NCBI GenBank assembly: GCA_020054095.1
Contig: JAGVMA010000050.1
Coordinates: forward strand, 1-64,000
Source of the DNA: Bacteroidia bacterium
GTDB taxonomy: Bacteria; Bacteroidota; Bacteroidia; JADZBD01
Length of the DNA: 64,000 nt
Reading direction: 5' to 3'
In this document: piece by piece, positions 1 to 64,000 of the stretch
Position numbering within the stretch: position 1 is the first letter of the stretch
How the letters are laid out: every line of letters starts with the position of its first letter
Program-made: the position numbers and the translations under genes
Notes under the pieces: generated by a model
Seen by the model: only the letters and a program-made list of their open reading frames with translations
The model's database searches: none
What the model was told of the DNA's origin: nothing

Positions 1-1774
1 AGAAAAACTATTAGGCGATGAAAAAAACAAACTCGAGTTAGAGAAAAAATACAAAGATTTAATTACCCAAGCCGATAAACAATTTACCGCCAAAGATTAC
101 ACTAACGCAAAAGCAACTTACAACGAGGCGCTGGCTATAAAATCGGGCGAGCAATACCCGAAAGACCAAATTGCAAAAATAGATGCGCTACTTTCGGATG
201 TAAATAAACAAAAAGAGTTAGATACTAAGTATTTGCAACTAATGCAAGATGCTGATAAACTGTTTGCATCTAAAGATTACGTTAACGCTAAAACAAAGTA
301 TCAAGGCGCATTGAGTTTAAAACCGAATGAAAAATTGCCAAAAGATAAAATTGCCGAGTGCGACAAGTTAATTGCATTAAATGATAAAAATGCTGATTTA
401 CAAAAGAAATATGATGATGCAATTAAAAACGCAGACGCCAACTTCAGCAGTACCGAATACATCACAGCTAAACAATTTTACACCGAAGCACTAACTTGGA
501 AACCAACAGAAAAATATCCGAAAGATAAACTGGCGGAGATTGAAAAAATATTAGCTGACAAAAAAAATGCTGACGCTTTAAACCAAAAATATAACGATGC
601 TATTGCAAAAGCCGACAAGTTATTTGCCGATAAAGATTACAAAAATGCCAAAACAGCATATCAAAGCGCATCGGCAATAAAACCTACCGAGCAATATCCG
701 AAAGATAAAATTGCCGAGTGCGACAAAATATTAAACGATACGGCTAACGATAAAGTAAATGCACAAAAATATGCCGATGCCATTAAACAAGCCGACAAAC
801 TATTAACCGCTAAGGATTACATTAATGCCAAAGCGAAATACCAGGAAGCATCCGGCTACAAGCCATCGGAGCAATACCCTAAAGATAAAATTAACGAGAT
901 AGACGCCATTCTGAAAAAAATGGAAGACGAGAAAAATGCAAAACTCAAAGAAAAAGAACTTAACGATAAATACGTAGCGCTTATAACAAAAGGCGATGTG
1001 TCGTTCGCTAAAAAAGAATATTATGTGGCTCGCGATGCATTTACCGAAGCACTAAACTTAATGCCTACACAGGTTTATCCTAAAACACGATTGGATGAGA
1101 TTAATAAAATCATAAAGAAATTAGAAGAACAAGATGCAACACTAAAAGCATATAACGACAATATTGTGAAAGGCGATATTGCATTTAACGAAAAGCGTTA
1201 TGCAGATGCACAAGGATTTTACACCACAGCATTGGGGTTAAAGCCAACTGAAAAATATCCGCAAGATAAACTGAACGAAATAAAAATGATTTTGCAAACT
1301 CAGCAAAATAATCAGCAGCAAAGCGAATTACTAAAAGAATATGCCAAGTATATTAAACTTGCCGATGAGCAATTTCAGCAAAAAAATTATGAAAAAGCAA
1401 AGATTAACTACAAGCTTGCTTTAACAAAACAGCCAAACGAACAATATCCCAAAGACCGATTAGCGAAAATTGAACAGCTGCTCAATAACAAACCGAATAG
1501 CGATACTACAAAAGTGATTGTGAAAATAAATCCGGATGACCCTACGGAAAGAGAAAGACGCTACAAGGAATATTTGGCTAAATATGGAAAAGGAATAACA
1601 GAAAAGCCGGAAACGCAAGAACAAAACAAAAAAGTGTTAACGGTTTATGTAGTTACTGCCTCAGAGGGCGATGAATACAAACGAGTTACATCTAACTATG
1701 GTGCAATATTTTATTACAAAAACGGGGTGCAAATACCGCAATCTGAATTTGCTGATGCTACACTTATACAATAA
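1..1774 (+). CDS. Repeat-rich TPR-like protein, 5' end outside window
   Basis: The frame is open from base 2 without a stop, so the gene begins upstream; the first in-window ATG (233) lies in the middle of a repeat and is not the start. The protein is a series of eight units of about 60 residues with the pattern ADKxFxxKDYxNAKxxYxxALxxKPxExYPKDKIAEID, resembling degenerate TPR helical pairs. The last ~90 residues differ: a charged linker, then a compact tail (VLTVYVVTASEGDEY) ending at QIPQSEFADATLIQ. Lys, Asp and Ala are strongly enriched. Similar repeats occur in Bacteroidota envelope-associated proteins, often with other domains in front, but the N-terminus needed to place this one is missing. 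No function is assigned; a periplasmic scaffold is a guess. Confidence 0.8.
   Translation, partial: EKLLGDEKNKLELEKKYKDLITQADKQFTAKDYTNAKATYNEALAIKSGEQYPKDQIAKIDALLSDVNKQKELDTKYLQLMQDADKLFASKDYVNAKTKYQGALSLKPNEKLPKDKIAECDKLIALNDKNADLQKKYDDAIKNADANFSSTEYITAKQFYTEALTWKPTEKYPKDKLAEIEKILADKKNADALNQKYNDAIAKADKLFADKDYKNAKTAYQSASAIKPTEQYPKDKIAECDKILNDTANDKVNAQKYADAIKQADKLLTAKDYINAKAKYQEASGYKPSEQYPKDKINEIDAILKKMEDEKNAKLKEKELNDKYVALITKGDVSFAKKEYYVARDAFTEALNLMPTQVYPKTRLDEINKIIKKLEEQDATLKAYNDNIVKGDIAFNEKRYADAQGFYTTALGLKPTEKYPQDKLNEIKMILQTQQNNQQQSELLKEYAKYIKLADEQFQQKNYEKAKINYKLALTKQPNEQYPKDRLAKIEQLLNNKPNSDTTKVIVKINPDDPTERERRYKEYLAKYGKGITEKPETQEQNKKVLTVYVVTASEGDEYKRVTSNYGAIFYYKNGVQIPQSEFADATLIQ
71..1480 (+). 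repeat. Eight tandem ~180-nt coding repeats
   Basis: The Ala/Gly-Asp codon pair that opens each unit falls at about 71, 251, 431, 611, 791, 992, 1172 and 1361. The spacing is 180 nt for the first five copies, then 201, 180 and 189. The period is 60 codons. The copies differ at many synonymous and non-synonymous sites, so this is an old duplication rather than a recent DNA-level expansion. The 201-nt interval carries an extra Lys/Glu-rich linker. Confidence 0.85.
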
Positions 1775-1834
1775 ATTTTAATTCATTTTATGTAATCTGC
1801 CAATTCTCGGCATCAGTATATTAAACAAAAACGA

Positions 1835-1854
1835 AAACCTGCTTTAACAGGTTT
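1835..1854. terminator. Short hairpin, possible weak terminator
   Basis: AAACCTG (1835-1841) pairs with CAGGTTT (1848-1854) around a 6-nt loop, between the repeat protein and the next gene. There is no T tract on the plus strand; the T-rich side lies on the minus strand, where no gene needs it. It may instead be a leader structure of the gene at 1877. Confidence 0.25.
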
Positions 1855-1876
1855 CATAAACTTAAAACAACAAACC

Positions 1877-2875
1877 ATGAAACAATTAATCTTAACAGCA
1901 GCCATAGCGCTTGCCTCTGCCCTATCATTAACGGCACAAAACAAAGACCCCGAAGTAAAACTTACCCTGCGTGATGGAAATACTATTACCGGAACAAGCA
2001 AAATGGGAAATGTGGTATTAATTACCGCTTATGGTAAACTTGATATTCCTATAAAAAATGTATCGTCTATCGAAGTTGGATTGCCATCAGATAAATCACA
2101 AGAAGAAAAAGTAATTAATCTGGTAAAGCAATTAGGTTCGTCAAACGAAGAAATGCGTAAAAACGCTTACACCGAGGTTACAAAACTTTCAATTGGCTGC
2201 ATCCCTGTATTAAATGATTATTTATCATCTGGAAAATACCAACCGGCAGAATATACCGATTTCACACCCGAAAGTGCTTTATCTGAGCTTATGGCAATTT
2301 ACAACATAGGTGCTGATTATTCTGATAAAGATGTGATAACAGTAGATTACACCTATACAATGGGCGGAACTTATGATTTTAAAAAAATAGATTTAAAAAC
2401 CGAATACGGTGTACTAAGTATCCCAAAAGAAAAAATTAAGCACGTTGAAATTCTTTACATCCCTACCGGTGATGGCTCTGATTTGGTTTTTACACTTATG
2501 GCATCTAAACACATTAGCTCTAACACATCGGGCGGTTGGTTAAAAACAGGAATAATGGTAAAATCGAGTCAACGCGTGAGCATTAATGCAAGTGGCGAAG
2601 TTGTTTTAGCAAGCTTATCGGGCAATAAATACAAGCCAAGCGGCAAAATTGTGGGCGGAACTCCAAACGAAGAAAGTGAATATGAGGGCGATGGCACTTA
2701 CCCAAAATATGGTCAAGTGGTTTATAAAGTTGGCGAAAACGGAACAGCAACAAAAGCCGGAGATAAATTTTCGGGTACGATGAAAGAAAACGGCATGCTC
2801 TATATCTCAATATACGAAACCGTTTACAGCGCAAGCAACACCGGCACTTACATTGTAAAAATTAGTTTGAAGTAA
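1877..2875 (+). CDS. Secreted hypothetical protein
   Basis: 332 residues. The N-terminus is a clean Sec signal peptide (MKQLILTAAIALASALSLTAQ) with a typical Bacteroidota Ala-Gln cleavage site. Just after it, about residues 28-75 (VKLTLRDGNTITGTSKMG...LDIPIKNVSSIEVG) look like a small beta-barrel fold in which a substrate-exposed strand defines a site; a second, similar stretch (DFKKIDLKTEYGVLSIPKEKIKHVEI) lies near residues 170-200, so the protein may hold two copies of the module. The C-terminal third is Gly/Ser/Thr-rich. I do not recognise a family and see no catalytic motif. It follows the repeat protein by about 100 bases, with a small hairpin between, and ends at a strong terminator. 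Likely periplasmic or surface; function unknown. Confidence 0.8.
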   Translation: MKQLILTAAIALASALSLTAQNKDPEVKLTLRDGNTITGTSKMGNVVLITAYGKLDIPIKNVSSIEVGLPSDKSQEEKVINLVKQLGSSNEEMRKNAYTEVTKLSIGCIPVLNDYLSSGKYQPAEYTDFTPESALSELMAIYNIGADYSDKDVITVDYTYTMGGTYDFKKIDLKTEYGVLSIPKEKIKHVEILYIPTGDGSDLVFTLMASKHISSNTSGGWLKTGIMVKSSQRVSINASGEVVLASLSGNKYKPSGKIVGGTPNEESEYEGDGTYPKYGQVVYKVGENGTATKAGDKFSGTMKENGMLYISIYETVYSASNTGTYIVKISLK

Positions 2876-2899
2876 AAGTAAAGATACCTTTGAATAACG

Positions 2900-2930
2900 A
2901 AACGCTCAATGAAAATCATTGGGCGTTTTT
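2900..2930. terminator. Strong hairpin terminator between convergent genes
   Basis: A 13-bp stem (2900-2912 with 2916-2928, one G-T wobble) closes an AAA loop and runs into T5 at 2926-2930. It ends transcription of the secreted protein on the plus strand; the complement also gives a T-rich tail, so it can serve the flippase gene, whose TGA stop at 2916-2918 lies inside the structure. Confidence 0.85.
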
Positions 2931-4406
2931 CATTACCCATTTTTTAATAAACCCATCCACTTCGGGGAATTTTTTTGATGCTATTATAACTATAGCGTAT
3001 ATGACTGTAATTAATGATGAGCGAATGGCTATATCAAATAGGGAGTTTCCGGCTTTTGGTAAATAAAATGCGGCAAGTCCCGAAAGGAAAATTGCAAAAA
3101 GCACAGCAAAAATATAAGTGCCAAAAGGTTGTATTTTAAACCGATTATAGATTATTGCTGATTTAAAAATATTAAATAACAAAAGTGCGCTGCCCGTAGC
3201 TATTGCAGCTCCTTCTATTCCGTAAAGAGGGATAAAAATATAGTTTAGCACAACCGAGCTTACTATTAAACCAATCAGCAAAATTGATCCATGCTTGTAT
3301 CTGTCAGAATAATAAATAATAGAACTGTTTAAGCCCGTAGCCATGTTTACAAAACAACTCACGCCAATTATTACAATTACGGCACTGCTCTCAGCATATT
3401 TAGGCGGCAAAAAACCAAGTAGCGAATCAATATTAAAACAAATCCCCACCAATAGTAAACCGCCAAACATCATCAGCACTCGTGTAGATTTCGTGTACAC
3501 ATCTTCAATCATACGCATATCGTTACGATGAAATGCATCCGATATTTTGGAGTCAGTAATTTTTGCCAATGCATTAAATGGTGTTTCAATAATGCTGCCA
3601 ATAGTAAATCCTATTGTGTAAACCGCCACATCGGCTAATGCCTCATGACCATTTAAGTTACTGCCGAGCATGCTCACATCAATTTGCCTAAGCGCCATAG
3701 ATGCTAATGATGCCGGTGCGATGAGCAAAATGTAATTAAGCATTTCGGGCTTGTTCTGATTTTTAAAATGTTCCCAATTTATAGGATAAAAAAGTCCTTT
3801 GTCAATTTTTACAACATAAATCAGCATTAATAAAAGCTGCGATAAAAAGCCCAGCGAGTAGATTACAATAAAAGTATTGAATGATATCACTTGCAAAAAA
3901 TAAAGCGATATGGCAGCTATATTAGCAATACGAATGTAAACCTCATTTAAAAAAGCCGGAAAAGACGATTTGAACAAACCCAAGCAATACACATTTATCA
4001 TCGAAATGAAACCAATGGCCAGTGAAACAGGAAAAACAAAAACGAAAAACTCTTGCAATAGATGTGAGTTATCATAAAAAGCTAAAATTTGATTTTTAAA
4101 CAAATAGGCCAATGAAGAAGAAAGTAAATACAAAATTGTGCTCGAAAGCAAAAGCAACTTCAAATAGCCGTTATGACCATTGATTGGATTTTTAAACCGG
4201 GGGAAAAACTTAATGGTGAAACTGCCCAATCCAAATGGAAATAAAGTGCCAAAAATAAGCGAGACTGCATATAAAACTCTTGTGAGGCCTACTTCTTCGG
4301 GGCTTAAAAACGTGGGCAACAATACAATGGTGTAAATAAAACCAATTACAATGCCTGTATAGGATATGATGGTATTAATTATTCCTTGTCGTTTTATTTC
4401 ACCCAC
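2916..4406 (-). CDS. Polysaccharide flippase, Wzx/MATE-like
   Basis: 496 residues, almost entirely hydrophobic, with about 12-14 predicted membrane helices separated by short charged loops. The opening (MGEIKRQGIINTIISYTGIVIGF) and the overall pattern match the polysaccharide_synt/MATE-like flippases that move lipid-linked sugar repeat units across the inner membrane. Family-typical length is 420-500. It is divergently transcribed from a methyltransferase gene 26 bp away, and next to a glycosyltransferase and further methyltransferases, which supports a role in glycan export. No Wzy-type polymerase is recognised nearby. The specific glycan cannot be inferred. Confidence 0.85.
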   Translation of the reverse strand: MGEIKRQGIINTIISYTGIVIGFIYTIVLLPTFLSPEEVGLTRVLYAVSLIFGTLFPFGLGSFTIKFFPRFKNPINGHNGYLKLLLLSSTILYLLSSSLAYLFKNQILAFYDNSHLLQEFFVFVFPVSLAIGFISMINVYCLGLFKSSFPAFLNEVYIRIANIAAISLYFLQVISFNTFIVIYSLGFLSQLLLMLIYVVKIDKGLFYPINWEHFKNQNKPEMLNYILLIAPASLASMALRQIDVSMLGSNLNGHEALADVAVYTIGFTIGSIIETPFNALAKITDSKISDAFHRNDMRMIEDVYTKSTRVLMMFGGLLLVGICFNIDSLLGFLPPKYAESSAVIVIIGVSCFVNMATGLNSSIIYYSDRYKHGSILLIGLIVSSVVLNYIFIPLYGIEGAAIATGSALLLFNIFKSAIIYNRFKIQPFGTYIFAVLFAIFLSGLAAFYLPKAGNSLFDIAIRSSLITVIYAIVIIASKKFPEVDGFIKKWVMKNAQ

Positions 4407-4419
4407 AACCTTAAAATAT

Positions 4420-4427
4420 TAATTTTG
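4420..4427 (+). promoter_or_regulatory. Candidate -7 box TAATTTTG
   Basis: Matches the Bacteroidota -7 consensus TAnnTTTG exactly, only 5 bases before the ATG at 4433. If used, the transcript would have almost no leader. No convincing -33 TTTG is seen, and an exact match can occur by chance in AT-rich DNA. Confidence 0.3.
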
Positions 4428-4432
4428 CACTC

Positions 4433-5134
4433 ATGTCAGTATCAAACAAAGATATATCAAAGTTTTACGATGATTACACCCGTTATCAAAAGAATATGGG
4501 TGTACACATTCGCCACCGTACAATTCTAAAAAATTTAAAACAGGCAGGTTTAAAACGAAACTCGGTAGTATTAGAGATTGGATGCGGCATAGGTACTGTA
4601 ACGCATTTAATTGCCGGATATTGTAACGCAGGAAAAATTATTGCTGTTGATATTAGCGAAGAAAGTATAAAAATGGCTCAAAAGCTAAACACGAAGTATA
4701 GCAATATCTCTTTTGAAGTATCAGACATGAGTAATTTTTCAAAAGAAATAAAGTTCGACTATGTGGTGTTGCCCGATGTGCTTGAACATATACCGATAGA
4801 AAATCATTTTAGCCTATTTAAAACACTAAAAGAACATACGCACGAAAACTCTGTGGTGCATATTAACATTCCCGATCCGCATTACTTAAGATGGGTGCAC
4901 AAAAACAACCCAAAAGAATTGCAGATAATAGACCAACCAATAGATGCAGATATATTAACGGCAAATATTTACCCAAATGATTTTTGCCTTTACTCACTGC
5001 AAACATATAGCTTAAGCATAAAAGAAGGCGATTATCAATCCATTATTTTAAAACGCAGAAAAGAATTAAAAAAAATCACACCACTTCCTACTTATAAAAA
5101 AGCGATTATGAAAAGGGTGTCAAAATTTTATTAG
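4433..5134 (+). CDS. Class I SAM-dependent methyltransferase
   Basis: 233 residues. Motif I is VLEIGCGIGTVTHLI (about residues 45-60), followed by the acidic motif II residue in IIAVDIS and a motif IV-like YVVLPDVLEHIP, the hallmark layout of Methyltransf_11/23-type Rossmann methyltransferases. The N-terminus (ISKFYDDYTRYQ) is also typical of this group, supporting the chosen start. The stop is followed after a single base by the next gene, so it is translated as part of an operon of three further glycan-type genes. The substrate is probably a sugar or lipid-linked glycan by context; sequence alone does not tell. Confidence 0.85.
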   Translation: MSVSNKDISKFYDDYTRYQKNMGVHIRHRTILKNLKQAGLKRNSVVLEIGCGIGTVTHLIAGYCNAGKIIAVDISEESIKMAQKLNTKYSNISFEVSDMSNFSKEIKFDYVVLPDVLEHIPIENHFSLFKTLKEHTHENSVVHINIPDPHYLRWVHKNNPKELQIIDQPIDADILTANIYPNDFCLYSLQTYSLSIKEGDYQSIILKRRKELKKITPLPTYKKAIMKRVSKFY

Positions 5135-5135
5135 T

Positions 5136-5951
5136 ATGGAACGCAAAAAACTCATTATTCCGTTTTTAAAATATTTGTTTACAAAACCTTCTGTTATATT
5201 AAAATCGCTACACAATTCAGTAACCCAACAAAGCAGAAAAGATTTAGTAAAAAACAAATATGGTTTTGGAAAAGGTTTACCTCAAATAAATTTACTTGAC
5301 TTGATACCATCATTTAATGAAGAAGTAGAAAATTGTACCCATTTAGACGGCACCTCAATGCCTATTGACATCGCTTTATTGAAAGCATTAGCAAAAAAAC
5401 ATAACAATTGTGAATATTTAGAAATAGGTACTTGGCGCGGAGAAAGCATCTATAATTTATCTAAAGTTTCTAAACATTGTACATCATTAAGCTTATCTAA
5501 TAAAGAAATGATTGCATTCGGCCTCACTGAAAAACACACAAAAGTTCAGCGATTATTCTCAAAAAATCTTAGTAATGTAACGCACATCGAACATAATTCG
5601 CTAACATTCAATTTTTCATCTCTAAATAAAAAGTTTGATTTGATTTTTGTTGATGGTGATCACACCTATGAAGCTGTAAAATCTGACACTAAAAATGTAT
5701 TTAACCTTTTGAAAGATGAAAATTCAATTATTATCTGGCACGATTACACTCGTAACTACGAGCAACTTAACTGGCCGGTAATCGCAGGTATTCTAGATGG
5801 CTCTCCAAAAGAAGCTATAAATCATATTTATCAAGTAAGCAATACGCTATGCGCCATTTACACAAAACAAAAGTTTAATACTGTTATACTTGATTCTCCT
5901 ACTTTTCCAGATAAAGCTTTCACAGTTAGCATCAGCGGCAAAAAAATATAA
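5136..5951 (+). CDS. Class I SAM-dependent methyltransferase (Methyltransf_24-like)
   Basis: 271 residues. The SAM-binding motif is YLEIGTWRGESIYNL (around residue 93), and the second conserved block is FDLIFVDGDHTYEAVKSD (around 170), both characteristic of the Methyltransf_24 group often found in polysaccharide loci. A further block IIIWHDYTRNYEQLNWPV fits the same fold. The N-terminal ~70 residues are basic and unassigned. It sits between another methyltransferase (1-base gap) and a glycosyltransferase (2-base gap), so O- or N-methylation of a sugar is the best inference. Confidence 0.8.
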   Translation: MERKKLIIPFLKYLFTKPSVILKSLHNSVTQQSRKDLVKNKYGFGKGLPQINLLDLIPSFNEEVENCTHLDGTSMPIDIALLKALAKKHNNCEYLEIGTWRGESIYNLSKVSKHCTSLSLSNKEMIAFGLTEKHTKVQRLFSKNLSNVTHIEHNSLTFNFSSLNKKFDLIFVDGDHTYEAVKSDTKNVFNLLKDENSIIIWHDYTRNYEQLNWPVIAGILDGSPKEAINHIYQVSNTLCAIYTKQKFNTVILDSPTFPDKAFTVSISGKKI

Positions 5952-5953
5952 TA

Positions 5954-7003
5954 ATGCCCGAAAAGATTATTTACACCCACCCATTCCTAGCCACTTTTGT
6001 AAAAAAAGATATTGCATTCTTATCTGAAGATTATAGACTATCCGTATATGAATTTAGTCCAAAAAAAAAATGGCAAGTACCTTTGTTGCTGATAAAACAA
6101 TTTTTTGTACTGCTTTTCAAAACCCCAAGTTGCAAACTACTCGTTACTCAATTTGCCGGATACCATTCTTTCTTGCCCTGCCTTTTTGGGAAAATATATG
6201 GCAAACCAAGCCTCGTAATTCTTGGCGGAACTGATTGTGTTAGCTTTCCATCCATAAATTACGGCAACTTTAACAAAAAAATTTTAGCATGGTTTACAGA
6301 AAAAAGTCACAAATGGGCCACTCACCTATCTCCAGTTGACGAAAGCTTAGTTTACGGCCCATATACATATCATGACAATGACTATCCGTATCAAGGCTAC
6401 AAATATTTTTGCCCAGGCATAAAAACACCTCACACTACAATATATAATGGCTATGATCCACAAAAGTTTCAAAGAACCAAACAGCCAATACCCAAAACAT
6501 TTGTTACAATCGCAATCATAAATAAAATAAACTACTATCGTAAAGGGTTAGATTTAATTATTGAGGTAGCAAGAAAATTTCCTGACTGCACATTTACATT
6601 TGTAGGCAATAACCCTGAAATGCGCTATCCCGATTTACCAAAAAACATTGTTTTAGTTCCTTTTATGCCAAATGAAAAATTACTTGATGTTTATAGTTCG
6701 AGTACATTTTACTTACAACTTTCTATTTGCGAAGGATTCCCAAACGCATTATGTGAAGCTATGCTTTGCGGGTGCATACCAATAGGTTCGGCAGTAGCCG
6801 CTATACCCACCATAATTGGTGATACAGGATTTATTTTAAAAAGAAAAGAAATATCTGAATTAGAAAGTGTGATAAATAGTGCTATAAAATCTGATACTGA
6901 AATATTATCAAAAAAGGCAAGGAAACAAATAGAACAAAACTTCACCGAAGAAATTAGAAAAAAAGAGCTATTGCAATTAGTTCGAAAAATTTGTGTGCAC
7001 TAA
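5954..7003 (+). CDS. Glycosyltransferase, GT-B fold (GT4-like)
   Basis: 349 residues. The C-terminal half carries the nucleotide-sugar half-site of GT-B enzymes: RKGLDLIIEVARKFP, FTFVGNNPEM, and the EX7E motif in CEGFPNALCEAMLCG, followed by CIPIGSAVAAIPTII. The N-terminal domain (THPFLATFVKKDIAFL) matches the acceptor-side Rossmann domain. It would transfer a sugar from an NDP-sugar to a lipid-linked or growing glycan at the inner face of the cytoplasmic membrane. It directly follows two methyltransferase genes with 1-2 base gaps. Donor and acceptor are unknown. Confidence 0.85.
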   Translation: MPEKIIYTHPFLATFVKKDIAFLSEDYRLSVYEFSPKKKWQVPLLLIKQFFVLLFKTPSCKLLVTQFAGYHSFLPCLFGKIYGKPSLVILGGTDCVSFPSINYGNFNKKILAWFTEKSHKWATHLSPVDESLVYGPYTYHDNDYPYQGYKYFCPGIKTPHTTIYNGYDPQKFQRTKQPIPKTFVTIAIINKINYYRKGLDLIIEVARKFPDCTFTFVGNNPEMRYPDLPKNIVLVPFMPNEKLLDVYSSSTFYLQLSICEGFPNALCEAMLCGCIPIGSAVAAIPTIIGDTGFILKRKEISELESVINSAIKSDTEILSKKARKQIEQNFTEEIRKKELLQLVRKICVH

Positions 7004-7031
7004 AATCATCTCAAATTCAAATTCCGATTAG

Positions 7032-8078
7032 ATGGAGTCAAAAAACAAAACAGAAGCACTATCCACCCTAAAATCCCAAATCACCTCTTTGCCTTTCAAG
7101 ACTATTGGCTTATCTGATTATGGAGTGCGATACTATGCTTATGATTTACGAAAGATTGATTATATGCTCGAATCGTATTTGCATCAGCTTGATTTATTGC
7201 AAAACAAAAGTCAAAAAAAATTGAGCGACTTAGTGATAGTTGACCATGGCGGTGGAGTTGGCATTTTTTCTTTGTTATGCAAAAGGATGGGCGTAAAAAA
7301 AATAATTCATCAAGACATTAACCCCGTTATCAGCAACGATGCTCGCATAATTGCCGAAAAATTAGGTTTGGCAGCTGACGAATACATTGCAGGTGATGAA
7401 CTGGAAATGAAAAACAAAATAAATTCACTCAGCTATACTGTTGATGCTGTATGCTCGCGCAATGTGATAGAGCATGTATATGATGTGAAAAAATTTTATG
7501 CAATTTTAAGTAAAATAAAATCGCCAGATCTTACTTTGCTTTTTTCAACCACTGCCAATAATGCCAATCCACTTGTTCGATGGTACACGCAACCCATTCA
7601 GCGCGATTACGAAAACAAAGGATTTTCTGATTGGGACAGAACCGGAAACGACATTTCAAAATCGGGATTGAAGCAGCGCGAGAAAATTATTGCCGAAAAT
7701 TTTAACCAATTTACAAAAGAAGAAATCGAAAAAATAGCATTTTTAACTCGTGGTAAACGCAAAGATGATATTATAAAATCTTGCCAAGAATATGCACAAA
7801 GCAAAACGCTTCCTACGCTTATTAAGCACCCTACCAATTCGTGCGACCCGGAAACAGGCAGTTGGGTAGAAAATTTATTGCCACTAAGTTTTTACAAAGA
7901 TGCATGCCGTAGTGCCGGATTCAATTTTGAGTTTAAAAATGGATTTTACAACACTAAGTACCCACAATGGTATTTGAATTTAGTAACGCCCATTTTTAAT
8001 TTGTTGATAAAACTATTAGGCAAAAACGGAATCATACTCGCTCCGTTTATTACTATAATCGCAAATAAGAAAAGTTAA
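7032..8078 (+). CDS. Class I SAM-dependent methyltransferase
   Basis: 348 residues. The SAM motif is IVDHGGGVGIFSLLCKRMG (around residue 75), with an acidic motif II (IIHQDINPVI) and a later VDAVCSRNVIEHVYDVKKF block. The protein is longer than simple Methyltransf_11 enzymes because of a C-terminal extension of ~130 residues ending in a hydrophobic stretch (YLNLVTPIFNLLIKLLG), which may associate it with membrane or lipid-linked substrate. It is last in the plus-strand glycan group, 28 bases after the glycosyltransferase. Its stop overlaps the stop of the convergent aroQ gene by four bases. Confidence 0.75.
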   Translation: MESKNKTEALSTLKSQITSLPFKTIGLSDYGVRYYAYDLRKIDYMLESYLHQLDLLQNKSQKKLSDLVIVDHGGGVGIFSLLCKRMGVKKIIHQDINPVISNDARIIAEKLGLAADEYIAGDELEMKNKINSLSYTVDAVCSRNVIEHVYDVKKFYAILSKIKSPDLTLLFSTTANNANPLVRWYTQPIQRDYENKGFSDWDRTGNDISKSGLKQREKIIAENFNQFTKEEIEKIAFLTRGKRKDDIIKSCQEYAQSKTLPTLIKHPTNSCDPETGSWVENLLPLSFYKDACRSAGFNFEFKNGFYNTKYPQWYLNLVTPIFNLLIKLLGKNGIILAPFITIIANKKS

Positions 8079-8491
8079 TTTAAGAAACTACTCAGTGCAA
8101 GTTCGTATGATTTTAAGCCAAAGCCACTTATACTTCCTTTGCAATTTGGCGCTATTAAGGATTTGTGTCTAAATTCTTCGCGAGCAAAAATATTAGAAAT
8201 ATGTACTTCAATAACCGGTGTTTTTATTGCAGCAATGCAATCGGCAATTGCAACCGATGTGTGCGTATAACCACCGGCATTAAATATGATACCATCAAAA
8301 CTAAATCCCACTTCTTGTAATTTATTTATCAGTTCGCCCTCCACATTACTTTGGTAAAAATGTAAATCGAAACTGCTGAATTTTTTTTTCAGCTCTTCAA
8401 AATAAACACTAAACGAAGTATCGCCATAAATTGATTTTTCGCGAACACCAAGTAAATTCAAATTAGGACCATTGATGATTATCAGTTTCAT
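8075..8491 (-). CDS. aroQ: 3-dehydroquinate dehydratase, type II
   Basis: 138 residues, slightly below the usual 140-150. It converts 3-dehydroquinate to 3-dehydroshikimate, the third step of the shikimate pathway, as a cytoplasmic dodecamer. The family signatures are all visible: INGPNLNLLGVRE at the N-terminus with the catalytic Tyr in IYGDTSF, QSNVEGELI, the IFNAGGYTHTSVAI loop, EVHISNIFAREEFRH with the catalytic His, and GFGLKSYELAL at the end. The gene stands alone and converges on a methyltransferase gene, with which it shares a TTAA stop overlap. Confidence 0.95.
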   Translation of the reverse strand: MKLIIINGPNLNLLGVREKSIYGDTSFSVYFEELKKKFSSFDLHFYQSNVEGELINKLQEVGFSFDGIIFNAGGYTHTSVAIADCIAAIKTPVIEVHISNIFAREEFRHKSLIAPNCKGSISGFGLKSYELALSSFLN

Positions 8492-8523
8492 CTGTATATA
8501 TTTTTTAAGTACCTGATTGCCAT

Positions 8524-8537
8524 CCCGAAACTTCGGG
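8524..8537. repeat. Small perfect hairpin CCCGAA-AC-TTCGGG
   Basis: Six-base arms (8524-8529 and 8532-8537) around a 2-nt loop, followed by extra G residues, in the 137-bp gap between divergent aroQ and xerD. Short CCCGAA..TTCGGG palindromes recur between genes in Bacteroidota, as far as I recall. It is not a terminator for either neighbour because both start here. Confidence 0.45.
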
Positions 8538-8628
8538 GGGAATGTTCAATGTTCATCTTCTATTTTGTGTTAATGTTGTTCTTATGATCATTTCATTTCT
8601 TAATTTTAAGGATTCAAAATTATAAAAA

Positions 8629-9528
8629 TTGAACTGGAAAGCCGAAATAAATGGATTTAAATCTTACTTAAAGCTTGAACGCTCACTTTCCGAAAATTCT
8701 ATTGAAGCATATCTTCATGATATTGAAAAGCTAACTACTTATCTCACGCAAAGCAATATTAGCGTAAGCCCCGAAAAATTAGAGCATAAAACAATTGAAG
8801 AATTTTTGGCATGGATACATGATTTAGGAATGACTGCCACATCGCAAGCGCGAGTGCTATCAGGCATACGGGCTTTTTACAAGTATTTGCTGATTGAAAA
8901 CCTAATTACTACCGACCCCACAGAATTAATCGAATCGCCACGCTTAGCCAGAAAACTCCCCGATTTTTTATCGGCCGATGAAATTAATACAATAATTGCC
9001 GCTATAGATTTGTCAGAAAAAAATGGACATCGCAATAAAGCAATGCTTGAAACCCTTTACAGTTCTGGCTTACGCGTATCCGAATTAGTGAACCTGAAAA
9101 TATCGGATTTGTTTTTTGAAAGCGGATTTATAAAAGTGATTGGCAAAGGAAACAAACAGCGATTAGTGCCAATAGGCACACAAGCAATAAAAAACATAAT
9201 GCTTTATAAAGAAAACTACCGAAACCTCTCAAAAATAAAACCCGAATATTTGGATTATTTATTTATCAATAACCGTGGCGAATCACTCACAAGGGTTATG
9301 ATATTTTCAATAATTAAAAAGTTGGCAGCATTGGCAGGCATAAAAAAGAAAATTAGTCCGCACACATTCAGGCATTCATTTGCAACTCACTTGGTAGAAG
9401 GCGGTGCAGACCTGCGAGCAGTGCAGGAAATGCTTGGGCACGAAAGCATAACAACCACAGAAATCTACACCCATCTCGATAGAGAATACCTGCGCGATAA
9501 CATTTTAAAATTTCATCCGCGAGCATAA
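8629..9528 (+). CDS. xerD: Site-specific tyrosine recombinase XerD/XerC
   Basis: 299 residues, the normal Xer length. It resolves chromosome dimers at dif with its partner Xer protein and FtsK. An N-terminal SAM-like core-binding domain (residues 1-95) precedes the catalytic domain. The full catalytic set is present: R149 (SSGLRVSEL), K173 (GKGNKQRLVP), H245 and R248 (HTFRHSFATHL), H271 (LGHESITTT) and nucleophile Y280 (IYTHLD). The start is a TTG at 8629: an in-frame TAA lies at 8623-8625, and the sequence from NWKAEINGFKSYL matches the usual Xer N-terminus, so no upstream start is possible. XerD rather than XerC is the better guess from general resemblance only. Confidence 0.92.
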   Translation: MNWKAEINGFKSYLKLERSLSENSIEAYLHDIEKLTTYLTQSNISVSPEKLEHKTIEEFLAWIHDLGMTATSQARVLSGIRAFYKYLLIENLITTDPTELIESPRLARKLPDFLSADEINTIIAAIDLSEKNGHRNKAMLETLYSSGLRVSELVNLKISDLFFESGFIKVIGKGNKQRLVPIGTQAIKNIMLYKENYRNLSKIKPEYLDYLFINNRGESLTRVMIFSIIKKLAALAGIKKKISPHTFRHSFATHLVEGGADLRAVQEMLGHESITTTEIYTHLDREYLRDNILKFHPRA

Positions 9529-9570
9529 AATCTGTTTAAAACACTGTATCGTAAATCAAATAAAAAATGT

Positions 9571-9578
9571 TAGGTTTG
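9571..9578 (+). promoter_or_regulatory. Candidate -7 box TAGGTTTG
   Basis: Exact match to TAnnTTTG, 12 bases before the ATG of the redoxin gene at 9591. No clear -33 element. It would drive the two-gene redoxin/phosphatase operon. Confidence 0.4.
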
Positions 9579-9590
9579 GAATAAGATAGT

Positions 9591-10577
9591 ATGACCATTC
9601 AACGTATTCATTTATTCACATCTATTGGTTTAATTTGCGGCTTAACTGCTTTAGCACTTAGTCAATCTGTATTGCCGGTGCTTGCTTTTTTTTATTGCGT
9701 TGCCGGTTACATGTCAGGTATGAAAGAAGTATCAAAATATACATCGTTCTATCAGTTTTTCACCGTTTTTTTTACCGCCATAGTAACAGGTGCAGTAATT
9801 GAATATCCATTCGTGAATTTGCCATTACTCACAGCAAGTCTTTTTTTCTGTGCACTTGGCTCCATAGGCCGAATTATTTTTTTTGAAAAACTAACACTCA
9901 CAGGTGGCAAGTGGTTTGAACCAGTAATGCTTGTAGTAGCTGTTTCACTTTTTGCAGTTGCAAATTTAACTTACGGCTATGGATGGCAAGGATGGACTTT
10001 TCCGGCACTACTAATTTTTTTTCAGGCCTATCTGTATAAAGGAATTTTAATGGATCAAAAACAATTAGGCGCACACACACTTAAAGGATACCGCGTGCAA
10101 ATTGGAACTGCAGCTCCGGAGTTTTCGTTACCGGATCAAAACAATGACCTTGTTTCGCTTGGCGATTTCAGAGGTAAAAGACATTTGCTGTTAATTTTCG
10201 TTCGTGGCGATTGGTGTCCGGCATGCCACATGATGCTAAGAACTTACGAGCGTAACAATAAAAAGTTTCAAGAAAAAAATATTTTCGTGATGGCAATTGG
10301 ACCCGATCCGGTGGGTGTTAATCGAGAAATGGTAACAAAACTCGGGCTCGATTTCAAAGTATTAGCCGATGACAAGCAACGTACTGCTATGCGTTACGGA
10401 GTTCAGCTCGAAGAATACGAACACCTTGTGGAAGACACTTATGATGAAGGCATTCCGCTGCCGGCATCTTTTCTTATTGACAAAAATGGAATTGTTCAAT
10501 ACGTTTCGCGCCCTGATAAAGTAGGAGAATTTTTAAATCCGGGGTTAATTTTTCCAATCATCGAAAAACTTAATTAA
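9591..10577 (+). CDS. Membrane-anchored AhpC/TSA-type redoxin
   Basis: 328 residues in two halves. Residues 1-155 hold five or six hydrophobic helices. Residues ~165-328 are a thioredoxin-fold AhpC/TSA (peroxiredoxin-like) domain: AAPEFSLPDQNNDLVSL, then GDWCPACHMMLRTYERN with a C209-x-x-C212 pair in the active-site position, and a late ASFLIDKNGIVQYV block containing the cis-Pro region. The CxxC pair suggests thiol-disulfide exchange or thiol peroxidase activity coupled to the membrane. Most peroxiredoxins are soluble, so the N-terminal membrane half is the odd part. The next gene starts 5 bases later, so redox sensing may be linked to a phosphatase. Confidence 0.8.
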   Translation: MTIQRIHLFTSIGLICGLTALALSQSVLPVLAFFYCVAGYMSGMKEVSKYTSFYQFFTVFFTAIVTGAVIEYPFVNLPLLTASLFFCALGSIGRIIFFEKLTLTGGKWFEPVMLVVAVSLFAVANLTYGYGWQGWTFPALLIFFQAYLYKGILMDQKQLGAHTLKGYRVQIGTAAPEFSLPDQNNDLVSLGDFRGKRHLLLIFVRGDWCPACHMMLRTYERNNKKFQEKNIFVMAIGPDPVGVNREMVTKLGLDFKVLADDKQRTAMRYGVQLEEYEHLVEDTYDEGIPLPASFLIDKNGIVQYVSRPDKVGEFLNPGLIFPIIEKLN

Positions 10578-10582
10578 GCACC

Positions 10583-11893
10583 ATGTTTTATATCATAGCA
10601 GTTTTACTTGGCAGCAGTACATTAATGGTAGCAGTTTTTGCATGGTCGGCATTTTTGCGCCAGTCACAATTAAGTGTGAGAGTTGATACCCTTGAGGTAC
10701 AAAAAACAAATTACGAAAGTATTATTGACCAAGCTAATGATGCAATGCTTGTGATAGATATTGCCAATGGTAATATTCACCAGTGCAATCCGGCTGCGGC
10801 CGATATGCTGGGATACAGTAAACGTGATTTGGAGAAAAAAACTTTGTTTCAGTTGCAGCCAACTGAACTGCTTGAAAAAAGTTCGCGCACGATTGCCGAT
10901 GTGTGGGAAAAAAAAGGAATGATATTTAAAGACATTCCGTTTATTAAAGCAGATGGAGAATTATTACCCGTAGAGTGCAGCGCAAAAGTGGCGCCATTTG
11001 CAGGCAGGCCAGCAATAGTCATTTATGCACGCGATATTACCGAGCGCCTGCGTTTGGAAAAAGAAATCAACGACCAAAAAGAAATAATTGAAGAAAAAAA
11101 TAAAGACATTACCGATAGTATTGAATACGCAAAGCGCATACAACGATCGGTATTTATTGATAAAGAAAAATTAAAAGAAACCGCACCTGATTCATTTATT
11201 TTTTTTAAACCACGCGATATAGTTAGCGGAGATTTTTATTGGTTTACCAATATTACCACCACACCACAAAACGAAAACGAAGTAAAAAAAAACTTGCTAA
11301 TTGTTGCCGCTTGTGATTGCACCGGGCATGGCGTTCCGGGCGCATTCATGAGTATAATCGGACATTCACTTTTTGATTTGACAATTAATAACCCTACCGT
11401 AAATACACCTGCCGAAGCATTAGATTTTGTGAATGCAGAAATTAAAAAAATGTTGAACAAAAAAGGTGATGAAACATCCATTAGAGATGGAATGGATGTG
11501 TCGCTTTGTGCGATAGATGCAGCAAACCAAAAATTATCGTTTGCAGGAGCAAATAATCCATTGTTTATAGTAAGAGGCCGTGCAGTTATTGAGTTAAAAG
11601 CCGACAAGCAACCAATAACTGCATCTACAGATTATCACACAAACAAATTCACTAACCAAACTTTTGATTTACAAAAAGGCGATAGCATTTATTTATTTAC
11701 CGATGGATACGCTGACCAATTTGGTGGCCCTAAAGGGAAAAAGTACATGTACAAACGATTTAAAGAAACGCTCATTAATATGCAGGATAACACCATGGAA
11801 GAGCAAAAAGGAATTTTATATTACTCGTTTGAAAGCTGGCGCGGCACAATTAGCCAAACAGATGATGTACTTGTAATTGGTGTGAGGACTTAG
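10583..11893 (+). CDS. PAS domain-SpoIIE (PP2C-type) serine phosphatase
   Basis: 436 residues. One N-terminal transmembrane helix (residues 3-23), a PAS domain (about 40-150: AMLVIDIANGNIHQCNPAAADMLGYS, ending in the PAC-like AIVIYARDITERL), a short coiled coil (EKEINDQKEIIEEKNKDI), and a C-terminal SpoIIE phosphatase. Metal-binding Asp residues lie in ACDCTGHGVPGAFMS, LFTDGYADQFGG and QTDDVLVIGV. SpoIIE enzymes dephosphorylate serine on anti-sigma-factor antagonists in partner-switching cascades. No anti-sigma or STAS gene is adjacent, so its partner is elsewhere. It follows the membrane redoxin by 5 bases; the stop (TAG) overlaps the convergent MFS gene. Confidence 0.9.
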   Translation: MFYIIAVLLGSSTLMVAVFAWSAFLRQSQLSVRVDTLEVQKTNYESIIDQANDAMLVIDIANGNIHQCNPAAADMLGYSKRDLEKKTLFQLQPTELLEKSSRTIADVWEKKGMIFKDIPFIKADGELLPVECSAKVAPFAGRPAIVIYARDITERLRLEKEINDQKEIIEEKNKDITDSIEYAKRIQRSVFIDKEKLKETAPDSFIFFKPRDIVSGDFYWFTNITTTPQNENEVKKNLLIVAACDCTGHGVPGAFMSIIGHSLFDLTINNPTVNTPAEALDFVNAEIKKMLNKKGDETSIRDGMDVSLCAIDAANQKLSFAGANNPLFIVRGRAVIELKADKQPITASTDYHTNKFTNQTFDLQKGDSIYLFTDGYADQFGGPKGKKYMYKRFKETLINMQDNTMEEQKGILYYSFESWRGTISQTDDVLVIGVRT

Positions 11894-13089
11894 TTTGCTT
11901 TTCCGGGATCGGAAACTTTTACTTTTAGCATTATTAACAAACAGAAAAAACTTAAAGCAATACCGATATACCCAACTACTTCGTAATGCATTAATTTACC
12001 TGATGAATCCTTACTAACAATTACACCCGCAATAAGCGAAGTGAGCGCAGTTCCTATTTGCTGCAATGCTGCATTAATATTCATAAAACTACCGCGCAAT
12101 TGCGGAGACACCACCGAAGTAATAAGTGCTTGCGCAGGTATCATCCTGCCACCTCCTAAAATAAAAAATAAGCAGCAAATAACTATTGCAAGCCATATTG
12201 GAGATGGGCCAATAGTAGTAATCAGATAAACAGGAATTGCGGACAGCACTAAAAAAATGGACATTATTTTTTGCTTACCGAATTTATCAGCCGCCCTACC
12301 TATAAGTGGAGAAAAAATAAACGAACAAATTCCTCCAACAAAATACATTGTTGCAATATCGTTTCTAGTAAATCCAACATTTTTTTCCATATAAGGGGCT
12401 AAAAACGGAATAATTGAAAAATGCGCCATGATTAATGAAAACATCATAAGTAAGCCAAGTTGCATATTTCTGTTTTTAGCAATTGCTTGATAAATAGCAA
12501 ATCGGTTGTGCGGAATATTACTGATATGACTAGTCATAGAGGAAATAAAACGTATTGCCAATGGCAAAACAATTAAAGCCAAACCGCCAATGCCAATAAA
12601 CGGAAAGTGCCAATTAAACGAATTAGCTAAAAACAAACCACCCGGAACACCTGCTATAGCAGCTAAAGCAAATGCTCCCATTAAAGTTCCCATTGCAGCA
12701 CCTCGCCTTTCATATTGAAAAGTATCGCCAACAATTGACAAAACTTGCGCGCCAATTAAGCCACCAAACAAACCGGCCGTGATGCGTGCTAACATCAAAA
12801 ACAAATAACTTGGCGCAAAAGCACAAGCAAGTGTGCCAATAATGAAACCGCTGTAACCGAACAGTAAAACTTTTTTTCTGTCAAACCTGTCAACGAAAAA
12901 AGAGGCGGTAATACTTGCAAAGCCGGCACTTAAACCATACGATGCAACTAAAAAACTAAATTCCTTGGGAGTTATATTAAAAATTGGCGACAGGTATTCT
13001 TGCAACGGCATCATGATCATAAAATCCATGATGTGGGTAAAATTTATTGCAGCCAAAATTGCAAGTAGCCATTTTTCTTTTTTTGTCAT
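11890..13089 (-). CDS. MFS transporter
   Basis: 399 residues with about 12 hydrophobic helices. The loop 2-3 signature of the major facilitator superfamily is visible (VDRFDRKKVLLFGYSGFIIG), and the mid-protein copy (GRAADKFGKQKIMSIFLV) marks the second six-helix half. The pattern resembles drug or sugar efflux members (DHA1-like). Substrate unknown. Transcribed from the same strand as the PorE-like gene upstream, whose stop is only 5 bases away, so the two may share a transcript. Confidence 0.88.
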   Translation of the reverse strand: MTKKEKWLLAILAAINFTHIMDFMIMMPLQEYLSPIFNITPKEFSFLVASYGLSAGFASITASFFVDRFDRKKVLLFGYSGFIIGTLACAFAPSYLFLMLARITAGLFGGLIGAQVLSIVGDTFQYERRGAAMGTLMGAFALAAIAGVPGGLFLANSFNWHFPFIGIGGLALIVLPLAIRFISSMTSHISNIPHNRFAIYQAIAKNRNMQLGLLMMFSLIMAHFSIIPFLAPYMEKNVGFTRNDIATMYFVGGICSFIFSPLIGRAADKFGKQKIMSIFLVLSAIPVYLITTIGPSPIWLAIVICCLFFILGGGRMIPAQALITSVVSPQLRGSFMNINAALQQIGTALTSLIAGVIVSKDSSGKLMHYEVVGYIGIALSFFCLLIMLKVKVSDPGKAN

Positions 13090-13094
13090 AAAAC

Positions 13095-15116
13095 TTATTT
13101 CAAAATTCCCGATGAAACCAAATCGCGAAGCAGGTAGCGCTTCCCTTTATAGATAGCAGTTACAAAAGCATCGGAAACTCCGGCAGCAACTACTTTGTTT
13201 TTATAATTATACGATTCGTTGAGTGTGAAAAATTTACCCATTGTAAAACGGGTAATATTATCGTCAAGTTTTTGCTTGTTTACTTTTCCGAGTTTTAAAA
13301 TTTTAGAGTAATTAAAATTTTGCGGCAAATTATATGCACCTATCTGAACGGTGAATTCCAAACCATCCATTTTTTTGTCACCAAATTGTTTTAACAAATC
13401 TGTGATGGTTAAGCTTTCGGTATTGATGGGAGGCGCATCTGTGTTTGTTGTATTAGTTTTTACTGAATCGGATTTCGATTTAAGATTTGTAACGTAATCC
13501 TTTGAGTAAAACTGAATATCAACATTGGCTTCAATAAAAGAATCTACTTCAAGTGTGTTAAGCATACGTGTAAGCGGATCGTAAGTTTGCAATTTGTAAA
13601 CGAGTTTGTATTCTTTTCCGCCCGGCAGGTTAATTAAATATTTACCTGTTGATGAATTTGAATAGTAAACAGCCAAAGTTTTTCCGGTAACAGGATTAAT
13701 CACTGTAATTTCAGATTTTACCGGTTTATCATCAAGATTAACTTGCCCGCGCACCATTACGAGCGTAAATTTTTTTCCATAAATAGCCGGCTTCACCATG
13801 TAAATATCCTGCTGGCCATAGCCACCAGCTTTTCCTGATGAGTAATATCCGGTTTTTCCATCCGCTGATAGCACATAGTAAATATCATCGCCCGATGTAT
13901 TTACAGGAGGACCTAAATTTATTGGGTCGCTCCAAACAGTATCAGCCATTAAATCTGAACGAAAAATATCATAACCGCCCATGCTATTATGTCCATTTGA
14001 ACTAAAAATTAAAAATGCTCCGCTTGGATGAATGAATGGTGCATCTTCATCTTTTTCAGTATTTACATTTATTCCCAAGTTTAAAGTATTTCCCCATGTG
14101 CCATCAGGCATTAAAGTTGCGCTATAAATATCTTTCCCACCAAAACCACCCACCCGCTCGCTCGAAAAATAAATGGTGCGCTCATCGGCCGACATTGAGC
14201 AGCTTCCTTCCCATGCCGAACTGTTTATCCCTTCAATTAACTTAGGCACCGACCAAGTGTTACTGTCAAGTACACTCATCATGATTTGCCCGGGGTCTTC
14301 GGGCGGGTTTTGAAAAATAAAAAGTTTTTGTCCATCGCCCGATAATGCAATGCAGGCATCGTGCTCCACAGTATTAATATAGGATGCCATTGGTGTTGGC
14401 TGCTGCCAGCTTCCTGATGAATCGCGGCTGGATTGAAAAATATCTTCGTAATAATCGCCTTCCTCATCGGGCTTACCGGGAGCCAATTGCAAACCACCAG
14501 TAGATTTTTTTCCTCTATAAGTAAAAAACATAGTGTTTTCATCTGATGAAATTACGGGTACATATTCTGCATCGTCAGAGTTTATAGGTGATTTCACATT
14601 CGTAATTTGAGCATCCGTTTTCGACTTCATCAACTCAATACCGTTATCACAATAGGTGATGTAGCGTTCGGCATCTTCCATCATTTCCTTTGTAATGTCT
14701 TTCAATTTCAAAAAACTCTGAAAATTAATTTTCGCCTCTTCAAATTTATAATTGTAATGATTTAATCTGCCTAAGTAATATTCCAAATCGGTTTTTGAAA
14801 ACTTCTTAGCGTCTAATCGCAGAAAATAGGTTTCTGATTTTTCCATCGCATTAGGAATATAAAAATTACAAACTCCTAATCTGAATATCAAAATAGGTTC
14901 GTCAGGATATTTAAGTTCTAACTTATTATACTCTACGAGGGCCAATTTGTAATTTTTTTCTTCAAATAACTGTTCAGCTTTTTCAAAAGTAATTTTGTCT
15001 TGCGCAGCCGATAGAAATTTTTTCTTTTTTTTCGGTTTGTCTTGTGCATTTGCGAGACAAAAGAAAACGCTAAAAAAAAGTAGTACCACAATTTTGAGAG
15101 GAGGAAATTTAACCAT
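13095..15116 (-). CDS. PorE-like envelope protein: TPR, PD40 propeller, SPOR
   Basis: 673 residues. A signal peptide (VVLLFFSVFFCLANAQ) is followed by a TPR-like region (residues ~40-150), a WD40-like PD40 beta-propeller (~170-420; repeated DENTMFFTYRG, ADERTIYFSSERVGGFGGKDIY, GAFLIFSSNGHNSMGGYDIF and DGKTGYYSSGKAGGYGQQDIY), a carboxypeptidase-regulatory-like domain (~440-540), and a C-terminal SPOR-like domain (FTVQIGAYNLPQ to GVSDAFVTAIYKGKR). The first three domains follow the order in PorE of the type IX secretion system, but PorE ends in an OmpA peptidoglycan-binding domain. SPOR also binds peptidoglycan, so the tether function may be kept by a different fold. Periplasmic or outer-membrane role inferred. 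Confidence 0.8.
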   Translation of the reverse strand: MVKFPPLKIVVLLFFSVFFCLANAQDKPKKKKKFLSAAQDKITFEKAEQLFEEKNYKLALVEYNKLELKYPDEPILIFRLGVCNFYIPNAMEKSETYFLRLDAKKFSKTDLEYYLGRLNHYNYKFEEAKINFQSFLKLKDITKEMMEDAERYITYCDNGIELMKSKTDAQITNVKSPINSDDAEYVPVISSDENTMFFTYRGKKSTGGLQLAPGKPDEEGDYYEDIFQSSRDSSGSWQQPTPMASYINTVEHDACIALSGDGQKLFIFQNPPEDPGQIMMSVLDSNTWSVPKLIEGINSSAWEGSCSMSADERTIYFSSERVGGFGGKDIYSATLMPDGTWGNTLNLGINVNTEKDEDAPFIHPSGAFLIFSSNGHNSMGGYDIFRSDLMADTVWSDPINLGPPVNTSGDDIYYVLSADGKTGYYSSGKAGGYGQQDIYMVKPAIYGKKFTLVMVRGQVNLDDKPVKSEITVINPVTGKTLAVYYSNSSTGKYLINLPGGKEYKLVYKLQTYDPLTRMLNTLEVDSFIEANVDIQFYSKDYVTNLKSKSDSVKTNTTNTDAPPINTESLTITDLLKQFGDKKMDGLEFTVQIGAYNLPQNFNYSKILKLGKVNKQKLDDNITRFTMGKFFTLNESYNYKNKVVAAGVSDAFVTAIYKGKRYLLRDLVSSGILK

Positions 15117-15120
15117 ACAA

Positions 15121-15128
15121 CAAATTTA
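15121..15128 (-). promoter_or_regulatory. Candidate -7 box TAAATTTG (minus strand)
   Basis: Exact TAnnTTTG match four bases before the ATG of the PorE-like gene (15116). It would give a leaderless or nearly leaderless transcript, and lies in the short gap after the flavoprotein gene. No -33 box recognised. Confidence 0.3.
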
Positions 15129-15138
15129 TCAATAATGG

Positions 15139-16380
15139 TTAATGAATTAAGTATTTATTTGCGATAGATGAGGCGGCAATAAATGCAGTTGTCCATGCAT
15201 TTTGAAAATTAAAGCCGCCTGTAACAGCATCCACATCTATCACTTCACCGGCAAAGTATAAGTTACTGCATCGTTTACTTTGCATCGTTTTAAAATCAAT
15301 TTCGCTTAAGGTAACACCACCGCTGGTAACAAACTCATCTTTGTAAGTTGTTTTACCCGAAACTGCATATTCGTCATTTTTTAAAATTTCTGCTAATGTT
15401 TGAACTTGCACTTTTGATAAATCGGCATAGTTTAAAGATTGATTCATTTTTGATTTATACAAAAAGTACATCCAAAGGCGTTGCGGAATTTCCGAAAATG
15501 GATTATTGTCAACTTGTTTTTTTGATGCCGTTGTTTTTAAATCTTTTAAAAATTCTTCCAAATTAGATTTTGGTATTTCCGGCAGCCAATCAATCAATAC
15601 CTGAAAAGAATAATTGAGTTCGTTTAATTTCCTTGCTGCTAATGCAGATAGTTTTAAGATGGCTGGTCCGCTAAGCCCCCAGTGCGTAATTAAAAGCGGG
15701 CCTGAATTTTCGAGGTTTTGGTTTTTAATTTTTGCTGTTACATTTTTTACCGAAACTCCCATCAACTCATTGATGTTGTTGCCCGGAATATTAAATGTGA
15801 AAAGTGAAGGAACAGGATTTACAATTTTATGACCGGTATTTTTCAAAAACTCGTAACCCGAAATTTTAGGGAAACCGCCCGTTGCAATAATTAGATATTT
15901 AGCGATGTATTTTTTGTTAGAACATGTTAATTCAAAACTTTCGTCATTTGCATTTATCGTTTGTACATTAACTTGCTTGTGTATTTTAATGTTGTTCTTT
16001 TCTGCTTCTGCTAAAAAACAATTTACTATGGCAGCAGAATCATTTGTTGCCGGAAACATTCTTCCATCAGACTCTACTTTTAAGTCTACTCCTTTGGTCT
16101 TAAACCAGTTTACACAATCGGCAACCGAAAAGCGACTAAATGCACCTTTTAATTCACGTTCACCGCGAGGGTAATTTTTTACCAATAACGAATTTTCAAA
16201 ACAATGGTGTGTAACATTACACCTGCCGCCACCAGAGATACGAACCTTTGCAAGTAACTTATCTGTTTTTTCAAGTATTGCTATTGATAACCCTTGTTTT
16301 TGCTCGGCTATATTTATAGCTGAAAAAAAACCGGCTGCACCACCACCCACAATAATTACATCCTGCTTTAATATTTCCAT
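15139..16380 (-). CDS. HI0933-family flavoprotein (BaiN/RdsA-like)
   Basis: 413 residues, close to the 390-420 of the family. The FAD-binding Rossmann motif is VIIVGGGAAGFFSAI at residues 9-23; a second conserved block is LLAKVRISGGGRCNVTH, the HI0933 fingerprint; the C-terminal FAD block is NLYFAGEVIDVDAVTGGFNFQNAW. These enzymes are NAD(P)/FAD-dependent oxidoreductases; a few are known to reduce bile-acid enoates, but most have no known substrate. The start at 16380 gives the motif its usual position. Divergent from a lipoprotein gene 27 bp away. Confidence 0.9.
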   Translation of the reverse strand: MEILKQDVIIVGGGAAGFFSAINIAEQKQGLSIAILEKTDKLLAKVRISGGGRCNVTHHCFENSLLVKNYPRGERELKGAFSRFSVADCVNWFKTKGVDLKVESDGRMFPATNDSAAIVNCFLAEAEKNNIKIHKQVNVQTINANDESFELTCSNKKYIAKYLIIATGGFPKISGYEFLKNTGHKIVNPVPSLFTFNIPGNNINELMGVSVKNVTAKIKNQNLENSGPLLITHWGLSGPAILKLSALAARKLNELNYSFQVLIDWLPEIPKSNLEEFLKDLKTTASKKQVDNNPFSEIPQRLWMYFLYKSKMNQSLNYADLSKVQVQTLAEILKNDEYAVSGKTTYKDEFVTSGGVTLSEIDFKTMQSKRCSNLYFAGEVIDVDAVTGGFNFQNAWTTAFIAASSIANKYLIH

Positions 16381-16407
16381 AATTTTATGCTTTAAAAGTA
16401 AGCAAAC

Positions 16408-16869
16408 ATGAAAAACGGCAAGTATTTTTTAATTTTTATTTTGGCAATTTATGCTTGTAGCTCTCAACCAAAAGCAGATGTAAACGAGCTAATAAGTATA
16501 GACAAAGAATTTTCTAAACGCTGTTTAGAAAATGGAATGAAAGATGCATTTCTATTTTATGCCGATGACAGTGTAATAAAAATGCAACCGCGCGAATTTC
16601 CTATTATGGGAAAAGATGCTTTAAAAAAGTTTTACGATGAAGGCGGTGCTGATGCAGATGTAAAGTTCGGCTGGGAGCCCGTGAAAGCTGATATAGCTAC
16701 TTCTGGTGATTTGGGTTATACTTTCGGGAATTGGATAATGGAATTTACTGACGATAGCACTACATCCAAACACTATGGCAACTACATAAGCATTTGGAAA
16801 CGCAATGCTAAAGGCGAATGGAAATATGTGCTTGATGGTGGCAATAGCACACCTGCTCCAGAAAATTAA
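16408..16869 (+). CDS. Lipoprotein with DUF4440/SnoaL-like domain
   Basis: 153 residues. A lipoprotein signal peptide with lipobox at IYAC (Cys17) is followed by a single NTF2-like alpha+beta domain: LISIDKEFSKRCLENGMKDAFLFYADDSVIKM, a MGKDALKKFY block, then GYTFGNWIMEF and a closing ISIWKRNAKGEWKYVLDGGNSTP strand pair. This is the usual DUF4440 pattern. Such domains bind small ligands or act as simple isomerases and hydrolases; no specific activity can be claimed. Membrane-anchored in the periplasm or outer membrane. Its TAA overlaps the stop of the convergent protease gene. Confidence 0.85.
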   Translation: MKNGKYFLIFILAIYACSSQPKADVNELISIDKEFSKRCLENGMKDAFLFYADDSVIKMQPREFPIMGKDALKKFYDEGGADADVKFGWEPVKADIATSGDLGYTFGNWIMEFTDDSTTSKHYGNYISIWKRNAKGEWKYVLDGGNSTPAPEN

Positions 16870-18542
16870 TTTACCGCCTTCACTAATTTAACTGTAAACA
16901 CTTTATAATTCGTTTTTACAAGCATGGTATAAATTCCGGCTGCTATTTCATCGCAATTATTTAGCGTAATGGTAGCAGTGGTATTTGCGGTAGTGCTAAC
17001 TAATTCAGTTTTTATAAGTCTGCCCGAAACATCTATTAAATCAACCGTAATCGCTTGGTCAGAAAAAGAATAAAAGCTAAACGCTACCGAATTAAAAAAC
17101 GGATTAGGAGCAACGGACAATAAATTGTCTTGCGTGGTTATCAGTGGCGACTGATTGGAAATTAAAAGATTAGCAGCACAAAAATCAGGAATACCGTAAC
17201 CGTAATCGTTATTAGGATTAGTAAACCTATCGGCACTCATTAAAATTGCATTGAAAACTTGCATGGCCGTGAACGATGGATTTGCTTGCCACAAGCAGGC
17301 AACAGCACCACAAGTAATAGGAGATGCAAAAGAAGTTCCGTTTGCATTTTGTATTCCGCCACTTGGCGAAGCAACAATAGAGCCGCTACCCTGTGCACAA
17401 GTATTTGGTTTTATCCTACCATCAAAAGTGGGCCCGCGCGAACTAAATCCGGCAAGTACTTCATTACCATCTACAGCACCCACAGCTAAAACTGAATCGG
17501 CATCGGCAGGCGCGCTAATGTAATACCACTGCGAGCTGCCGGAATTACCGGCACTGCAAACGGGTATCATACCTACTGCGGCTGCAAAATCTGTAGCAAT
17601 AGAGATGCGGGTGGTATTTCCATCCATATCAGCATAAGTATGATTTTGCGATGAATTATCAAACGTGGTGTATCCTAATGATGTGTTGAGTATATCTGCA
17701 CCCACACTATCAGCAAACTCGGCACCGGCAACCCAATTATCTTCTTCCACCAAATATTCGGATGGGGCATCTTCTGTGCGCAGTAACCAAAATTTTGCTT
17801 TGGGCGCTGTACCAATTAACTGGCCATCCAAATAACCTCCTATGCATGACAAAACCATTTCTCCGTGCGCATTATCTTCATACACACTGCTGTTTCCGGC
17901 CACAAAATCCCATGTGCCTAAGATTTGATTGTTCGCAAACAAGCTGTCAAAAGCGGGCAATGTATCTACATTATAAAAACCTGCATCTAAAACTGCAATC
18001 ACCATTCCCTCGCCATGATAACCCAAATTGTGCATACAATCTACATTTATCATTTGCACTTGATTATATGATTGGCCATAATTATAAACTTGTGGCGATG
18101 GGTTTTGATTATCTGAATTAGCGGTTTTATAGACTAATGAATTATCGAGCTGCATTTCCACATCCTCTTTATCGCGCTTAAAACGAGCCACTGCCGAAAC
18201 AGAAGAAACAAATGGTAAATTGGCAATTGCTGTTAACGCATTTTGATCGGTAGTAGTAATAGATACCGAATTAAACCAGCGCGAAGTGTAACGCAACTGC
18301 ACATTACCCGTTGCCAATACTTGTTGAACATAGCTTGGATTAACTGGTAAATCGCGTGTAGTAATAGGTATGCCTTGATTTTGCCTACGCTGGATAGAAC
18401 GCTGCGACAAAAATGCAGATGGGTTACCAACTGTGTAAGGTGTACCTGTTTTGTTTGTAAACTGAACCCAAAATTTTGTTTGTGCTGATGCAAGTTCTGT
18501 AAACAGAAATGAAATAAATAGAAGTGTGTATAGTTTTTTCAT
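16866..18542 (-). CDS. Subtilisin-like S8 serine peptidase with T9SS sorting domain
   Basis: 558 residues. Signal peptide (1-21), propeptide-like region (~22-120), and an S8 catalytic domain with D186 (VIAVLDAGFYNV), H226 (DNAHGEMVLS), oxyanion N333 (CSAGNSGSS) and nucleophile S404 (NGTSFASPIT). The last ~80 residues form a type A T9SS sorting domain (SVAPNPFFNSVAFSF, ending AGIYTMLVKTNYKVFTVKLVKAVN). It is therefore secreted across the outer membrane and either anchored or released. The propeptide holds a conserved QRRQNQGIPITTRDLP stretch seen in other Bacteroidota subtilases. It follows a lipoprotein gene by 10 bases. Confidence 0.93.
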   Translation of the reverse strand: MKKLYTLLFISFLFTELASAQTKFWVQFTNKTGTPYTVGNPSAFLSQRSIQRRQNQGIPITTRDLPVNPSYVQQVLATGNVQLRYTSRWFNSVSITTTDQNALTAIANLPFVSSVSAVARFKRDKEDVEMQLDNSLVYKTANSDNQNPSPQVYNYGQSYNQVQMINVDCMHNLGYHGEGMVIAVLDAGFYNVDTLPAFDSLFANNQILGTWDFVAGNSSVYEDNAHGEMVLSCIGGYLDGQLIGTAPKAKFWLLRTEDAPSEYLVEEDNWVAGAEFADSVGADILNTSLGYTTFDNSSQNHTYADMDGNTTRISIATDFAAAVGMIPVCSAGNSGSSQWYYISAPADADSVLAVGAVDGNEVLAGFSSRGPTFDGRIKPNTCAQGSGSIVASPSGGIQNANGTSFASPITCGAVACLWQANPSFTAMQVFNAILMSADRFTNPNNDYGYGIPDFCAANLLISNQSPLITTQDNLLSVAPNPFFNSVAFSFYSFSDQAITVDLIDVSGRLIKTELVSTTANTTATITLNNCDEIAAGIYTMLVKTNYKVFTVKLVKAVN

Positions 18543-18552
18543 AGTGTAGGTT

Positions 18553-19263
18553 TTATTCTTTTCCGTATTGAATTAATTTCATTGTAAAATATGCAGTTGC
18601 CACAGTATCATCAAAGGGCGGCTGGTCGCTTTGGCTCGATGGCTGCTTGTTGAGTAAAATAAGTTGCTTGTAAATCATGCCCACGTTTTTGGCATATTTT
18701 TCCACGCTATATTTTGTGTCCACTAAATTCTGCACATTTATTTGTGTAACAGTTAATGCCGAATCGAAATTAAGCGAATTGATGATGGCCGGCTCATCTG
18801 TAACTGAATATTTGTAGTTCCATTCTTCAAATGTATTTTGTGCATTGCCGTTCCATGTTTTGTTTTCCTTAACGGGAAAAACAAGACGAGTGTAGCGCAC
18901 GTTCTCCTCTACTCGCTCGGCACTTGTGCTTGTTTTATTTGCAGCCCACACATCGGTTAATGTCCAATTCATGGAATCGTAAGACAACGAAGGGTTATAA
19001 AATTTTTTATAGCGCTCTATTCTTAGCGTTGGTCGGTTTTGATTATCGTTATACACCGACTCAATTAGTTCTTTCACTAAAAACTTATACGCTGTGTCTA
19101 ATCCAATTAAATCGTCTTTTGCAATAGAGTCCACTTCATATACCACAAATGTTCCCACAGCATCAGGAAAATAAGCGTATCCTAAATCGGGCAAATCCTC
19201 ATCTTTCTTGCAGGCATACACTGCAAAACAAAAAAGCGCGGCTATTGTGATTAGCTTTTTCAT
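18553..19263 (-). CDS. Hypothetical lipoprotein
   Basis: 236 residues. The lipoprotein signal has its lipobox at FAVYAC (Cys18), followed by KKDEDLPD, the acidic stretch that in Bacteroidota can mark lipoproteins for surface export. The remainder reads as a mixed beta-rich domain (YFPDAVGTFVVYEVDSI...), with no recognised family or catalytic motif. It stands immediately upstream of the secreted subtilase (10-bp gap) on the same transcript, so a shared surface role is possible but unproven. Confidence 0.8.
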   Translation of the reverse strand: MKKLITIAALFCFAVYACKKDEDLPDLGYAYFPDAVGTFVVYEVDSIAKDDLIGLDTAYKFLVKELIESVYNDNQNRPTLRIERYKKFYNPSLSYDSMNWTLTDVWAANKTSTSAERVEENVRYTRLVFPVKENKTWNGNAQNTFEEWNYKYSVTDEPAIINSLNFDSALTVTQINVQNLVDTKYSVEKYAKNVGMIYKQLILLNKQPSSQSDQPPFDDTVATAYFTMKLIQYGKE

Positions 19264-19295
19264 TTGTATATTTTATATGACTTTTTAATTGCAGA

Positions 19296-19320
19296 TGGAA
19301 TGCACATGGTGTTCATTCCA
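19296..19320. other. Inverted repeat in the gap after mnmA
   Basis: TGGAATG (19296-19302) pairs with CATTCCA (19314-19320) around an 11-nt loop. On the plus strand a T7 run follows after GG, the form of a terminator, but no plus-strand gene enters it. On the minus strand it lies in the leader of the lipoprotein gene. Role unclear. Confidence 0.35.
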
Positions 19321-19404
19321 GGTTTTTTTGTTTTTTGAATCATGGACATTTCAAAATAATGTAACACGAATTTAGGGAAAATTTTCAGGAGGTGAAAATC
19401 AATC

Positions 19405-20496
19405 TTATTTGCGGTCAATAAAACCACCGCCCACCAAATCGTTGCCTTCGTAAAAAACAGCACTTTGCCCGGGTGCAATTGCTTTTACATGCTTGTGAAA
19501 GATGGCATTTATTTTATTTCCATCCACGTTAATTGTAGCAGGTGCTCCGGCATCTTTGTATCGAATTTTAGTGTGCGCCACAAAATCGGCAGGCAACGAT
19601 TCGTATTTAACTAAATTAAAATCGCGCACGCGCATGGTTTGTTTTTCTAAATCTTCTTCGGTGCCCAGCACCACTATATTTTTTTCGGGAACAATTTCGG
19701 TAACAAAAACAGGTTTGCCCATTGCAATTTCCAAACCCTTGCGCTGACCAACGGTATAGAAAGGATAACCTCTGTGCTTGCCCACAATTGTTCCGTCTGT
19801 TAAAACAAAATCACCACCATCTACTTGCGTTTCGAGGCCCGGAACTTTGTGTTTTAAAAATGCACGATAATCGTTATCGGGAACAAAACATATTTCGTAG
19901 CTCTCGCTTTTATTTGCCAGCTCCACAAAACCACGTTCAATTGCCATTTGCTTAATTTGTGATTTACGCAAATGCCCCAGCGGAAACAACGTGCGCTTTA
20001 AACTTTGCTGTGTAAGCCCCCACAATACATACGATTGGTCTTTGTTTTCATCCAATCCTTTTGATACAACATATCTTCCGTTTTCAAAACGCACTTGTGC
20101 ATAATGCCCGGTTGCAATAAATTCGCAACCAAGTTGGTCGGCACGTTTTAAAAGTGCCTCCCACTTAATGTGTGTATTGCAGAGCACACAAGGATTAGGT
20201 GTGCGCCCTGCCAAATATTCTTCTACAAAATTATCAATGATGTAATCGCCAAACTCAGAACGTATATCTAAAATAAGATGTGCGAAACCGTGTTGCACCG
20301 CCATGGTGCGTGCATCGTTAATCGAATCGAGTGAGCAGCAGCCGGTTTCTTTTTTACCTGGCGCAATAGAAGCATAATCCCATGTTTTCATGGTGATACC
20401 AATCACTTCGTATCCTTGTTCGTGTAGCATTAAAGCAGCAATAGAACTATCTATTCCGCCACTCATGGCTACCAATACTTTTCCTTTTTTAGTCAT
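19405..20496 (-). CDS. mnmA: tRNA-specific 2-thiouridylase MnmA
   Basis: 363 residues, the usual family length. It adds the 2-thio group to U34 of tRNA-Lys, -Glu and -Gln using sulfur relayed from cysteine desulfurase. The ATP-binding PP-loop AMSGGIDSS lies near residue 10; the two catalytic cysteines are in NPCVLCNTHIKW and SYEICFVPDN; a GHYAQV block and the C-terminal SAVFYEGNDLVGGGFI complete the family pattern. The frame stays open 26 codons further upstream, but those codons overlap the preceding gene and are not conserved-looking; the ATG at 20496 places the PP-loop normally and leaves a 2-base gap to the MORN-like gene. Confidence 0.95.
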   Translation of the reverse strand: MTKKGKVLVAMSGGIDSSIAALMLHEQGYEVIGITMKTWDYASIAPGKKETGCCSLDSINDARTMAVQHGFAHLILDIRSEFGDYIIDNFVEEYLAGRTPNPCVLCNTHIKWEALLKRADQLGCEFIATGHYAQVRFENGRYVVSKGLDENKDQSYVLWGLTQQSLKRTLFPLGHLRKSQIKQMAIERGFVELANKSESYEICFVPDNDYRAFLKHKVPGLETQVDGGDFVLTDGTIVGKHRGYPFYTVGQRKGLEIAMGKPVFVTEIVPEKNIVVLGTEEDLEKQTMRVRDFNLVKYESLPADFVAHTKIRYKDAGAPATINVDGNKINAIFHKHVKAIAPGQSAVFYEGNDLVGGGFIDRK

Positions 20497-20498
20497 TC

Positions 20499-21077
20499 TT
20501 ATTGCTTGAGCAAAACTCCCTCTTTGTAAAATTCTGTTTTTTCGATGTTGCCATCTTTGGTATAAAAAATCCATTTGCCTTCTTGCTTGCCATCTTTATA
20601 GTTACCCATAATCTTGGGAGCTGATGGTTCTAAATAGCTCTCGTTAGTTTCGCCATTTGGAGGCATAATCATTTTGGCTTCGTAAAATTCCTTATACAAT
20701 CCTTCTTTTTTTCCGAGCTTGTAGTTGGTTGTAGATTTTAGTGATTGGTTGGGATAAAAATCTTCGAACTCACCATGCAAGCGCTCTGTGCTTTGCAGCT
20801 TTCCGGCTTTGTAAATTTCCTTAAGTGTTAAAATAGTTTTCTGGTCGTAGTAGAACCAATTACCTTCTTTCAATCCGGTTTTGTACTGGCCCACCACACT
20901 CACCACCGAATCGAGGTAATAGTAAATTATTTTCCCATCAATTTGTCCGTTCACATAATTACCTTTTGTTTTGGGTTGTTTCTTTGCGTAATATTCTATC
21001 ATAGGACCATTAAGAATATCCATTTTCCATGTTTCTTGTTTGGCTATTGAAGTATCAAGATTATAAACAGTCCACAC
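20499..21077 (-). CDS. MORN/YwqK-like protein, C-terminal fragment after frameshift
   Basis: 192 codons from a GTG at 21077. It holds MORN-type repeats (GNYVNGQIDGKIIYYY, GQYKTGLKEGNWFYYDQK, NYKLGKKEGLYKEFYE, GNYKDGKQEGKWIFYTKDG), the pattern annotated as YwqK-family antitoxin-like in Bacteroidota, though no toxin is present and most such proteins are probably not antitoxins. The fragment has no signal peptide of its own. Its first residues continue the repeat begun in the upstream reading frame: with one added A in the A7 run at 21082-21088 the frame reads KGKKNGVWTVYNL without interruption. Together the two pieces make a ~327-residue secreted repeat protein. Confidence 0.75.
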   Translation of the reverse strand: MWTVYNLDTSIAKQETWKMDILNGPMIEYYAKKQPKTKGNYVNGQIDGKIIYYYLDSVVSVVGQYKTGLKEGNWFYYDQKTILTLKEIYKAGKLQSTERLHGEFEDFYPNQSLKSTTNYKLGKKEGLYKEFYEAKMIMPPNGETNESYLEPSAPKIMGNYKDGKQEGKWIFYTKDGNIEKTEFYKEGVLLKQ

Positions 21078-21481
21078 ACCATTTTTTTGCCTTTGCTATA
21101 TTCTTCTTGTTTTAATGGGCGCACGTCTTCTGTGAGATAAATCCATACACTATCCTTCACGCGCTCTTTGCCTACAATTATGTATTTGCCCATTGCCATT
21201 AATTCTTTGTTTTCATAAAAAGTTTGGGTACGGCAAACAGTGCCTTTTGCCGAAAACGTATTTACAATTTTAACAACACCTGATGGGTAGTACCACAGAA
21301 AAGTACCCACTTCGTAATCATCTTTAAACTGACCTTCGTATATTTTTTTTTTATTGGCATCGTATTTCACCCAGCGGCCTTGCTTTTTTCCGGCTGCATC
21401 GGTTTTGTTGCTATCTGCCTGCGCCATAGCAGCAACCGAGAATAGTAAAGCAACGAATAGTATATTTAGTTTTCTGTTCAT
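21044..21481 (-). CDS. MORN/YwqK-like protein, N-terminal fragment before frameshift
   Basis: 145 codons. It begins with a signal peptide (MNRKLNILFVALLFSVAAMAQ) and has MORN-like repeats (AGKKQGRWVKYDANKKKIYEGQF, DDYEVGTFLWYYPSG). After KGKK, the last ~13 residues (MVCGLFIILILQ) are unlike the repeat pattern because the frame has shifted at the A7 run (minus strand; T7 at 21082-21088). The zero frame reads GGC AAA AAA ATG, so a canonical A-AAA-AAA -1 slip site is not in register. Sequence error, true mutation and transcriptional slippage all remain possible. Alone, the fragment would be a truncated periplasmic protein. Confidence 0.7.
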   Translation of the reverse strand: MNRKLNILFVALLFSVAAMAQADSNKTDAAGKKQGRWVKYDANKKKIYEGQFKDDYEVGTFLWYYPSGVVKIVNTFSAKGTVCRTQTFYENKELMAMGKYIIVGKERVKDSVWIYLTEDVRPLKQEEYSKGKKMVCGLFIILILQ

Positions 21482-21558
21482 AAACGCTGATACGAAATTA
21501 ATAATAAAAGGTTATCAATAGTTTTCAAAAGTCGTGCCTTAGTAATAATGCGTAGAAG

Positions 21559-21566
21559 TATTTTTG
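21559..21566 (+). promoter_or_regulatory. Candidate -7 box TATTTTTG
   Basis: Exact TAnnTTTG match about 48 bases before the ATG at 21615, in the gap between the divergent MORN-like and S74/T9SS genes. No clear -33 element. Would drive the three-gene T9SS cargo run. Confidence 0.4.
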
Positions 21567-21663
21567 GTTTTTATATCTACTTTTTATAAATTAGCTTTTT
21601 AAAACCACCTCATTATGAAAACACCAAACATTAATTTTAATTTTATGTTTTGTTTTTTGCAAT

Positions 21664-23886
21664 ATGCTTAACGCACAAAACAATTGGAAAGTAAACGGGA
21701 ACAACATTAATACTTCTGATTTTTTAGGCACAACAAATAATAAAAACCTTGTAATTAAAACCAACGATACCACACGAATGGTGGTGAAAAAGAATGGCGG
21801 TGTGGATGTAAATGGACAATTGCAAGTGGATAGTTTGCACATAATAGGAGGTTTAAAAATTGGGGCTAACACGCTCTCGATAACAAACAATCCTGATTTA
21901 ATACGCTCTACCAATGGCCAAATTTCATTTGGTGGCAGTGGCGCAAATTTCTTCAACAATATTCGCTTGGGAGTTGGGATACAAAACCCGGTACACAAGA
22001 TTCATATTGGTGATTTAAACCCAAGTGCCTTTGGACAGCCACAGCCGGTAAATTTAGCTTTCGGAAATAACTCGTTATTTAATGGCGGAACAGGATTTGG
22101 AATTACTGATGGTTTTCAGATTGGTATTTTAGGAAACCAAGATGCTGAGTTACGCCAGTTTGAAAATAAAAACATGTTGTTTTTCACTAATAACACCGAG
22201 CGAATTAGAATTTTAAATAACGGATTTGTAGGTATTAATACCTCAACACCAACAAATACATTTGAATTAAACTCAGGAACTGCCAACACAAGTGGTTTTA
22301 AATTTACGCAACTAAATTCTGGTTCGCCTACACAAGTTAATCCCGGAAAAGTATTAAGTGTTGATGCTAATGGTAATGTAATTTTAGTACCACAAACTGG
22401 AGGTGGAAATATAACTGGATGTGGCGGAAATAATAATTTTATCACAAAATTTATCTCAGCTACTACTATTTGTAATAGTCAAATTTACGATGATGCTAAT
22501 CAGGTTTTGATTGGATCAACTACCCCTATTTATTCAGAATCAAAAATAGAAGTAGTAAATAATAATACAGGGGGACGTTATGGCATTACAGCTTCGCTTA
22601 ACGGAGTTACGCCATCTTTAAGCCAATATGTTTTTAATGGGATAATAAATACTGGCCAACATGGAACTCAAAATATTGCTTTTTTTGGCCAAGTTGCCGC
22701 AAATGTTGGTGCATTTCAGAATGTTGGTTCGCAAGTACTTGTTACAGGAACATCTGGATTAAACACCTCCAATGTTGGTTACACTTCCATTGTTTACGGC
22801 TTAAATTCTTTTAGAAATATTGGAATTTCTTCAAGTGCAATTGATGCTTTTTTGACTACAGGAGGCAGTTTCAAATCTACTTCTAATTCAACAAATGGGT
22901 CATCAGCGAGAGGAATTGATGTAGATGCCACTAATGGCGAATATAACTTTGGAATAATTAACACAGTGGGTAACATATCATTGTCTTCAATTGCTAATTA
23001 TGGAATTTACTCAACCATATATGCTAACGGATATGCGCAAAATGGAAATTATGCTGCGATGCTTATTGCACCACCCACCAATGGAAATATAATTAGCTAT
23101 GCCTTATACAGTCAATCTCCTTCGCAAACAACAATAGGGGCATATTTGGCAGGGTATTTTAATGGAAACGTACAGCGAATAGGTTTAGATAATTTCGCCT
23201 CCGATATTAATTTGAAAGAAAACATTGTGCCAATTACTAATGCTTCTGATCTATTATTACAACTGAATCCTGTATCATTTAATTTTAAAAACAGTTCATA
23301 CCCTCAAATGAGTTTTCCTTTGGGGTTACAATATGGATTGATTGCTCAAGAGGTAGAGCCCATATTGCCCCTTTTGGTTTCAAACTCAATACACCCTGAA
23401 CAATTTGACACAGCTGGTAATCAGATTAGTACACGAATTGAATATAAATCATTAAATTATGAGGGATTCATCCCACTTCTAATTAAAGGATTTAAAGAAC
23501 AAGTTATAAAAATGGACTCCTTGGTGGCATTAGTAGATTCTCTAAAAGAATTAATGACTGGAAATAGACGTCTTTTTGAAGACAATACCGCTTCAAATGA
23601 AGAAATAAAACTGTATATTAATGACATGCCTAGACTTGGATATCCTTCTCCAAATCCTAATTCGGGGTACATTGAAGTTCCATACTATATTCCTGAAAAT
23701 TACACAGATGCGAAGCTTGTCTTTCGCGATGCATTAGTTAGTATCATTGGGGAAAAATCATTAACACAAAAAGGATACAATAAACTTCAAGTTGACCTTA
23801 TTGATTTGCTTTCTGGAGTTTATACATGCACTTTAGTTGTTAATAATAAAATTTGTGACTCAAAAAAAATCATCAAATCAAATTAA
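21664..23886 (+). CDS. S74 intramolecular-chaperone (tail-spike-like) protein with T9SS domain
   Basis: 740 codons from the ATG at 21664. A long Asn/Gly/Ser/Thr-rich repetitive shaft is followed by a peptidase S74 chaperone starting at S513 (ASDINLKENIVPI, then FNFKNSSYP and GLIAQEVEPILP), a short coiled coil (VIKMDSLVALVDSLKELM) and a type A T9SS domain (GYPSPNPNSGYIEV ... SGVYTCTLVVNNKICDSKK). As called it lacks a signal peptide. However, codons upstream in the same frame read HQTLILILCFVFCNMLNAQ, an ideal signal peptide, back to a stop at 21616; the only ATG in reach (21615) is one base out of frame. One surplus A at 21618-21621 would restore MKHQTLILIL. The true gene is probably 21615-23886. 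Confidence 0.8.
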   Translation: MLNAQNNWKVNGNNINTSDFLGTTNNKNLVIKTNDTTRMVVKKNGGVDVNGQLQVDSLHIIGGLKIGANTLSITNNPDLIRSTNGQISFGGSGANFFNNIRLGVGIQNPVHKIHIGDLNPSAFGQPQPVNLAFGNNSLFNGGTGFGITDGFQIGILGNQDAELRQFENKNMLFFTNNTERIRILNNGFVGINTSTPTNTFELNSGTANTSGFKFTQLNSGSPTQVNPGKVLSVDANGNVILVPQTGGGNITGCGGNNNFITKFISATTICNSQIYDDANQVLIGSTTPIYSESKIEVVNNNTGGRYGITASLNGVTPSLSQYVFNGIINTGQHGTQNIAFFGQVAANVGAFQNVGSQVLVTGTSGLNTSNVGYTSIVYGLNSFRNIGISSSAIDAFLTTGGSFKSTSNSTNGSSARGIDVDATNGEYNFGIINTVGNISLSSIANYGIYSTIYANGYAQNGNYAAMLIAPPTNGNIISYALYSQSPSQTTIGAYLAGYFNGNVQRIGLDNFASDINLKENIVPITNASDLLLQLNPVSFNFKNSSYPQMSFPLGLQYGLIAQEVEPILPLLVSNSIHPEQFDTAGNQISTRIEYKSLNYEGFIPLLIKGFKEQVIKMDSLVALVDSLKELMTGNRRLFEDNTASNEEIKLYINDMPRLGYPSPNPNSGYIEVPYYIPENYTDAKLVFRDALVSIIGEKSLTQKGYNKLQVDLIDLLSGVYTCTLVVNNKICDSKKIIKSN

Positions 23887-23902
23887 CTCTAATAAATTTC
23901 TT

Positions 23903-25228
23903 GTGAAAAAAATATATAGAGCAATCTTTATTTTATTTATTGTATCTAAACCTTCGCTATCTCAGCTATGGGATGATGTAGGTGGGGGGGTTATTTCAAA
24001 TAATTTTGTAGGGAATGTGAGAAGTTTTGCAATTGACTCGGTAAATAATTTACTTTATGTTGGAGGTGATTTTGACAAAGCTGGTGCTGTTAATAATTGT
24101 TTCAATATAGCTAAATGGAATGGTTTTACATGGGACTCGCTGAGACAAGGTTCTTTCCCAGTTTCCGCTTTACAGTTTTTTAATGGCGAACTGTATGTGG
24201 CTAACTCATTAAGAGTGGAGAAATGGACAGGATCTACATGGAATAGCGTAGGCACAAATAACAGCAATTTTGGGGGCGGTGGCATTTACGATTTCGAAAT
24301 TTATAATAATAAAATAATTGCTGTTGGGAGTTTTTCGTCAGTTGATAATGTTACTGTAAACAGAATTGGACAATGGGATGGAAGCAACTGGACTAGTGCC
24401 GGAACCGGAGCAAACAACACTGTTTTCTGCGCAACTGTATTTAATAGTGAACTTTATATTGGAGGAAGTTTTACTCTTGTTGACGGAATACCAGCGCTAT
24501 ATGTTGCAAAATGGAATGGGAGCGTTTGGCAACAGGTAGGATCGGGCTTACAAGGAAACGTAACAGACCTTTGTGTTTACAACGGGGAGCTTTATGCTTG
24601 TGGAAACAGCTTTAGTGCAGGTGTTAGAATTTTTAAGTGGAATGGCAACAACTGGTCAGGAGCATCTCCGGCAAATTTTCCTGATTTACCGATTTGGGAA
24701 CTTTCTACATACAGTGGCAAATTATTTGCCATTGGTGACTTTGGCAATCCATGTTGCAGAATAGCAGAGTTCGATGGCTTTAACTGGTCTTCAATTAATG
24801 ATCCAGGTCTTGGTGGCATAATTGGATCAACATCAGAAATGATAGTTTTTAACAACGAGCTATACGTTGGGGGCATAGATATTACTTATGCAGGCACTAT
24901 ACCAGTAAACAATATTGCCAAATACGCTTTGCCGGTAAACACTCATCAAACAACTATATTAAATAACCAATTTATTTTACATCAAAACAACCCTAACCCA
25001 TTTTCGGAAAATTCAGAAATCAACTATTTTATCGAAAGCAATTCTAAATCTGCATTTGTTGTTTTTTACAACATGCATGGCGTAGTTATGAAAACCGTAG
25101 AGATAAAAAACTTTGGTGCAGGTAAGATAAATATCTCAGGATTAAATATTAATTCAGGCGTTTATCAATACTCACTATTTGTTGACAATTTATTAATTGA
25201 TACAAAAAAATTCATATTAACTAAATAA
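23903..25228 (+). CDS. Kelch-like beta-propeller protein with T9SS domain
   Basis: 441 residues from the GTG at 23903. An ATG at 23837 is in frame but would overlap the previous gene by 50 bases and bury the signal peptide; the GTG gives KKIYRAIFILFIVSKPSLSQ, a normal signal. The body has about seven repeats of ~40-50 residues, e.g. LYVGGDFDKAGAVNNCFNIA, IIAVGSFSSVDNVTVNRIGQ and ELYIGGSFTLVDGIPALYVA, each closing with W-N/D-G-x-x-W, the pattern of a beta-propeller. The last ~85 residues are a T9SS domain (HQNNPNPFSENSEINY ... NSGVYQYSLFVDN). Surface protein; ligand unknown. Adjacent paralogue follows. Confidence 0.85.
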   Translation: MKKIYRAIFILFIVSKPSLSQLWDDVGGGVISNNFVGNVRSFAIDSVNNLLYVGGDFDKAGAVNNCFNIAKWNGFTWDSLRQGSFPVSALQFFNGELYVANSLRVEKWTGSTWNSVGTNNSNFGGGGIYDFEIYNNKIIAVGSFSSVDNVTVNRIGQWDGSNWTSAGTGANNTVFCATVFNSELYIGGSFTLVDGIPALYVAKWNGSVWQQVGSGLQGNVTDLCVYNGELYACGNSFSAGVRIFKWNGNNWSGASPANFPDLPIWELSTYSGKLFAIGDFGNPCCRIAEFDGFNWSSINDPGLGGIIGSTSEMIVFNNELYVGGIDITYAGTIPVNNIAKYALPVNTHQTTILNNQFILHQNNPNPFSENSEINYFIESNSKSAFVVFYNMHGVVMKTVEIKNFGAGKINISGLNINSGVYQYSLFVDNLLIDTKKFILTK

Positions 25229-25240
25229 AATATCGGTAAT

Positions 25241-26581
25241 ATGAAAAAAACACTCCTGTATTTTATTATCCTGCTCCCTTACTCAAAAGCTGTTTCACAA
25301 AACTGGCTGGATGTCGGTGGCGGTGTGTATCATTCAATATTCAATCCGCAATATGTGCACAACATTGAAGCTGATACAACTAATAGCAAAATATACGTTT
25401 GTGGAGTTTTTGACATGGCTGGCAATAATACAGGCTACCGCAATATAGCCTGCTGGAATGGATTGAGCTGGGATTCATTAGGAAATGGTATGTCTTTTTG
25501 TGGTGATTTAAAAATGTATAATGGCGACCTTATTGTGTATGGCAAAAAAAATAATACGTCTAATTATGAAATACTTAAATGGAGCAACCCTGGCTGGAAT
25601 CAATTAGGAACAACCGGAAAAGTAGTTGGAACTGGGGTTTATGAGTTTCTTGTTTTTAACAATGAACTATACGCAGCAGGTAAATTTGACACTATTGATG
25701 GTGTGCCTGCAAAAAATATCGCTAAGTGGAATGGGGTTTCTTGGAGTGCTTTGACAGGTGGCGGCACTAATAATAAAATTGAAAATTTATGTATTTATAA
25801 TGGAGAGATTTATGCTTGTGGCTCATTTACAGTGGCAGGATCAACTCCAGCATCTTATATTGCCAAATACAATGGTACAAATTGGGATAGTGTGGGTGCA
25901 GGAACAAACTCGCAAGTGCTTGACATTTGTGTCTATAATAATAAATTATATGCAACAGGAAATTTTAATATTGCAGGTACAGCAGTTGCAAATAATATTG
26001 CTTCATGGAATGGGGCTTTGTGGTCACCCGTTGGATCTGGATTGAATTCGATGGGTACGGGGTTATGTGTATTTAACAATAAACTATATGTAATGGGGCA
26101 ATTCAGCAGCCCTAGTTCACTTATTGCCGAATGGGATGATAACACTTGGATGCCTTTAGTAGGCGGGGGAGTTAGCATGTCTCCTTCTGCCGATGCAATG
26201 GTTGTTTTAAACAATGAGCTGTTTGTAGCGGGAAATGGTTTTTATTTTGCTGGTACTACTCCAGTTAAAGGAGTTGCCAAATATTCTTTACCCGTAAATA
26301 TCCAAGAAGTATTCTCAATCAAAGTAATGCTCAATCAAAACGCACCCAACCCATTTAATAATGAAACAACAATTAATTATTACTTGCCTGAGTTTAATTC
26401 TTATGCACAAATGGTGTTTTATGATAATACAGGAAAAATTATAAATACTATTGATATTGCAGAGAAAGGCAAAGGGCAAATAAATATTAAAGCCGAAAAT
26501 TCAAGTGCGGGTGTTTACACATATACCATTATAGTAGATGGAGAGATAATTGACCGCAAGAAGCTAGTCTTAGTGAAATAA
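25241..26581 (+). CDS. Kelch-like beta-propeller protein with T9SS domain, paralogue
   Basis: 446 residues, starting 12 bases after its neighbour. Signal peptide (LLYFIILLPYSKAVSQ), then the same propeller repeat (IYVCGVFDMAGNNTGYRNIA, LYAAGKFDTIDGVPAKNIAK, IYACGSFTVAGSTPASYIAK, LYATGNFNIAGTAVANNIAS) and a T9SS domain (LNQNAPNPFNNETTINYYL ... SAGVYTYTIIVDGEIIDRKK). Similar to the upstream gene along its whole length, including WLDVGGG/WDDVGGG after the signal, so the pair arose by tandem duplication. The sequences have diverged well beyond recent duplication. Confidence 0.87.
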   Translation: MKKTLLYFIILLPYSKAVSQNWLDVGGGVYHSIFNPQYVHNIEADTTNSKIYVCGVFDMAGNNTGYRNIACWNGLSWDSLGNGMSFCGDLKMYNGDLIVYGKKNNTSNYEILKWSNPGWNQLGTTGKVVGTGVYEFLVFNNELYAAGKFDTIDGVPAKNIAKWNGVSWSALTGGGTNNKIENLCIYNGEIYACGSFTVAGSTPASYIAKYNGTNWDSVGAGTNSQVLDICVYNNKLYATGNFNIAGTAVANNIASWNGALWSPVGSGLNSMGTGLCVFNNKLYVMGQFSSPSSLIAEWDDNTWMPLVGGGVSMSPSADAMVVLNNELFVAGNGFYFAGTTPVKGVAKYSLPVNIQEVFSIKVMLNQNAPNPFNNETTINYYLPEFNSYAQMVFYDNTGKIINTIDIAEKGKGQINIKAENSSAGVYTYTIIVDGEIIDRKKLVLVK

Positions 26582-26589
26582 CACAACCA

Positions 26590-27156
26590 TCATTTGCTAA
26601 CAGAAATATAATCAGCAAACTGCTTAAGCGAATTTACCTGCATATCTACTAAGGCATGCTCATCAGCAGATAAAGGATTTTTTGCGCTGATGTAAACTGT
26701 TTTCATTCCTAATGATTTACCAAATTGCATATCGGTAATAGAATCGCCAACAATAATGCTTTTATTAAAATCAATAGCAGGGAAATCTTTTTTTGCTTGC
26801 AGGCCCATGCCTGTGTTTGGTTTTCGGCATGGGTTGTTATCTGCAGCCAGTGCCGGGCAAAAATAAATTTCATCTATTCGGCCACCGTTTTGCTCAATAA
26901 TATCTTGCATGCAGCCGTGTGTAAAATTCAAATCATTTTCAGTAAAAACACCTTTGCCTATGCCTTGCTGGTTAGTTACAACCAAAATAGTTGCAAACAA
27001 AGGGTTAACCATTTTCATTGCATCGAACACACCGGGTAAAAATTCAAAATCTTTCCACTGGCGCACATAATCGTTATCTATTTTACGATTAATAACACCG
27101 TCTCTGTCGAGAAAAAGTGTCCAAGTTTTATCAATATTAAAATTTCGCAAATTCAT
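26590..27156 (-). CDS. gmhB: D-glycero-D-manno-heptose 1,7-bisphosphate 7-phosphatase
   Basis: 188 residues from the ATG at 27156 (an earlier start at 27210 adds an odd hydrophobic tail and is unlikely). HAD-IIIA phosphatase: nucleophile block FLDRDGVINRK, then VVTNQQGIGKG, CRKPNTGMGLQ and IIVGDSITDMQFGKSLG. It removes the 7-phosphate from the heptose bisphosphate. Of the four Cys/His zinc ligands in E. coli GmhB, only two seem kept (the Cys of YFCPA and the Cys before RKP); the His is Ala and one Cys is Asn, with a shortened loop. It is last in the heptose operon and overlaps the guanylyltransferase gene by 20 bases. Confidence 0.92.
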   Translation of the reverse strand: MNLRNFNIDKTWTLFLDRDGVINRKIDNDYVRQWKDFEFLPGVFDAMKMVNPLFATILVVTNQQGIGKGVFTENDLNFTHGCMQDIIEQNGGRIDEIYFCPALAADNNPCRKPNTGMGLQAKKDFPAIDFNKSIIVGDSITDMQFGKSLGMKTVYISAKNPLSADEHALVDMQVNSLKQFADYISVSK

Positions 27157-27838
27157 CTTTTGCTCTTTGGTAATCGTAAGGAATACCAATATCAATAAAA
27201 TAGCCATCACTTATGTAAGCGTAAAAATTGAGCGCTTGACATTGCTTTTCAAAAAAATCTTTTTCTATTGAAAACGCTTCTTGGTTTTCTGTTCGCGCAA
27301 AAGCATTTTTATTAAAAATATATACTCCACCATTTATAAAACCAGTTTGTGTAGTGCCTGTCTTTTCTTTAAATGATGTTATTCGGTTTTCGGAATCAAA
27401 CAAAACAGTTCCGTAACGCGAAGCATCATTTACTTCGCGCAAAGCAATACTAACATCTGCATTAGCGGCAATATGCCTGCGCAGCATTTCGGCTAAATCT
27501 ATTTTAAAAAACGAATCGGCATTGGCAACAAGCACATTATCGGTATTGGTTTGTTGCATAGCTAATGCGATGGCGCCACCTGTGCCAAGCGGAGTTTTTT
27601 CAATTGCATATTTTATTTCGTGTGCCGAAAATTGGTTGCCAAAATAATTTTGCACCACCTCCGCTTTGTAACCAACTGACAAAACGATGCTATGCACAGG
27701 ATAAGTGGTAATGTATTTTAGCAGATGTTCTAAAAATGGTTTGCCGTTTATATCGGCCATTGGCTTTGGAACATCGGCCACTACTTGTTGTAACCGTGTG
27801 CCAAAACCACCTGCGAGTAATATTACATCGCAGTTCAT
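27137..27838 (-). CDS. hddC: D-glycero-alpha-D-manno-heptose 1-phosphate guanylyltransferase
   Basis: 233 residues. NTP-transferase fold with the signature LLAGGFGTRLQQVVADVPKPM at the N-terminus, PLGTGGAIALAM, and an NADSFFKID metal-binding block. By sequence alone it could be any sugar-1-phosphate nucleotidyltransferase; its position between gmhA and gmhB and after hddA identifies it as the enzyme making GDP-D-glycero-alpha-D-manno-heptose. It overlaps gmhA by four bases (ATGA-type junction). Confidence 0.88.
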   Translation of the reverse strand: MNCDVILLAGGFGTRLQQVVADVPKPMADINGKPFLEHLLKYITTYPVHSIVLSVGYKAEVVQNYFGNQFSAHEIKYAIEKTPLGTGGAIALAMQQTNTDNVLVANADSFFKIDLAEMLRRHIAANADVSIALREVNDASRYGTVLFDSENRITSFKEKTGTTQTGFINGGVYIFNKNAFARTENQEAFSIEKDFFEKQCQALNFYAYISDGYFIDIGIPYDYQRAKDEFAKF

Positions 27839-28422
27839 TTTTTAGGGAACAAATTATTTTCTACCATTTCGCATAAAATATGCCCAACTAAAATATGCGA
27901 TTCTTGTATACGCGGAGTATCGCTGCTTGGTACATTTATTAAATAGTTAGATATAGTTTTCATTTTTCCGCCCGTATCGCCAGTAAAACTTGCAGTTACC
28001 ATGCCTTGCGTGTTCGCCTGTTCAAGTGCCTTAATCACATTTTTAGAATTACCGGAAGTGGAAATACCGATAAGCACATCGCCTTTTTTACCAACTGCTT
28101 TTATCATGCGCGAGTACACTTCATCGTAGCTGTAATCGTTAGCCACTGCTGTTAAATAAGATGTGTTTACATGCAATGCTTCGGATGGCAAGGGGTCCCT
28201 GTCGGTGTAAAATCGGCCAGATAATTCGGCTGCTAAATGTTGCGCATCGGCAGCGCTGCCTCCATTACCGCAAAACAAAACTTTGCCACCGTTTTTAAAT
28301 GCGGTTGTAATTTCATCGGCAAGTTTGGCAATGGTGCTTATTAATAAATCGTTAGCCAATAGCTGTTGTTTTACAGCTATTGATTTTGCAATTCTGTCCT
28401 TCACTAAATTTATATTGTCCAT
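27835..28422 (-). CDS. gmhA: Sedoheptulose-7-phosphate isomerase
   Basis: 195 residues, family length. SIS-domain isomerase converting sedoheptulose 7-phosphate to D-glycero-D-manno-heptose 7-phosphate, the first committed step of bacterial heptose synthesis. Visible signatures: FCGNGGSAADAQHLAAEL with FYTDRDPLPSEAL, GISTSGNSKNVIKAL (phosphate loop), and the late SSDTPRIQESHILVGHILCE carrying the catalytic Glu/His. Overlaps hddA by 13 bases and hddC by four, so translation is coupled. Confidence 0.94.
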   Translation of the reverse strand: MDNINLVKDRIAKSIAVKQQLLANDLLISTIAKLADEITTAFKNGGKVLFCGNGGSAADAQHLAAELSGRFYTDRDPLPSEALHVNTSYLTAVANDYSYDEVYSRMIKAVGKKGDVLIGISTSGNSKNVIKALEQANTQGMVTASFTGDTGGKMKTISNYLINVPSSDTPRIQESHILVGHILCEMVENNLFPKK

Positions 28423-29432
28423 GTTGTTAATCCTTCTTTGGTGAATGAATATCTACGGCAACGACCGCCAAATTTTTCGAGTGATTTTATAACATCAAAT
28501 CGTTTGTTATCTGGGCAATAAAAAATCATGAAACCTCCGCCACCGGCTCCTGAAATTTTACCGCCTGTGGCGCCTGCCTTTATTGCTGCGCTGTAAATGT
28601 CATCAATGAGTTGGTTAGTGATTCCCTCGGTCATTTTCTTTTTATGCTGCCAGCCAAAATCTAAAATTTTTCCTACTTCATGTATTTTTCCTTGCAGCAG
28701 CGCTTCTTTCATCATCACTGCTTGTTCTTTAAGCGAGTGCATAGCTGCAATAGAACTTTCTTTTTTATCGCTCACGTTTTTTTTCTGTGCCTCAATTATG
28801 TTAGACGAAAGGCGACTTGTTTCGGTATAGTAAAGCACTAAATTGTGCGAAAGCTCTTGCAAATATTCATCGCGCACACGCAATGGATTTACAATTACTT
28901 TTCCTTCTTTATGAAATTCCATAAAGTTAACTCCGCCAAATGTGGCTGCATATTGGTCTTGTTTGCCGCCTGCCATTTTTAAATCGAGCCGTTCAATATC
29001 GTAAGCTAACTGTGCAATATCGTATTCGCCAAGCGGTAATTTAAGCCACTCCACAAATGCTCCAATAATGGCTACCACTAAAGTGGATGAAGTACCCAAG
29101 CCCGATCCGGCAGGTGCATCTACAAACGTGCTAAGCCGGAACGCTAATTTTTTTTTGCTGAATTGTTTTACTATTCGGTTGTAAACTCCTTTGTGTAAAT
29201 CTAATCTGCCATCTATGGTTAATTCATTAGCTGATGTAAACGAATATGACTCTTTTTTGTCAATCGCAACTAATTCTATCTTATCACCATCGAGCAGCTC
29301 GATGGTTGCATAAGCATATAAACTAACTGTTCCATTTAAAATGGCTCCGCCAAATAGATCGGAATAAGGGCTAACATCAGTGCCACCACCTGCCAAACCA
29401 ATCCGTAAAGGAGCTTTACTTCTTATTAACAT
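28410..29432 (-). CDS. hddA: D-glycero-alpha-D-manno-heptose 7-phosphate kinase
   Basis: 340 residues, GHMP kinase. Motif 1 is RIGLAGGGTDVSPYSD, motif 2 the ATP loop PAGSGLGTSSTLVVAI, motif 3 the GKISGAGGGGFMIF near the C-terminus. It phosphorylates the anomeric alpha position, which commits the pathway to the GDP-heptose branch rather than the ADP-heptose (HldE) branch. First gene of the four-gene operon hddA-gmhA-hddC-gmhB. Upstream on the minus strand is a near-consensus TAATTTCG, one base off a -7 box. Confidence 0.93.
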   Translation of the reverse strand: MLIRSKAPLRIGLAGGGTDVSPYSDLFGGAILNGTVSLYAYATIELLDGDKIELVAIDKKESYSFTSANELTIDGRLDLHKGVYNRIVKQFSKKKLAFRLSTFVDAPAGSGLGTSSTLVVAIIGAFVEWLKLPLGEYDIAQLAYDIERLDLKMAGGKQDQYAATFGGVNFMEFHKEGKVIVNPLRVRDEYLQELSHNLVLYYTETSRLSSNIIEAQKKNVSDKKESSIAAMHSLKEQAVMMKEALLQGKIHEVGKILDFGWQHKKKMTEGITNQLIDDIYSAAIKAGATGGKISGAGGGGFMIFYCPDNKRFDVIKSLEKFGGRCRRYSFTKEGLTTWTI

Positions 29433-29542
29433 AATTAGTGGCGAAATTAACGAAAATGCGCCACAAGTACTCGCAAGGTTTTAAAAACCAGAATGTGCAA
29501 AACTGCTTTTTTTACCATCATACACATGTTACAGAATTAGTT

Positions 29543-29550
29543 TAAGTTTG
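29543..29550 (+). promoter_or_regulatory. Candidate -7 box TAAGTTTG
   Basis: Exact TAnnTTTG match 26 bases before the ATG at 29577, a normal leader length, in the 144-bp gap between divergent hddA and the LamG/T9SS gene. No strong -33 TTTG at the expected spacing. Confidence 0.45.
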
Positions 29551-29576
29551 CGCCCTAAAACTAAAATCAAAAAAAA

Positions 29577-31190
29577 ATGAAAAAAATCTTTACTCTAATT
29601 AGTTTAATGTATTCGGCAATCTGTTTCGGGCAAGCAGTTCCGGAAATATTGTATTATAAATTTGATGGTACAGGAACTGTAGTTCCGAATTATGCATCTA
29701 TTACAACTCCTGCCAATGATACTGCTAACATACAAGGTACAGGCATGACACAAGGCAATACCGGCCAATGCGGTGGCGCTTTAGTAGGTACCGGGACAAG
29801 TGGTGGTACCGATTTTGTGAATACAAATTGGACTCCAAACTTAGGCACCGGAAGTTGGACACTATCTTTTTGGACCAGCAATATTGTGCCAAGTGCTACA
29901 CTATGGTACATTTTAGGAGATATTAACACTGCTGGCTTTCGTTGTTTTACAAATGGAATAGCTGGCCCCAATAATTGGATTTTACGTGGTGCAGGGCTAA
30001 CTGATATATATATAAACGGAGGAGCAACAACGGGATCAAACTTAAACACATTTGTATATGACAACTCTTTAAACAATGTTAAAGGTTACTTGAATGGTGT
30101 TTTAGTAACCACTGTTGCGCAAACTGCACCAAACTTAACTGGAACAGGACCACTAAAAGTAGGAGCATACGCTACAAACGCTAATTTAAATGGCAAAATG
30201 GATGAGTTCCGCCTTTATAACCGTGCATTAAATGCCACTGAAGTAATGGAATTATTTAACAGAACTGTTACCAATACATTAAGCACAACTGCATGCGGCA
30301 GCTATACTGTGCCAAGTGGCGATGAAACCTATACCGCCAGCGGAACTTATATGGACACAATTCCGAGAGTGTATTGCGGAGATAGTATTTTAACAATTAA
30401 CCTTACCATCAATAACCCATCGAGCAGCACACAAACTGTTACTTCTTGCAACAGCTATAACAGCCCGAGCGGAATGTACACTTGGACAAGCTCAGGCACG
30501 TATAACGACACCATTGCTAACACAATAGGTTGCGATAGCGTTATTACTTTTAACTTAACGATAAACACAAATACTACAAGCACTATTTCTCCAACGGCAT
30601 GTTTCACTTACACTGTTCCGAGTGGAGATGAAGCATACACTGCAAGCGGTATGTATATGGATACGATTGCTAACACTATGGGTTGCGATAGTATTCTTAC
30701 AATTAATTTAACTATCAATTCTGTTGATACATCAGTAACATTAAGCGGAGCCACATATACGGCAGGTGCATCAAATGCTACCTACCAATGGATTGATTGC
30801 AGCAATACACAACCAATTAATGGCGCCACAAATCAAACATACAATGCAACCGCTAACGGAAGCTACGCTGTAATTGTAACTCAAAATAATTGTACTGATA
30901 CATCAGCGTGCTACAGCATTCTAAGTGTTGGAATGAAAGAAAACAATTTGCTTGGCAATGTTTCGTTTTTCCCGAACCCTACCAATGGTAAATTAAATGT
31001 GCAGCTATCAAACAAGCAAACACGTTTAACAATTGAAGTAAGTAACCTATTAGGTGAAGTAACACAAAAAATAAACTTATCAAATACTCAAAATTTCTCT
31101 TTAGATATTCAAGGTAATGCTGGTTTATACTTTGTTAACCTTATTGCTGAAGATGGTACAAAAACCATTTTGAAAGTAACTAAACAGTAG
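29577..31190 (+). CDS. LamG-domain surface protein with T9SS domain
   Basis: 537 residues. Signal peptide (MKKIFTLISLMYSAICFGQ); a LamG/concanavalin-like domain at ~25-235 (SWTLSFWTSNIVPS, KVGAYATNANLNGKMDEFRLYNRALNATEV, the closing block typical of LamG_3); three 51-residue Cys/Ser/Thr-rich repeats at ~238-385; an Ig-like stretch (ATYQWIDCSNTQPINGATNQTY); and a T9SS type A domain (VSFFPNPTNGKLNVQL ... GNAGLYFVNLIAEDG). LamG domains commonly bind carbohydrate, so a surface adhesin or glycan-binding protein is likely. It stands alone with its own promoter candidate and terminator. Confidence 0.88.
   Translation: MKKIFTLISLMYSAICFGQAVPEILYYKFDGTGTVVPNYASITTPANDTANIQGTGMTQGNTGQCGGALVGTGTSGGTDFVNTNWTPNLGTGSWTLSFWTSNIVPSATLWYILGDINTAGFRCFTNGIAGPNNWILRGAGLTDIYINGGATTGSNLNTFVYDNSLNNVKGYLNGVLVTTVAQTAPNLTGTGPLKVGAYATNANLNGKMDEFRLYNRALNATEVMELFNRTVTNTLSTTACGSYTVPSGDETYTASGTYMDTIPRVYCGDSILTINLTINNPSSSTQTVTSCNSYNSPSGMYTWTSSGTYNDTIANTIGCDSVITFNLTINTNTTSTISPTACFTYTVPSGDEAYTASGMYMDTIANTMGCDSILTINLTINSVDTSVTLSGATYTAGASNATYQWIDCSNTQPINGATNQTYNATANGSYAVIVTQNNCTDTSACYSILSVGMKENNLLGNVSFFPNPTNGKLNVQLSNKQTRLTIEVSNLLGEVTQKINLSNTQNFSLDIQGNAGLYFVNLIAEDGTKTILKVTKQ
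30294..30750 (+). repeat. Three 153-nt in-gene repeats
   Basis: The Cys codon opening each unit (CGSYTVPSGDETYTASGTY, CNSYNSPSGMYTWTSSGTY, CFTYTVPSGDEAYTASGMY) is at 30294, 30447 and 30600, an exact 153-nt (51-codon) period. Each unit ends in GCDSILTINLTIN or a close variant, with the first unit reading YCGDS. The first and third copies are more alike than the middle one. Similar short Cys-bounded repeats occur in Bacteroidota T9SS cargo. Confidence 0.85.
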
Positions 31191-31210
31191 CGAGTAGAAT
31201 TGTTATTTTT

Positions 31211-31256
31211 AAAAAGTCCCGTCATCCTGAGCTTGTCGAAGGAACGGGGCTTTTTT
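31211..31256. terminator. Bidirectional terminator containing a REP-like palindrome
   Basis: Left arm AAAAAGTCCCGT (31211-31222) pairs with ACGGGGCTTTTT (31244-31255), 12 bp with one G-T pair, loop of 21 nt. The loop (31223-31243) carries CCTGAGCTTGTCGAAGGA, itself palindromic around CTTGTCGAAG. It ends in T6 and lies between the convergent LamG and lysA genes, overlapping the lysA stop. Works on both strands by symmetry. Confidence 0.8.
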
Positions 31257-32400
31257 ATTCGAAATAAACTGCCTTGGCTTTGTTACGCAAATTGTATTGC
31301 GATGCCATTACCTCGCTGTAAGCACCTGTGGTGCGTAGTGCAAAGTAATCGCCACGTTTGGTTTCGGGTAACATTAATGCTTTAGCAAAACAATCGGAGC
31401 TTTCGCAGATTGGACCAACCACATCGTAGCGTTGCAGGGGTAACTGAGCTTCATTTGCGTTTGATAAATTTTCAATTTTATGATACGATTGGTAAAGTGC
31501 CGGGCGAATTAATTCTGTCATACCGGCATCGAGAATTATAAAATTGGTATTTATTCCATTTTTAATGTAAAGTACTTTAGAAATTAAGCTGCCGCATTGC
31601 GCCACTATTGCTCTTCCCAATTCGAAGTGAATTTTTTGGCCTGGACGCACTTCTAAAAACTGGTTAAATAATGCGAAATACGATTTAAAATCAGGAATTG
31701 CATTTTCATCGGGCTTGTGATAATCTACACCTAAGCCACCGCCCACATTAATGTGTTCTAAATTAATTTTATGACTCACAAACCAGCTTTGTATTTCGTT
31801 CACTTTTAAGCAAAGCGATTTGAACGCAGATAAATCGGTGATTTGCGAGCCAATGTGAAAATGAATGCCTATTAGTTTCACAAAGCTAAGCCGCTTTAGC
31901 TTTTCTAATAATTCTTCGAGTTCCCAAAGATTAATTCCAAATTTATTTTCTTCTAATCCGGTGGTGATGTACTTGTGTGTATTGGCATTTACATTAGGAT
32001 TAATGCGCAAAGCAATGGGTGCTACTTTGCGTTTTTCGCTTGCAATTTTGTTTATCACAACTATTTCTTGAACCGATTCGCAATTGAAACAAAAAATATT
32101 ATTGTCAATTGCCGTACTTATTTCTTCATCGGTTTTACCCACTCCTGCAAAAACGATTTCACTGAATTTATTTTCCACAGCTCTTAAAACTTCGTTGCCA
32201 CTCACACAATCTGCACCCAATCCGGCTTGCTGTATAATTGTAAGTATTTCGTTATTTGAATTTGCCTTTAATGCATAATGCACCCGGTAGCCATATTTAT
32301 CCGACTCGGCTTTAAGCGCACTAATTGTTTTCCTTAGCAAACCTAAATCGTAATAATAAAATGGCGTGGGTAACTTGTTTATTTTATATACATCAATCAT
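31255..32400 (-). CDS. lysA: Diaminopimelate decarboxylase
   Basis: 381 residues. Fold-III PLP enzyme making L-lysine from meso-diaminopimelate. The PLP lysine lies in VHYALKANSNNEIL near residue 45; HFHIGSQ, a GGGLGVDYHKP phosphate-binding loop, and the C-terminal CESSDCFAK and FALRTTGAYSEVMAS blocks (with the catalytic Cys/Tyr from the partner subunit) are all visible. It is slightly shorter than the usual ~400-420. Downstream of lysC by 13 bases, so lysine biosynthesis genes share a transcript. Confidence 0.94.
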   Translation of the reverse strand: MIDVYKINKLPTPFYYYDLGLLRKTISALKAESDKYGYRVHYALKANSNNEILTIIQQAGLGADCVSGNEVLRAVENKFSEIVFAGVGKTDEEISTAIDNNIFCFNCESVQEIVVINKIASEKRKVAPIALRINPNVNANTHKYITTGLEENKFGINLWELEELLEKLKRLSFVKLIGIHFHIGSQITDLSAFKSLCLKVNEIQSWFVSHKINLEHINVGGGLGVDYHKPDENAIPDFKSYFALFNQFLEVRPGQKIHFELGRAIVAQCGSLISKVLYIKNGINTNFIILDAGMTELIRPALYQSYHKIENLSNANEAQLPLQRYDVVGPICESSDCFAKALMLPETKRGDYFALRTTGAYSEVMASQYNLRNKAKAVYFE

Positions 32401-32413
32401 TGTTCACGGAGAA

Positions 32414-33730
32414 TTACAAATTAAACAAACCTTTATTTAAAGCTACCAGTGCATCTTTTTTATACTTGGTATCAACCAGCACCGAAACATTATTTTCGCT
32501 GCCTCCATAAGAAATCATCCGGAGCGGAATATTTTTCAGCGAATCGAAAATTTTTCCGGCCATACCTTGTTTTTCAGCCGCAAAACTACCCACTACGCAA
32601 ACTATAGTTTGATTTTGATCAACTTCAACCGTGCAAAATTCGCGCAATTCATTAATTATTGATTCTAAGTTTTTATCGCTATCAATTGTAACCGATACAG
32701 CTACTTCAGATGTAGTAATCATATCAATAGGTGTTTTATAGCGTTCAAAAATTTCGAACACGCTTCGCAGAAAACCATACGCCAATAACATTCGCCCTGA
32801 TTTAATATTGATTGCTGTAATTCCATCTTTTGCGGCAACTGCCGTAATACGATCGGTTACTGCGCTTTCTTTAATTACAGTGCCTTGCGCCTTTGGCTGC
32901 ATGGTATTTAAAAGCCGAACAGGAACATTTCTTTTTTGTGCCGGCAACACACAAGTAGGATGCAAAATTTTTGCTCCAAAATAGGCAAGCTCAGCTGCCT
33001 CATCAAAACTTAATTCGGTAACCGGAAAAGTTTTTTCAACGATGCGTGGGTCGTTATTGTGCATGCCGTCAATGTCTGTCCAAATTTGTATTTCGGGCGA
33101 TGTGAGCGCAGCACCAATAAGTGTAGCCGTGTAATCACTACCTCCTCTTTTCAAATTATCTATTTCGCCAAAAGCATTGCGGCAAATGTAACCTTGGGTA
33201 ATAAACAGATTAGTCTCGCCATGTTTTGCAAGTTCTAACTTTAAATTTTCTTCAATGTATTTTAAATCGGGTTCGTCATTAGCATCAATACGCATAAAAT
33301 TTAATGCCGGTAACAAAACCGATTTTATTCCAATTTCTTCGAGATAAAAATGCTCCATAGCCGTTGATAATAATTCGCCTTGCGCCAAAATTGCTTTTTC
33401 TTCATTGGCCGTAAACATATCGAGCGTGAATGAGCGAATAAAATCAAAATGATTTTTCAATAATTCTTTCCCTTTGTTAAGTGTTGTTTCTTGCGAATAC
33501 AATTCAGTTAATACGGCTTGGTATCTCTTTTCCAATGTATTAATCAAATCATTTGCCTTGCTGTTTTCTTTTGCATATAAAGCATTTGCAATTTCTACCA
33601 ATGCATTGGTAGTTCCGCTCATGGCAGATAGCACAACAATTTTAGGAGCGGGCGAGTGAATGAGATTCACTAAATTTTTCATTCGCTCTGCCGAACCCAC
33701 CGATGTTCCTCCAAATTTTAATACAACCAT
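32414..33730 (-). CDS. lysC: Aspartate kinase, monofunctional
   Basis: 438 residues from the ATG at 33730; a TTG nine bases upstream is also in frame, but MVVLKFGGTSVG is the normal N-terminus. It phosphorylates aspartate at the head of lysine, threonine and methionine synthesis. Kinase core: KFGGTSVGSAERM, VLSAMSGTTNAL, LKRGGSDYTATLIGAAL, WTDIDGMHNNDPR. The C-terminal ~130 residues contain two ACT domains (GITAINIKSGRMLLAYGFL and NQTIVCVVGSF), so feedback inhibition by lysine or threonine is likely. Upstream of lysA. Confidence 0.94.
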   Translation of the reverse strand: MVVLKFGGTSVGSAERMKNLVNLIHSPAPKIVVLSAMSGTTNALVEIANALYAKENSKANDLINTLEKRYQAVLTELYSQETTLNKGKELLKNHFDFIRSFTLDMFTANEEKAILAQGELLSTAMEHFYLEEIGIKSVLLPALNFMRIDANDEPDLKYIEENLKLELAKHGETNLFITQGYICRNAFGEIDNLKRGGSDYTATLIGAALTSPEIQIWTDIDGMHNNDPRIVEKTFPVTELSFDEAAELAYFGAKILHPTCVLPAQKRNVPVRLLNTMQPKAQGTVIKESAVTDRITAVAAKDGITAINIKSGRMLLAYGFLRSVFEIFERYKTPIDMITTSEVAVSVTIDSDKNLESIINELREFCTVEVDQNQTIVCVVGSFAAEKQGMAGKIFDSLKNIPLRMISYGGSENNVSVLVDTKYKKDALVALNKGLFNL

Positions 33731-33760
33731 ATTTAACAATTATTAACAATTAAAAGCGGA

Positions 33761-33768
33761 CAAAAATA
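33761..33768 (-). promoter_or_regulatory. Candidate lysC promoter -7 box TATTTTTG
   Basis: On the minus strand, exact TAnnTTTG match about 30 bases before the lysC ATG at 33730. A TTG lies 17 nt further upstream as a possible -33 element. This is one of the better promoter candidates in the window. Confidence 0.45.
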
Positions 33769-33866
33769 GATAAAACGAACTAACACAATATCAAAAAAAA
33801 CTATTTTTACAAGCGTATGATACATCCCGCCTCAACGCTTCAAAAATCCGAAGTAAATTAAAAGCA

Positions 33867-34595
33867 ATGTACACATTATTTAAAAAAGAAATTCGTTCGT
33901 TTTTGAGTTCGCTCATTGGCTATATAGCCGTGTGCGTTTTTTTGCTTTTACTCGGGCTATTTATGTGGATATTGCAAATGGACAGCAATGTGCTTGATAA
34001 TGGCTATGCCAGTCTCGACCCATTATTTGCAATAGGCCCATGGGTTTTTTTATTTTTAATTCCGGCAATTACCATGCGTTCTTTTTCTGATGAAAAAAAA
34101 TCGGGCACCATTGAGTTGCTCTTAACGCGCCCATTAACCGATTTGCAAATAGTGCTTGCAAAATATTTTGCCGGTGTGGCGCTGGTAGCATTTGCTTTAG
34201 TGCCCACATTGGTATTCTATTATACAATCCAAAAACTGGCATTGGCACCGGGCATTGATGTAGGTGGCACGTGGGGCTCTTATTTCGGCTTACTGCTGTT
34301 AGCATCGGGTTTTGTTGCTATTGGCGTTTTTGCTTCGGCAATTACCGAAAATCAAGTAGTAGCATTTATCATTTCTGTTTTCTTGTGCTTTATCTCTTAC
34401 ATCGGTTTCGATTATATAAGCAAACTAAGTTTTTTGAAAAGCATTGACAGCATTTTGGTAGGCATCAGCATTAACACGCATTACATTTCTATGAGCCGTG
34501 GCGTTATTGATACTCGCGATGTGATTTACTTCCTTAGTCTTATTGCACTATTTGTAGTTTTTACGAAAACAATTTTAGAAAGCAGAAAATGGTAA
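33867..34595 (+). CDS. gldF: Gliding-motility ABC transporter permease GldF
   Basis: 242 residues, the family length, with six hydrophobic helices. Typical opening MYTLFKKEIRSFLSSLIGYIA and the conserved ITMRSFSDEKKSGTIELLLTRPLTDLQIVLAKYF loop between helices 2 and 3 identify the ABC-2 permease GldF. With GldA (ATPase, not in this window) and GldG it forms an ABC transporter needed for gliding in Flavobacterium johnsoniae, though many non-gliding Bacteroidota also carry it. Overlaps gldG by 7 bases. Confidence 0.93.
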   Translation: MYTLFKKEIRSFLSSLIGYIAVCVFLLLLGLFMWILQMDSNVLDNGYASLDPLFAIGPWVFLFLIPAITMRSFSDEKKSGTIELLLTRPLTDLQIVLAKYFAGVALVAFALVPTLVFYYTIQKLALAPGIDVGGTWGSYFGLLLLASGFVAIGVFASAITENQVVAFIISVFLCFISYIGFDYISKLSFLKSIDSILVGISINTHYISMSRGVIDTRDVIYFLSLIALFVVFTKTILESRKW

Positions 34596-36277
34596 AATCG
34601 AGAAGGAATAAGCGCAGAGATATAATGAATATGACATTAGTCATTGCCATCATCTTGTTGCTAAATTTTATTTCCTCTTTTATTTTCACTCGCTTTGACT
34701 TAACTACCGAAAAAAAATATTCGCTAAACGAAAAAACAAAGGAATTGCTTCAAAGTTTAGATGATGTGGTTTTTTTCAAAGTTTATTTAGAAGGAGAATT
34801 TCCGCCTGAATTTGACAAGCTGCGAAATGCAACAAAAGAAATGCTCGATGAATTTAGAGCATATAGCAACAATAATATCGAATATGAATTTATAAATCCA
34901 TCGGAAGAGGTAGGAAAAAAAGAACAAAACACGGTTTACAAGCAGTTATATGAAAAAGGGTTGCAGCCTACTTTTCTCGAAATAAACGACAAGGCTGGTA
35001 ATTCGCAGCAAGTTATTTTTCCAGGCGCGTTGGTAACTTATGCTAACAGCGAAATTCCAATTCAGCTTTTCCAAGATCAAATGGGGCTGCCTACTGAAGT
35101 GATCCTGAATAATTCGGTAGAGGCATTGGAATACGAATTAGCAAATGCTATTTACAAATTAAAAACGCCTTTGCGCCAGCGCATAGCTTTTATTGAAGGA
35201 CATGGCGAATTAGACAGCATTCAATCAGCTGATTTCCAAAATGTGTTAAGTGAATATTATGATATAAACCGTGTGGCGATAACCGGAAAATTTAACGACT
35301 TGGAAAAGATAAAAGACTGCAAAGCAATTATAATTTCAAAACCCGATTCGTTTTTTAACGAGCAAAGTAAATTTATTATTGACCAATACATTATGAATGG
35401 CGGAAATGTACTGTGGCTTATAGATAATATCAGCGCCAGCATGGATAGCTTACAGCAAATGCCTATGACATTCGGGCTTGGGAAAAAGCTAAACTTGGAT
35501 GATATGCTTTTTAAATATGGCGTGAGAATAAACTACAATTTGGTTCAGGATTTAAAATGCGGAATGATTCCACTACCGATAAACAACCAATACAAACTCA
35601 TGCCTTGGTATTTTTTTCCACTGCCATCGCAAGGTAGTAATCACCCAATAGTAAAAAACATGAATGTGGTTCGCACCGAATTTTGCAGCAGCATTGATAC
35701 TATTGTTACCACCATTCCTATTAAGAAAACAATATTACTAAGCAGCTCAAAATACGCATCAACACAAATTGCTCCGGTGCGTATTGATTTACGAATGGCA
35801 TCGGCACCACCCAATCAAAAACTTTTTAAAAACACTAACCTGCCATTAGCCGTTTTGCTCGAAGGCGATTTTGAATCGGTTTTCAAAAACAGAATAAAAC
35901 CCAAAACCGATTCGAGTAGAATTGATTTTATTGAGAATGGAAAAACCGCATCAATGATTGTGGTGGGCGATGGCGATGTGGCGAAAAGTTTTGTGAAAGG
36001 CGGCAAAGCAATGCCACTGGGCTATGATATATGGAAACAACAAACATTTGGCAACAAAAATTTTCTGCTTAATTGCGTTAACTATCTATGCGATTCAAAA
36101 TCGGGGCTTATGCAGCTCCGCACACGGGAAGTTATTTTACGAATATTAGACAAGAAAAAGGTAGCCGAAGAAAAAACGAAATGGCAAATCATTAATACCG
36201 CAATACCAATAGCAATTGTAATTGCATTTGGAGTTGTGCGTTCTGTAAACAGAAAAAGAAAGTACACATCCCGCTAA
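34589..36277 (+). CDS. gldG: Gliding-motility ABC transporter component GldG
   Basis: 562 residues. N-terminal transmembrane helix (about 17-35, NMTLVIAIILLLNFISSFIF), a large periplasmic region with the family blocks EKKYSLNEKTKELLQSLDDVV, RQRIAFIEGHGELDSIQ, GGNVLWLIDNISASMDSL and SMIVVGDGDVAKSF, and a C-terminal helix (NTAIPIAIVIAFGVV). This is the GldG layout. It is the auxiliary, extracytoplasmic partner of GldF and is followed by a DUF4340 gene 19 bases downstream. Confidence 0.92.
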   Translation: MVKSRRNKRRDIMNMTLVIAIILLLNFISSFIFTRFDLTTEKKYSLNEKTKELLQSLDDVVFFKVYLEGEFPPEFDKLRNATKEMLDEFRAYSNNNIEYEFINPSEEVGKKEQNTVYKQLYEKGLQPTFLEINDKAGNSQQVIFPGALVTYANSEIPIQLFQDQMGLPTEVILNNSVEALEYELANAIYKLKTPLRQRIAFIEGHGELDSIQSADFQNVLSEYYDINRVAITGKFNDLEKIKDCKAIIISKPDSFFNEQSKFIIDQYIMNGGNVLWLIDNISASMDSLQQMPMTFGLGKKLNLDDMLFKYGVRINYNLVQDLKCGMIPLPINNQYKLMPWYFFPLPSQGSNHPIVKNMNVVRTEFCSSIDTIVTTIPIKKTILLSSSKYASTQIAPVRIDLRMASAPPNQKLFKNTNLPLAVLLEGDFESVFKNRIKPKTDSSRIDFIENGKTASMIVVGDGDVAKSFVKGGKAMPLGYDIWKQQTFGNKNFLLNCVNYLCDSKSGLMQLRTREVILRILDKKKVAEEKTKWQIINTAIPIAIVIAFGVVRSVNRKRKYTSR

Positions 36278-36296
36278 AATATAAATACACTTACCG

Positions 36297-37334
36297 ATGA
36301 AAAACAAAAATTTAATTGCCATCACACTCGTTTTAATTTTAGGGAGCATTGCAGTATGGTTGGTTTTTAATTCAAAAAAATCTACTATTAAAAAAGAGTT
36401 GAGTGATTTTGCTGTTGTGGACACACACTTGATAGATAAAATACATTTAATAGATAAAGCCGGAAAAGAAATTACACTCGAAAAAAATGAGGACGGAAAA
36501 ACTTGGAAGCTAAACGGAAAATACACTGCACGTTTTGATGGTGTAAAACAATTGATGAACACTATTCGCCTCATTAAAGTGCGTAACCCGGTAGGTAAAC
36601 GTGCAATGGAAAACGTAATCAAACAATTGGCAACGGGTTCAACCAAATGCGAAATTTATATAAAAGGAAAATTAGCAAAAGCGTATTACATAGGTGGCGA
36701 AACTCAAGACCAAGGCGGGACTTACATGCTTTTACAGGATGTAAAAACGGGAGAAAATTCATCTGTTCCATTTGTAATGTTTATTCCAGGCTTTCAGGGT
36801 TTTGTTTCGGTATATTATTTTACGAGTGAAAAAGATTGGCGCGATCGTTCGCTTTTCCGATCAACAATTAATGATATAAAAAGTGTGGAACTAACGTATG
36901 CAAAAAATGCTGAAGGTTCTTTTAAACTCAATGTGATTAACAACCAAACTTTTGATATTACAACCGGCACTGGCAAAAAAATAGAAAAATACGATACACT
37001 TGCCGTTAGGCAATACCTAAGTTACTACAGTAACATAAGTTTCGAGGGAATTGAAAGTCAACTGAAACAACAATTTAAAGATTCGATACTAAATAACGGA
37101 TGGGTTCACCAAATAAAACTCACGAACACGAATGGAGAAACCACCACTTTACAATCTTATTTAAAACCGCCTAAGCGTGATGAATATTTGGATGACAAGG
37201 GACAACCACTAAAAGAGGATAGAGACAGAATGTTTGCCGTTGTAAACGAAAATAAAAAAGAGATAGTGCTGATACAATATTATTCGTTTGGCAAATTATA
37301 TGTGCCTGCTACTTATTTTTTGAAAAAGAAATGA
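36297..37334 (+). CDS. DUF4340-domain protein
   Basis: 345 residues. N-terminal membrane anchor (LIAITLVLILGSIAVWLVF) followed by a periplasmic region with repeated structural blocks (LSDFAVVDTHLIDKIHLI, EKNEDGKTWKLNGKYTARFDGV, DWRDRSLFRSTINDIKSVELTY) typical of DUF4340. DUF4340 proteins often sit next to GldF/GldG-type ABC transporter genes, here 19 bases after gldG, so it is probably an additional extracytoplasmic subunit. No enzymatic motif seen. Start fixed by the membrane anchor and the absence of an upstream alternative. Confidence 0.85.
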   Translation: MKNKNLIAITLVLILGSIAVWLVFNSKKSTIKKELSDFAVVDTHLIDKIHLIDKAGKEITLEKNEDGKTWKLNGKYTARFDGVKQLMNTIRLIKVRNPVGKRAMENVIKQLATGSTKCEIYIKGKLAKAYYIGGETQDQGGTYMLLQDVKTGENSSVPFVMFIPGFQGFVSVYYFTSEKDWRDRSLFRSTINDIKSVELTYAKNAEGSFKLNVINNQTFDITTGTGKKIEKYDTLAVRQYLSYYSNISFEGIESQLKQQFKDSILNNGWVHQIKLTNTNGETTTLQSYLKPPKRDEYLDDKGQPLKEDRDRMFAVVNENKKEIVLIQYYSFGKLYVPATYFLKKK

Positions 37335-37355
37335 TTTGGCTTTAAAAAAACTGAA

Positions 37356-39440
37356 TCAATATCCTCCACTCCATTTTCTCAAAAACCACTCGGCAGATAA
37401 AAGCGCAAGAAGCAAAAAGAAAATGTATTTGAGATTGATTAAATCATCTAAGTTTTTATGCATGTAAGATATGGGCTTAACATCTTCTCGTGCATTAATC
37501 ATTTCAGCGAGCTTGCTCATGTTGGCAGGATAGACCATTTCACCACCCGATTTTTTTGCCATCGAGAAAAGTAATTGATGGTCGGCAGTAGTATTAGTAC
37601 TTTCAATTTGCATGGCACTTACACTAAATTCACCTTTGGCAGAATAAACCTTGTTTCCAGATTTAACTTTAGCATCATACTTATAATTACCTACAGGAAA
37701 ACTTCCTGCATTTAACCTATAAGCGTTAGCCGTTTTACTAAATGTGAATGGGTAGGATTTTTTTTCATCGTTAATAATTGTAAGTGATACTTCCGGATCG
37801 TTAATTGGCTCGTAACTCTCGTTATAAAACTCGGCATCAAACTCTATCGCATCGTCCTCGAAAAATTTATTGTTACACTTTACCCTGAACAAACTTTTAT
37901 CAATTTTAACAGATAAGTATTGCACGGTTTTAGAAATTAATTCGTCAAACAAATCGTTATTGCCATGTTCCGCATAATCCAGTAATTTCCATTTCCAAAT
38001 TCCCTCGCCTGCTATTACTGCGCATTTCTTAATAGCATCTTCATTATAAAGTAGCAAAGGATTTTGAGTAGCTACGCTGCCTATTTTTTGATACAGCAAT
38101 ACATTGGCGGAATTTGCAGTACTAAAATTTCCAAATGGACTTTGCAATGGAGGACATTTGGGAATAAACGATTTTAATTTTTCATTGAGTGTGAATAGCG
38201 TAAAATTTGGCGACACCGATGCAAGTGCATCATTGGTTTGCCCGCGCGAAGCTGCACTGATGCTCAAACCCGATTTTAAATTATTAAACTGGTTAAGCGA
38301 TGTTTGGCTACCAATAATAAAAAGCACCGGCACGTTTGATTTTAGTGCATCATCAGCCACCTGCGATGCAGCAGATGAAGAAGGCAACTGATGAAGGATA
38401 ATTAAATTATAACCTGTAAATCGTTTGTTAAAATCAGACGCCAAATAAGACTCAACAATATAATTTTGGTTTTTCTCAATCGTTTCTTTAATTGCTGCCA
38501 CATCCGGATGGGGAGCATTGGCAAGTATTAATATTTTTTGGCGCGAGTCGAGCACTTCAATAAAAACATCTTGTTTGTTATTAACGTAACTCACTTCGCC
38601 TTTTACATCGGTTAACGAAATTGTATAGCGCTGCAAGCCCGGCTGTTTTGCATCTAACATCACGGGCACAGTTAAAAAATAATTATCGGTGTTAATGGTT
38701 ACTGCTTGTGAAAATAAATTTTGTCCGCCTTTGGCTACTGATAAAATTGTTTTTTCTGATTTCAGTTTATTAGCGTTCACTACTATTTCGAGCGGAAAAC
38801 TATTGCCTAAAAATGCATAACGATTATGTGCTACTTTTTTAACAAGCAAATCGCGTTTTATTGCCGTATCGCTTAAGGCGATGGTATAAAAAGGTGCTTT
38901 AATTTTTGTTAGTGAGTAAACCGGATTGGTGCCTTTGTTATACAAACCATCGCTGGCAAATATAACTGCGCCCACATTTCGGTTACTGAAACGAGTTTCC
39001 AGTTCATCCATCAGTGCCGACATATCAGTTTGCTTACCGCTAAAATCAATTTTTAATCCGCTTTTAACATCGCTTGAAAAAACATACGTATTAGTGTCGT
39101 ATTTTTCTGATAAAGCGGTGATGAGCACAGAAACATCTTTGCGGTATTGATTTTTATAATAAGCGGAATCTTTGTTAATTAAAACTGAAGCGGAATTATC
39201 TTGCACAAAAATGATAACGGGTTTTTCTACATCGCGCGATGTGGTTTTAACTAATGGAGAAAGTAGAAAGAAGGACAGCAGTACAACTGCAATAAATCGG
39301 AATGCTGCCATTGCATAGCGCACCCAATTTCTTATTTCGGCAAAACGTAAATCGTTTCTGTAAAGAAAAAATGAATAGAAAGCTCCTGCCGCAAAGCAGA
39401 AAAAAAGGAAGTAAAACGGGTAATCAAAAATTAACGACAA
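37356..39440 (-). CDS. Membrane protein with von Willebrand-like MIDAS
   Basis: 694 residues. Two N-terminal helices (about 5-25 and 40-60), then a long extracytoplasmic region, then a C-terminal helix (YIFFLLLALLSAEWFLRKW). Right after the second helix comes VIIFVQDNSASVLIN, which fits the DxSxS metal-ion-dependent adhesion site, and AVIFASDGLYNKGTNPVY, a typical second vWA block. The layout resembles the BatA/BatB-like or "glutamine amidotransferase-like" (CARDB) membrane proteins of Bacteroidota. Function unknown. It faces the gldFG group from the other strand and is followed upstream by fabG after 25 bases. Confidence 0.78.
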   Translation of the reverse strand: MSLIFDYPFYFLFFCFAAGAFYSFFLYRNDLRFAEIRNWVRYAMAAFRFIAVVLLSFFLLSPLVKTTSRDVEKPVIIFVQDNSASVLINKDSAYYKNQYRKDVSVLITALSEKYDTNTYVFSSDVKSGLKIDFSGKQTDMSALMDELETRFSNRNVGAVIFASDGLYNKGTNPVYSLTKIKAPFYTIALSDTAIKRDLLVKKVAHNRYAFLGNSFPLEIVVNANKLKSEKTILSVAKGGQNLFSQAVTINTDNYFLTVPVMLDAKQPGLQRYTISLTDVKGEVSYVNNKQDVFIEVLDSRQKILILANAPHPDVAAIKETIEKNQNYIVESYLASDFNKRFTGYNLIILHQLPSSSAASQVADDALKSNVPVLFIIGSQTSLNQFNNLKSGLSISAASRGQTNDALASVSPNFTLFTLNEKLKSFIPKCPPLQSPFGNFSTANSANVLLYQKIGSVATQNPLLLYNEDAIKKCAVIAGEGIWKWKLLDYAEHGNNDLFDELISKTVQYLSVKIDKSLFRVKCNNKFFEDDAIEFDAEFYNESYEPINDPEVSLTIINDEKKSYPFTFSKTANAYRLNAGSFPVGNYKYDAKVKSGNKVYSAKGEFSVSAMQIESTNTTADHQLLFSMAKKSGGEMVYPANMSKLAEMINAREDVKPISYMHKNLDDLINLKYIFFLLLALLSAEWFLRKWSGGY

Positions 39441-39465
39441 TTTTCGGAATATTACTTTTTACAAA

Positions 39466-40212
39466 TCAAGTTAGCATGCCACCACAAATATTAATGCACT
39501 GGCCGGTGATGTAAGCCGACAAATCAGAAGCAAGAAAGAGGCAAAGGTTTGCAACATCATCGCTTGAGCCGCCACGTTTAAGCGGAATTGATTGTCGCCA
39601 TTGGTCAACTACTTTTGGGTCGAGCGATGCTGTCATTTCGGTTTCAATAAAACCGGGCGCAATTGCATTGCTACGAATATTGCGCGAACCTAATTCTAAC
39701 GCAACCGATTTTGTAAAACCAATTATGCCCGCTTTAGAAGCTGCATAATTTGCCTGGCCAGCATTTCCTTTTACGCCTACCACAGAACTTACATTAATAA
39801 TACTTCCTTTTTTTGCTTTTAACATTGGGCGTTGCACAGCTTTCACCATATTAAATACCGATTTTAAATTTGCTTTTATCACCTCATCAAATTGTTCTTC
39901 GCTCATGCGCATAAGTAAACCATCGCGTGTGATGCCGGCATTGTTCACCAACACATCTATGGTACCAAAATCAGCAACAACTGCATTAATCAATTCATCG
40001 GCAGCTTTATAATCGCCCGCATCCGATCGGTATCCTTTTGCTTTTATGCCACACGTTGTTAACTCGGCTTCCAATTCTTGTCCTTTTTCAACTGATGACA
40101 AATAAGTGAAAGCAACCGATGCGCCATGCTGAGCAAATACTTTTGCAATGCCTCTGCCAATACCGCGCGATGCACCGGTTACAATGGCAACTTTTCCGTC
40201 TAATAATTTCAT
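39466..40212 (-). CDS. fabG: 3-oxoacyl-[ACP] reductase
   Basis: 248 residues, typical length. NADPH-dependent reduction of 3-ketoacyl-ACP in fatty-acid elongation. Short-chain dehydrogenase motifs: TGASRGIGRGIAKVF at 12-26, NNAGITRDGLLMRM, and the catalytic S143-Y156-K160 (VSSVVGVKGNAGQANYAASK); C-terminal FLASDLSAYITGQCINICGG. The RDGLLMRM stretch after NNAGIT is specific to FabG rather than general SDRs. Stands with its own start region, divergent from an outer-membrane protein. Confidence 0.95.
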   Translation of the reverse strand: MKLLDGKVAIVTGASRGIGRGIAKVFAQHGASVAFTYLSSVEKGQELEAELTTCGIKAKGYRSDAGDYKAADELINAVVADFGTIDVLVNNAGITRDGLLMRMSEEQFDEVIKANLKSVFNMVKAVQRPMLKAKKGSIINVSSVVGVKGNAGQANYAASKAGIIGFTKSVALELGSRNIRSNAIAPGFIETEMTASLDPKVVDQWRQSIPLKRGGSSDDVANLCLFLASDLSAYITGQCINICGGMLT

Positions 40213-40230
40213 ATAATTGATTTATAATTT

Positions 40231-40238
40231 TATTTTTG
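40231..40238 (+). promoter_or_regulatory. Candidate promoter: TTTC-N20-TATTTTTG
   Basis: The -7 box TATTTTTG matches consensus exactly; a TTTC at 40207-40210 lies 20 nt upstream as a -33 element with one mismatch to TTTG. This is the best full promoter in the window, about 49 bases before the ATG at 40287. Confidence 0.5.
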
Positions 40239-40286
40239 GTTACAGTTTCAAAGATAACAGAAATATACCTCAAAAAAATCTGCAGC

Positions 40287-41021
40287 ATGAAATCAAAAAT
40301 CATTATCACTATAAGTTTATTCGCTACACAATTAATGGCTCAAACATTTATGCAAGTGGGGGCACTTGGCTCGTTTAATTCCACTTGGTTGTTTAACAAA
40401 AATGTTTCGGATAAAGGCGATGACCAAGATTTTGCTGCCGGATGGGGGCATAATTTTGGCCTTTGCTATGGGTTTTATTTCAACGAAAATATTGGAATAG
40501 AAATAAATGGATTAATTGGCCTGAATTCGGGAGCATTTACCGGAGTGCTTGATACCAACAAAACTTACAATTCAGAAATATCATACTCAAGCATAGACAT
40601 TCCACTTATGTTTAAATATGTGGGTAAATCGGGTGCGTATTTAGAAGTTGGACCACAGTTTTCGATTTTAGGCACTTTTAACTACGGTTTTAAACAAAGT
40701 TATTATGACTTTAATACGGGCTTAAATGTAAACAACGATACAAGCTATGCTGTTACCAATTTTTTTAAAACCTCATCAATAGCTGCTGTTCTTGGTTTTG
40801 GTATAAATATAAAATTTACTGACGCATTGCACCTACGCACAGGCCTACGCTTTAGTTACGGACTTACTGATTTAAAAGGTGTGGACGCTTTAGGTGTGCC
40901 GTTTGCAAATTTCTTTTCTTATAAAGATGGTCCGTTAAAAACCAATGCAATGGCTGGCGGAATTTTAATTGGTCTCACCTACTCCATTGGTAAAAAGAAA
41001 GAGGATAGTAAAAAAGAGTGA
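40287..41021 (+). CDS. PorT-like outer-membrane beta-barrel protein
   Basis: 244 residues from the ATG at 40287, which gives the signal peptide KIIITISLFATQLMAQ; a TTG 51 bases upstream is in frame but is not needed. The mature part alternates polar and aromatic residues through eight or so beta strands (LCYGFYFNENIGIEINGLIG, YLEVGPQFSILGTFNYGF, ALHLRTGLRFSYGLTDLKG) and ends with a GLTYSIGKKKE tail, the OMP_b-brl_2 (PorT-family) pattern. It should sit in the outer membrane. True T9SS PorT would need stronger evidence than this general barrel signature. Confidence 0.83.
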   Translation: MKSKIIITISLFATQLMAQTFMQVGALGSFNSTWLFNKNVSDKGDDQDFAAGWGHNFGLCYGFYFNENIGIEINGLIGLNSGAFTGVLDTNKTYNSEISYSSIDIPLMFKYVGKSGAYLEVGPQFSILGTFNYGFKQSYYDFNTGLNVNNDTSYAVTNFFKTSSIAAVLGFGINIKFTDALHLRTGLRFSYGLTDLKGVDALGVPFANFFSYKDGPLKTNAMAGGILIGLTYSIGKKKEDSKKE

Positions 41022-41025
41022 TGTA

Positions 41026-42219
41026 CTAAACAAAGCTCATCTTGGCAAAATTCTGGAGCAGAATTTCTTTATCACTTACGCCAAGCCAATTGTTAAGCAC
41101 TGTAGCATAAACGCTCCTAAAATCTATTTTGTATTTTAAATCACCGTCATCCAAATCTGTTAAATCAGGCGCTTCGTTAATAATTCCGTTTTGCTTTAAT
41201 TTATTTCCGAACAAAAACATATTTCCTGCTGTGCCATGATCGGTGCCGTTACTTGCATTTTGCTGTACACGCCTTCCAAACTCCGAAAAAACCATCACAA
41301 GTGTATCATCAAGTTTGTTGCTTTTTTGCAAATCGTTTACAAAAGCAGTAACAGCATCGGCAAATGTTTGCAGCAAATTTTGATGTTGCTGCAATTGGTT
41401 AATATGCGTATCAAAACCACCCATCGAAACATAATAAACACTTGTTTCCATTCCTGAATTAATAAAAGTGGAAACCGTTTTTAATTGTTTACCCAAAGCA
41501 GTTTGCGGATATACGTAACTGTTGTTATATGTTTTAGATGTATTATAAATATACTCGGCACTCGAAGTGGTTTCAATCATTGTTTTATACAAATAACCGA
41601 GGTTATCTTCCGTTAACATTTTATCATCTGTAATGGAAACGAGTTTATTAAAAAAATTCTCTTTTGTGAGTTTATAAAGTTCATCGGCATTTTTTAGCGC
41701 CATTGCTTTTTTCAGTTCGCCTTTTAGTGCCAACGAGAGCGTGTCGTCCACTTCAATTGCGTGATGCGGATTGGCACACCCGTTACAACTACTATCTAAG
41801 TATCTGCCAAGCCAGCCGGTTTGCAAATACTCGTTGCTATTGCTTGCTGTGTGCCAAATGTCCATGGAGCGAAAATGCGACCTGTCAGGATTGGGGTAAC
41901 CCACATTATTAATTATTGTCATAAAACCTTTATCATAAAGTTCCATTAGCTTTTTCATTCCAGTATTTAAACCAAGTTCTGGTGTTAATGTTATGGCCTG
42001 TTCTTTTTTTATAGCAATGCCTGCCCTGTTTTTAAAATATAAATCATTGGTGTAAGGCACAATGGTATTAAGAGCATCGTTTCCGCCCGATAGCTGAATG
42101 ATGACAAGCTTTTTATTTCCGCTTAAGATGTTCTTGCTTTCAAAAGCTTTTAAAAAATTAGGCACCAGCAAGGTCCCGGATGCCAAGGCAGAATATTTTA
42201 AAAAATTTCGTCTGTTCAT
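41026..42219 (-). CDS. DUF1501 domain protein
   Basis: 397 residues from the ATG at 42219, two bases after the DUF1800 stop; a GTG nine bases upstream overlaps it. N-terminus MNRRNFLKYSALASGTLLVPNFL is Tat-like (RRNFLK then a hydrophobic stretch). The body shows DUF1501 blocks: LVIIQLSGGNDALNTIVPY, NPDRSHFRSMDIWHTAS, SMGGFDTHINQLQQHQNLL and VMVFSEFGRRVQQNASNGTDHGTAGNMFLFG, with the His/Asp residues of a sulfatase-like alkaline-phosphatase fold. Its role is unknown; it regularly pairs with DUF1800, as here. Confidence 0.9.
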   Translation of the reverse strand: MNRRNFLKYSALASGTLLVPNFLKAFESKNILSGNKKLVIIQLSGGNDALNTIVPYTNDLYFKNRAGIAIKKEQAITLTPELGLNTGMKKLMELYDKGFMTIINNVGYPNPDRSHFRSMDIWHTASNSNEYLQTGWLGRYLDSSCNGCANPHHAIEVDDTLSLALKGELKKAMALKNADELYKLTKENFFNKLVSITDDKMLTEDNLGYLYKTMIETTSSAEYIYNTSKTYNNSYVYPQTALGKQLKTVSTFINSGMETSVYYVSMGGFDTHINQLQQHQNLLQTFADAVTAFVNDLQKSNKLDDTLVMVFSEFGRRVQQNASNGTDHGTAGNMFLFGNKLKQNGIINEAPDLTDLDDGDLKYKIDFRSVYATVLNNWLGVSDKEILLQNFAKMSFV

Positions 42220-42221
42220 AT

Positions 42222-43607
42222 TTAGCACATTTGGTATTCAGGAATAGAAAGAATTTTCATTATCCGATCGCGCAACTGATTATCATCAATCAGTTTTATT
42301 TTTTCATCCCTTAGTTTATGCGACAATAAGCTGCTTGCAATTTCTGCAATGCTTTTACCAGTGAATACATTTTCTATTTGCTGCCAATTAACATTGCATC
42401 CCATTTTTGAATTTACTTTTTCGCGCTGCTTCTCCATTTTCATTTCCATTATTTTCATAAATTCTTCGGGCATATCGTCTTTCATTTCTAAATCAATTAC
42501 ACCGCCATTAGCAAGTAGCGATGGCAATCGCAACCTGAATATAAATGATGAGCTATCAATCCAGTTAGTTCCGCCCGGCCAGCCGGCTACGTTAGGAGGG
42601 TAAAACAAAACTTGCCCCAATGCACGCTGTATATACAATAGTACTTCTGGTTTTTGATAATTAGCTTTTAGTGTTTTTGATAGTGATACAATTAACTCAA
42701 CGGGTGATTTAATGAGCGAACCAATATTGGCAGAAGCGTAAAACCAATCGCTCAAAAATATTTTTCGCATTAGTTTTTCGGTGTCGTAATTATTGGCGAA
42801 GTAAAAATCGGCAAGCTCAGCTATTATTTTGGCATCGGATTTATCGGTAACAAAGTGCTTGTAAATTTTAGTGCATAAAAAAATCGCAGTTTCTTTTTTG
42901 CTCAAAACAATATCAATTATTTCTTCCCCATCAAAATCACCAGATTGGCCCATAAATTTTTTTGTTCCCGTGTCATGCACATTGGCTCTGAACTCAAACT
43001 CGTATGTTTCGCGGTTAAAAGCCCATCCTGTAAAGGAGCGTGCAGCTTCTTTTATGTCCTGTTCGGTATAATTTCCTCTGCCAATTGTAAATAACTCCAT
43101 AAGCTCACGTGCAAAATTTTCGTTTGGGTATTCTTTTTTATTTTGCTGATTATTTAAAAATAAAAGCATAGATGGCGATTTGCTAACTGCCATAAGCAAC
43201 TGCTTAAAAGGTGCAAAAGCATATTGTCTATGTAAATTATTGAGCTCTAAAAGTGTTATAGGATTATCATCGCGGCAGGCAAAATGGTTGTGCCAAAAAA
43301 ATGTCATTCGTTCGCGCAATGCTTCTTCTCCCGAAATTAGCTTTTGTAACCAATCGGTATTTAACTCACGCACTTTATCTTTCAGTTTCTTTTTTAATTC
43401 TTTTTTTTCTTGTTTTGACAGGTTTTTAAAATCTTTTTTATCGGGCAAGCCATTCACTTTTATTTTCAGTGGAGCAAACTGCTTGCTGTCGTTAAACAAT
43501 TTATCAACCAAAGCTTCGCGCGACAAAGCACTGCATTTCTTTAATGTGTTATAGTCAGCGCCCAAAGCAGCTCTATTAAGCAAATGCAATGTGTGATTAA
43601 TTTCCAT
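42222..43607 (-). CDS. DUF1800 domain protein
   Basis: 461 residues from the ATG at 43607. Family blocks: NHTLHLLNRAALGADYNTLKK, WLQKLISGEEALRERMTFFWHNHFA, NENFARELMELFTIGRGNYTEQDIKEAARSFTGW and YPPNVAGWPGGTNWIDSSSF. DUF1800 is thought to be exported; this copy lacks an obvious signal peptide at its start. Translated together with DUF1501 (two-base gap). Found across Bacteroidota, Planctomycetes and Proteobacteria without known activity. The Lys-rich insertion at ~45-70 (KDFKNLSKQEKKELKKKL) is unusual. Confidence 0.9.
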   Translation of the reverse strand: MEINHTLHLLNRAALGADYNTLKKCSALSREALVDKLFNDSKQFAPLKIKVNGLPDKKDFKNLSKQEKKELKKKLKDKVRELNTDWLQKLISGEEALRERMTFFWHNHFACRDDNPITLLELNNLHRQYAFAPFKQLLMAVSKSPSMLLFLNNQQNKKEYPNENFARELMELFTIGRGNYTEQDIKEAARSFTGWAFNRETYEFEFRANVHDTGTKKFMGQSGDFDGEEIIDIVLSKKETAIFLCTKIYKHFVTDKSDAKIIAELADFYFANNYDTEKLMRKIFLSDWFYASANIGSLIKSPVELIVSLSKTLKANYQKPEVLLYIQRALGQVLFYPPNVAGWPGGTNWIDSSSFIFRLRLPSLLANGGVIDLEMKDDMPEEFMKIMEMKMEKQREKVNSKMGCNVNWQQIENVFTGKSIAEIASSLLSHKLRDEKIKLIDDNQLRDRIMKILSIPEYQMC

Positions 43608-43742
43608 ATACACGTTTCGACTCAAAAATCGTCCCAAGGTTTAAAACAAAAAAATGTGCATCAATTTGTTAATAGTTTTTTCTGCTTACAAATAACTAAT
43701 ATCATTTCCGTTATACTTTTATGATGAAAATTTTATAAAAAA

Positions 43743-44714
43743 ATGAAAAAAATCGCAATCATTTCGGGTGGTTATTCATCCGAAGCCGAAATATCTGTTA
43801 AAAGTGCCAATGTTGTAAAAAAATTCCTCGACTCGAGTATTTATACAGCATTCGTTGTGAAAATTTCCGAAACTAATTGGTCGGTTTTAATTGATGGAAA
43901 TGAAGTAGCGATTGATAAGAATGATTTCTCGTATATACAAAACGGCACGAAACATTTTTTTGATGGTGTTTTTAATGCCATACATGGCAGCCCGGGAGAA
44001 AATGGTTTAATGCCATCGTATTTCGAGATGCTTAACTTGCCCTACACAGGGCCGAAACCTTTACAAGCATCCATTACATTTAATAAATGGGCTTGTAATA
44101 CTTTTCTGCAACAAGCAAAAATAAACTGTGCAAAATCATTCATCGCACGAAAAGGCATAAATTACAATTATGCAGAAATAATAAAAAACGTGGGGCTTCC
44201 GTGTTTTGTTAAACCCAATAATGGCGGTTCGAGTTTTGGAGTTACTAAAGTGAAACAAACCGCTGAGCTTGAAAGCGCAATTGAAAAAGCATTGGAACAC
44301 GATAACGAAGCTTTAATTGAATCGTTTTTAGCAGGCAGAGAAGTTACTTGCGGAGTGTATAAATACAAGGGCGAAATATTGGCATTACCGATAACTGAAA
44401 TTTTAAGTAAAAATGAATTTTTCGATTATAACGCAAAATACAAAGGCGATTCGGAAGAAATTACTCCTGCGCAAATAAAACCGGAAATAACTAACGAAAT
44501 TCAGAAAATTGTGGTGGATGTATTTGCGTTTTTAGGGCTCACCAGTTTTGCTCGTATTGATTTTATAATTGTAAACGATAAACCCGTTATGCTTGAAGTG
44601 AACACTGTTCCCGGTTTATCCGAACAAAGTATTATTCCGCAGCAAGTGAGGGCAGCCGGCATGGATTTAACTCAGTTTTTTGGGATGATGATGGAGGAAT
44701 CTTTTCATAAATAA
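43743..44714 (+). CDS. ddl: D-alanine--D-alanine ligase
   Basis: 323 residues. ATP-grasp ligase making D-Ala-D-Ala for peptidoglycan. N-terminal domain AIISGGYSSEAEISVKSANVV, the FNAIHGSPGENGLMPSYFEML block, TGPKPLQASITFNKWA, the LPCFVKPNNGGSSFGVTKV ATP loop, and the metal-binding DFIIVNDKPVMLEVNTVPGLSEQSIIPQQVRAAG at the C-terminus. All core motifs are present. It stands alone, divergent from the DUF1800 gene, with a near-consensus -7 box TACTTTTA at 43714-43721. Confidence 0.95.
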   Translation: MKKIAIISGGYSSEAEISVKSANVVKKFLDSSIYTAFVVKISETNWSVLIDGNEVAIDKNDFSYIQNGTKHFFDGVFNAIHGSPGENGLMPSYFEMLNLPYTGPKPLQASITFNKWACNTFLQQAKINCAKSFIARKGINYNYAEIIKNVGLPCFVKPNNGGSSFGVTKVKQTAELESAIEKALEHDNEALIESFLAGREVTCGVYKYKGEILALPITEILSKNEFFDYNAKYKGDSEEITPAQIKPEITNEIQKIVVDVFAFLGLTSFARIDFIIVNDKPVMLEVNTVPGLSEQSIIPQQVRAAGMDLTQFFGMMMEESFHK

Positions 44715-44915
44715 ATAGCATATATCGCAAGTCAGTTTTGATTGTTTTGCGAAAAATGCAAAAGAGCTGACCATTTGTATGGTTGTGTACTAAAAGCACA
44801 AAATGTTATCCTATAAAAAGTATAAACCAATTAATATTTGCTTGAGTTAGCTATAGCACCTTAGTTTGCCGTTATCGTTTTCTGCTTTTGTGGTTCAAAT
44901 TTGTTTCAACAAAAC

Positions 44916-45626
44916 ATGAAAACAAAAATCACAATCTTATTTTTTTCTGTAATTGCATTAATTGCATCAGCTAAAGTTGATCAGCGTTATAACTTTTATG
45001 TAAACCTTGTTTACAAAGGAATTGCCTATACAGATACAAGTTACAATCCGCTTTCGGGTGCAAAATACTTTGAGTATAAGGTAGATAACAAATCAGCAAA
45101 CAAAGAAACCGATACAGTGCCACAAACCGATGCATTGTTGAGGCAGTTTAACCCTGAATATCTAAGTGATGAAATAGAGCCAAAATTTTTAAATATTTAC
45201 ATTTCCAGACCATATAACACTGAAAACAGAGATGGCACGGGCAATTTTACATTACTTGTGGGGTTACGATTTAAAAATGCCAATGAATGGATTCCAATTT
45301 GCGATTCAGTATTGATAAATAAATATTTGAGCCAAATGTGCCCTGACGCAATTAATGAATACAAAAAACTATTTAAAAGTGATGGGAGCATGCTTGCAAT
45401 GGCAGGTCTTTGCACAGTTGTAGTCCCAGCATTTGTTTCTTTTATGATATATGGAACTGCATCGTTTATCTGGCTTTTGCCTTACACTGCACCTTTGTAT
45501 GCAATAGGCGCAGCAATGGGTGGAATTGGCGGGCTATATTATAGTAAACACAACGAAAAATATGTGCTCGATAAAATAATATCCAATTACAATTCAAAAT
45601 CAATACAAAATAAAAAAGTAGAATAG
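44916..45626 (+). CDS. Hypothetical membrane protein with signal peptide
   Basis: 236 residues from the ATG at 44916 (an ORF start 15 bases earlier is less likely because KTKITILFFSVIALIASA is the signal peptide). The middle (residues ~20-145) is polar, includes FTLLVGLRFKNANEWIPICDSV, and is unassigned. Two adjacent hydrophobic segments near the C-terminus (MLAMAGLCTVVVPAFVSFMIYG and WLLPYTAPLYAIGAAMGGIGGLYY) resemble a hairpin membrane insertion. No family recognised. It follows ddl after ~200 bases with no apparent link, and ends 8 bases before the convergent acyltransferase gene. Confidence 0.75.
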   Translation: MKTKITILFFSVIALIASAKVDQRYNFYVNLVYKGIAYTDTSYNPLSGAKYFEYKVDNKSANKETDTVPQTDALLRQFNPEYLSDEIEPKFLNIYISRPYNTENRDGTGNFTLLVGLRFKNANEWIPICDSVLINKYLSQMCPDAINEYKKLFKSDGSMLAMAGLCTVVVPAFVSFMIYGTASFIWLLPYTAPLYAIGAAMGGIGGLYYSKHNEKYVLDKIISNYNSKSIQNKKVE

Positions 45627-45633
45627 GAGGCAA

Positions 45634-46797
45634 TTAAAAATTTTTGGTCATTTTTTTACCCAATTCATGTGTTGGCTTTTCAATAATCAAATAAGTGAAG
45701 TAAGATAAAACAACAATTAAAATAGGAAAAGAAAAAATCGGCCACTGTCCGTAACCTGAAAATAAAGTGATGAGTAAAAACAAAACCGGTGCGTGTATAG
45801 CATATATGCTGTAAGAGATATTTCCAATAAAGGAAAGTATATTATAAAATGGGGAAAATATTTGTGTGAGTAAATTCGGTTTCAATTTATACTCTGGCTT
45901 AATTACCAAATACAAAAAGAACCCGAATGTGGTTGAAAGAAGCAACATTCGGATATATTTAAGCCAAGCGGCATCTGCGTGGCGCATTAAAAAGAAACAA
46001 AAAACGTAAAGCAGTAATGAAGCAAAAAATAATTTCAAAATTTTATCTGTATTAATCTTAATGTTGCCGAAAACAAGTTCGGATATAAATGCGCCAATTG
46101 CCCAAATAATATAATAGTTAAAAACAGAAAATAACCACCAGTTATAAAATGGTTCGGCACCAGCATACAAATAATAGACCGGCACGGCAGCATACAATAC
46201 TGTTGTAATTGCAAATACAAATTTCCAACCATTTTTTCTTAAAAAATAAAAAAACAGAGGGTAAAAAAGATACAGCCAAATTTCGGTAACTACCGATGCC
46301 AAAGGTGCATTAGCAAGATAGGTGTTTGAATATTTTGTGATATTAAACTCTGAGAAAGCAAAAAATTTCTGCAACAGATTTAACAAAGTAATTTGATCGG
46401 AATCGGTTGCCGAAATAGTTTGAATATACTGAGCAAGTGATGTGTTTAATGAGATGTAAAAAACAAGAATACCAAGCAAGATTGAAATCCAATAAAGCGG
46501 GAAAATTCTAAAGAAGCGTCTTGTATAAAAATACCTTACCTCGTTTTTAATATTTAGCGCTGTAATTTGTTTACTTGCATAAGGAATATGAATACAAAAT
46601 CCGCTCAAAACTATAAAACAGATAACGCCAGGGTGGCCTTCGCCTGGTTGCTGAAACAGATTAATGAGCCGTTCGTAAATAAATTTTATGCCATTAAAAA
46701 ACGGTTCACTTATTGGCACCCAGGCAAAATAGTGCGAGAGCATTACAGATAATGCTGCTGCGCCTCTAAAAAAATCTATTTGCTTAATTTTATTCAA
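45634..46797 (-). CDS. Acyltransferase family 3 (OafA/YrhL-like)
   Basis: 387 residues, ten or so hydrophobic helices. The opening IKQIDFFRGAAALSVMLSHYFAWV contains the conserved His of membrane-bound O-acyltransferases (Acyl_transf_3); FIVLSGFCIHIPYA and FYTRRFFRIFPLYWIS are further family blocks, with the RxxR-type arginines. Such enzymes acetylate sugars of O-antigen, capsule or other glycans at the membrane. The gene overlaps rdgB by 8 bases and lies 3.7 kb from the polysaccharide export operon, so modification of that glycan is plausible. Confidence 0.9.
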   Translation of the reverse strand: MNKIKQIDFFRGAAALSVMLSHYFAWVPISEPFFNGIKFIYERLINLFQQPGEGHPGVICFIVLSGFCIHIPYASKQITALNIKNEVRYFYTRRFFRIFPLYWISILLGILVFYISLNTSLAQYIQTISATDSDQITLLNLLQKFFAFSEFNITKYSNTYLANAPLASVVTEIWLYLFYPLFFYFLRKNGWKFVFAITTVLYAAVPVYYLYAGAEPFYNWWLFSVFNYYIIWAIGAFISELVFGNIKINTDKILKLFFASLLLYVFCFFLMRHADAAWLKYIRMLLLSTTFGFFLYLVIKPEYKLKPNLLTQIFSPFYNILSFIGNISYSIYAIHAPVLFLLITLFSGYGQWPIFSFPILIVVLSYFTYLIIEKPTHELGKKMTKNF

Positions 46798-47362
46798 AAA
46801 ATTGTGCTAATTTTTTTACTGCAATTGCACGGTGCGATATATTGTTTTTTTCAGCCAAACTCATTTCAGCAAACGATTTATTATAGCCATTAGGCATAAA
46901 AATGGGGTCGTAGCCAAATCCACTTGTGCCTTGTTTTTGATTTAATATTTTCCCGTGAATTATGCCTTCAAATAAATACTCGTTGCCATTTTGCACCAAA
47001 GCAATTATGGTTTTGAATTGTGCATTTCGGTTACTGTTGCCCAACATTTCAGTCAACACTTTTTGCATATTGTCATCGGCATTTTTTTGTGAGCCGGCAT
47101 AAAAAGCTGAATCAACACCGGGCTTTCCGTTTAATGTCTCTATTTCTAAACCAGTATCATCAGCAAAACAATTCACATTAAAATTTGCTGCCACATGTTT
47201 TGCTTTTTGCAAAGCATTTCCTTCTATTGTGCCTGTAGTTTCGGGTAATTCGGCTATGCAATTTATATCTGCCAAGGATAATAATTTTACTTTTCCTTCC
47301 AATACTTTTGATACTTCAGCAATTTTATTTTTGTTATTAGTGGCAAAAACAATTTCAATCAT
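46790..47362 (-). CDS. rdgB: Non-canonical purine NTP pyrophosphatase (Ham1-like)
   Basis: 190 residues. It hydrolyses dITP, XTP and similar deaminated nucleotides to monophosphates, keeping them out of DNA. Signatures: VFATNNKNKIAEV, CFADDTGLEIETLNGKPGVDSAFYAG with the metal-binding residues, GTSGFGYDPIFMPNGYNKSFAEM, and SHRAIAVKKL at the end. Length is the family's usual 185-200. Located between the large T9SS protein (4-base gap) and the acyltransferase, a mixed operon. Confidence 0.95.
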   Translation of the reverse strand: MIEIVFATNNKNKIAEVSKVLEGKVKLLSLADINCIAELPETTGTIEGNALQKAKHVAANFNVNCFADDTGLEIETLNGKPGVDSAFYAGSQKNADDNMQKVLTEMLGNSNRNAQFKTIIALVQNGNEYLFEGIIHGKILNQKQGTSGFGYDPIFMPNGYNKSFAEMSLAEKNNISHRAIAVKKLAQFFE

Positions 47363-47366
47363 TCGC

Positions 47367-50300
47367 TTAATTCTTTATCAGTTTTTTAACCTGTTGCTTG
47401 TCTAAAAATCTAACAACCACGGCATACATTCCTTTGCTATAATTTGCAATATCTAATTTAATTAGCTGAAGTCCCTTGTTAACATAAGCATTAAAAATAT
47501 CGTTTACCTTTTTGCCCGATGCATCGTATATTTCCACCACCAAATCATCATCAAATGGAATTAAAATTGGGATATAAGCATCGTTGTTTGTCGGATTAGG
47601 AACAATATCGCCCACAAAGAAATTTTCTACGTTAATTGCTTCGCACAGTTTATTGTTTTGTACTTCCACATCTACATCAGGGTTCGGAATAATTGCTTCA
47701 ACACACACATAATGATTGTTATCGGGAACAAAAACCTGCGAACTAAATTGATAAGTTATTGTAGCAAAGCGAGGAAAAGTATCGGTATAATTTTCACGCA
47801 AAACGGTTACATCATTTACGTTCATCAGCATATCTAAATCGTATAAATCTACGGTGCTTATATTCGTAATATCAGCCGAGAGGTTAAGATAGCCGAAATT
47901 TAAAACGGGATGCAAATCGGTAACTAGCACATTTATAATGCGCGATAAAATTTGCAGTAGTTGTGTATCGGCCGATGTGCAACCGAATGTATTTGTTGCG
48001 TAAAGTATTACGTTTACTATTCCGGTATCCGTGTAAACATGTGTTGGCTGAAACTGGGAGCTTGAGCTATTATCGCCAAAAGCCCAACTGTAAGCAGTTG
48101 CTCCGGCTGTTTGATTATTAAAATTTACAACTAACGGAATTGCTCCGCCATTTGGGTTCATTGTAAATAAAGTTTGTGGTTTGGGATTAACTGTTAACTG
48201 AGATGTGATGGAATCGTAACAACCATTGGCAGCGCCAACTAAAAAGGACACCGAGTAAACACCCGCAGTATTAAAAACATAATTTGCATTTTGCACAAGC
48301 GAAGAATCTGCTCCATCAAAAATCCATTGCCATGAATTAATGGTGGAACCTTGCACGGTTGATACATCGGTAAAATAAGTAGTATCGCCCTGGCATAATC
48401 CGCTTATGGTGTAAACCGGATTTGGTGTCGCATATACAATAATTGGTTTTAGCAGTGTATCAATGCAACCGTTTGAAGCGCTTACAATTAACTGCACGTT
48501 ATATCCGCCTGAACCAAGGTAAGAAGTGGAATCGGAAGCAGAAGACGAAAAATAGGAATTATTAAAATCCCAATAGTGTGTGGTTATCGTGTAAGGCAAA
48601 TCAATTGTAGATGTATCAGAAAAATAAACCTGTTGTCCGCTACAAGCTAAAGTATTAGTAAAACCAATGCTTGGCGCATTACGAATAATAATTTGATTGG
48701 TAACAGAATCGGTGCAGCCATAATTATTGGTAGCAGTAAGCTGAACATAAAATGTATCGGCAGCACTAAAAAAATGGCTTGGGTTTGTTAGTGATGATGA
48801 ATTTAATGGGCCTGTGCTTGGATCTCCAAAATTCCATTGCGATGGAAAATAACCGTAACCAAAATAATTAGTTCCGCTTATAAATGCTGTGGGCTGATTA
48901 GCACATAAATTTTGAGAACTAAATAATGGTTGTGGTTTGGGTATAATATGCACTTGTTGTACTTGCTGCGATACGCAGCCAATATTGGTTGTAACCACGA
49001 GTGTTACGCTATAAAACCCTGAATCCGCAAAAAGGTGTTTCGGATTTTGCAAAGTTGAATTTGGATTATCAGAAAAATTCCAACTCCAGTTGGTTATAAA
49101 ATCGCCCATTGGCGGAATAGATGTATCGGTAAATTGAACAGAATCGCCTTCGCAAAAATTAACTGCAGTAAAATTTACAGTGGCTGCAACACCTGAAATG
49201 GTAACCGAAACGGTATCGGTACTTGTGCAGCCATTTACATTTGTTCCGCGCACCCAATAAATTCCGGGCGATGGAGGCACAATACTGCTTGTAGTAGCAC
49301 CGGTTGACCATAAATAACTTAGCGTTTGCAATTGTCCAATTGAAAGCTGCAAAGTGCCACCGAGGCAAAATGTGGTATCACTGCCAAGTGAAATTGTGCC
49401 GGGATAATTATCTTGAGTAATGATTGTAACAGGCGATGATGCTGAGCAACCAAATGAATCGGTAACTGTTACTTGATAATTTCCGCCACTTGAAATAGTG
49501 TATTGATTGGTGGTAGAATTATCTTGCCAAAGAAAACTATAATCACTCGCGCTTAAAGCGGTGTTCCATGTTAACTGGCTGCCGTTGCAAACAATAGTGT
49601 TGCCGTTATAGTTAAAATCGGGGTAGTAAACCGTTATTGTATCACTTGATATAAATCCAAAAATATTTGTGGCTTGTACCCAATAACTGCCTGGCTGTGT
49701 TGCTTGTATAGTTTGCGTTGTAGCACCGGTTGACCATAAGTAATTTGTAAAACTCGAACCTGCATTTAAAGTTGTATCACAAAATCCATAATTCACATTA
49801 ATATCAGCACCCAAGTTTACAGGCGGTGCATATTTATTATTTAAATATTGCTCAACCTGTTGCCGCTGAATAGTTGTCAGAGCAGTGTTGTAAACAATTA
49901 TTTCTGCAATATCGCCCCAAAATACAGCTTGAGGATGAAATGCGTAACTCGTACCTATTTGAGCATTTGACAAAATTTGATTAGTAGTTCTGGTACCCAT
50001 ACAAATTTTATCCGCCATAAGTGGAGTTAAACTATTTGTATTATTTCCGTTAATAAAATAATTTGTACAAAATGTTTCACCGGAAACTCTAAAAAAGTCA
50101 GTATTATTTTCAATTAACGAAACATATTTTGGAGGATTATCGGTTGAACCTATTAATGTTGGGTAACTAAATGCCACAGAGCCACCTGAATATTTAAAAA
50201 CATAAAATACCGTTTGGATATTTAAAGCGCCTAATAAACTAAGGTGATCGGCAACACCATCAAACCTAATAACTTTATGGCCATTTAAGTTAGAGGTTAC

Positions 50301-50510
50301 CGAAACCGGTTTATCTGCAGAAACAGTTTGTACAGCATGATTTCCGTTTAATGAATAATCATAAACTGTATCAATGCTTGAAAAAATTTCATTTACACTA
50401 TCGCCAATCAGCCAAAGTTGCAATCCGCTAATATCTGATGGTGAAAACTGACACCTAGCCGGTGTAATTACACCATAAAAAAAAATTATTAAAATAAATG
50501 CAACTCGCAT
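47367..50510 (-). CDS. Large PKD-repeat surface protein with T9SS domain
   Basis: 1047 residues from the ATG at 50510 (a second ATG at 50531 would add seven residues and leave only 10 bp to the divergent gene). Signal peptide (VAFILIIFFYGVITPARC); a LamG-like domain at ~20-240 (GLQLWLIGDSVNEIFSS, HKVIRFDGVADHLSLLG, WGDIAEIIVYNTALTTIQRQQVEQYLNNKY); Ig-like "WSTGATTQTIQATQPGSYWV" repeats (~245-440); then PKD domains (~450-860; e.g. SWNFSDNPNSTLQNPKHLF, YSWAFGDNSSSSQFQPTHVY); and a T9SS domain (VGDIVPNPTNNDAYIPI ... YSKGMYAVVVRF). Likely a cell-surface adhesin or matrix protein. No catalytic domain seen. Confidence 0.9.
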   Translation of the reverse strand: MRVAFILIIFFYGVITPARCQFSPSDISGLQLWLIGDSVNEIFSSIDTVYDYSLNGNHAVQTVSADKPVSVTSNLNGHKVIRFDGVADHLSLLGALNIQTVFYVFKYSGGSVAFSYPTLIGSTDNPPKYVSLIENNTDFFRVSGETFCTNYFINGNNTNSLTPLMADKICMGTRTTNQILSNAQIGTSYAFHPQAVFWGDIAEIIVYNTALTTIQRQQVEQYLNNKYAPPVNLGADINVNYGFCDTTLNAGSSFTNYLWSTGATTQTIQATQPGSYWVQATNIFGFISSDTITVYYPDFNYNGNTIVCNGSQLTWNTALSASDYSFLWQDNSTTNQYTISSGGNYQVTVTDSFGCSASSPVTIITQDNYPGTISLGSDTTFCLGGTLQLSIGQLQTLSYLWSTGATTSSIVPPSPGIYWVRGTNVNGCTSTDTVSVTISGVAATVNFTAVNFCEGDSVQFTDTSIPPMGDFITNWSWNFSDNPNSTLQNPKHLFADSGFYSVTLVVTTNIGCVSQQVQQVHIIPKPQPLFSSQNLCANQPTAFISGTNYFGYGYFPSQWNFGDPSTGPLNSSSLTNPSHFFSAADTFYVQLTATNNYGCTDSVTNQIIIRNAPSIGFTNTLACSGQQVYFSDTSTIDLPYTITTHYWDFNNSYFSSSASDSTSYLGSGGYNVQLIVSASNGCIDTLLKPIIVYATPNPVYTISGLCQGDTTYFTDVSTVQGSTINSWQWIFDGADSSLVQNANYVFNTAGVYSVSFLVGAANGCYDSITSQLTVNPKPQTLFTMNPNGGAIPLVVNFNNQTAGATAYSWAFGDNSSSSQFQPTHVYTDTGIVNVILYATNTFGCTSADTQLLQILSRIINVLVTDLHPVLNFGYLNLSADITNISTVDLYDLDMLMNVNDVTVLRENYTDTFPRFATITYQFSSQVFVPDNNHYVCVEAIIPNPDVDVEVQNNKLCEAINVENFFVGDIVPNPTNNDAYIPILIPFDDDLVVEIYDASGKKVNDIFNAYVNKGLQLIKLDIANYSKGMYAVVVRFLDKQQVKKLIKN

Positions 50511-50541
50511 ATAATATCGGTAAATTCGCATTCAGTTACCC

Positions 50542-51381
50542 ATGCAAGATACAAATAAAAAGACCTACTACGAGATAACTGCCCCAAAATATTTCAGCAT
50601 TGGTTTGTTAGAACTATGGCAGTATCGCGAACTGTTTTACATGCTTGCGTGGCGCGATATAAAAATAAAATACAAGCAAACAATTTTAGGTATGGCATGG
50701 GCAATTCTGCAGCCCGTTATCATGATGTTCATTTTCACATTTTTCTTCGGGAAAACACTTCGTATTCCATCAGAAAACATGCCCTACCCCATTTTTATTT
50801 TATCCGGCTTATTAATATGGAATTTATTTTCTTCCGGAATTAACACATCTGCTTCTGCAATGGTATCGAATGCGGGCATAATAAAAAAAATATATTTCCC
50901 CCGATTAATTATTCCATTTTCTGCAATAGCAGTTTCGCTCTTTGATTTTCTCATTTCTGTTTTCTTGTTTGCAGTTTTAATTATCTATTACAACATTCCA
51001 ATCTCCATTTCTAACTTTTGTATTTGTTTCATCAGCTCAATTGCAATAGCTTTGCTTACAACTGTTGGCTTGGGGAGCATGCTCGCAGCACTAACTGTAA
51101 AATATCGCGATTTTAAATTCATACTTCCTTTTTTAATTCAGTTATTGCTATTCGTTAGCCCTGTAATATATCCTCTTTCTATTATAAAAAACGATTTAGT
51201 ACGTTACATCATCTATCTTAATCCCATATCATTGTCGGTTGAGCTAATGCACAGTGCTGTTAACAACACAATGCCACAAGCCGAATTGTTTTTGTGCGGA
51301 AGCGCAATAAGCATCATGGTTTTTGTAACAGGGATTATCTATTTCAGAAAAACAGAATACTACTTTGCAGACATCGCATAA
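50542..51381 (+). CDS. wzm: O-antigen/polysaccharide ABC exporter permease (Wzm-like)
   Basis: 279 residues, six hydrophobic helices, ABC-2 family. The N-terminus LLELWQYRELFYMLAWRDIKIKYKQTILGMAWAILQPV is characteristic of Wzm/RfbA/KpsM-type permeases that export finished polysaccharide across the inner membrane. Further blocks GLLIWNLFSSGINTSASAMVSNAGIIKKIYFPR and LNPISLSVELMH agree. First gene of the downstream glycan operon; its TAA overlaps the ATG of the ATPase gene by one base (TAATG), so the two subunits are translated in step. Confidence 0.93.
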   Translation: MQDTNKKTYYEITAPKYFSIGLLELWQYRELFYMLAWRDIKIKYKQTILGMAWAILQPVIMMFIFTFFFGKTLRIPSENMPYPIFILSGLLIWNLFSSGINTSASAMVSNAGIIKKIYFPRLIIPFSAIAVSLFDFLISVFLFAVLIIYYNIPISISNFCICFISSIAIALLTTVGLGSMLAALTVKYRDFKFILPFLIQLLLFVSPVIYPLSIIKNDLVRYIIYLNPISLSVELMHSAVNNTMPQAELFLCGSAISIMVFVTGIIYFRKTEYYFADIA

Positions 51382-52607
51382 TGCAACCAATAATAGAAAT
51401 ACAATCCATATCAAAAAAATTTGCAATACAAGGCAGCAAGCAACCCTATCAAACATTAAGTGGCGCATTAAGTAATCTTTTAAAACCGGCTTCTACAAAC
51501 AAAAAAGATTTTTGGGCACTTAAAGATATTTCATTTTCTGTACAACCCGGTGAAACACTTGGGATAATTGGTAAAAACGGTGCCGGCAAATCTACATTAT
51601 TAAAAATACTTTCAAAAATAACGCCACCCACATCGGGTAAAATAATTTCAAGAGGCCGAATCGCAAGTTTGCTCGAAGTAGGTACCGGTTTCCATGGCGA
51701 GCTTTCGGGAAGGGAAAACATATATTTCAACGGTTCGCTATTAGGCATGAAACAGAAAGAAATACAATCGAAGTTTGACGAGATAGTAAATTTTTCGGGA
51801 GTTGAACAATTTATTGATACACCGCTAAAACATTACAGCAGCGGTATGCAGCTGCGATTAGCATTTGCAGTAGCCGCTTTTTTAGAACCCGAAATTTTAG
51901 TAATTGACGAAGTACTTGCCGTGGGCGATGCCGAATTTCAGAAAAAGTGCATTGACAAAATGGGAGAAGTTTCAAAAAGTGGTCGCACTATTTTATTTGT
52001 TAGTCATAACATGGGCGCAGTTAACACACTTTGCAAAAAAGCAATATTGATTGAAGATGGTAAAATTGCAAAACAAGGAAATTGTGCCGATGTTATTGAC
52101 TCCTATTTCAGCAAAGGAGCCAACCAACATACCTACTACTGGAAAGAAAAGCAAAATTCATCAAACAAATCATTTCAGTTAAACTATATAAAATTATATG
52201 ATTCAACAGGAGCAACATCTACATCATTCAATATTTCAGAAGAAATTATTGTTGAAATTGGATTTGAAGTTTTAGAGGACAATAGCTATCCAAAACTATC
52301 GCTTATTTTTTCTGCTGCTGATGGTCAAACTGTATTCAGTTCAATTAGTAACAATGAAGAAGATGGCAGTAAGCCATTATCAAAAGGCACGTATTACAAG
52401 CGCTGCACTGTTTACAAAAATTTACTCAACAATGGAAAATACCATTTATCACTAATTGGTTACAGCGCACATTATAGCGATGTGTTTTTCACTTCAACAG
52501 TTATTTCACTTGACGCTATTGATGATGGAATCTTAAAGCGCGACTATTCCGGCAATTATGGTGGTGTAATAAGGCCTGAATTAAAATGGCTAACACAAAA
52601 AATATAA
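51381..52607 (+). CDS. wzt: O-antigen/polysaccharide ABC exporter ATPase (Wzt-like)
   Basis: 408 residues from the ATG at 51381, which overlaps the permease stop by one base; an upstream in-frame start at 51294 lies inside the permease gene and is rejected. Walker A GIIGKNGAGKSTLLKIL, signature YSSGMQLRLAFAVA, Walker B PEILVIDEVLAVGD and switch His in LFVSHNMG are intact. Beyond ~residue 245 there is an extra ~160-residue C-terminal domain, the beta-sandwich found in Wzt proteins that recognise a capped (often methylated) glycan end before export. That is consistent with the methyltransferase genes just downstream. Confidence 0.93.
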   Translation: MQPIIEIQSISKKFAIQGSKQPYQTLSGALSNLLKPASTNKKDFWALKDISFSVQPGETLGIIGKNGAGKSTLLKILSKITPPTSGKIISRGRIASLLEVGTGFHGELSGRENIYFNGSLLGMKQKEIQSKFDEIVNFSGVEQFIDTPLKHYSSGMQLRLAFAVAAFLEPEILVIDEVLAVGDAEFQKKCIDKMGEVSKSGRTILFVSHNMGAVNTLCKKAILIEDGKIAKQGNCADVIDSYFSKGANQHTYYWKEKQNSSNKSFQLNYIKLYDSTGATSTSFNISEEIIVEIGFEVLEDNSYPKLSLIFSAADGQTVFSSISNNEEDGSKPLSKGTYYKRCTVYKNLLNNGKYHLSLIGYSAHYSDVFFTSTVISLDAIDDGILKRDYSGNYGGVIRPELKWLTQKI

Positions 52608-53878
52608 TCGTGAAGCATAAGCCGCTCGTTTTAGTTCTTTATGCCAATGCATATTATCCGCTAAGAACAACTCTGCGCGACCACCTGTTTTTCTTAAAGC
52701 AATATGCCGATGTGCGCTGCTTTTATTTTAATGTAGATACCGGCACTGTACCTGCCTATCTAAAAAAAATAAATTTCGATGCAATTATATTTGACACACT
52801 ATTACTCTCGAGAAGATGGAACGGGGAGACCTTTTTTAAAGAAAATATTGTAGAACGAATAAAATATTTTTCAAAAAGAGATACGTTAAAAATTGTAATG
52901 CCACAAGATGAATGGATTTTTACCGATGTTTTAAATGAATTTATAAACGACTTCAATATTGACTATGTTCTTTCGGTTGCACCACCAACCGAGTGGCCAA
53001 CTATATACAGCAAAGTTGACAGAAGAAAAGTGAAATTTGAACAAATATTAACCGGTTATTTATCTGATCGCACATTAACTACGATTGATAAAATATTAAA
53101 TCAGAAAAAAAACAGGCAGTATAAAATAGGATACCGAGCAAGCACTTCGCCACCATGGCTTGGTAAACATGGCTATTTGAAAACAAAAATAGCCGAAGTA
53201 TTTACAAGCTGGTGTAAATCGAAAAACATATCTCATAATATCTCAGTAAAATTTGAAGACACGCTATATGGTGATAGTTGGTTTGAATTCTTGGCTAACT
53301 GCGAGTTCACTATTAGCGTAGAAGGTGGTTCTACTGTGCATGACCCAAAAGGAGAAGTAATGAAAGCTGGTGTTACATTCAAATCAAAAAACACAGAAGC
53401 ATATTATGACGAATATGAAGCAAATTGTTTTAAAGGAATGGATGGAAATTTAAACTTAATAGCATTATCACCACGGCACTTGGAAGCCTGCGCCACTAAA
53501 ACATGCCAAATACTTATTGAAGGAAATTACAATGGTATTTTAAAAGCTAATGAGCATTATTTTGAGCTCAAAAAAGATTTTAGCAATATTAACGAGGTGC
53601 ATAAGTTGATGAACAGTGATAATGAAAAAACACGTTTGGTTAACAATGCACACCGAGACATTATTGAAGGTGGAAAATATTCCTATAAAAAATTGTCTGA
53701 AAAAATTTCTGCCTTTGTCAAATCAAACACTAAGAGCAAGTCCTTACAAACAAAAAGTGCGTATTGGTATTTAATCAATAGAATTATCAACTACTATCAC
53801 GTAAAAAAAATTACCGATAAAAATAAAATATTAATGTCTATTTTAACTATTTTTAGAATGTTAAAGTTAAATCGGTAA
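52586..53878 (+). CDS. Unassigned glycan-cluster protein, possible GT-B glycosyltransferase
   Basis: 430 residues. The ATG at 52586 overlaps wzt by 22 bases; a GTG at 52610, two bases after the wzt stop, is an equally plausible start (then beginning KHKPLVLVLYANAYYPL). Two parts can be seen: an N-terminal Rossmann-like half (PLVLVLYANAYYPLRTTLRDHLFFLKQY, NFDAIIFDTLLLSRRWNG) and a C-terminal half with GYRASTSPPWLGKHGYLK and EFTISVEGGSTVHDPKGEVM, where a Gly-rich block and acidic residue resemble the nucleotide-sugar site of GT-B enzymes. Not assigned to a CAZy family. Position between the exporter and further glycosyltransferases supports a glycan role. Confidence 0.65.
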   Translation: MANTKNIIVKHKPLVLVLYANAYYPLRTTLRDHLFFLKQYADVRCFYFNVDTGTVPAYLKKINFDAIIFDTLLLSRRWNGETFFKENIVERIKYFSKRDTLKIVMPQDEWIFTDVLNEFINDFNIDYVLSVAPPTEWPTIYSKVDRRKVKFEQILTGYLSDRTLTTIDKILNQKKNRQYKIGYRASTSPPWLGKHGYLKTKIAEVFTSWCKSKNISHNISVKFEDTLYGDSWFEFLANCEFTISVEGGSTVHDPKGEVMKAGVTFKSKNTEAYYDEYEANCFKGMDGNLNLIALSPRHLEACATKTCQILIEGNYNGILKANEHYFELKKDFSNINEVHKLMNSDNEKTRLVNNAHRDIIEGGKYSYKKLSEKISAFVKSNTKSKSLQTKSAYWYLINRIINYYHVKKITDKNKILMSILTIFRMLKLNR

Positions 53879-53881
53879 AAA

Positions 53882-54805
53882 ATGAAGATAGACATTGGTA
53901 GCTTTAATGAGCAGAGTTACATTCTTCACGAAAAGCACTTTGGTAGAGAATCAAAAGAACTTAAAGAAACTTATAAATCATGGTTTAATGAAGACACCGT
54001 TGACTATTGGCGGCACAACAGAATGTACAAGCCATTAACTGATGTTTTCAAGTCTTTTCATTACTCTAAATGGCTTACCGTAGGCGATGGACGATTTGGC
54101 TTAGATTCAATAAAAATAAAAAAAATAGAACCCTCACTTGATATTCTTCCCTCCGATATTTCGCCACACTTATTAGAACAAGCTAAGCAAGCTGGCATAA
54201 TAAGTAATTACAAAGTTGAAAATGCTGAAAAATTAAGTTTTGAAAATAATGAATTCGATTTTACTTTTTGCAAAGAATCTTATCACCATTTCCCTCGTCC
54301 ACACATTGCACTATATGAAATGATACGAGTTTCCAAGAAAGGTGTTGTTTTAATTGAACCAAATGAAATATATCCGTTAACCGGACTGCAACTATTTTTG
54401 TATCGTGTTAAATCATTTTTAAAAAAAATCATCGGCAAGCCAATTCATCACACGGATTATTGGCGTTTTGAAGATAGCGGCAACTATGTGTATGCAGTTT
54501 CGAAAAGGGAGATTGAAAAAATCGCATTGGGCATTCAGTTGCCAACAATTGCATTATACTATTTTAACGACTATTATGAAGCCGGTGTAGAACACGAAGA
54601 GGCAACAAGTAATTCTGTTTTGTTTAAAAAGGTAAAACGAAAAATTAAATGGGCCGATATTAAATCAAAATATGGGTTACAAAAATATTCAGGCATAATT
54701 GCAATAATATTTAAAGAGAAACCAAGCACTGAATTAGAGCAGAAAATGAAAAAAAACGGTTTCGAGGTTATACACTTGCCAAGTAACCCATACTTGCCAA
54801 AATAA
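53882..54805 (+). CDS. Class I SAM-dependent methyltransferase
   Basis: 307 residues. The SAM-binding part is WLTVGDGRFGLDSIKIKKI around residues 60-80, followed by ILPSDISPHLLEQAKQAG (motif II acid) and VENAEKLSFENNEFDFTFCKESYHHFPRP (motif IV). A long N-terminal lead-in (ILHEKHFGRESKELKETYKSWF) and a C-terminal ~120 residues flank it, as in glycan-locus methyltransferases. Together with the Wzt C-terminal domain it could make a methylated chain end. Follows the unassigned gene with a 3-base gap. Confidence 0.82.
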   Translation: MKIDIGSFNEQSYILHEKHFGRESKELKETYKSWFNEDTVDYWRHNRMYKPLTDVFKSFHYSKWLTVGDGRFGLDSIKIKKIEPSLDILPSDISPHLLEQAKQAGIISNYKVENAEKLSFENNEFDFTFCKESYHHFPRPHIALYEMIRVSKKGVVLIEPNEIYPLTGLQLFLYRVKSFLKKIIGKPIHHTDYWRFEDSGNYVYAVSKREIEKIALGIQLPTIALYYFNDYYEAGVEHEEATSNSVLFKKVKRKIKWADIKSKYGLQKYSGIIAIIFKEKPSTELEQKMKKNGFEVIHLPSNPYLPK

Positions 54806-54830
54806 ACATTATACTTTACCTTTATCTGCA

Positions 54831-55808
54831 ATGAAATACGCCCCAATCGTTTTATTTGTATATAACAGGCCTGATCATACGCTTGAAACTTTGGTGGCAC
54901 TTTCTAAAAACAATTTAGCCGACCAATCAGATCTATACATATTTGCCGATGGTCCAAGAGAGAACTGTACTATTGAAGACCAAAAAAAAATTGCTGACGT
55001 TAGAGAGATAATCAAAAGTAAAAACTGGTGTAAGAATGTAACAATTATTCAGAAAGCAGAAAGCCATGGAATAGGCAATATGGAAATTGATGGCATAACA
55101 GAAATTATTGAGAAGCAAGGAAAAATAATTGTGCTCGAAGATGATATTGTTACCTCAATTGGATTTTTAAAGTACATGAACGATGCATTAAATATGTATG
55201 AAAACGAAGAGCGTGTTATGCATGTTTCGGGCTACATGTTTCCTGTAGAAAAAAAACTACCAAAAACATTTTTCTATAATTCCACCTCTTGTTGGGGCTG
55301 GGGAACATGGAAAAGAGAGTGGAAACATTTTAACGCAGATTCGAAATACTTATATGAAAAAATAAAAGCAAATGATGGTATTGCAAAATTTACACTAAAC
55401 AACACCGTTAAATACGATTTACTATTAGAGAACAATATAGCTATTGAAAAAAATGTGCAACTCTCGGTTTTTGAAAAAAGAAAACACAAGAACTGGAACT
55501 GGGATATTTGTTGGTATGCCAGTGTATTTTTGAAAAACGGACTTTGCCTTCACCCTCATCAGTCGTTGTGCAAAAATATCGGGCATGACGACTCCGGGAT
55601 ACACTGCTCAAAAGGCTGGTGGACAAAAATATATGCAAATCAAAAAACAGCAGATAACATTTCGATTGAAAAAATTCCACTCATAGAGTCAATATTAGCC
55701 AGACAGCTAATGGAGAAATTTTACACACGGTTAGGAAAACCACCAATCGGAATAAAAATAAAAGAAAAAATAAAATACGAGTTGAGTAAAATTTCATCTA
55801 AAAAATAA
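54831..55808 (+). CDS. Glycosyltransferase, GT-A fold (GT2-like)
   Basis: 325 residues. N-terminal nucleotide-sugar domain: YAPIVLFVYNRPDHTLETL, YIFADGPRENC, then the DxD-like metal site VLEDDIVTSIGFLKYM. The later block TSCWGWGTWKREWKHF and IAIEKNVQLSVFEKRKHKNWNWDICWYASVFLKNGLCLHP are characteristic of this GT2-like sub-family, related to bacterial enzymes resembling eukaryotic GnT-I. Likely transfers a sugar to the export glycan at the cytoplasmic side. Donor unknown. Confidence 0.82.
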   Translation: MKYAPIVLFVYNRPDHTLETLVALSKNNLADQSDLYIFADGPRENCTIEDQKKIADVREIIKSKNWCKNVTIIQKAESHGIGNMEIDGITEIIEKQGKIIVLEDDIVTSIGFLKYMNDALNMYENEERVMHVSGYMFPVEKKLPKTFFYNSTSCWGWGTWKREWKHFNADSKYLYEKIKANDGIAKFTLNNTVKYDLLLENNIAIEKNVQLSVFEKRKHKNWNWDICWYASVFLKNGLCLHPHQSLCKNIGHDDSGIHCSKGWWTKIYANQKTADNISIEKIPLIESILARQLMEKFYTRLGKPPIGIKIKEKIKYELSKISSKK

Positions 55809-55814
55809 TACTAT

Positions 55815-57110
55815 ATGCAACATGCGAAGTACAACATATTGCATATATCTACATTTGATAATGGTGGTGCGTGGATTGCAACAAAGCGACTTCACTCGGC
55901 TCTTAAAAAAAGAGGTCATAACTCGAAAATAATTACCAAACTCAAAGGAATTAACGATAATGATGTGTTTCAATACAACCATTCCCTTTTTGAAAAAATC
56001 AAAGAGTCTATTCGCTTTCGTTTAAAAAATAAATTACGAAAACAGAAAATTTTAAGCGATTATAATTTTTTTAATGAAACTGAACAAAGTACGCTTTATA
56101 AAACATCAAAAATTTTCAGTTCTGTAACATTTAAACCGGATGTTATAGTAGCACACTGGGTATCTCAATTTTTAAACTCAAAAAATATCTCTGAAATTTC
56201 TAACAAATTTAAAATACCAATAGTTTGGTACGCTCTCGATATGGCTCCTATCACAGGGGGATGCCACTATGCATGGACATGCAAAGGATATGAAAAGGAT
56301 TGTTACGAATGCCCCGCGTTATCAAACACAACACATATTGATTTGGCAAGTAAAAATTTGGTATTCAAAAAAAAATATTTATCTGATAGCAATTTAACCA
56401 TCGTTGCGAGCACTCCATGGCTACACAATCAAGTATTAAAAAGTAGCATATTTAAAAACACCAATAGCAAATGTATTTTAATAGGAATTGACGAAAATAT
56501 ATTTAAGCCAAATCCACAGAAACATGAACTAAAGAAGAAAATGAATTTTGCTCCAGATAAAACAATCGCATTAATCGGTGCGTCAAAATTAGCTGATAAC
56601 AGAAAGGGATTAAGCAACATTGTATCAGCACTAAAAATGCTAACTGATAGAGAAAAAGGAAAATTACAGGTCATTTTATTTGGAGAGCTTAATAAAGTGA
56701 CAGAAGACGAACTTAAAAAAATAAATATCAATTTTTTATCAATAGGAGTTTCGATGAACGAACAATCACTTGCAGAAATATATCAAGCCTCAGACTTTTT
56801 CATATCTGCATCGCTCGAAGATTCTGGACCTATGATGATAAATGAAGCGGTAATGTCTGGCTTGCCGGTAGTTAGCTTTGAAATGGGCATAGCACCTACA
56901 CTTATCAAGCACAAAGACAATGGCTATTTAGCCGAGCTTGGAAACAACAACATCTTATCACATGGAATAAAATATATCTTAAATTTGAACGAAACTGAAC
57001 TTAAACAAATGTCAATTTCATCGAGAGAAATTGGCCTAAAAAATCTCAAACAAGTGGTACAAGCAGAAAAATTTGAATCAATTTTCAAAGAAATAACTAC
57101 AAGAAAATGA
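55815..57110 (+). CDS. Glycosyltransferase family 4 (GT-B fold)
   Basis: 431 residues. N-terminal acceptor domain KYNILHISTFDNGGAWIATKRLHSALKKRGH, then FGELNKVTEDELKKI and the C-terminal GT4 signature SASLEDSGPMMINEAVMSGLPVVSFEMGIA, with the EX7E glutamates in EDSGPMMINE. The segment ALDMAPITGGCHYAWTCKGYEKDCYECPAL carries a cluster of Cys that is typical of this sub-group of GT4 enzymes. Transfers a hexose or related sugar. Its last codon overlaps the formyltransferase gene by four bases (ATGA). Confidence 0.88.
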   Translation: MQHAKYNILHISTFDNGGAWIATKRLHSALKKRGHNSKIITKLKGINDNDVFQYNHSLFEKIKESIRFRLKNKLRKQKILSDYNFFNETEQSTLYKTSKIFSSVTFKPDVIVAHWVSQFLNSKNISEISNKFKIPIVWYALDMAPITGGCHYAWTCKGYEKDCYECPALSNTTHIDLASKNLVFKKKYLSDSNLTIVASTPWLHNQVLKSSIFKNTNSKCILIGIDENIFKPNPQKHELKKKMNFAPDKTIALIGASKLADNRKGLSNIVSALKMLTDREKGKLQVILFGELNKVTEDELKKININFLSIGVSMNEQSLAEIYQASDFFISASLEDSGPMMINEAVMSGLPVVSFEMGIAPTLIKHKDNGYLAELGNNNILSHGIKYILNLNETELKQMSISSREIGLKNLKQVVQAEKFESIFKEITTRK

Positions 57111-57988
57111 GCCTCATTGCATTATATATAATGGGAGAAAAAGGACTAATATCCCTAAAACATTTATTACAAAATATAAAACCTGCTCAACTGGAATTTG
57201 TCATGTCGGCTCGCGACAAGGGAATGATAAATGATTTTTATGACGAAATAAAAAATGTATGTGTCGAAAATTCTGTAAAGTTTTATGATAAAAATGATTC
57301 ATTCAAACAAGAAGCAGATTACGGAATTGCTATAGGATGGAAATGGTTAATCAAAAATGAGAAAAGTTTAATTGTTTTCCACGACTCTATATTACCGAGA
57401 TATAGAGGTTATGCACCACTGGTGAGCTCACTCATAAATAATGAAAAGCAACTAGGTGTAACGGCAATAATTGCTACCGAAGAATATGACAAGGGTGATA
57501 TAATTGCTCAATTAACCACTTCTATTACATATCCAATAAAAATTCAATATGCAATTGAGTTAGTTGCAAATTTGTACGCCAATTTATTAGTTAGTATTTT
57601 TCATAAAATTGCCGAAAACGGAACAATAGAAAAAATTAAACAAAACGAAAGTAACGCAAGCTATAGTATATGGCGAGACGAGGAAGATTATTATATTGAC
57701 TGGAATAAAAGTGCAGAGTACATAAAAAGATTTGTTGATGCGGTTGGCTATCCATATAAAGGCGCTACAACAAATTACGATGGTGAAACAGTAATAATAA
57801 ACGACTGTGAGGTAGTTGAAGATATAAACTTTGAAATACGAGATGCCGGCAAAGTTTTTAAAATTATTGATGGTTGTCCGTATGTTATTTGTGAAGTTGG
57901 CATTTTAAAAATAAACAATGTCATTCGCTATAATAGCAAGGATCAAATATTTCCATTCAATAAAGTCAGAACAAGATTTCATAAGTAG
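57107..57988 (+). CDS. Formyltransferase-fold protein (sugar N-formyltransferase-like)
   Basis: 293 residues. Formyl_transf_N fold: DYGIAIGWKWLIKNEKSLIVFHDSILPRYRGYAPLVSSL, GVTAIIATEEYDKGDIIAQ, and a C-terminal OB-like region (YKGATTNYDGETVIINDCEV). The catalytic His (H92) and an acidic D128/D131 in YDKGDI are present, but the Asn that precedes the His by two in most formyltransferases (N-x-H) is Val90 here. Adjacent to a WecE-type aminotransferase, which supplies an amino-sugar: formylation of dTDP-4-amino-4,6-dideoxyhexose is the likely role. Because of the missing Asn, activity should be considered unproven. Confidence 0.8.
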   Translation: MSLIALYIMGEKGLISLKHLLQNIKPAQLEFVMSARDKGMINDFYDEIKNVCVENSVKFYDKNDSFKQEADYGIAIGWKWLIKNEKSLIVFHDSILPRYRGYAPLVSSLINNEKQLGVTAIIATEEYDKGDIIAQLTTSITYPIKIQYAIELVANLYANLLVSIFHKIAENGTIEKIKQNESNASYSIWRDEEDYYIDWNKSAEYIKRFVDAVGYPYKGATTNYDGETVIINDCEVVEDINFEIRDAGKVFKIIDGCPYVICEVGILKINNVIRYNSKDQIFPFNKVRTRFHK

Positions 57989-57993
57989 CAAGT

Positions 57994-59124
57994 ATGAAAA
58001 TACCTTTTAATAAACCACATTTATCTGGAAAAGAAACGGAATACATATTACAAGCTGTAAGTTCGGGAAAAATATCGGGCGATGGTATTTTTTCAAAAAA
58101 GTGTCACGATTTTTTTGAAAAAAAATACGGCTTTAAGCGAGCACTTCTAACAACTTCCTGCACCGATGCAATGGAGATGATAGCAATATTGCTTGATGTA
58201 CAATCTGGTGATGAAATCATCATGCCCTCGTTTACATTTGTTTCCACAGCCAATGCATTCGTACTAAGAGGAGCAACAATTGTTTTTGCAGATAGTAAAG
58301 AATATCATCCGAATATTGATGAAACTAAAGTTGAATCATTAATTACTCCTAAAACAAAAGCGATTGTTGCTGTTCACTATGCCGGAAATGCATGTGAAAT
58401 GGATGAATTAAATAAAATTTGTAAAAAACATGGCATCTATTTAATCGAAGATGCAGCACAAGCAATTGAATCATATTATAAAGAAAAGCCATTGGGCAGC
58501 TTCGGATGCATGTCTGCATTTTCATTTCACGAAACCAAAAATATCATTTCGGGCGAAGGCGGTATGTTAGCAATAAATGATACAAGATTTATTGAACGTG
58601 CAGAAATCGTAAGGGAAAAAGGTACTAACAGAACACAATTTTTCAGAGGCGAAGCATCAAAATACGAATGGGTCGATATCGGTTCGTCCTATCTCCCATC
58701 TGATATTATTTCTGCATTTTTATTCGCTCAGCTTGAAAACATAGAAAACATACATACTATAAGAAAAAAAATTTGGAGCTGTTATTACAACAATTTACTT
58801 CCGATGTCAACTGCTGGATTTTTAAAATTACCTCATATACCGGAATATTCAAGTAACAATGCACACATTTTTTATCTCGTTTGTAAAAACAAAACCGACC
58901 GCGATAATTTGATAGAATATTTAAAAGAGAACGGAATTTGGGCTGTATTTCACTACCTACCACTTCATTTAAGTTCGTATTTTAAATACAAACACGATAA
59001 CAGGCAATTATTAAATGCTGTTATGTTCAGTGAAACTATTATCCGGCTTCCACTGTTTCAAAGTATTTCAGAAGAAGAGCAAGATTACATTATCACTTGT
59101 ATAAAAAAATATTTTGAGCAATGA
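57994..59124 (+). CDS. wecE: dTDP-4-amino-4,6-dideoxygalactose transaminase (WecE/RffA-like)
   Basis: 376 residues, matching E. coli WecE in length. The N-terminal half matches closely: KIPFNKPHLSGKETEYILQ, SSGKISGDGIF, LLTTSCTDAMEMIAILLDVQSGDEIIMPSFTFVS and the IEDAAQAIESYYKEKPLGS block; the PLP Lys is K182 in SFHETKN (K181 in WecE), followed by IVREKGTNRTQFFRG and IGSSYLPSD. It transaminates dTDP-4-keto-6-deoxy-D-glucose to dTDP-Fuc4N with glutamate. No rmlA or rmlB is in this window, so the keto-sugar comes from elsewhere. The stop overlaps the next gene (ATGA). Confidence 0.92.
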   Translation: MKIPFNKPHLSGKETEYILQAVSSGKISGDGIFSKKCHDFFEKKYGFKRALLTTSCTDAMEMIAILLDVQSGDEIIMPSFTFVSTANAFVLRGATIVFADSKEYHPNIDETKVESLITPKTKAIVAVHYAGNACEMDELNKICKKHGIYLIEDAAQAIESYYKEKPLGSFGCMSAFSFHETKNIISGEGGMLAINDTRFIERAEIVREKGTNRTQFFRGEASKYEWVDIGSSYLPSDIISAFLFAQLENIENIHTIRKKIWSCYYNNLLPMSTAGFLKLPHIPEYSSNNAHIFYLVCKNKTDRDNLIEYLKENGIWAVFHYLPLHLSSYFKYKHDNRQLLNAVMFSETIIRLPLFQSISEEEQDYIITCIKKYFEQ

Positions 59125-59876
59125 GGATAGTTGAAATTATGTTTATTGAACTAAAGCGAAAATTATTCCCATTAAAATACAGTAGAGTGAAAAGTGGGGT
59201 AATAAAAAATTATTTGTGGCGGAATGGAGTAATGGACAATAGTTATGTATTAGGAGAATATGAACCAAGTACTATTGAAATTTTGAAAAAAGCGATAAAA
59301 GAAGAATATACTTGTTACGATATAGGAGCAAACACCGGCTACATGTCACTTGTTTTATCAAAACTATGCGGTTCAACTGGTAAGGTATACACATTCGAGC
59401 CATTACCACAAAACCAAGTATTTATAAACGACCATTTAAAAGAAAATAACATAAGAAATACTGTTGCATTTGACATTGCACTATCTGATAAAGAAAGTAT
59501 TCTACAATTTACCGACTCGGGTAATTATGTAGCAAATACATATATAAGCAATTCGCCAATATATGGTACAAGTAAAAAAATTGAAATTAAGTGCAGTTAT
59601 ATTGACAAATTAATTGATGAAAATAAGGTAGCACCTCCAGATTTCATTAAAATAGATGTTGAGGGTGCAGAATATGATGTTTTAAAAGGCGCTACTGAAA
59701 CAATAAAAAAATTTACACCCACTATATTTGTTGCCACTCATAATAATCACAATCCGGGTGTAAAAGAAAAGTGCCTCACGCTATTAGAATCATTAAATTA
59801 CAACATCAAACTTATAAACTCTACACCAAATAAAGAAATGCAGGATTTTATTTGCACTCATGAACCACACAATTAA
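59121..59876 (+). CDS. FkbM-family methyltransferase
   Basis: 251 residues. FkbM blocks: YTCYDIGANTGYMSLVLSKLCGSTGKVYTFEPLPQN (SAM binding), LKENNIRNTVAFDIALSDKES and PDFIKIDVEGAEYDVLKGA, the last a strong FkbM signature. FkbM-type enzymes methylate hydroxyls, including sugar hydroxyls in polysaccharide loci. The ATG shares bases with the upstream TGA. It overlaps the following glycosyltransferase by 17 bases. The second methyltransferase in this operon. Confidence 0.92.
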   Translation: MRIVEIMFIELKRKLFPLKYSRVKSGVIKNYLWRNGVMDNSYVLGEYEPSTIEILKKAIKEEYTCYDIGANTGYMSLVLSKLCGSTGKVYTFEPLPQNQVFINDHLKENNIRNTVAFDIALSDKESILQFTDSGNYVANTYISNSPIYGTSKKIEIKCSYIDKLIDENKVAPPDFIKIDVEGAEYDVLKGATETIKKFTPTIFVATHNNHNPGVKEKCLTLLESLNYNIKLINSTPNKEMQDFICTHEPHN

Positions 59877-60792
59877 ATTCTCCATCATAACCCCATCTTT
59901 TAATCAAGGAAAATATATTGAGCGCACAATTCAATCGGTATTAAACCAAACTTACAATAACATTGAGTACATAATTATTGATGGAGGAAGCACCGATGAT
60001 AGCACTGAGGTAATTAAAAAATATGCATATAATCTTAAATACTGGGTATCGGAAAAAGACAATGGACAAACTGACGCGATAAACAAAGGGCTAAAACATA
60101 TTACTGGCGATGTACTTATCTGGCTTAACAGCGATGATTGGTTTGAGCCCGATGCCTTAGAAAAAGTTGTGGCATGTTTTAATAAATACAAATCGGATGT
60201 GGTTTGTGGAAAAGCAAATTTACATTTTGACAAAAAAATAATCTGCAAACAAACATCGGGCGAAAATCTAAATTTAGAAAAAATAGTAAGTAGCGGACAT
60301 ATTATGCAACCGGCCACGTTTTTCAAATATGCAGCTATTAAAAAATATTTGCCGCTAAACAGCAAATTGCATTTTATGATGGATCATCACCTATGGCTGC
60401 AATACCTTATGGATAATGGAACTAAGCGAATAAATTACATTGAAAATACGGTAGCAAACGTAACTATGCATATTGCCGCAAAATCAGTAAACAAAATTAA
60501 CATGTTCAGGCATGATAAAGGAGCGATATACCAATCGTTGTTCTTAAAACTTGGTCAGCAGTTATATTTTCCTGAAAAATACAGAACCGAAAATTTAACA
60601 ATGAAAATTTATGGCTGTCAAGAAAAAATAAATTTCAAAAAAATAAATTTTGATTTACTTACCGAAAATTTGTTTTTCAGAAACGAACTTGGTGATCGCA
60701 CAAAAATTGATTTCTCAATATTTTGGATACTACTGCAAAGATTTCCTCTTAAATTTATTGCGTATTGCATTAATAAATCTGTTCGGAAATGA
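59860..60792 (+). CDS. Glycosyltransferase family 2 (GT-A fold)
   Basis: 310 residues. Clear GT2 core: KFSIITPSFNQGKYIERTIQSVLNQTYNNIEYIIIDGGSTDDSTEVIKKY, DNGQTDAINKGLKHITGDVLIWLNSDDWFEPDALEKV with DxD-like motif NSDDW. A C-terminal region of ~170 residues has HIMQPATFFKYAAIKKYLPLN and a Met/His-rich HFMMDHHLWLQYL stretch. Likely adds one sugar to the exported glycan. Overlaps FkbM by 17 bases and the next gene by four. Confidence 0.93.
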   Translation: MNHTIKFSIITPSFNQGKYIERTIQSVLNQTYNNIEYIIIDGGSTDDSTEVIKKYAYNLKYWVSEKDNGQTDAINKGLKHITGDVLIWLNSDDWFEPDALEKVVACFNKYKSDVVCGKANLHFDKKIICKQTSGENLNLEKIVSSGHIMQPATFFKYAAIKKYLPLNSKLHFMMDHHLWLQYLMDNGTKRINYIENTVANVTMHIAAKSVNKINMFRHDKGAIYQSLFLKLGQQLYFPEKYRTENLTMKIYGCQEKINFKKINFDLLTENLFFRNELGDRTKIDFSIFWILLQRFPLKFIAYCINKSVRK

Positions 60793-61835
60793 AAGTTGTT
60801 CATGTTATAAACTCAATGATAGTTGGTGGAGCAGAGAAGCTACTGCACGATGTTATTATTGAATTTAACCGAAAAGGCATTGAACAGCACCTTGTTACAT
60901 TGTATGGCAAAGGAGAATTATTTGACAAAATTTCGGGTATGGTAACGCATATTGATTTAAGTGTAACCCGATGGAATTTTTATTTTAAAGCACAACTTTT
61001 AAAGCGTTATTTGAAAAAAATAAAACCGGATATTGTTCACGCGCACTTATTTGAATCAATGATTGTATCGCGCCTTGCTTGTAAACGAAATTTCAAATTA
61101 GCATTTACATATCATGGAAGTCTTTACACCAAAGCATCTGCGGATTTTTCAAAAAAATGGCTCGCTGCGGACAAGTTCACGTATAATGATAGATACAAAA
61201 CCATATTTGTTTCTAATGCCATAAAAGATGAGATATGCTGTAGTGTTCAGATAAAAAATAATTTTAAAGTAATTCCCAATTTTGCGGATAACTGTTTTAA
61301 GAATATTTACTCACAAAAAAACTCTGACGAGTTAAAAATAGTTTCGATAGGTAATTTGAGAGCACCAAAAAATCACGAGTTCTCAGTAAAAGCGCTTGCA
61401 GAGTTAAATAACGCTAAAATATGTTTTGATATTTATGGCAATGGAAATAAAGAACAGGAAATAAATAGTATTGCTAAGGAAACAAATACAAAAATAAATA
61501 TCAAAAAACAACAAGCCATCACACCTGAATTGTTGAATGAATATAATTTATACCTAATGCCCTCAACGCAAGAAGGAATGTCAGTAGCACTTATAGAAGC
61601 ACTAAAAACAGGCATGCCCTGTGTGCTGAGCGATATTCCATCATTCAAAGAAACCGCAGGAGATGCAGCAAAATATTTTTCATTATCATCAACTGCTGAA
61701 TTAAAAAAAATAATAGGCAGCATATTAGCCGACAAAAAAACTCTTGATGAAATGTCGAAACAATCAGTAAGAGTAGCTGAACGATATAGTATAGATAACC
61801 ATGTAAACCAACTGCTTTCATTCTACCAATCATAA
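60789..61835 (+). CDS. Glycosyltransferase family 4 (GT-B fold)
   Basis: 348 residues. N-terminus KVVHVINSMIVGGAEKLLHDVIIEFNRKGIEQHLV is the classical GT4 opening, followed by KPDIVHAHLFESMIVSRL, IVSIGNLRAPKNHEFSVKAL, and the C-terminal LYLMPSTQEGMSVALIEALKTGMPCVLSDIPSFKE with the EX7E glutamates. Retaining glycosyltransferase, cytoplasmic side. Starts in the stop of the GT2 gene (ATGA), one base before the asnB start region. Confidence 0.94.
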   Translation: MKVVHVINSMIVGGAEKLLHDVIIEFNRKGIEQHLVTLYGKGELFDKISGMVTHIDLSVTRWNFYFKAQLLKRYLKKIKPDIVHAHLFESMIVSRLACKRNFKLAFTYHGSLYTKASADFSKKWLAADKFTYNDRYKTIFVSNAIKDEICCSVQIKNNFKVIPNFADNCFKNIYSQKNSDELKIVSIGNLRAPKNHEFSVKALAELNNAKICFDIYGNGNKEQEINSIAKETNTKINIKKQQAITPELLNEYNLYLMPSTQEGMSVALIEALKTGMPCVLSDIPSFKETAGDAAKYFSLSSTAELKKIIGSILADKKTLDEMSKQSVRVAERYSIDNHVNQLLSFYQS

Positions 61836-61836
61836 T

Positions 61837-63714
61837 ATGTGTGGCATTGCAGGAACATACTCAATAAATAATAAATTTTCTGATAGCGATATCAGAAAAA
61901 TGACTCAACGGCTAAAACACCGCGGGCCGGATGCCGATGGTGTGTTCATATCTCAACATTGTAATTTAGGACACACACGATTAAGTATCATTGATTTATC
62001 AACCAATGCCAATCAGCCAATGACATCGGCATGTGGCAGATATGTAATTGTTTATAATGGTGAAGTTTATAATTACAATGAAATTGCAAATGAATTAAAA
62101 TATAAAACAGGTATAAATTTTACTACCAATTCTGATACTGAAATAATTTTAGAAGCATACTCGCATTATGGTGATGACTTTATACACCGGCTAAATGGAA
62201 TGTTTGCCATCGCAATATTCGATAAGGAAAAAAGAGAACTGAAAATATATAGAGACCGGCTTGGCATAAAACCCTTACATTATTATTTTGACGGAAAAAA
62301 TTTTGCATTTGCTTCCGAAATAAAAGCGCTAAAAGAAATAAAAAGCATAGCGTTAAATATTAATTATAATTCAATAGCTACATTTTTAAATATCGGGTTT
62401 GTGCCACAGCCAGAAAGCATTTACTCGGAAATAAAAAAGCTTGCACCGGGCAGTCTTTTAAAATTCGATGGCAATTCATTGGAAATTAACAAGTACTGGA
62501 GTATTGAAGAAAAAGTTGAAAAAGAAATAATAACCGATGAGCGAAAAGCAATTGTTCTACTTAGCGACTTATTGGCAAGTTCGGTGCAATATCAATTAAA
62601 AAGCGATGTTCCGTTTGGAATATTTTTAAGTGGCGGCATTGACTCGAGTTTGGTGAGCGCATTAGCAAAACAATTATCGGGCACTAAGATTAATACATTT
62701 TCAATTGGATTTGAAGAAGCGAAGTTTAATGAATCGGACTACGCAAAATCAGTTGCTAACCATTTAGGCACATTACATCATGAGCTTATCGTTTCATATA
62801 AAAACGCTATCAATTTAATTGAAACCTATTTTGACACTTATGATGAGCCATTCGCAGATTCATCGGGCATTCCTACATTACTTGTATCTAAACTTGCAAA
62901 GCAAAATGTTACAGTTACTCTCTCGGGCGAAGGTGGCGATGAACTATTTATGGGTTATGGCTTTTATAATTGGGCCGAACGATTAAATAATCCGGCAATT
63001 AAATTATTAAAAAAATCTTTGCGATACGGTTTTTCAAAAATGAGTAATCGTTTCCAACGAGCATCTCATTTGTTTGAAAACAACAAAAATCATTTTCACT
63101 CTCACATCTTCTCGCAAGAGCAATATTTTTTTTCTGAACGTGAAATAGCAGAACTGACTACCGATAAAATTTCATTTAACACGGCAATATCAGGCCAAGA
63201 ATATTATTTGTGCCAAAATAATCTAAAAAATAAATTCAGCAGAAAGCTTGACATTAAAGAGCTGCAAGCAATATTTGACATAAATTATTATTTACCACAA
63301 AATCTACTCACCAAAGTTGATAGAGCAAGTATGCATTATGGCCTTGAAACGAGAGTTCCATATCTTGATCACCGAGTTGTTGAATGTGCAATTAATCTTG
63401 AACCTGATTTAAAAATAAAAAATGGAGTGCAAAAATATCTTTTAAAACAAATACTATATCAGTACATACCAGAAAAATATTTCGACCGGCCGAAACAAGG
63501 ATTTTCTGTTCCATTAAGCAAATGGTTAAAATCAGATTTGAACTATCTAATAACCGACTACCTTAATGAAAAAGTGATTAGAAAACACAATGTAGTCCAT
63601 CCCCAAAAAGTGCAAGAGCTGCTGAACGCATATAAAAACGGAAAAGACTATTTGTATAACCGAGTATGGCAGTTAATTGTATTGCACAAATGGTTAGAAA
63701 AGCATAATGGCTAA
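61837..63714 (+). CDS. asnB: Asparagine synthetase (glutamine-hydrolysing)
   Basis: 625 residues, near the 630 of bacterial AsnB. The N-terminal class II glutaminase begins MCGIAGTYS with catalytic Cys2; LKHRGPDADGVF, GHTRLSIIDLS and NGEVYNYNE follow. The C-terminal synthetase domain has the PP-loop FLSGGIDSSLVSALA and TLSGEGGDELFMGY, then LLTKVDRASMHYGLETRVPYLDHRVVE. It amidates aspartate with glutamine. Inside a polysaccharide operon, AsnB-like proteins (as WbpS-like enzymes) may instead amidate a sugar uronic acid; which applies cannot be told from sequence. Overlaps the next glycosyltransferase by 8 bases. Confidence 0.93.
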   Translation: MCGIAGTYSINNKFSDSDIRKMTQRLKHRGPDADGVFISQHCNLGHTRLSIIDLSTNANQPMTSACGRYVIVYNGEVYNYNEIANELKYKTGINFTTNSDTEIILEAYSHYGDDFIHRLNGMFAIAIFDKEKRELKIYRDRLGIKPLHYYFDGKNFAFASEIKALKEIKSIALNINYNSIATFLNIGFVPQPESIYSEIKKLAPGSLLKFDGNSLEINKYWSIEEKVEKEIITDERKAIVLLSDLLASSVQYQLKSDVPFGIFLSGGIDSSLVSALAKQLSGTKINTFSIGFEEAKFNESDYAKSVANHLGTLHHELIVSYKNAINLIETYFDTYDEPFADSSGIPTLLVSKLAKQNVTVTLSGEGGDELFMGYGFYNWAERLNNPAIKLLKKSLRYGFSKMSNRFQRASHLFENNKNHFHSHIFSQEQYFFSEREIAELTTDKISFNTAISGQEYYLCQNNLKNKFSRKLDIKELQAIFDINYYLPQNLLTKVDRASMHYGLETRVPYLDHRVVECAINLEPDLKIKNGVQKYLLKQILYQYIPEKYFDRPKQGFSVPLSKWLKSDLNYLITDYLNEKVIRKHNVVHPQKVQELLNAYKNGKDYLYNRVWQLIVLHKWLEKHNG

Positions 63715-64000
63715 AAAAGCTCTTTATATATCTTATGATGGAATGACCGATCCTCTAGGTCAGTCGCAGGTGCTACCTTATCTAATAAAACTCACTGAAT
63801 ACGGCCACCAATTTCACATCATTAGTTTTGAAAAGTCGGATTTGTTTACCGAAAAAAAAAAACAAAATTGAAAAGTTAATTACAGATAAAAAAATTACTT
63901 GGCATCCGTTAATTTATAGCAAGAGGCCACCATTAATATCTACATGGAGAAATATAAAGCAAGCAAAAAAGCTGGCAAGAGAATTGGTCTCAAAAAATAA
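63707..64000 (+). pseudogene. GT4-type glycosyltransferase, frame broken at an A11 run, 3' end outside window
   Basis: ATG at 63707 overlapping asnB by 8 bases. The first 54 codons read MAKKALYISYDGMTDPLGQSQ and end in TGA at 63869-63871. YISYDGMTDPLGQSQVLPYL is the known opening of a GT4-like polysaccharide glycosyltransferase. Removing one A from the A11 run at 63852-63862 restores FTEKKNKIEKLITDKKITWHPLIYSKRPPLISTW, exactly the expected continuation, open to the window edge. So the gene is either phase-variable at this tract, a pseudogene, or the run is miscounted. The 3' part is not in the window. Confidence 0.75.

Follow-up and report, generated by a model that had tools for sequence, protein, structure and literature searches.

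A predicted fibre protein with an S74 domain ahead of a T9SS sorting domain in a Bacteroidia bacterium

The window analysed here, a stretch of 64,000 nucleotides from the genome of a Bacteroidia bacterium, harbours an ORF whose product carries an S74 domain followed by a T9SS sorting domain. Since domains of the S74 family are known to cut themselves free from the chain that precedes them, the question arises whether this one does so as well and, if it does, how a shaft that has lost its sorting domain could still be exported. The protein is a combination of known domains for which no published biology was found: the open literature (subscription papers and the architecture pages of domain databases lying outside the scope of the search) yielded nothing on S74 in T9SS cargo or on this architecture, and the T9SS reviews consulted give no description of a self-cutting domain placed between a T9SS cargo and its signal.

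Layout of the ORF and its surroundings

The succession of S74 and a T9SS sorting domain within one ORF, as proposed in the original prediction, was confirmed by the PF13884 (Peptidase_S74) match, by the predicted fold and by alignment to relatives (Table 1). The Pfam match (E=1e-13; 51.8 bits against a cut-off of 22) starts exactly at the Ser of ASDINLKENI which had been named as the first Ser of the domain, the context being A512-S513-D-I-N-L-K518. Phage tail-fibre families of PHROGs match approximately residues 260–629, with phrog_5668 reaching E=9e-18. An AlphaFold2 monomer model of residues 440–740, based on 57 aligned sequences, gives high confidence to S74 (mostly pLDDT >90), to a helix at residues 599–640 and to a beta-sandwich at residues 669–738 (block pLDDT ∼86–96), whereas its shaft part is not confident. 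In the 42-residue helix of this monomer model, which follows S74, 10 of the 12 a/d positions are hydrophobic in the best heptad register.

The C-terminal match to Por_Secre_tail scores 17.8 bits, below the Pfam cut-off of 27, and the sorting domain scores 18.1 bits in NCBIfam, where the cut-off is 23. The assignment was accepted because the model shows a beta-sandwich at this place, because the C-terminal tail aligns with about 40 other tails that follow S74 domains, 30 of which match Pfam Por_Secre_tail, and because PorU (1292 bits) and SprA (2535 bits) are encoded in the genome, in which Por_Secre_tail has at least 150 matches.

Table 1. Features of the S74 gene and its leader, given as positions in the window
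Feature	Position	Strand	Remarks
ATG of signal-peptide-like leader	21615..21617	+	shifted by one base against the ORF frame; same in paralogous fragment G000:C85
Signal-peptide-like stretch KHQTLILILCFVFCNMLNA	21619..21675	+	in the frame of the ORF, without start codon; next residue Q
740-aa ORF	21664..23886 (stop codon included)	+	shaft, S74, helix, T9SS sorting domain
Fibre shaft, residues 1–512	21664..23199	+	from about residue 260 phage-tail-fibre-like
S74 core, residues 513–572	23200..23379	+	Pfam PF13884
Ser513 codon, expected nucleophile	23200..23202	+	alignment to solved S74/ICA domains; invariance
Lys518 codon, expected general base of the dyad	23215..23217	+	alignment; invariance
Long helix, residues 599–640	23458..23583	+	AlphaFold2 model and heptad pattern; predicted trimeric coiled coil
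T9SS type-A sorting domain, residues ∼658–739 (Pfam 663–737, below cut-off)	23635..23880	+	

The listed start of the ORF, ATG 21664, leaves no signal peptide. The frame upstream of it reads KHQTLILILCFVFCNMLNA followed by QNNW, which by eye is a good signal peptide, and no in-frame start codon for this stretch exists in the stop-to-stop frame. Many relatives have the Sec signal peptide expected of T9SS type-A cargo, according to a heuristic; for lack of an in-frame start of its signal-peptide-like stretch, the export of this particular product is uncertain. The genome contains two copies of the leader, the second residing in the paralogous fragment C85 (L049, ∼1678–2050), where the out-of-frame relation is the same and an internal TAA is present. 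Another copy, C28 (L050), starts just behind recQ, lacks its 5' part and a signal peptide, and carries a TAA directly in front of the eight residues (TRKMVKQK) that end its sorting domain. A further S74 gene of this genome, C33, is cut by the contig end.

One rival explanation is built on these irregularities. The gene may be decaying, or its product may be a cytoplasmic protein translated from ATG 21664, and neither T9SS export nor surface release would then apply to it, whatever its relatives do. The out-of-frame ATG 21615 and the damage to the same-genome paralogs C28 and C85 are in agreement with this. However, the 740 codons are free of stops, and the differences from the C85 fragment are mostly silent in the frame of the ORF (dN/dS ∼0.10–0.15 at dS ∼0.5), which indicates that the protein of this frame has long been under constraint. 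Moreover, the out-of-frame leader, being common to this gene and the C85 fragment, is old or was homogenised, and a simple sequencing error behind it is disfavoured for the same reason. For this one gene, decay or a cytoplasmic product seems possible, with a chance that is appreciable and short of even.

A prophage origin of the locus was rejected, as no phage or contractile-system genes were found among the neighbours checked. These encode a subtilase with a sorting domain, MnmA, MORN proteins, propeller proteins with sorting domains and SIS/nucleotidyltransferase/HAD proteins. On the minus strand at 20499–21481, two overlapping ORFs of 192 and 145 aa in different frames both contain MORN repeats and look like one gene split by a frameshift, so that less than 1 kb from the start of the S74 gene the frame is irregular in a second place. 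For the next gene (23903–25228), which codes for a propeller with a sorting domain, GTG 23903 is the probable start, giving the signal peptide KKIYRAIFILFIVSKPSLSQ, rather than the listed TTG 23837, which overlaps the S74 gene.

The Ser-Lys dyad among Bacteroidota S74 domains

Known S74 members cut before a Ser which is activated by a Lys five residues further on, as in endoNF (S911/K916), MyRF (S587/K592) and T5 pb1 (S1264/K1269) (PMC8326128, PMC4690869). A single-sequence search of the PDB gave a weak match to 6F45 alone, and the relationship to solved S74 domains was resolved by a profile of 70 Bacteroidota S74 domains aligned to 6F45, 7DC3, 8JOV, 8HQZ and 3GUD. This alignment, which had been suggested as a check on the original prediction, places S513 and K518 in the catalytic columns, with the residues of endoNF, MyRF and T5 named above, so that the dyad is not absent from the protein; 7DC3 shows D-x-x-x-K after the Ala replacing its mutated Ser. 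The expected scissile bond is Ala512-Ser513. The best Foldseek match of the monomer prediction was 7DC3 (MyRF ICA; E=1e-5), and the endosialidase chaperone 3GW6 (E=2e-4) was among ten matches with E <0.001.

The phage-type oxyanion Arg at position -14 (R897 / R1250 of the phages) was looked for and found neither here nor as a conserved residue of the Bacteroidota S74 set. It is also absent in MYRF and hence does not define the S74/ICA family as a whole; its lack of conservation makes the Bacteroidota group resemble MYRF, where cutting needs ICA trimerisation and no stalk sensor. The protein has Asn at Ser+3 and Phe at the position of MyRF Y615, and in the profile alignment the T5-like fibre 8HQZ likewise has Phe at the latter and a residue other than Arg at the former.

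A survey of S74-T9SS architectures, also proposed at the outset, revealed that a sorting domain often comes after S74, as it does in 56 of 244 Bacteroidota S74 domains. Ser and Lys are both present in 55 of these 56 and in all 188 domains without a sorting domain, and on this count an absent or decayed dyad in T9SS cargo was rejected. In the first sample, 162 distinct S74 domains read from Bacteroidota genome loci, 39 precede a sorting domain, the median distance from the end of the S74 profile match being 35 residues, and the dyad occurs in 38 of them and in 123/123 of the rest. The second sample of 82 further domains was obtained with a profile that begins 12 residues past the Ser, i.e. leaving out the catalytic segment. 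All 82 carry Ser-x4-Lys, including 17/17 in the sorting-domain group, with a script that tolerated a shift of up to 3 residues and a profile that still favours high-scoring domains. Conservation of the dyad as an artefact of a dyad-containing query was rejected on these grounds. The single exception, L086, has E...R in a short ORF of 249 aa, lies before a sorting domain and beside a copy with the dyad, and is a possible natural non-cleaving variant. When genome contigs were searched with one sequence, six loci were found, the nearest being those of Flavobacteriales UBA5422 and Taishania pollutisoli (36%).

Compared column by column, both groups conserve Ser, Lys and one Gly (558) more strongly than any other position of S74. 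Meanwhile, Arg at Ser+3 is present in 44% of the sorting-domain group versus 79% of the others, and the Tyr equivalent to MyRF Y615 in 59% versus 85%. On a quick and poorly resolved S74 tree, the sorting-domain label is scattered, with at least 16 changes, four of them forced by supported branches. A sorting domain that is scattered yet kept suggests that the shaft needs it.

Cleavage, export and the alternatives

The explanation that accounts best for the locus as a whole, and to which an even chance is given, is that of a trimeric fibre exported by T9SS, whose S74 domain cuts and frees the shaft. On this reading, a trimeric fibre protein that is encoded in the chromosome and belongs to the S74 (intramolecular chaperone / ICA) family has been coupled to export by T9SS. 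Its chain would be trimerised by S74 and the helix behind it, whereupon the Ser513-Lys518 dyad would cut Ala512-Ser513 and yield a free shaft trimer, apart from a trimer of S74 and sorting domain, in a way similar to MYRF, whose ICA piece remains on the ER membrane. We infer this cleavage, and infer too that it follows or accompanies passage through the outer membrane, freeing the shaft from a stub held at the surface; alternatively, the cut halves may stay associated until the passage is accomplished.

Part of the case for cutting lies in what mutants of known members do. MyRF S587A and K592A do not cut at all, and crystals of the Ser-to-Ala forms of MyRF and T5 pb1 contained uncut trimers (PMC8326128, PMC4690869). 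Because such proteins still trimerise, retained cleavage is the best explanation for a Ser that hardly varies, and on the pattern of conservation it is likely that self-cleavage has been retained, which is favoured over a dead chaperone.

Several polypeptides that contain a pair of S74 domains, both with the Ser-Lys dyad, fit poorly with simple end-cutting. In L065 the domains lie at 674 and 899, separated by about 115 residues, and a sorting domain comes after the second, at 1059; in L005 they lie at 112 and 321; in L059/L060 they stand directly in tandem and are cut off by the contig end; and L256 combines two S74 domains with a sorting domain. If all of the domains cut, such proteins would fall into three pieces, and if they do not, S74 would be an internal trimeriser. 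Tandem S74 domains with intact dyads inside single T9SS proteins are the best evidence for another rival, according to which S74 is a non-cleaving trimeriser that holds three chains together and is kept in the exported fibre between shaft and sorting domain, PorU trims off the sorting domain and anchors the fibre via its S74 end, and the dyad is structural. The conflict with export would then disappear, and the relaxed positions that assist cutting in MyRF (Arg at Ser+3 and the Tyr), together with the unconserved oxyanion Arg, count against cleavage and for this rival. On the other hand, Ser, Lys and the Gly remain the best conserved positions in both groups, Ser-to-Ala variants of known members fold and trimerise in spite of the missing Ser, and 8HQZ likewise shows Phe and a non-Arg residue at these positions, while cutting is known for T5 itself (PMC4690869). 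A non-cleaving S74 with a structural dyad seems, on balance, somewhat unlikely.

The full form of the release hypothesis, in which Bacteroidota release surface fibres by phage-type self-cleavage, the protein being exported with its sorting domain, S74 trimerising at the surface, the shaft being freed while the stub stays, and tandem cargo releasing several pieces, is regarded as unlikely.

The original prediction that autocleavage would uncouple cargo from secretion stands in part. The dyad is kept in nearly all S74 domains ahead of a sorting domain and the problem is real for the class; export of the present protein, however, had been assumed, and its signal peptide is without an in-frame start. 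According to one proposal, T9SS cargo folds in the periplasm prior to its transport (PMC10202324), and MyRF cuts autonomously and constitutively (PMC3742443). Taken together, the two would have the chain cut before export and the shaft stranded, which counts against cleavage with release. A periplasmic cut upon S74 trimerisation, with the stub alone exported and the shaft as the functional periplasmic product, would accord with both. It would also accord with the finding that, among 101 S74 proteins lacking a sorting domain, 85 have signal-peptide-like N-termini by a simple heuristic and would likewise end in the periplasm, but it gives no reason why a sorting domain is kept on so many divergent S74 proteins, and is considered improbable. 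In the preferred explanation, that of an exported fibre whose shaft is freed by S74, a cut after or during passage, or halves held together, would reconcile folding before transport with the suggested need of the shaft for its sorting domain.

Should the cut be real, T9SS cargo of this widespread kind must cut after export or hold together non-covalently during export: the profile without the catalytic segment detected S74 in 259 of 395 genomes of the class that were searched, and about one quarter of the surveyed S74 domains precede a sorting domain. A cutting-dead Ser-to-Ala mutant would in that event offer an easy way to tell at what stage of outer-membrane passage T9SS cargo folds and trimerises, a timing that a review describes as poorly understood (PMC10202324). 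Should the cut not be real, a catalytic dyad that hardly varies and yet does not catalyse calls for another explanation.

Comparison with known systems

Bacterial use of S74 fibres outside phages is known from extracellular contractile injection systems (PMC8213781), which differ from the present case in that contractile-system genes are missing among the neighbours checked here. With T9SS type-A cargo of the PorV/PorU route the protein shares a probable C-terminal type-A sorting domain, scoring below the cut-offs, and a genome with PorU and SprA; the signal peptide without an in-frame start sets it apart. Phage endosialidase and the T5 L-shaped tail fibre (3GW6; T5 pb1) resemble it in the S74 domain, the dyad at Ser and Ser+5, the shaft upstream and the trimeric coiled coil downstream, the last being predicted here. 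In phages, however, the chain ends with S74, which is discarded, whereas here a sorting domain comes after it, and the oxyanion Arg of the phages is not shared.

By analogy, the closest comparison for how the protein would work is MYRF. It is a eukaryotic transcription factor of the ER membrane rather than a fibre shaft with a T9SS sorting domain, and its cutting is proven, whereas that of the present protein is predicted. Nevertheless, MYRF provides the best fold match and has the Ser-x4-Lys dyad, a coiled-coil trimeriser and no stalk Arg sensor. Its anchor, a transmembrane segment, follows the cutting domain on the C-terminal side, as the sorting domain does here, and cutting sets the N-terminal part free (PMC3742443, PMC8326128).
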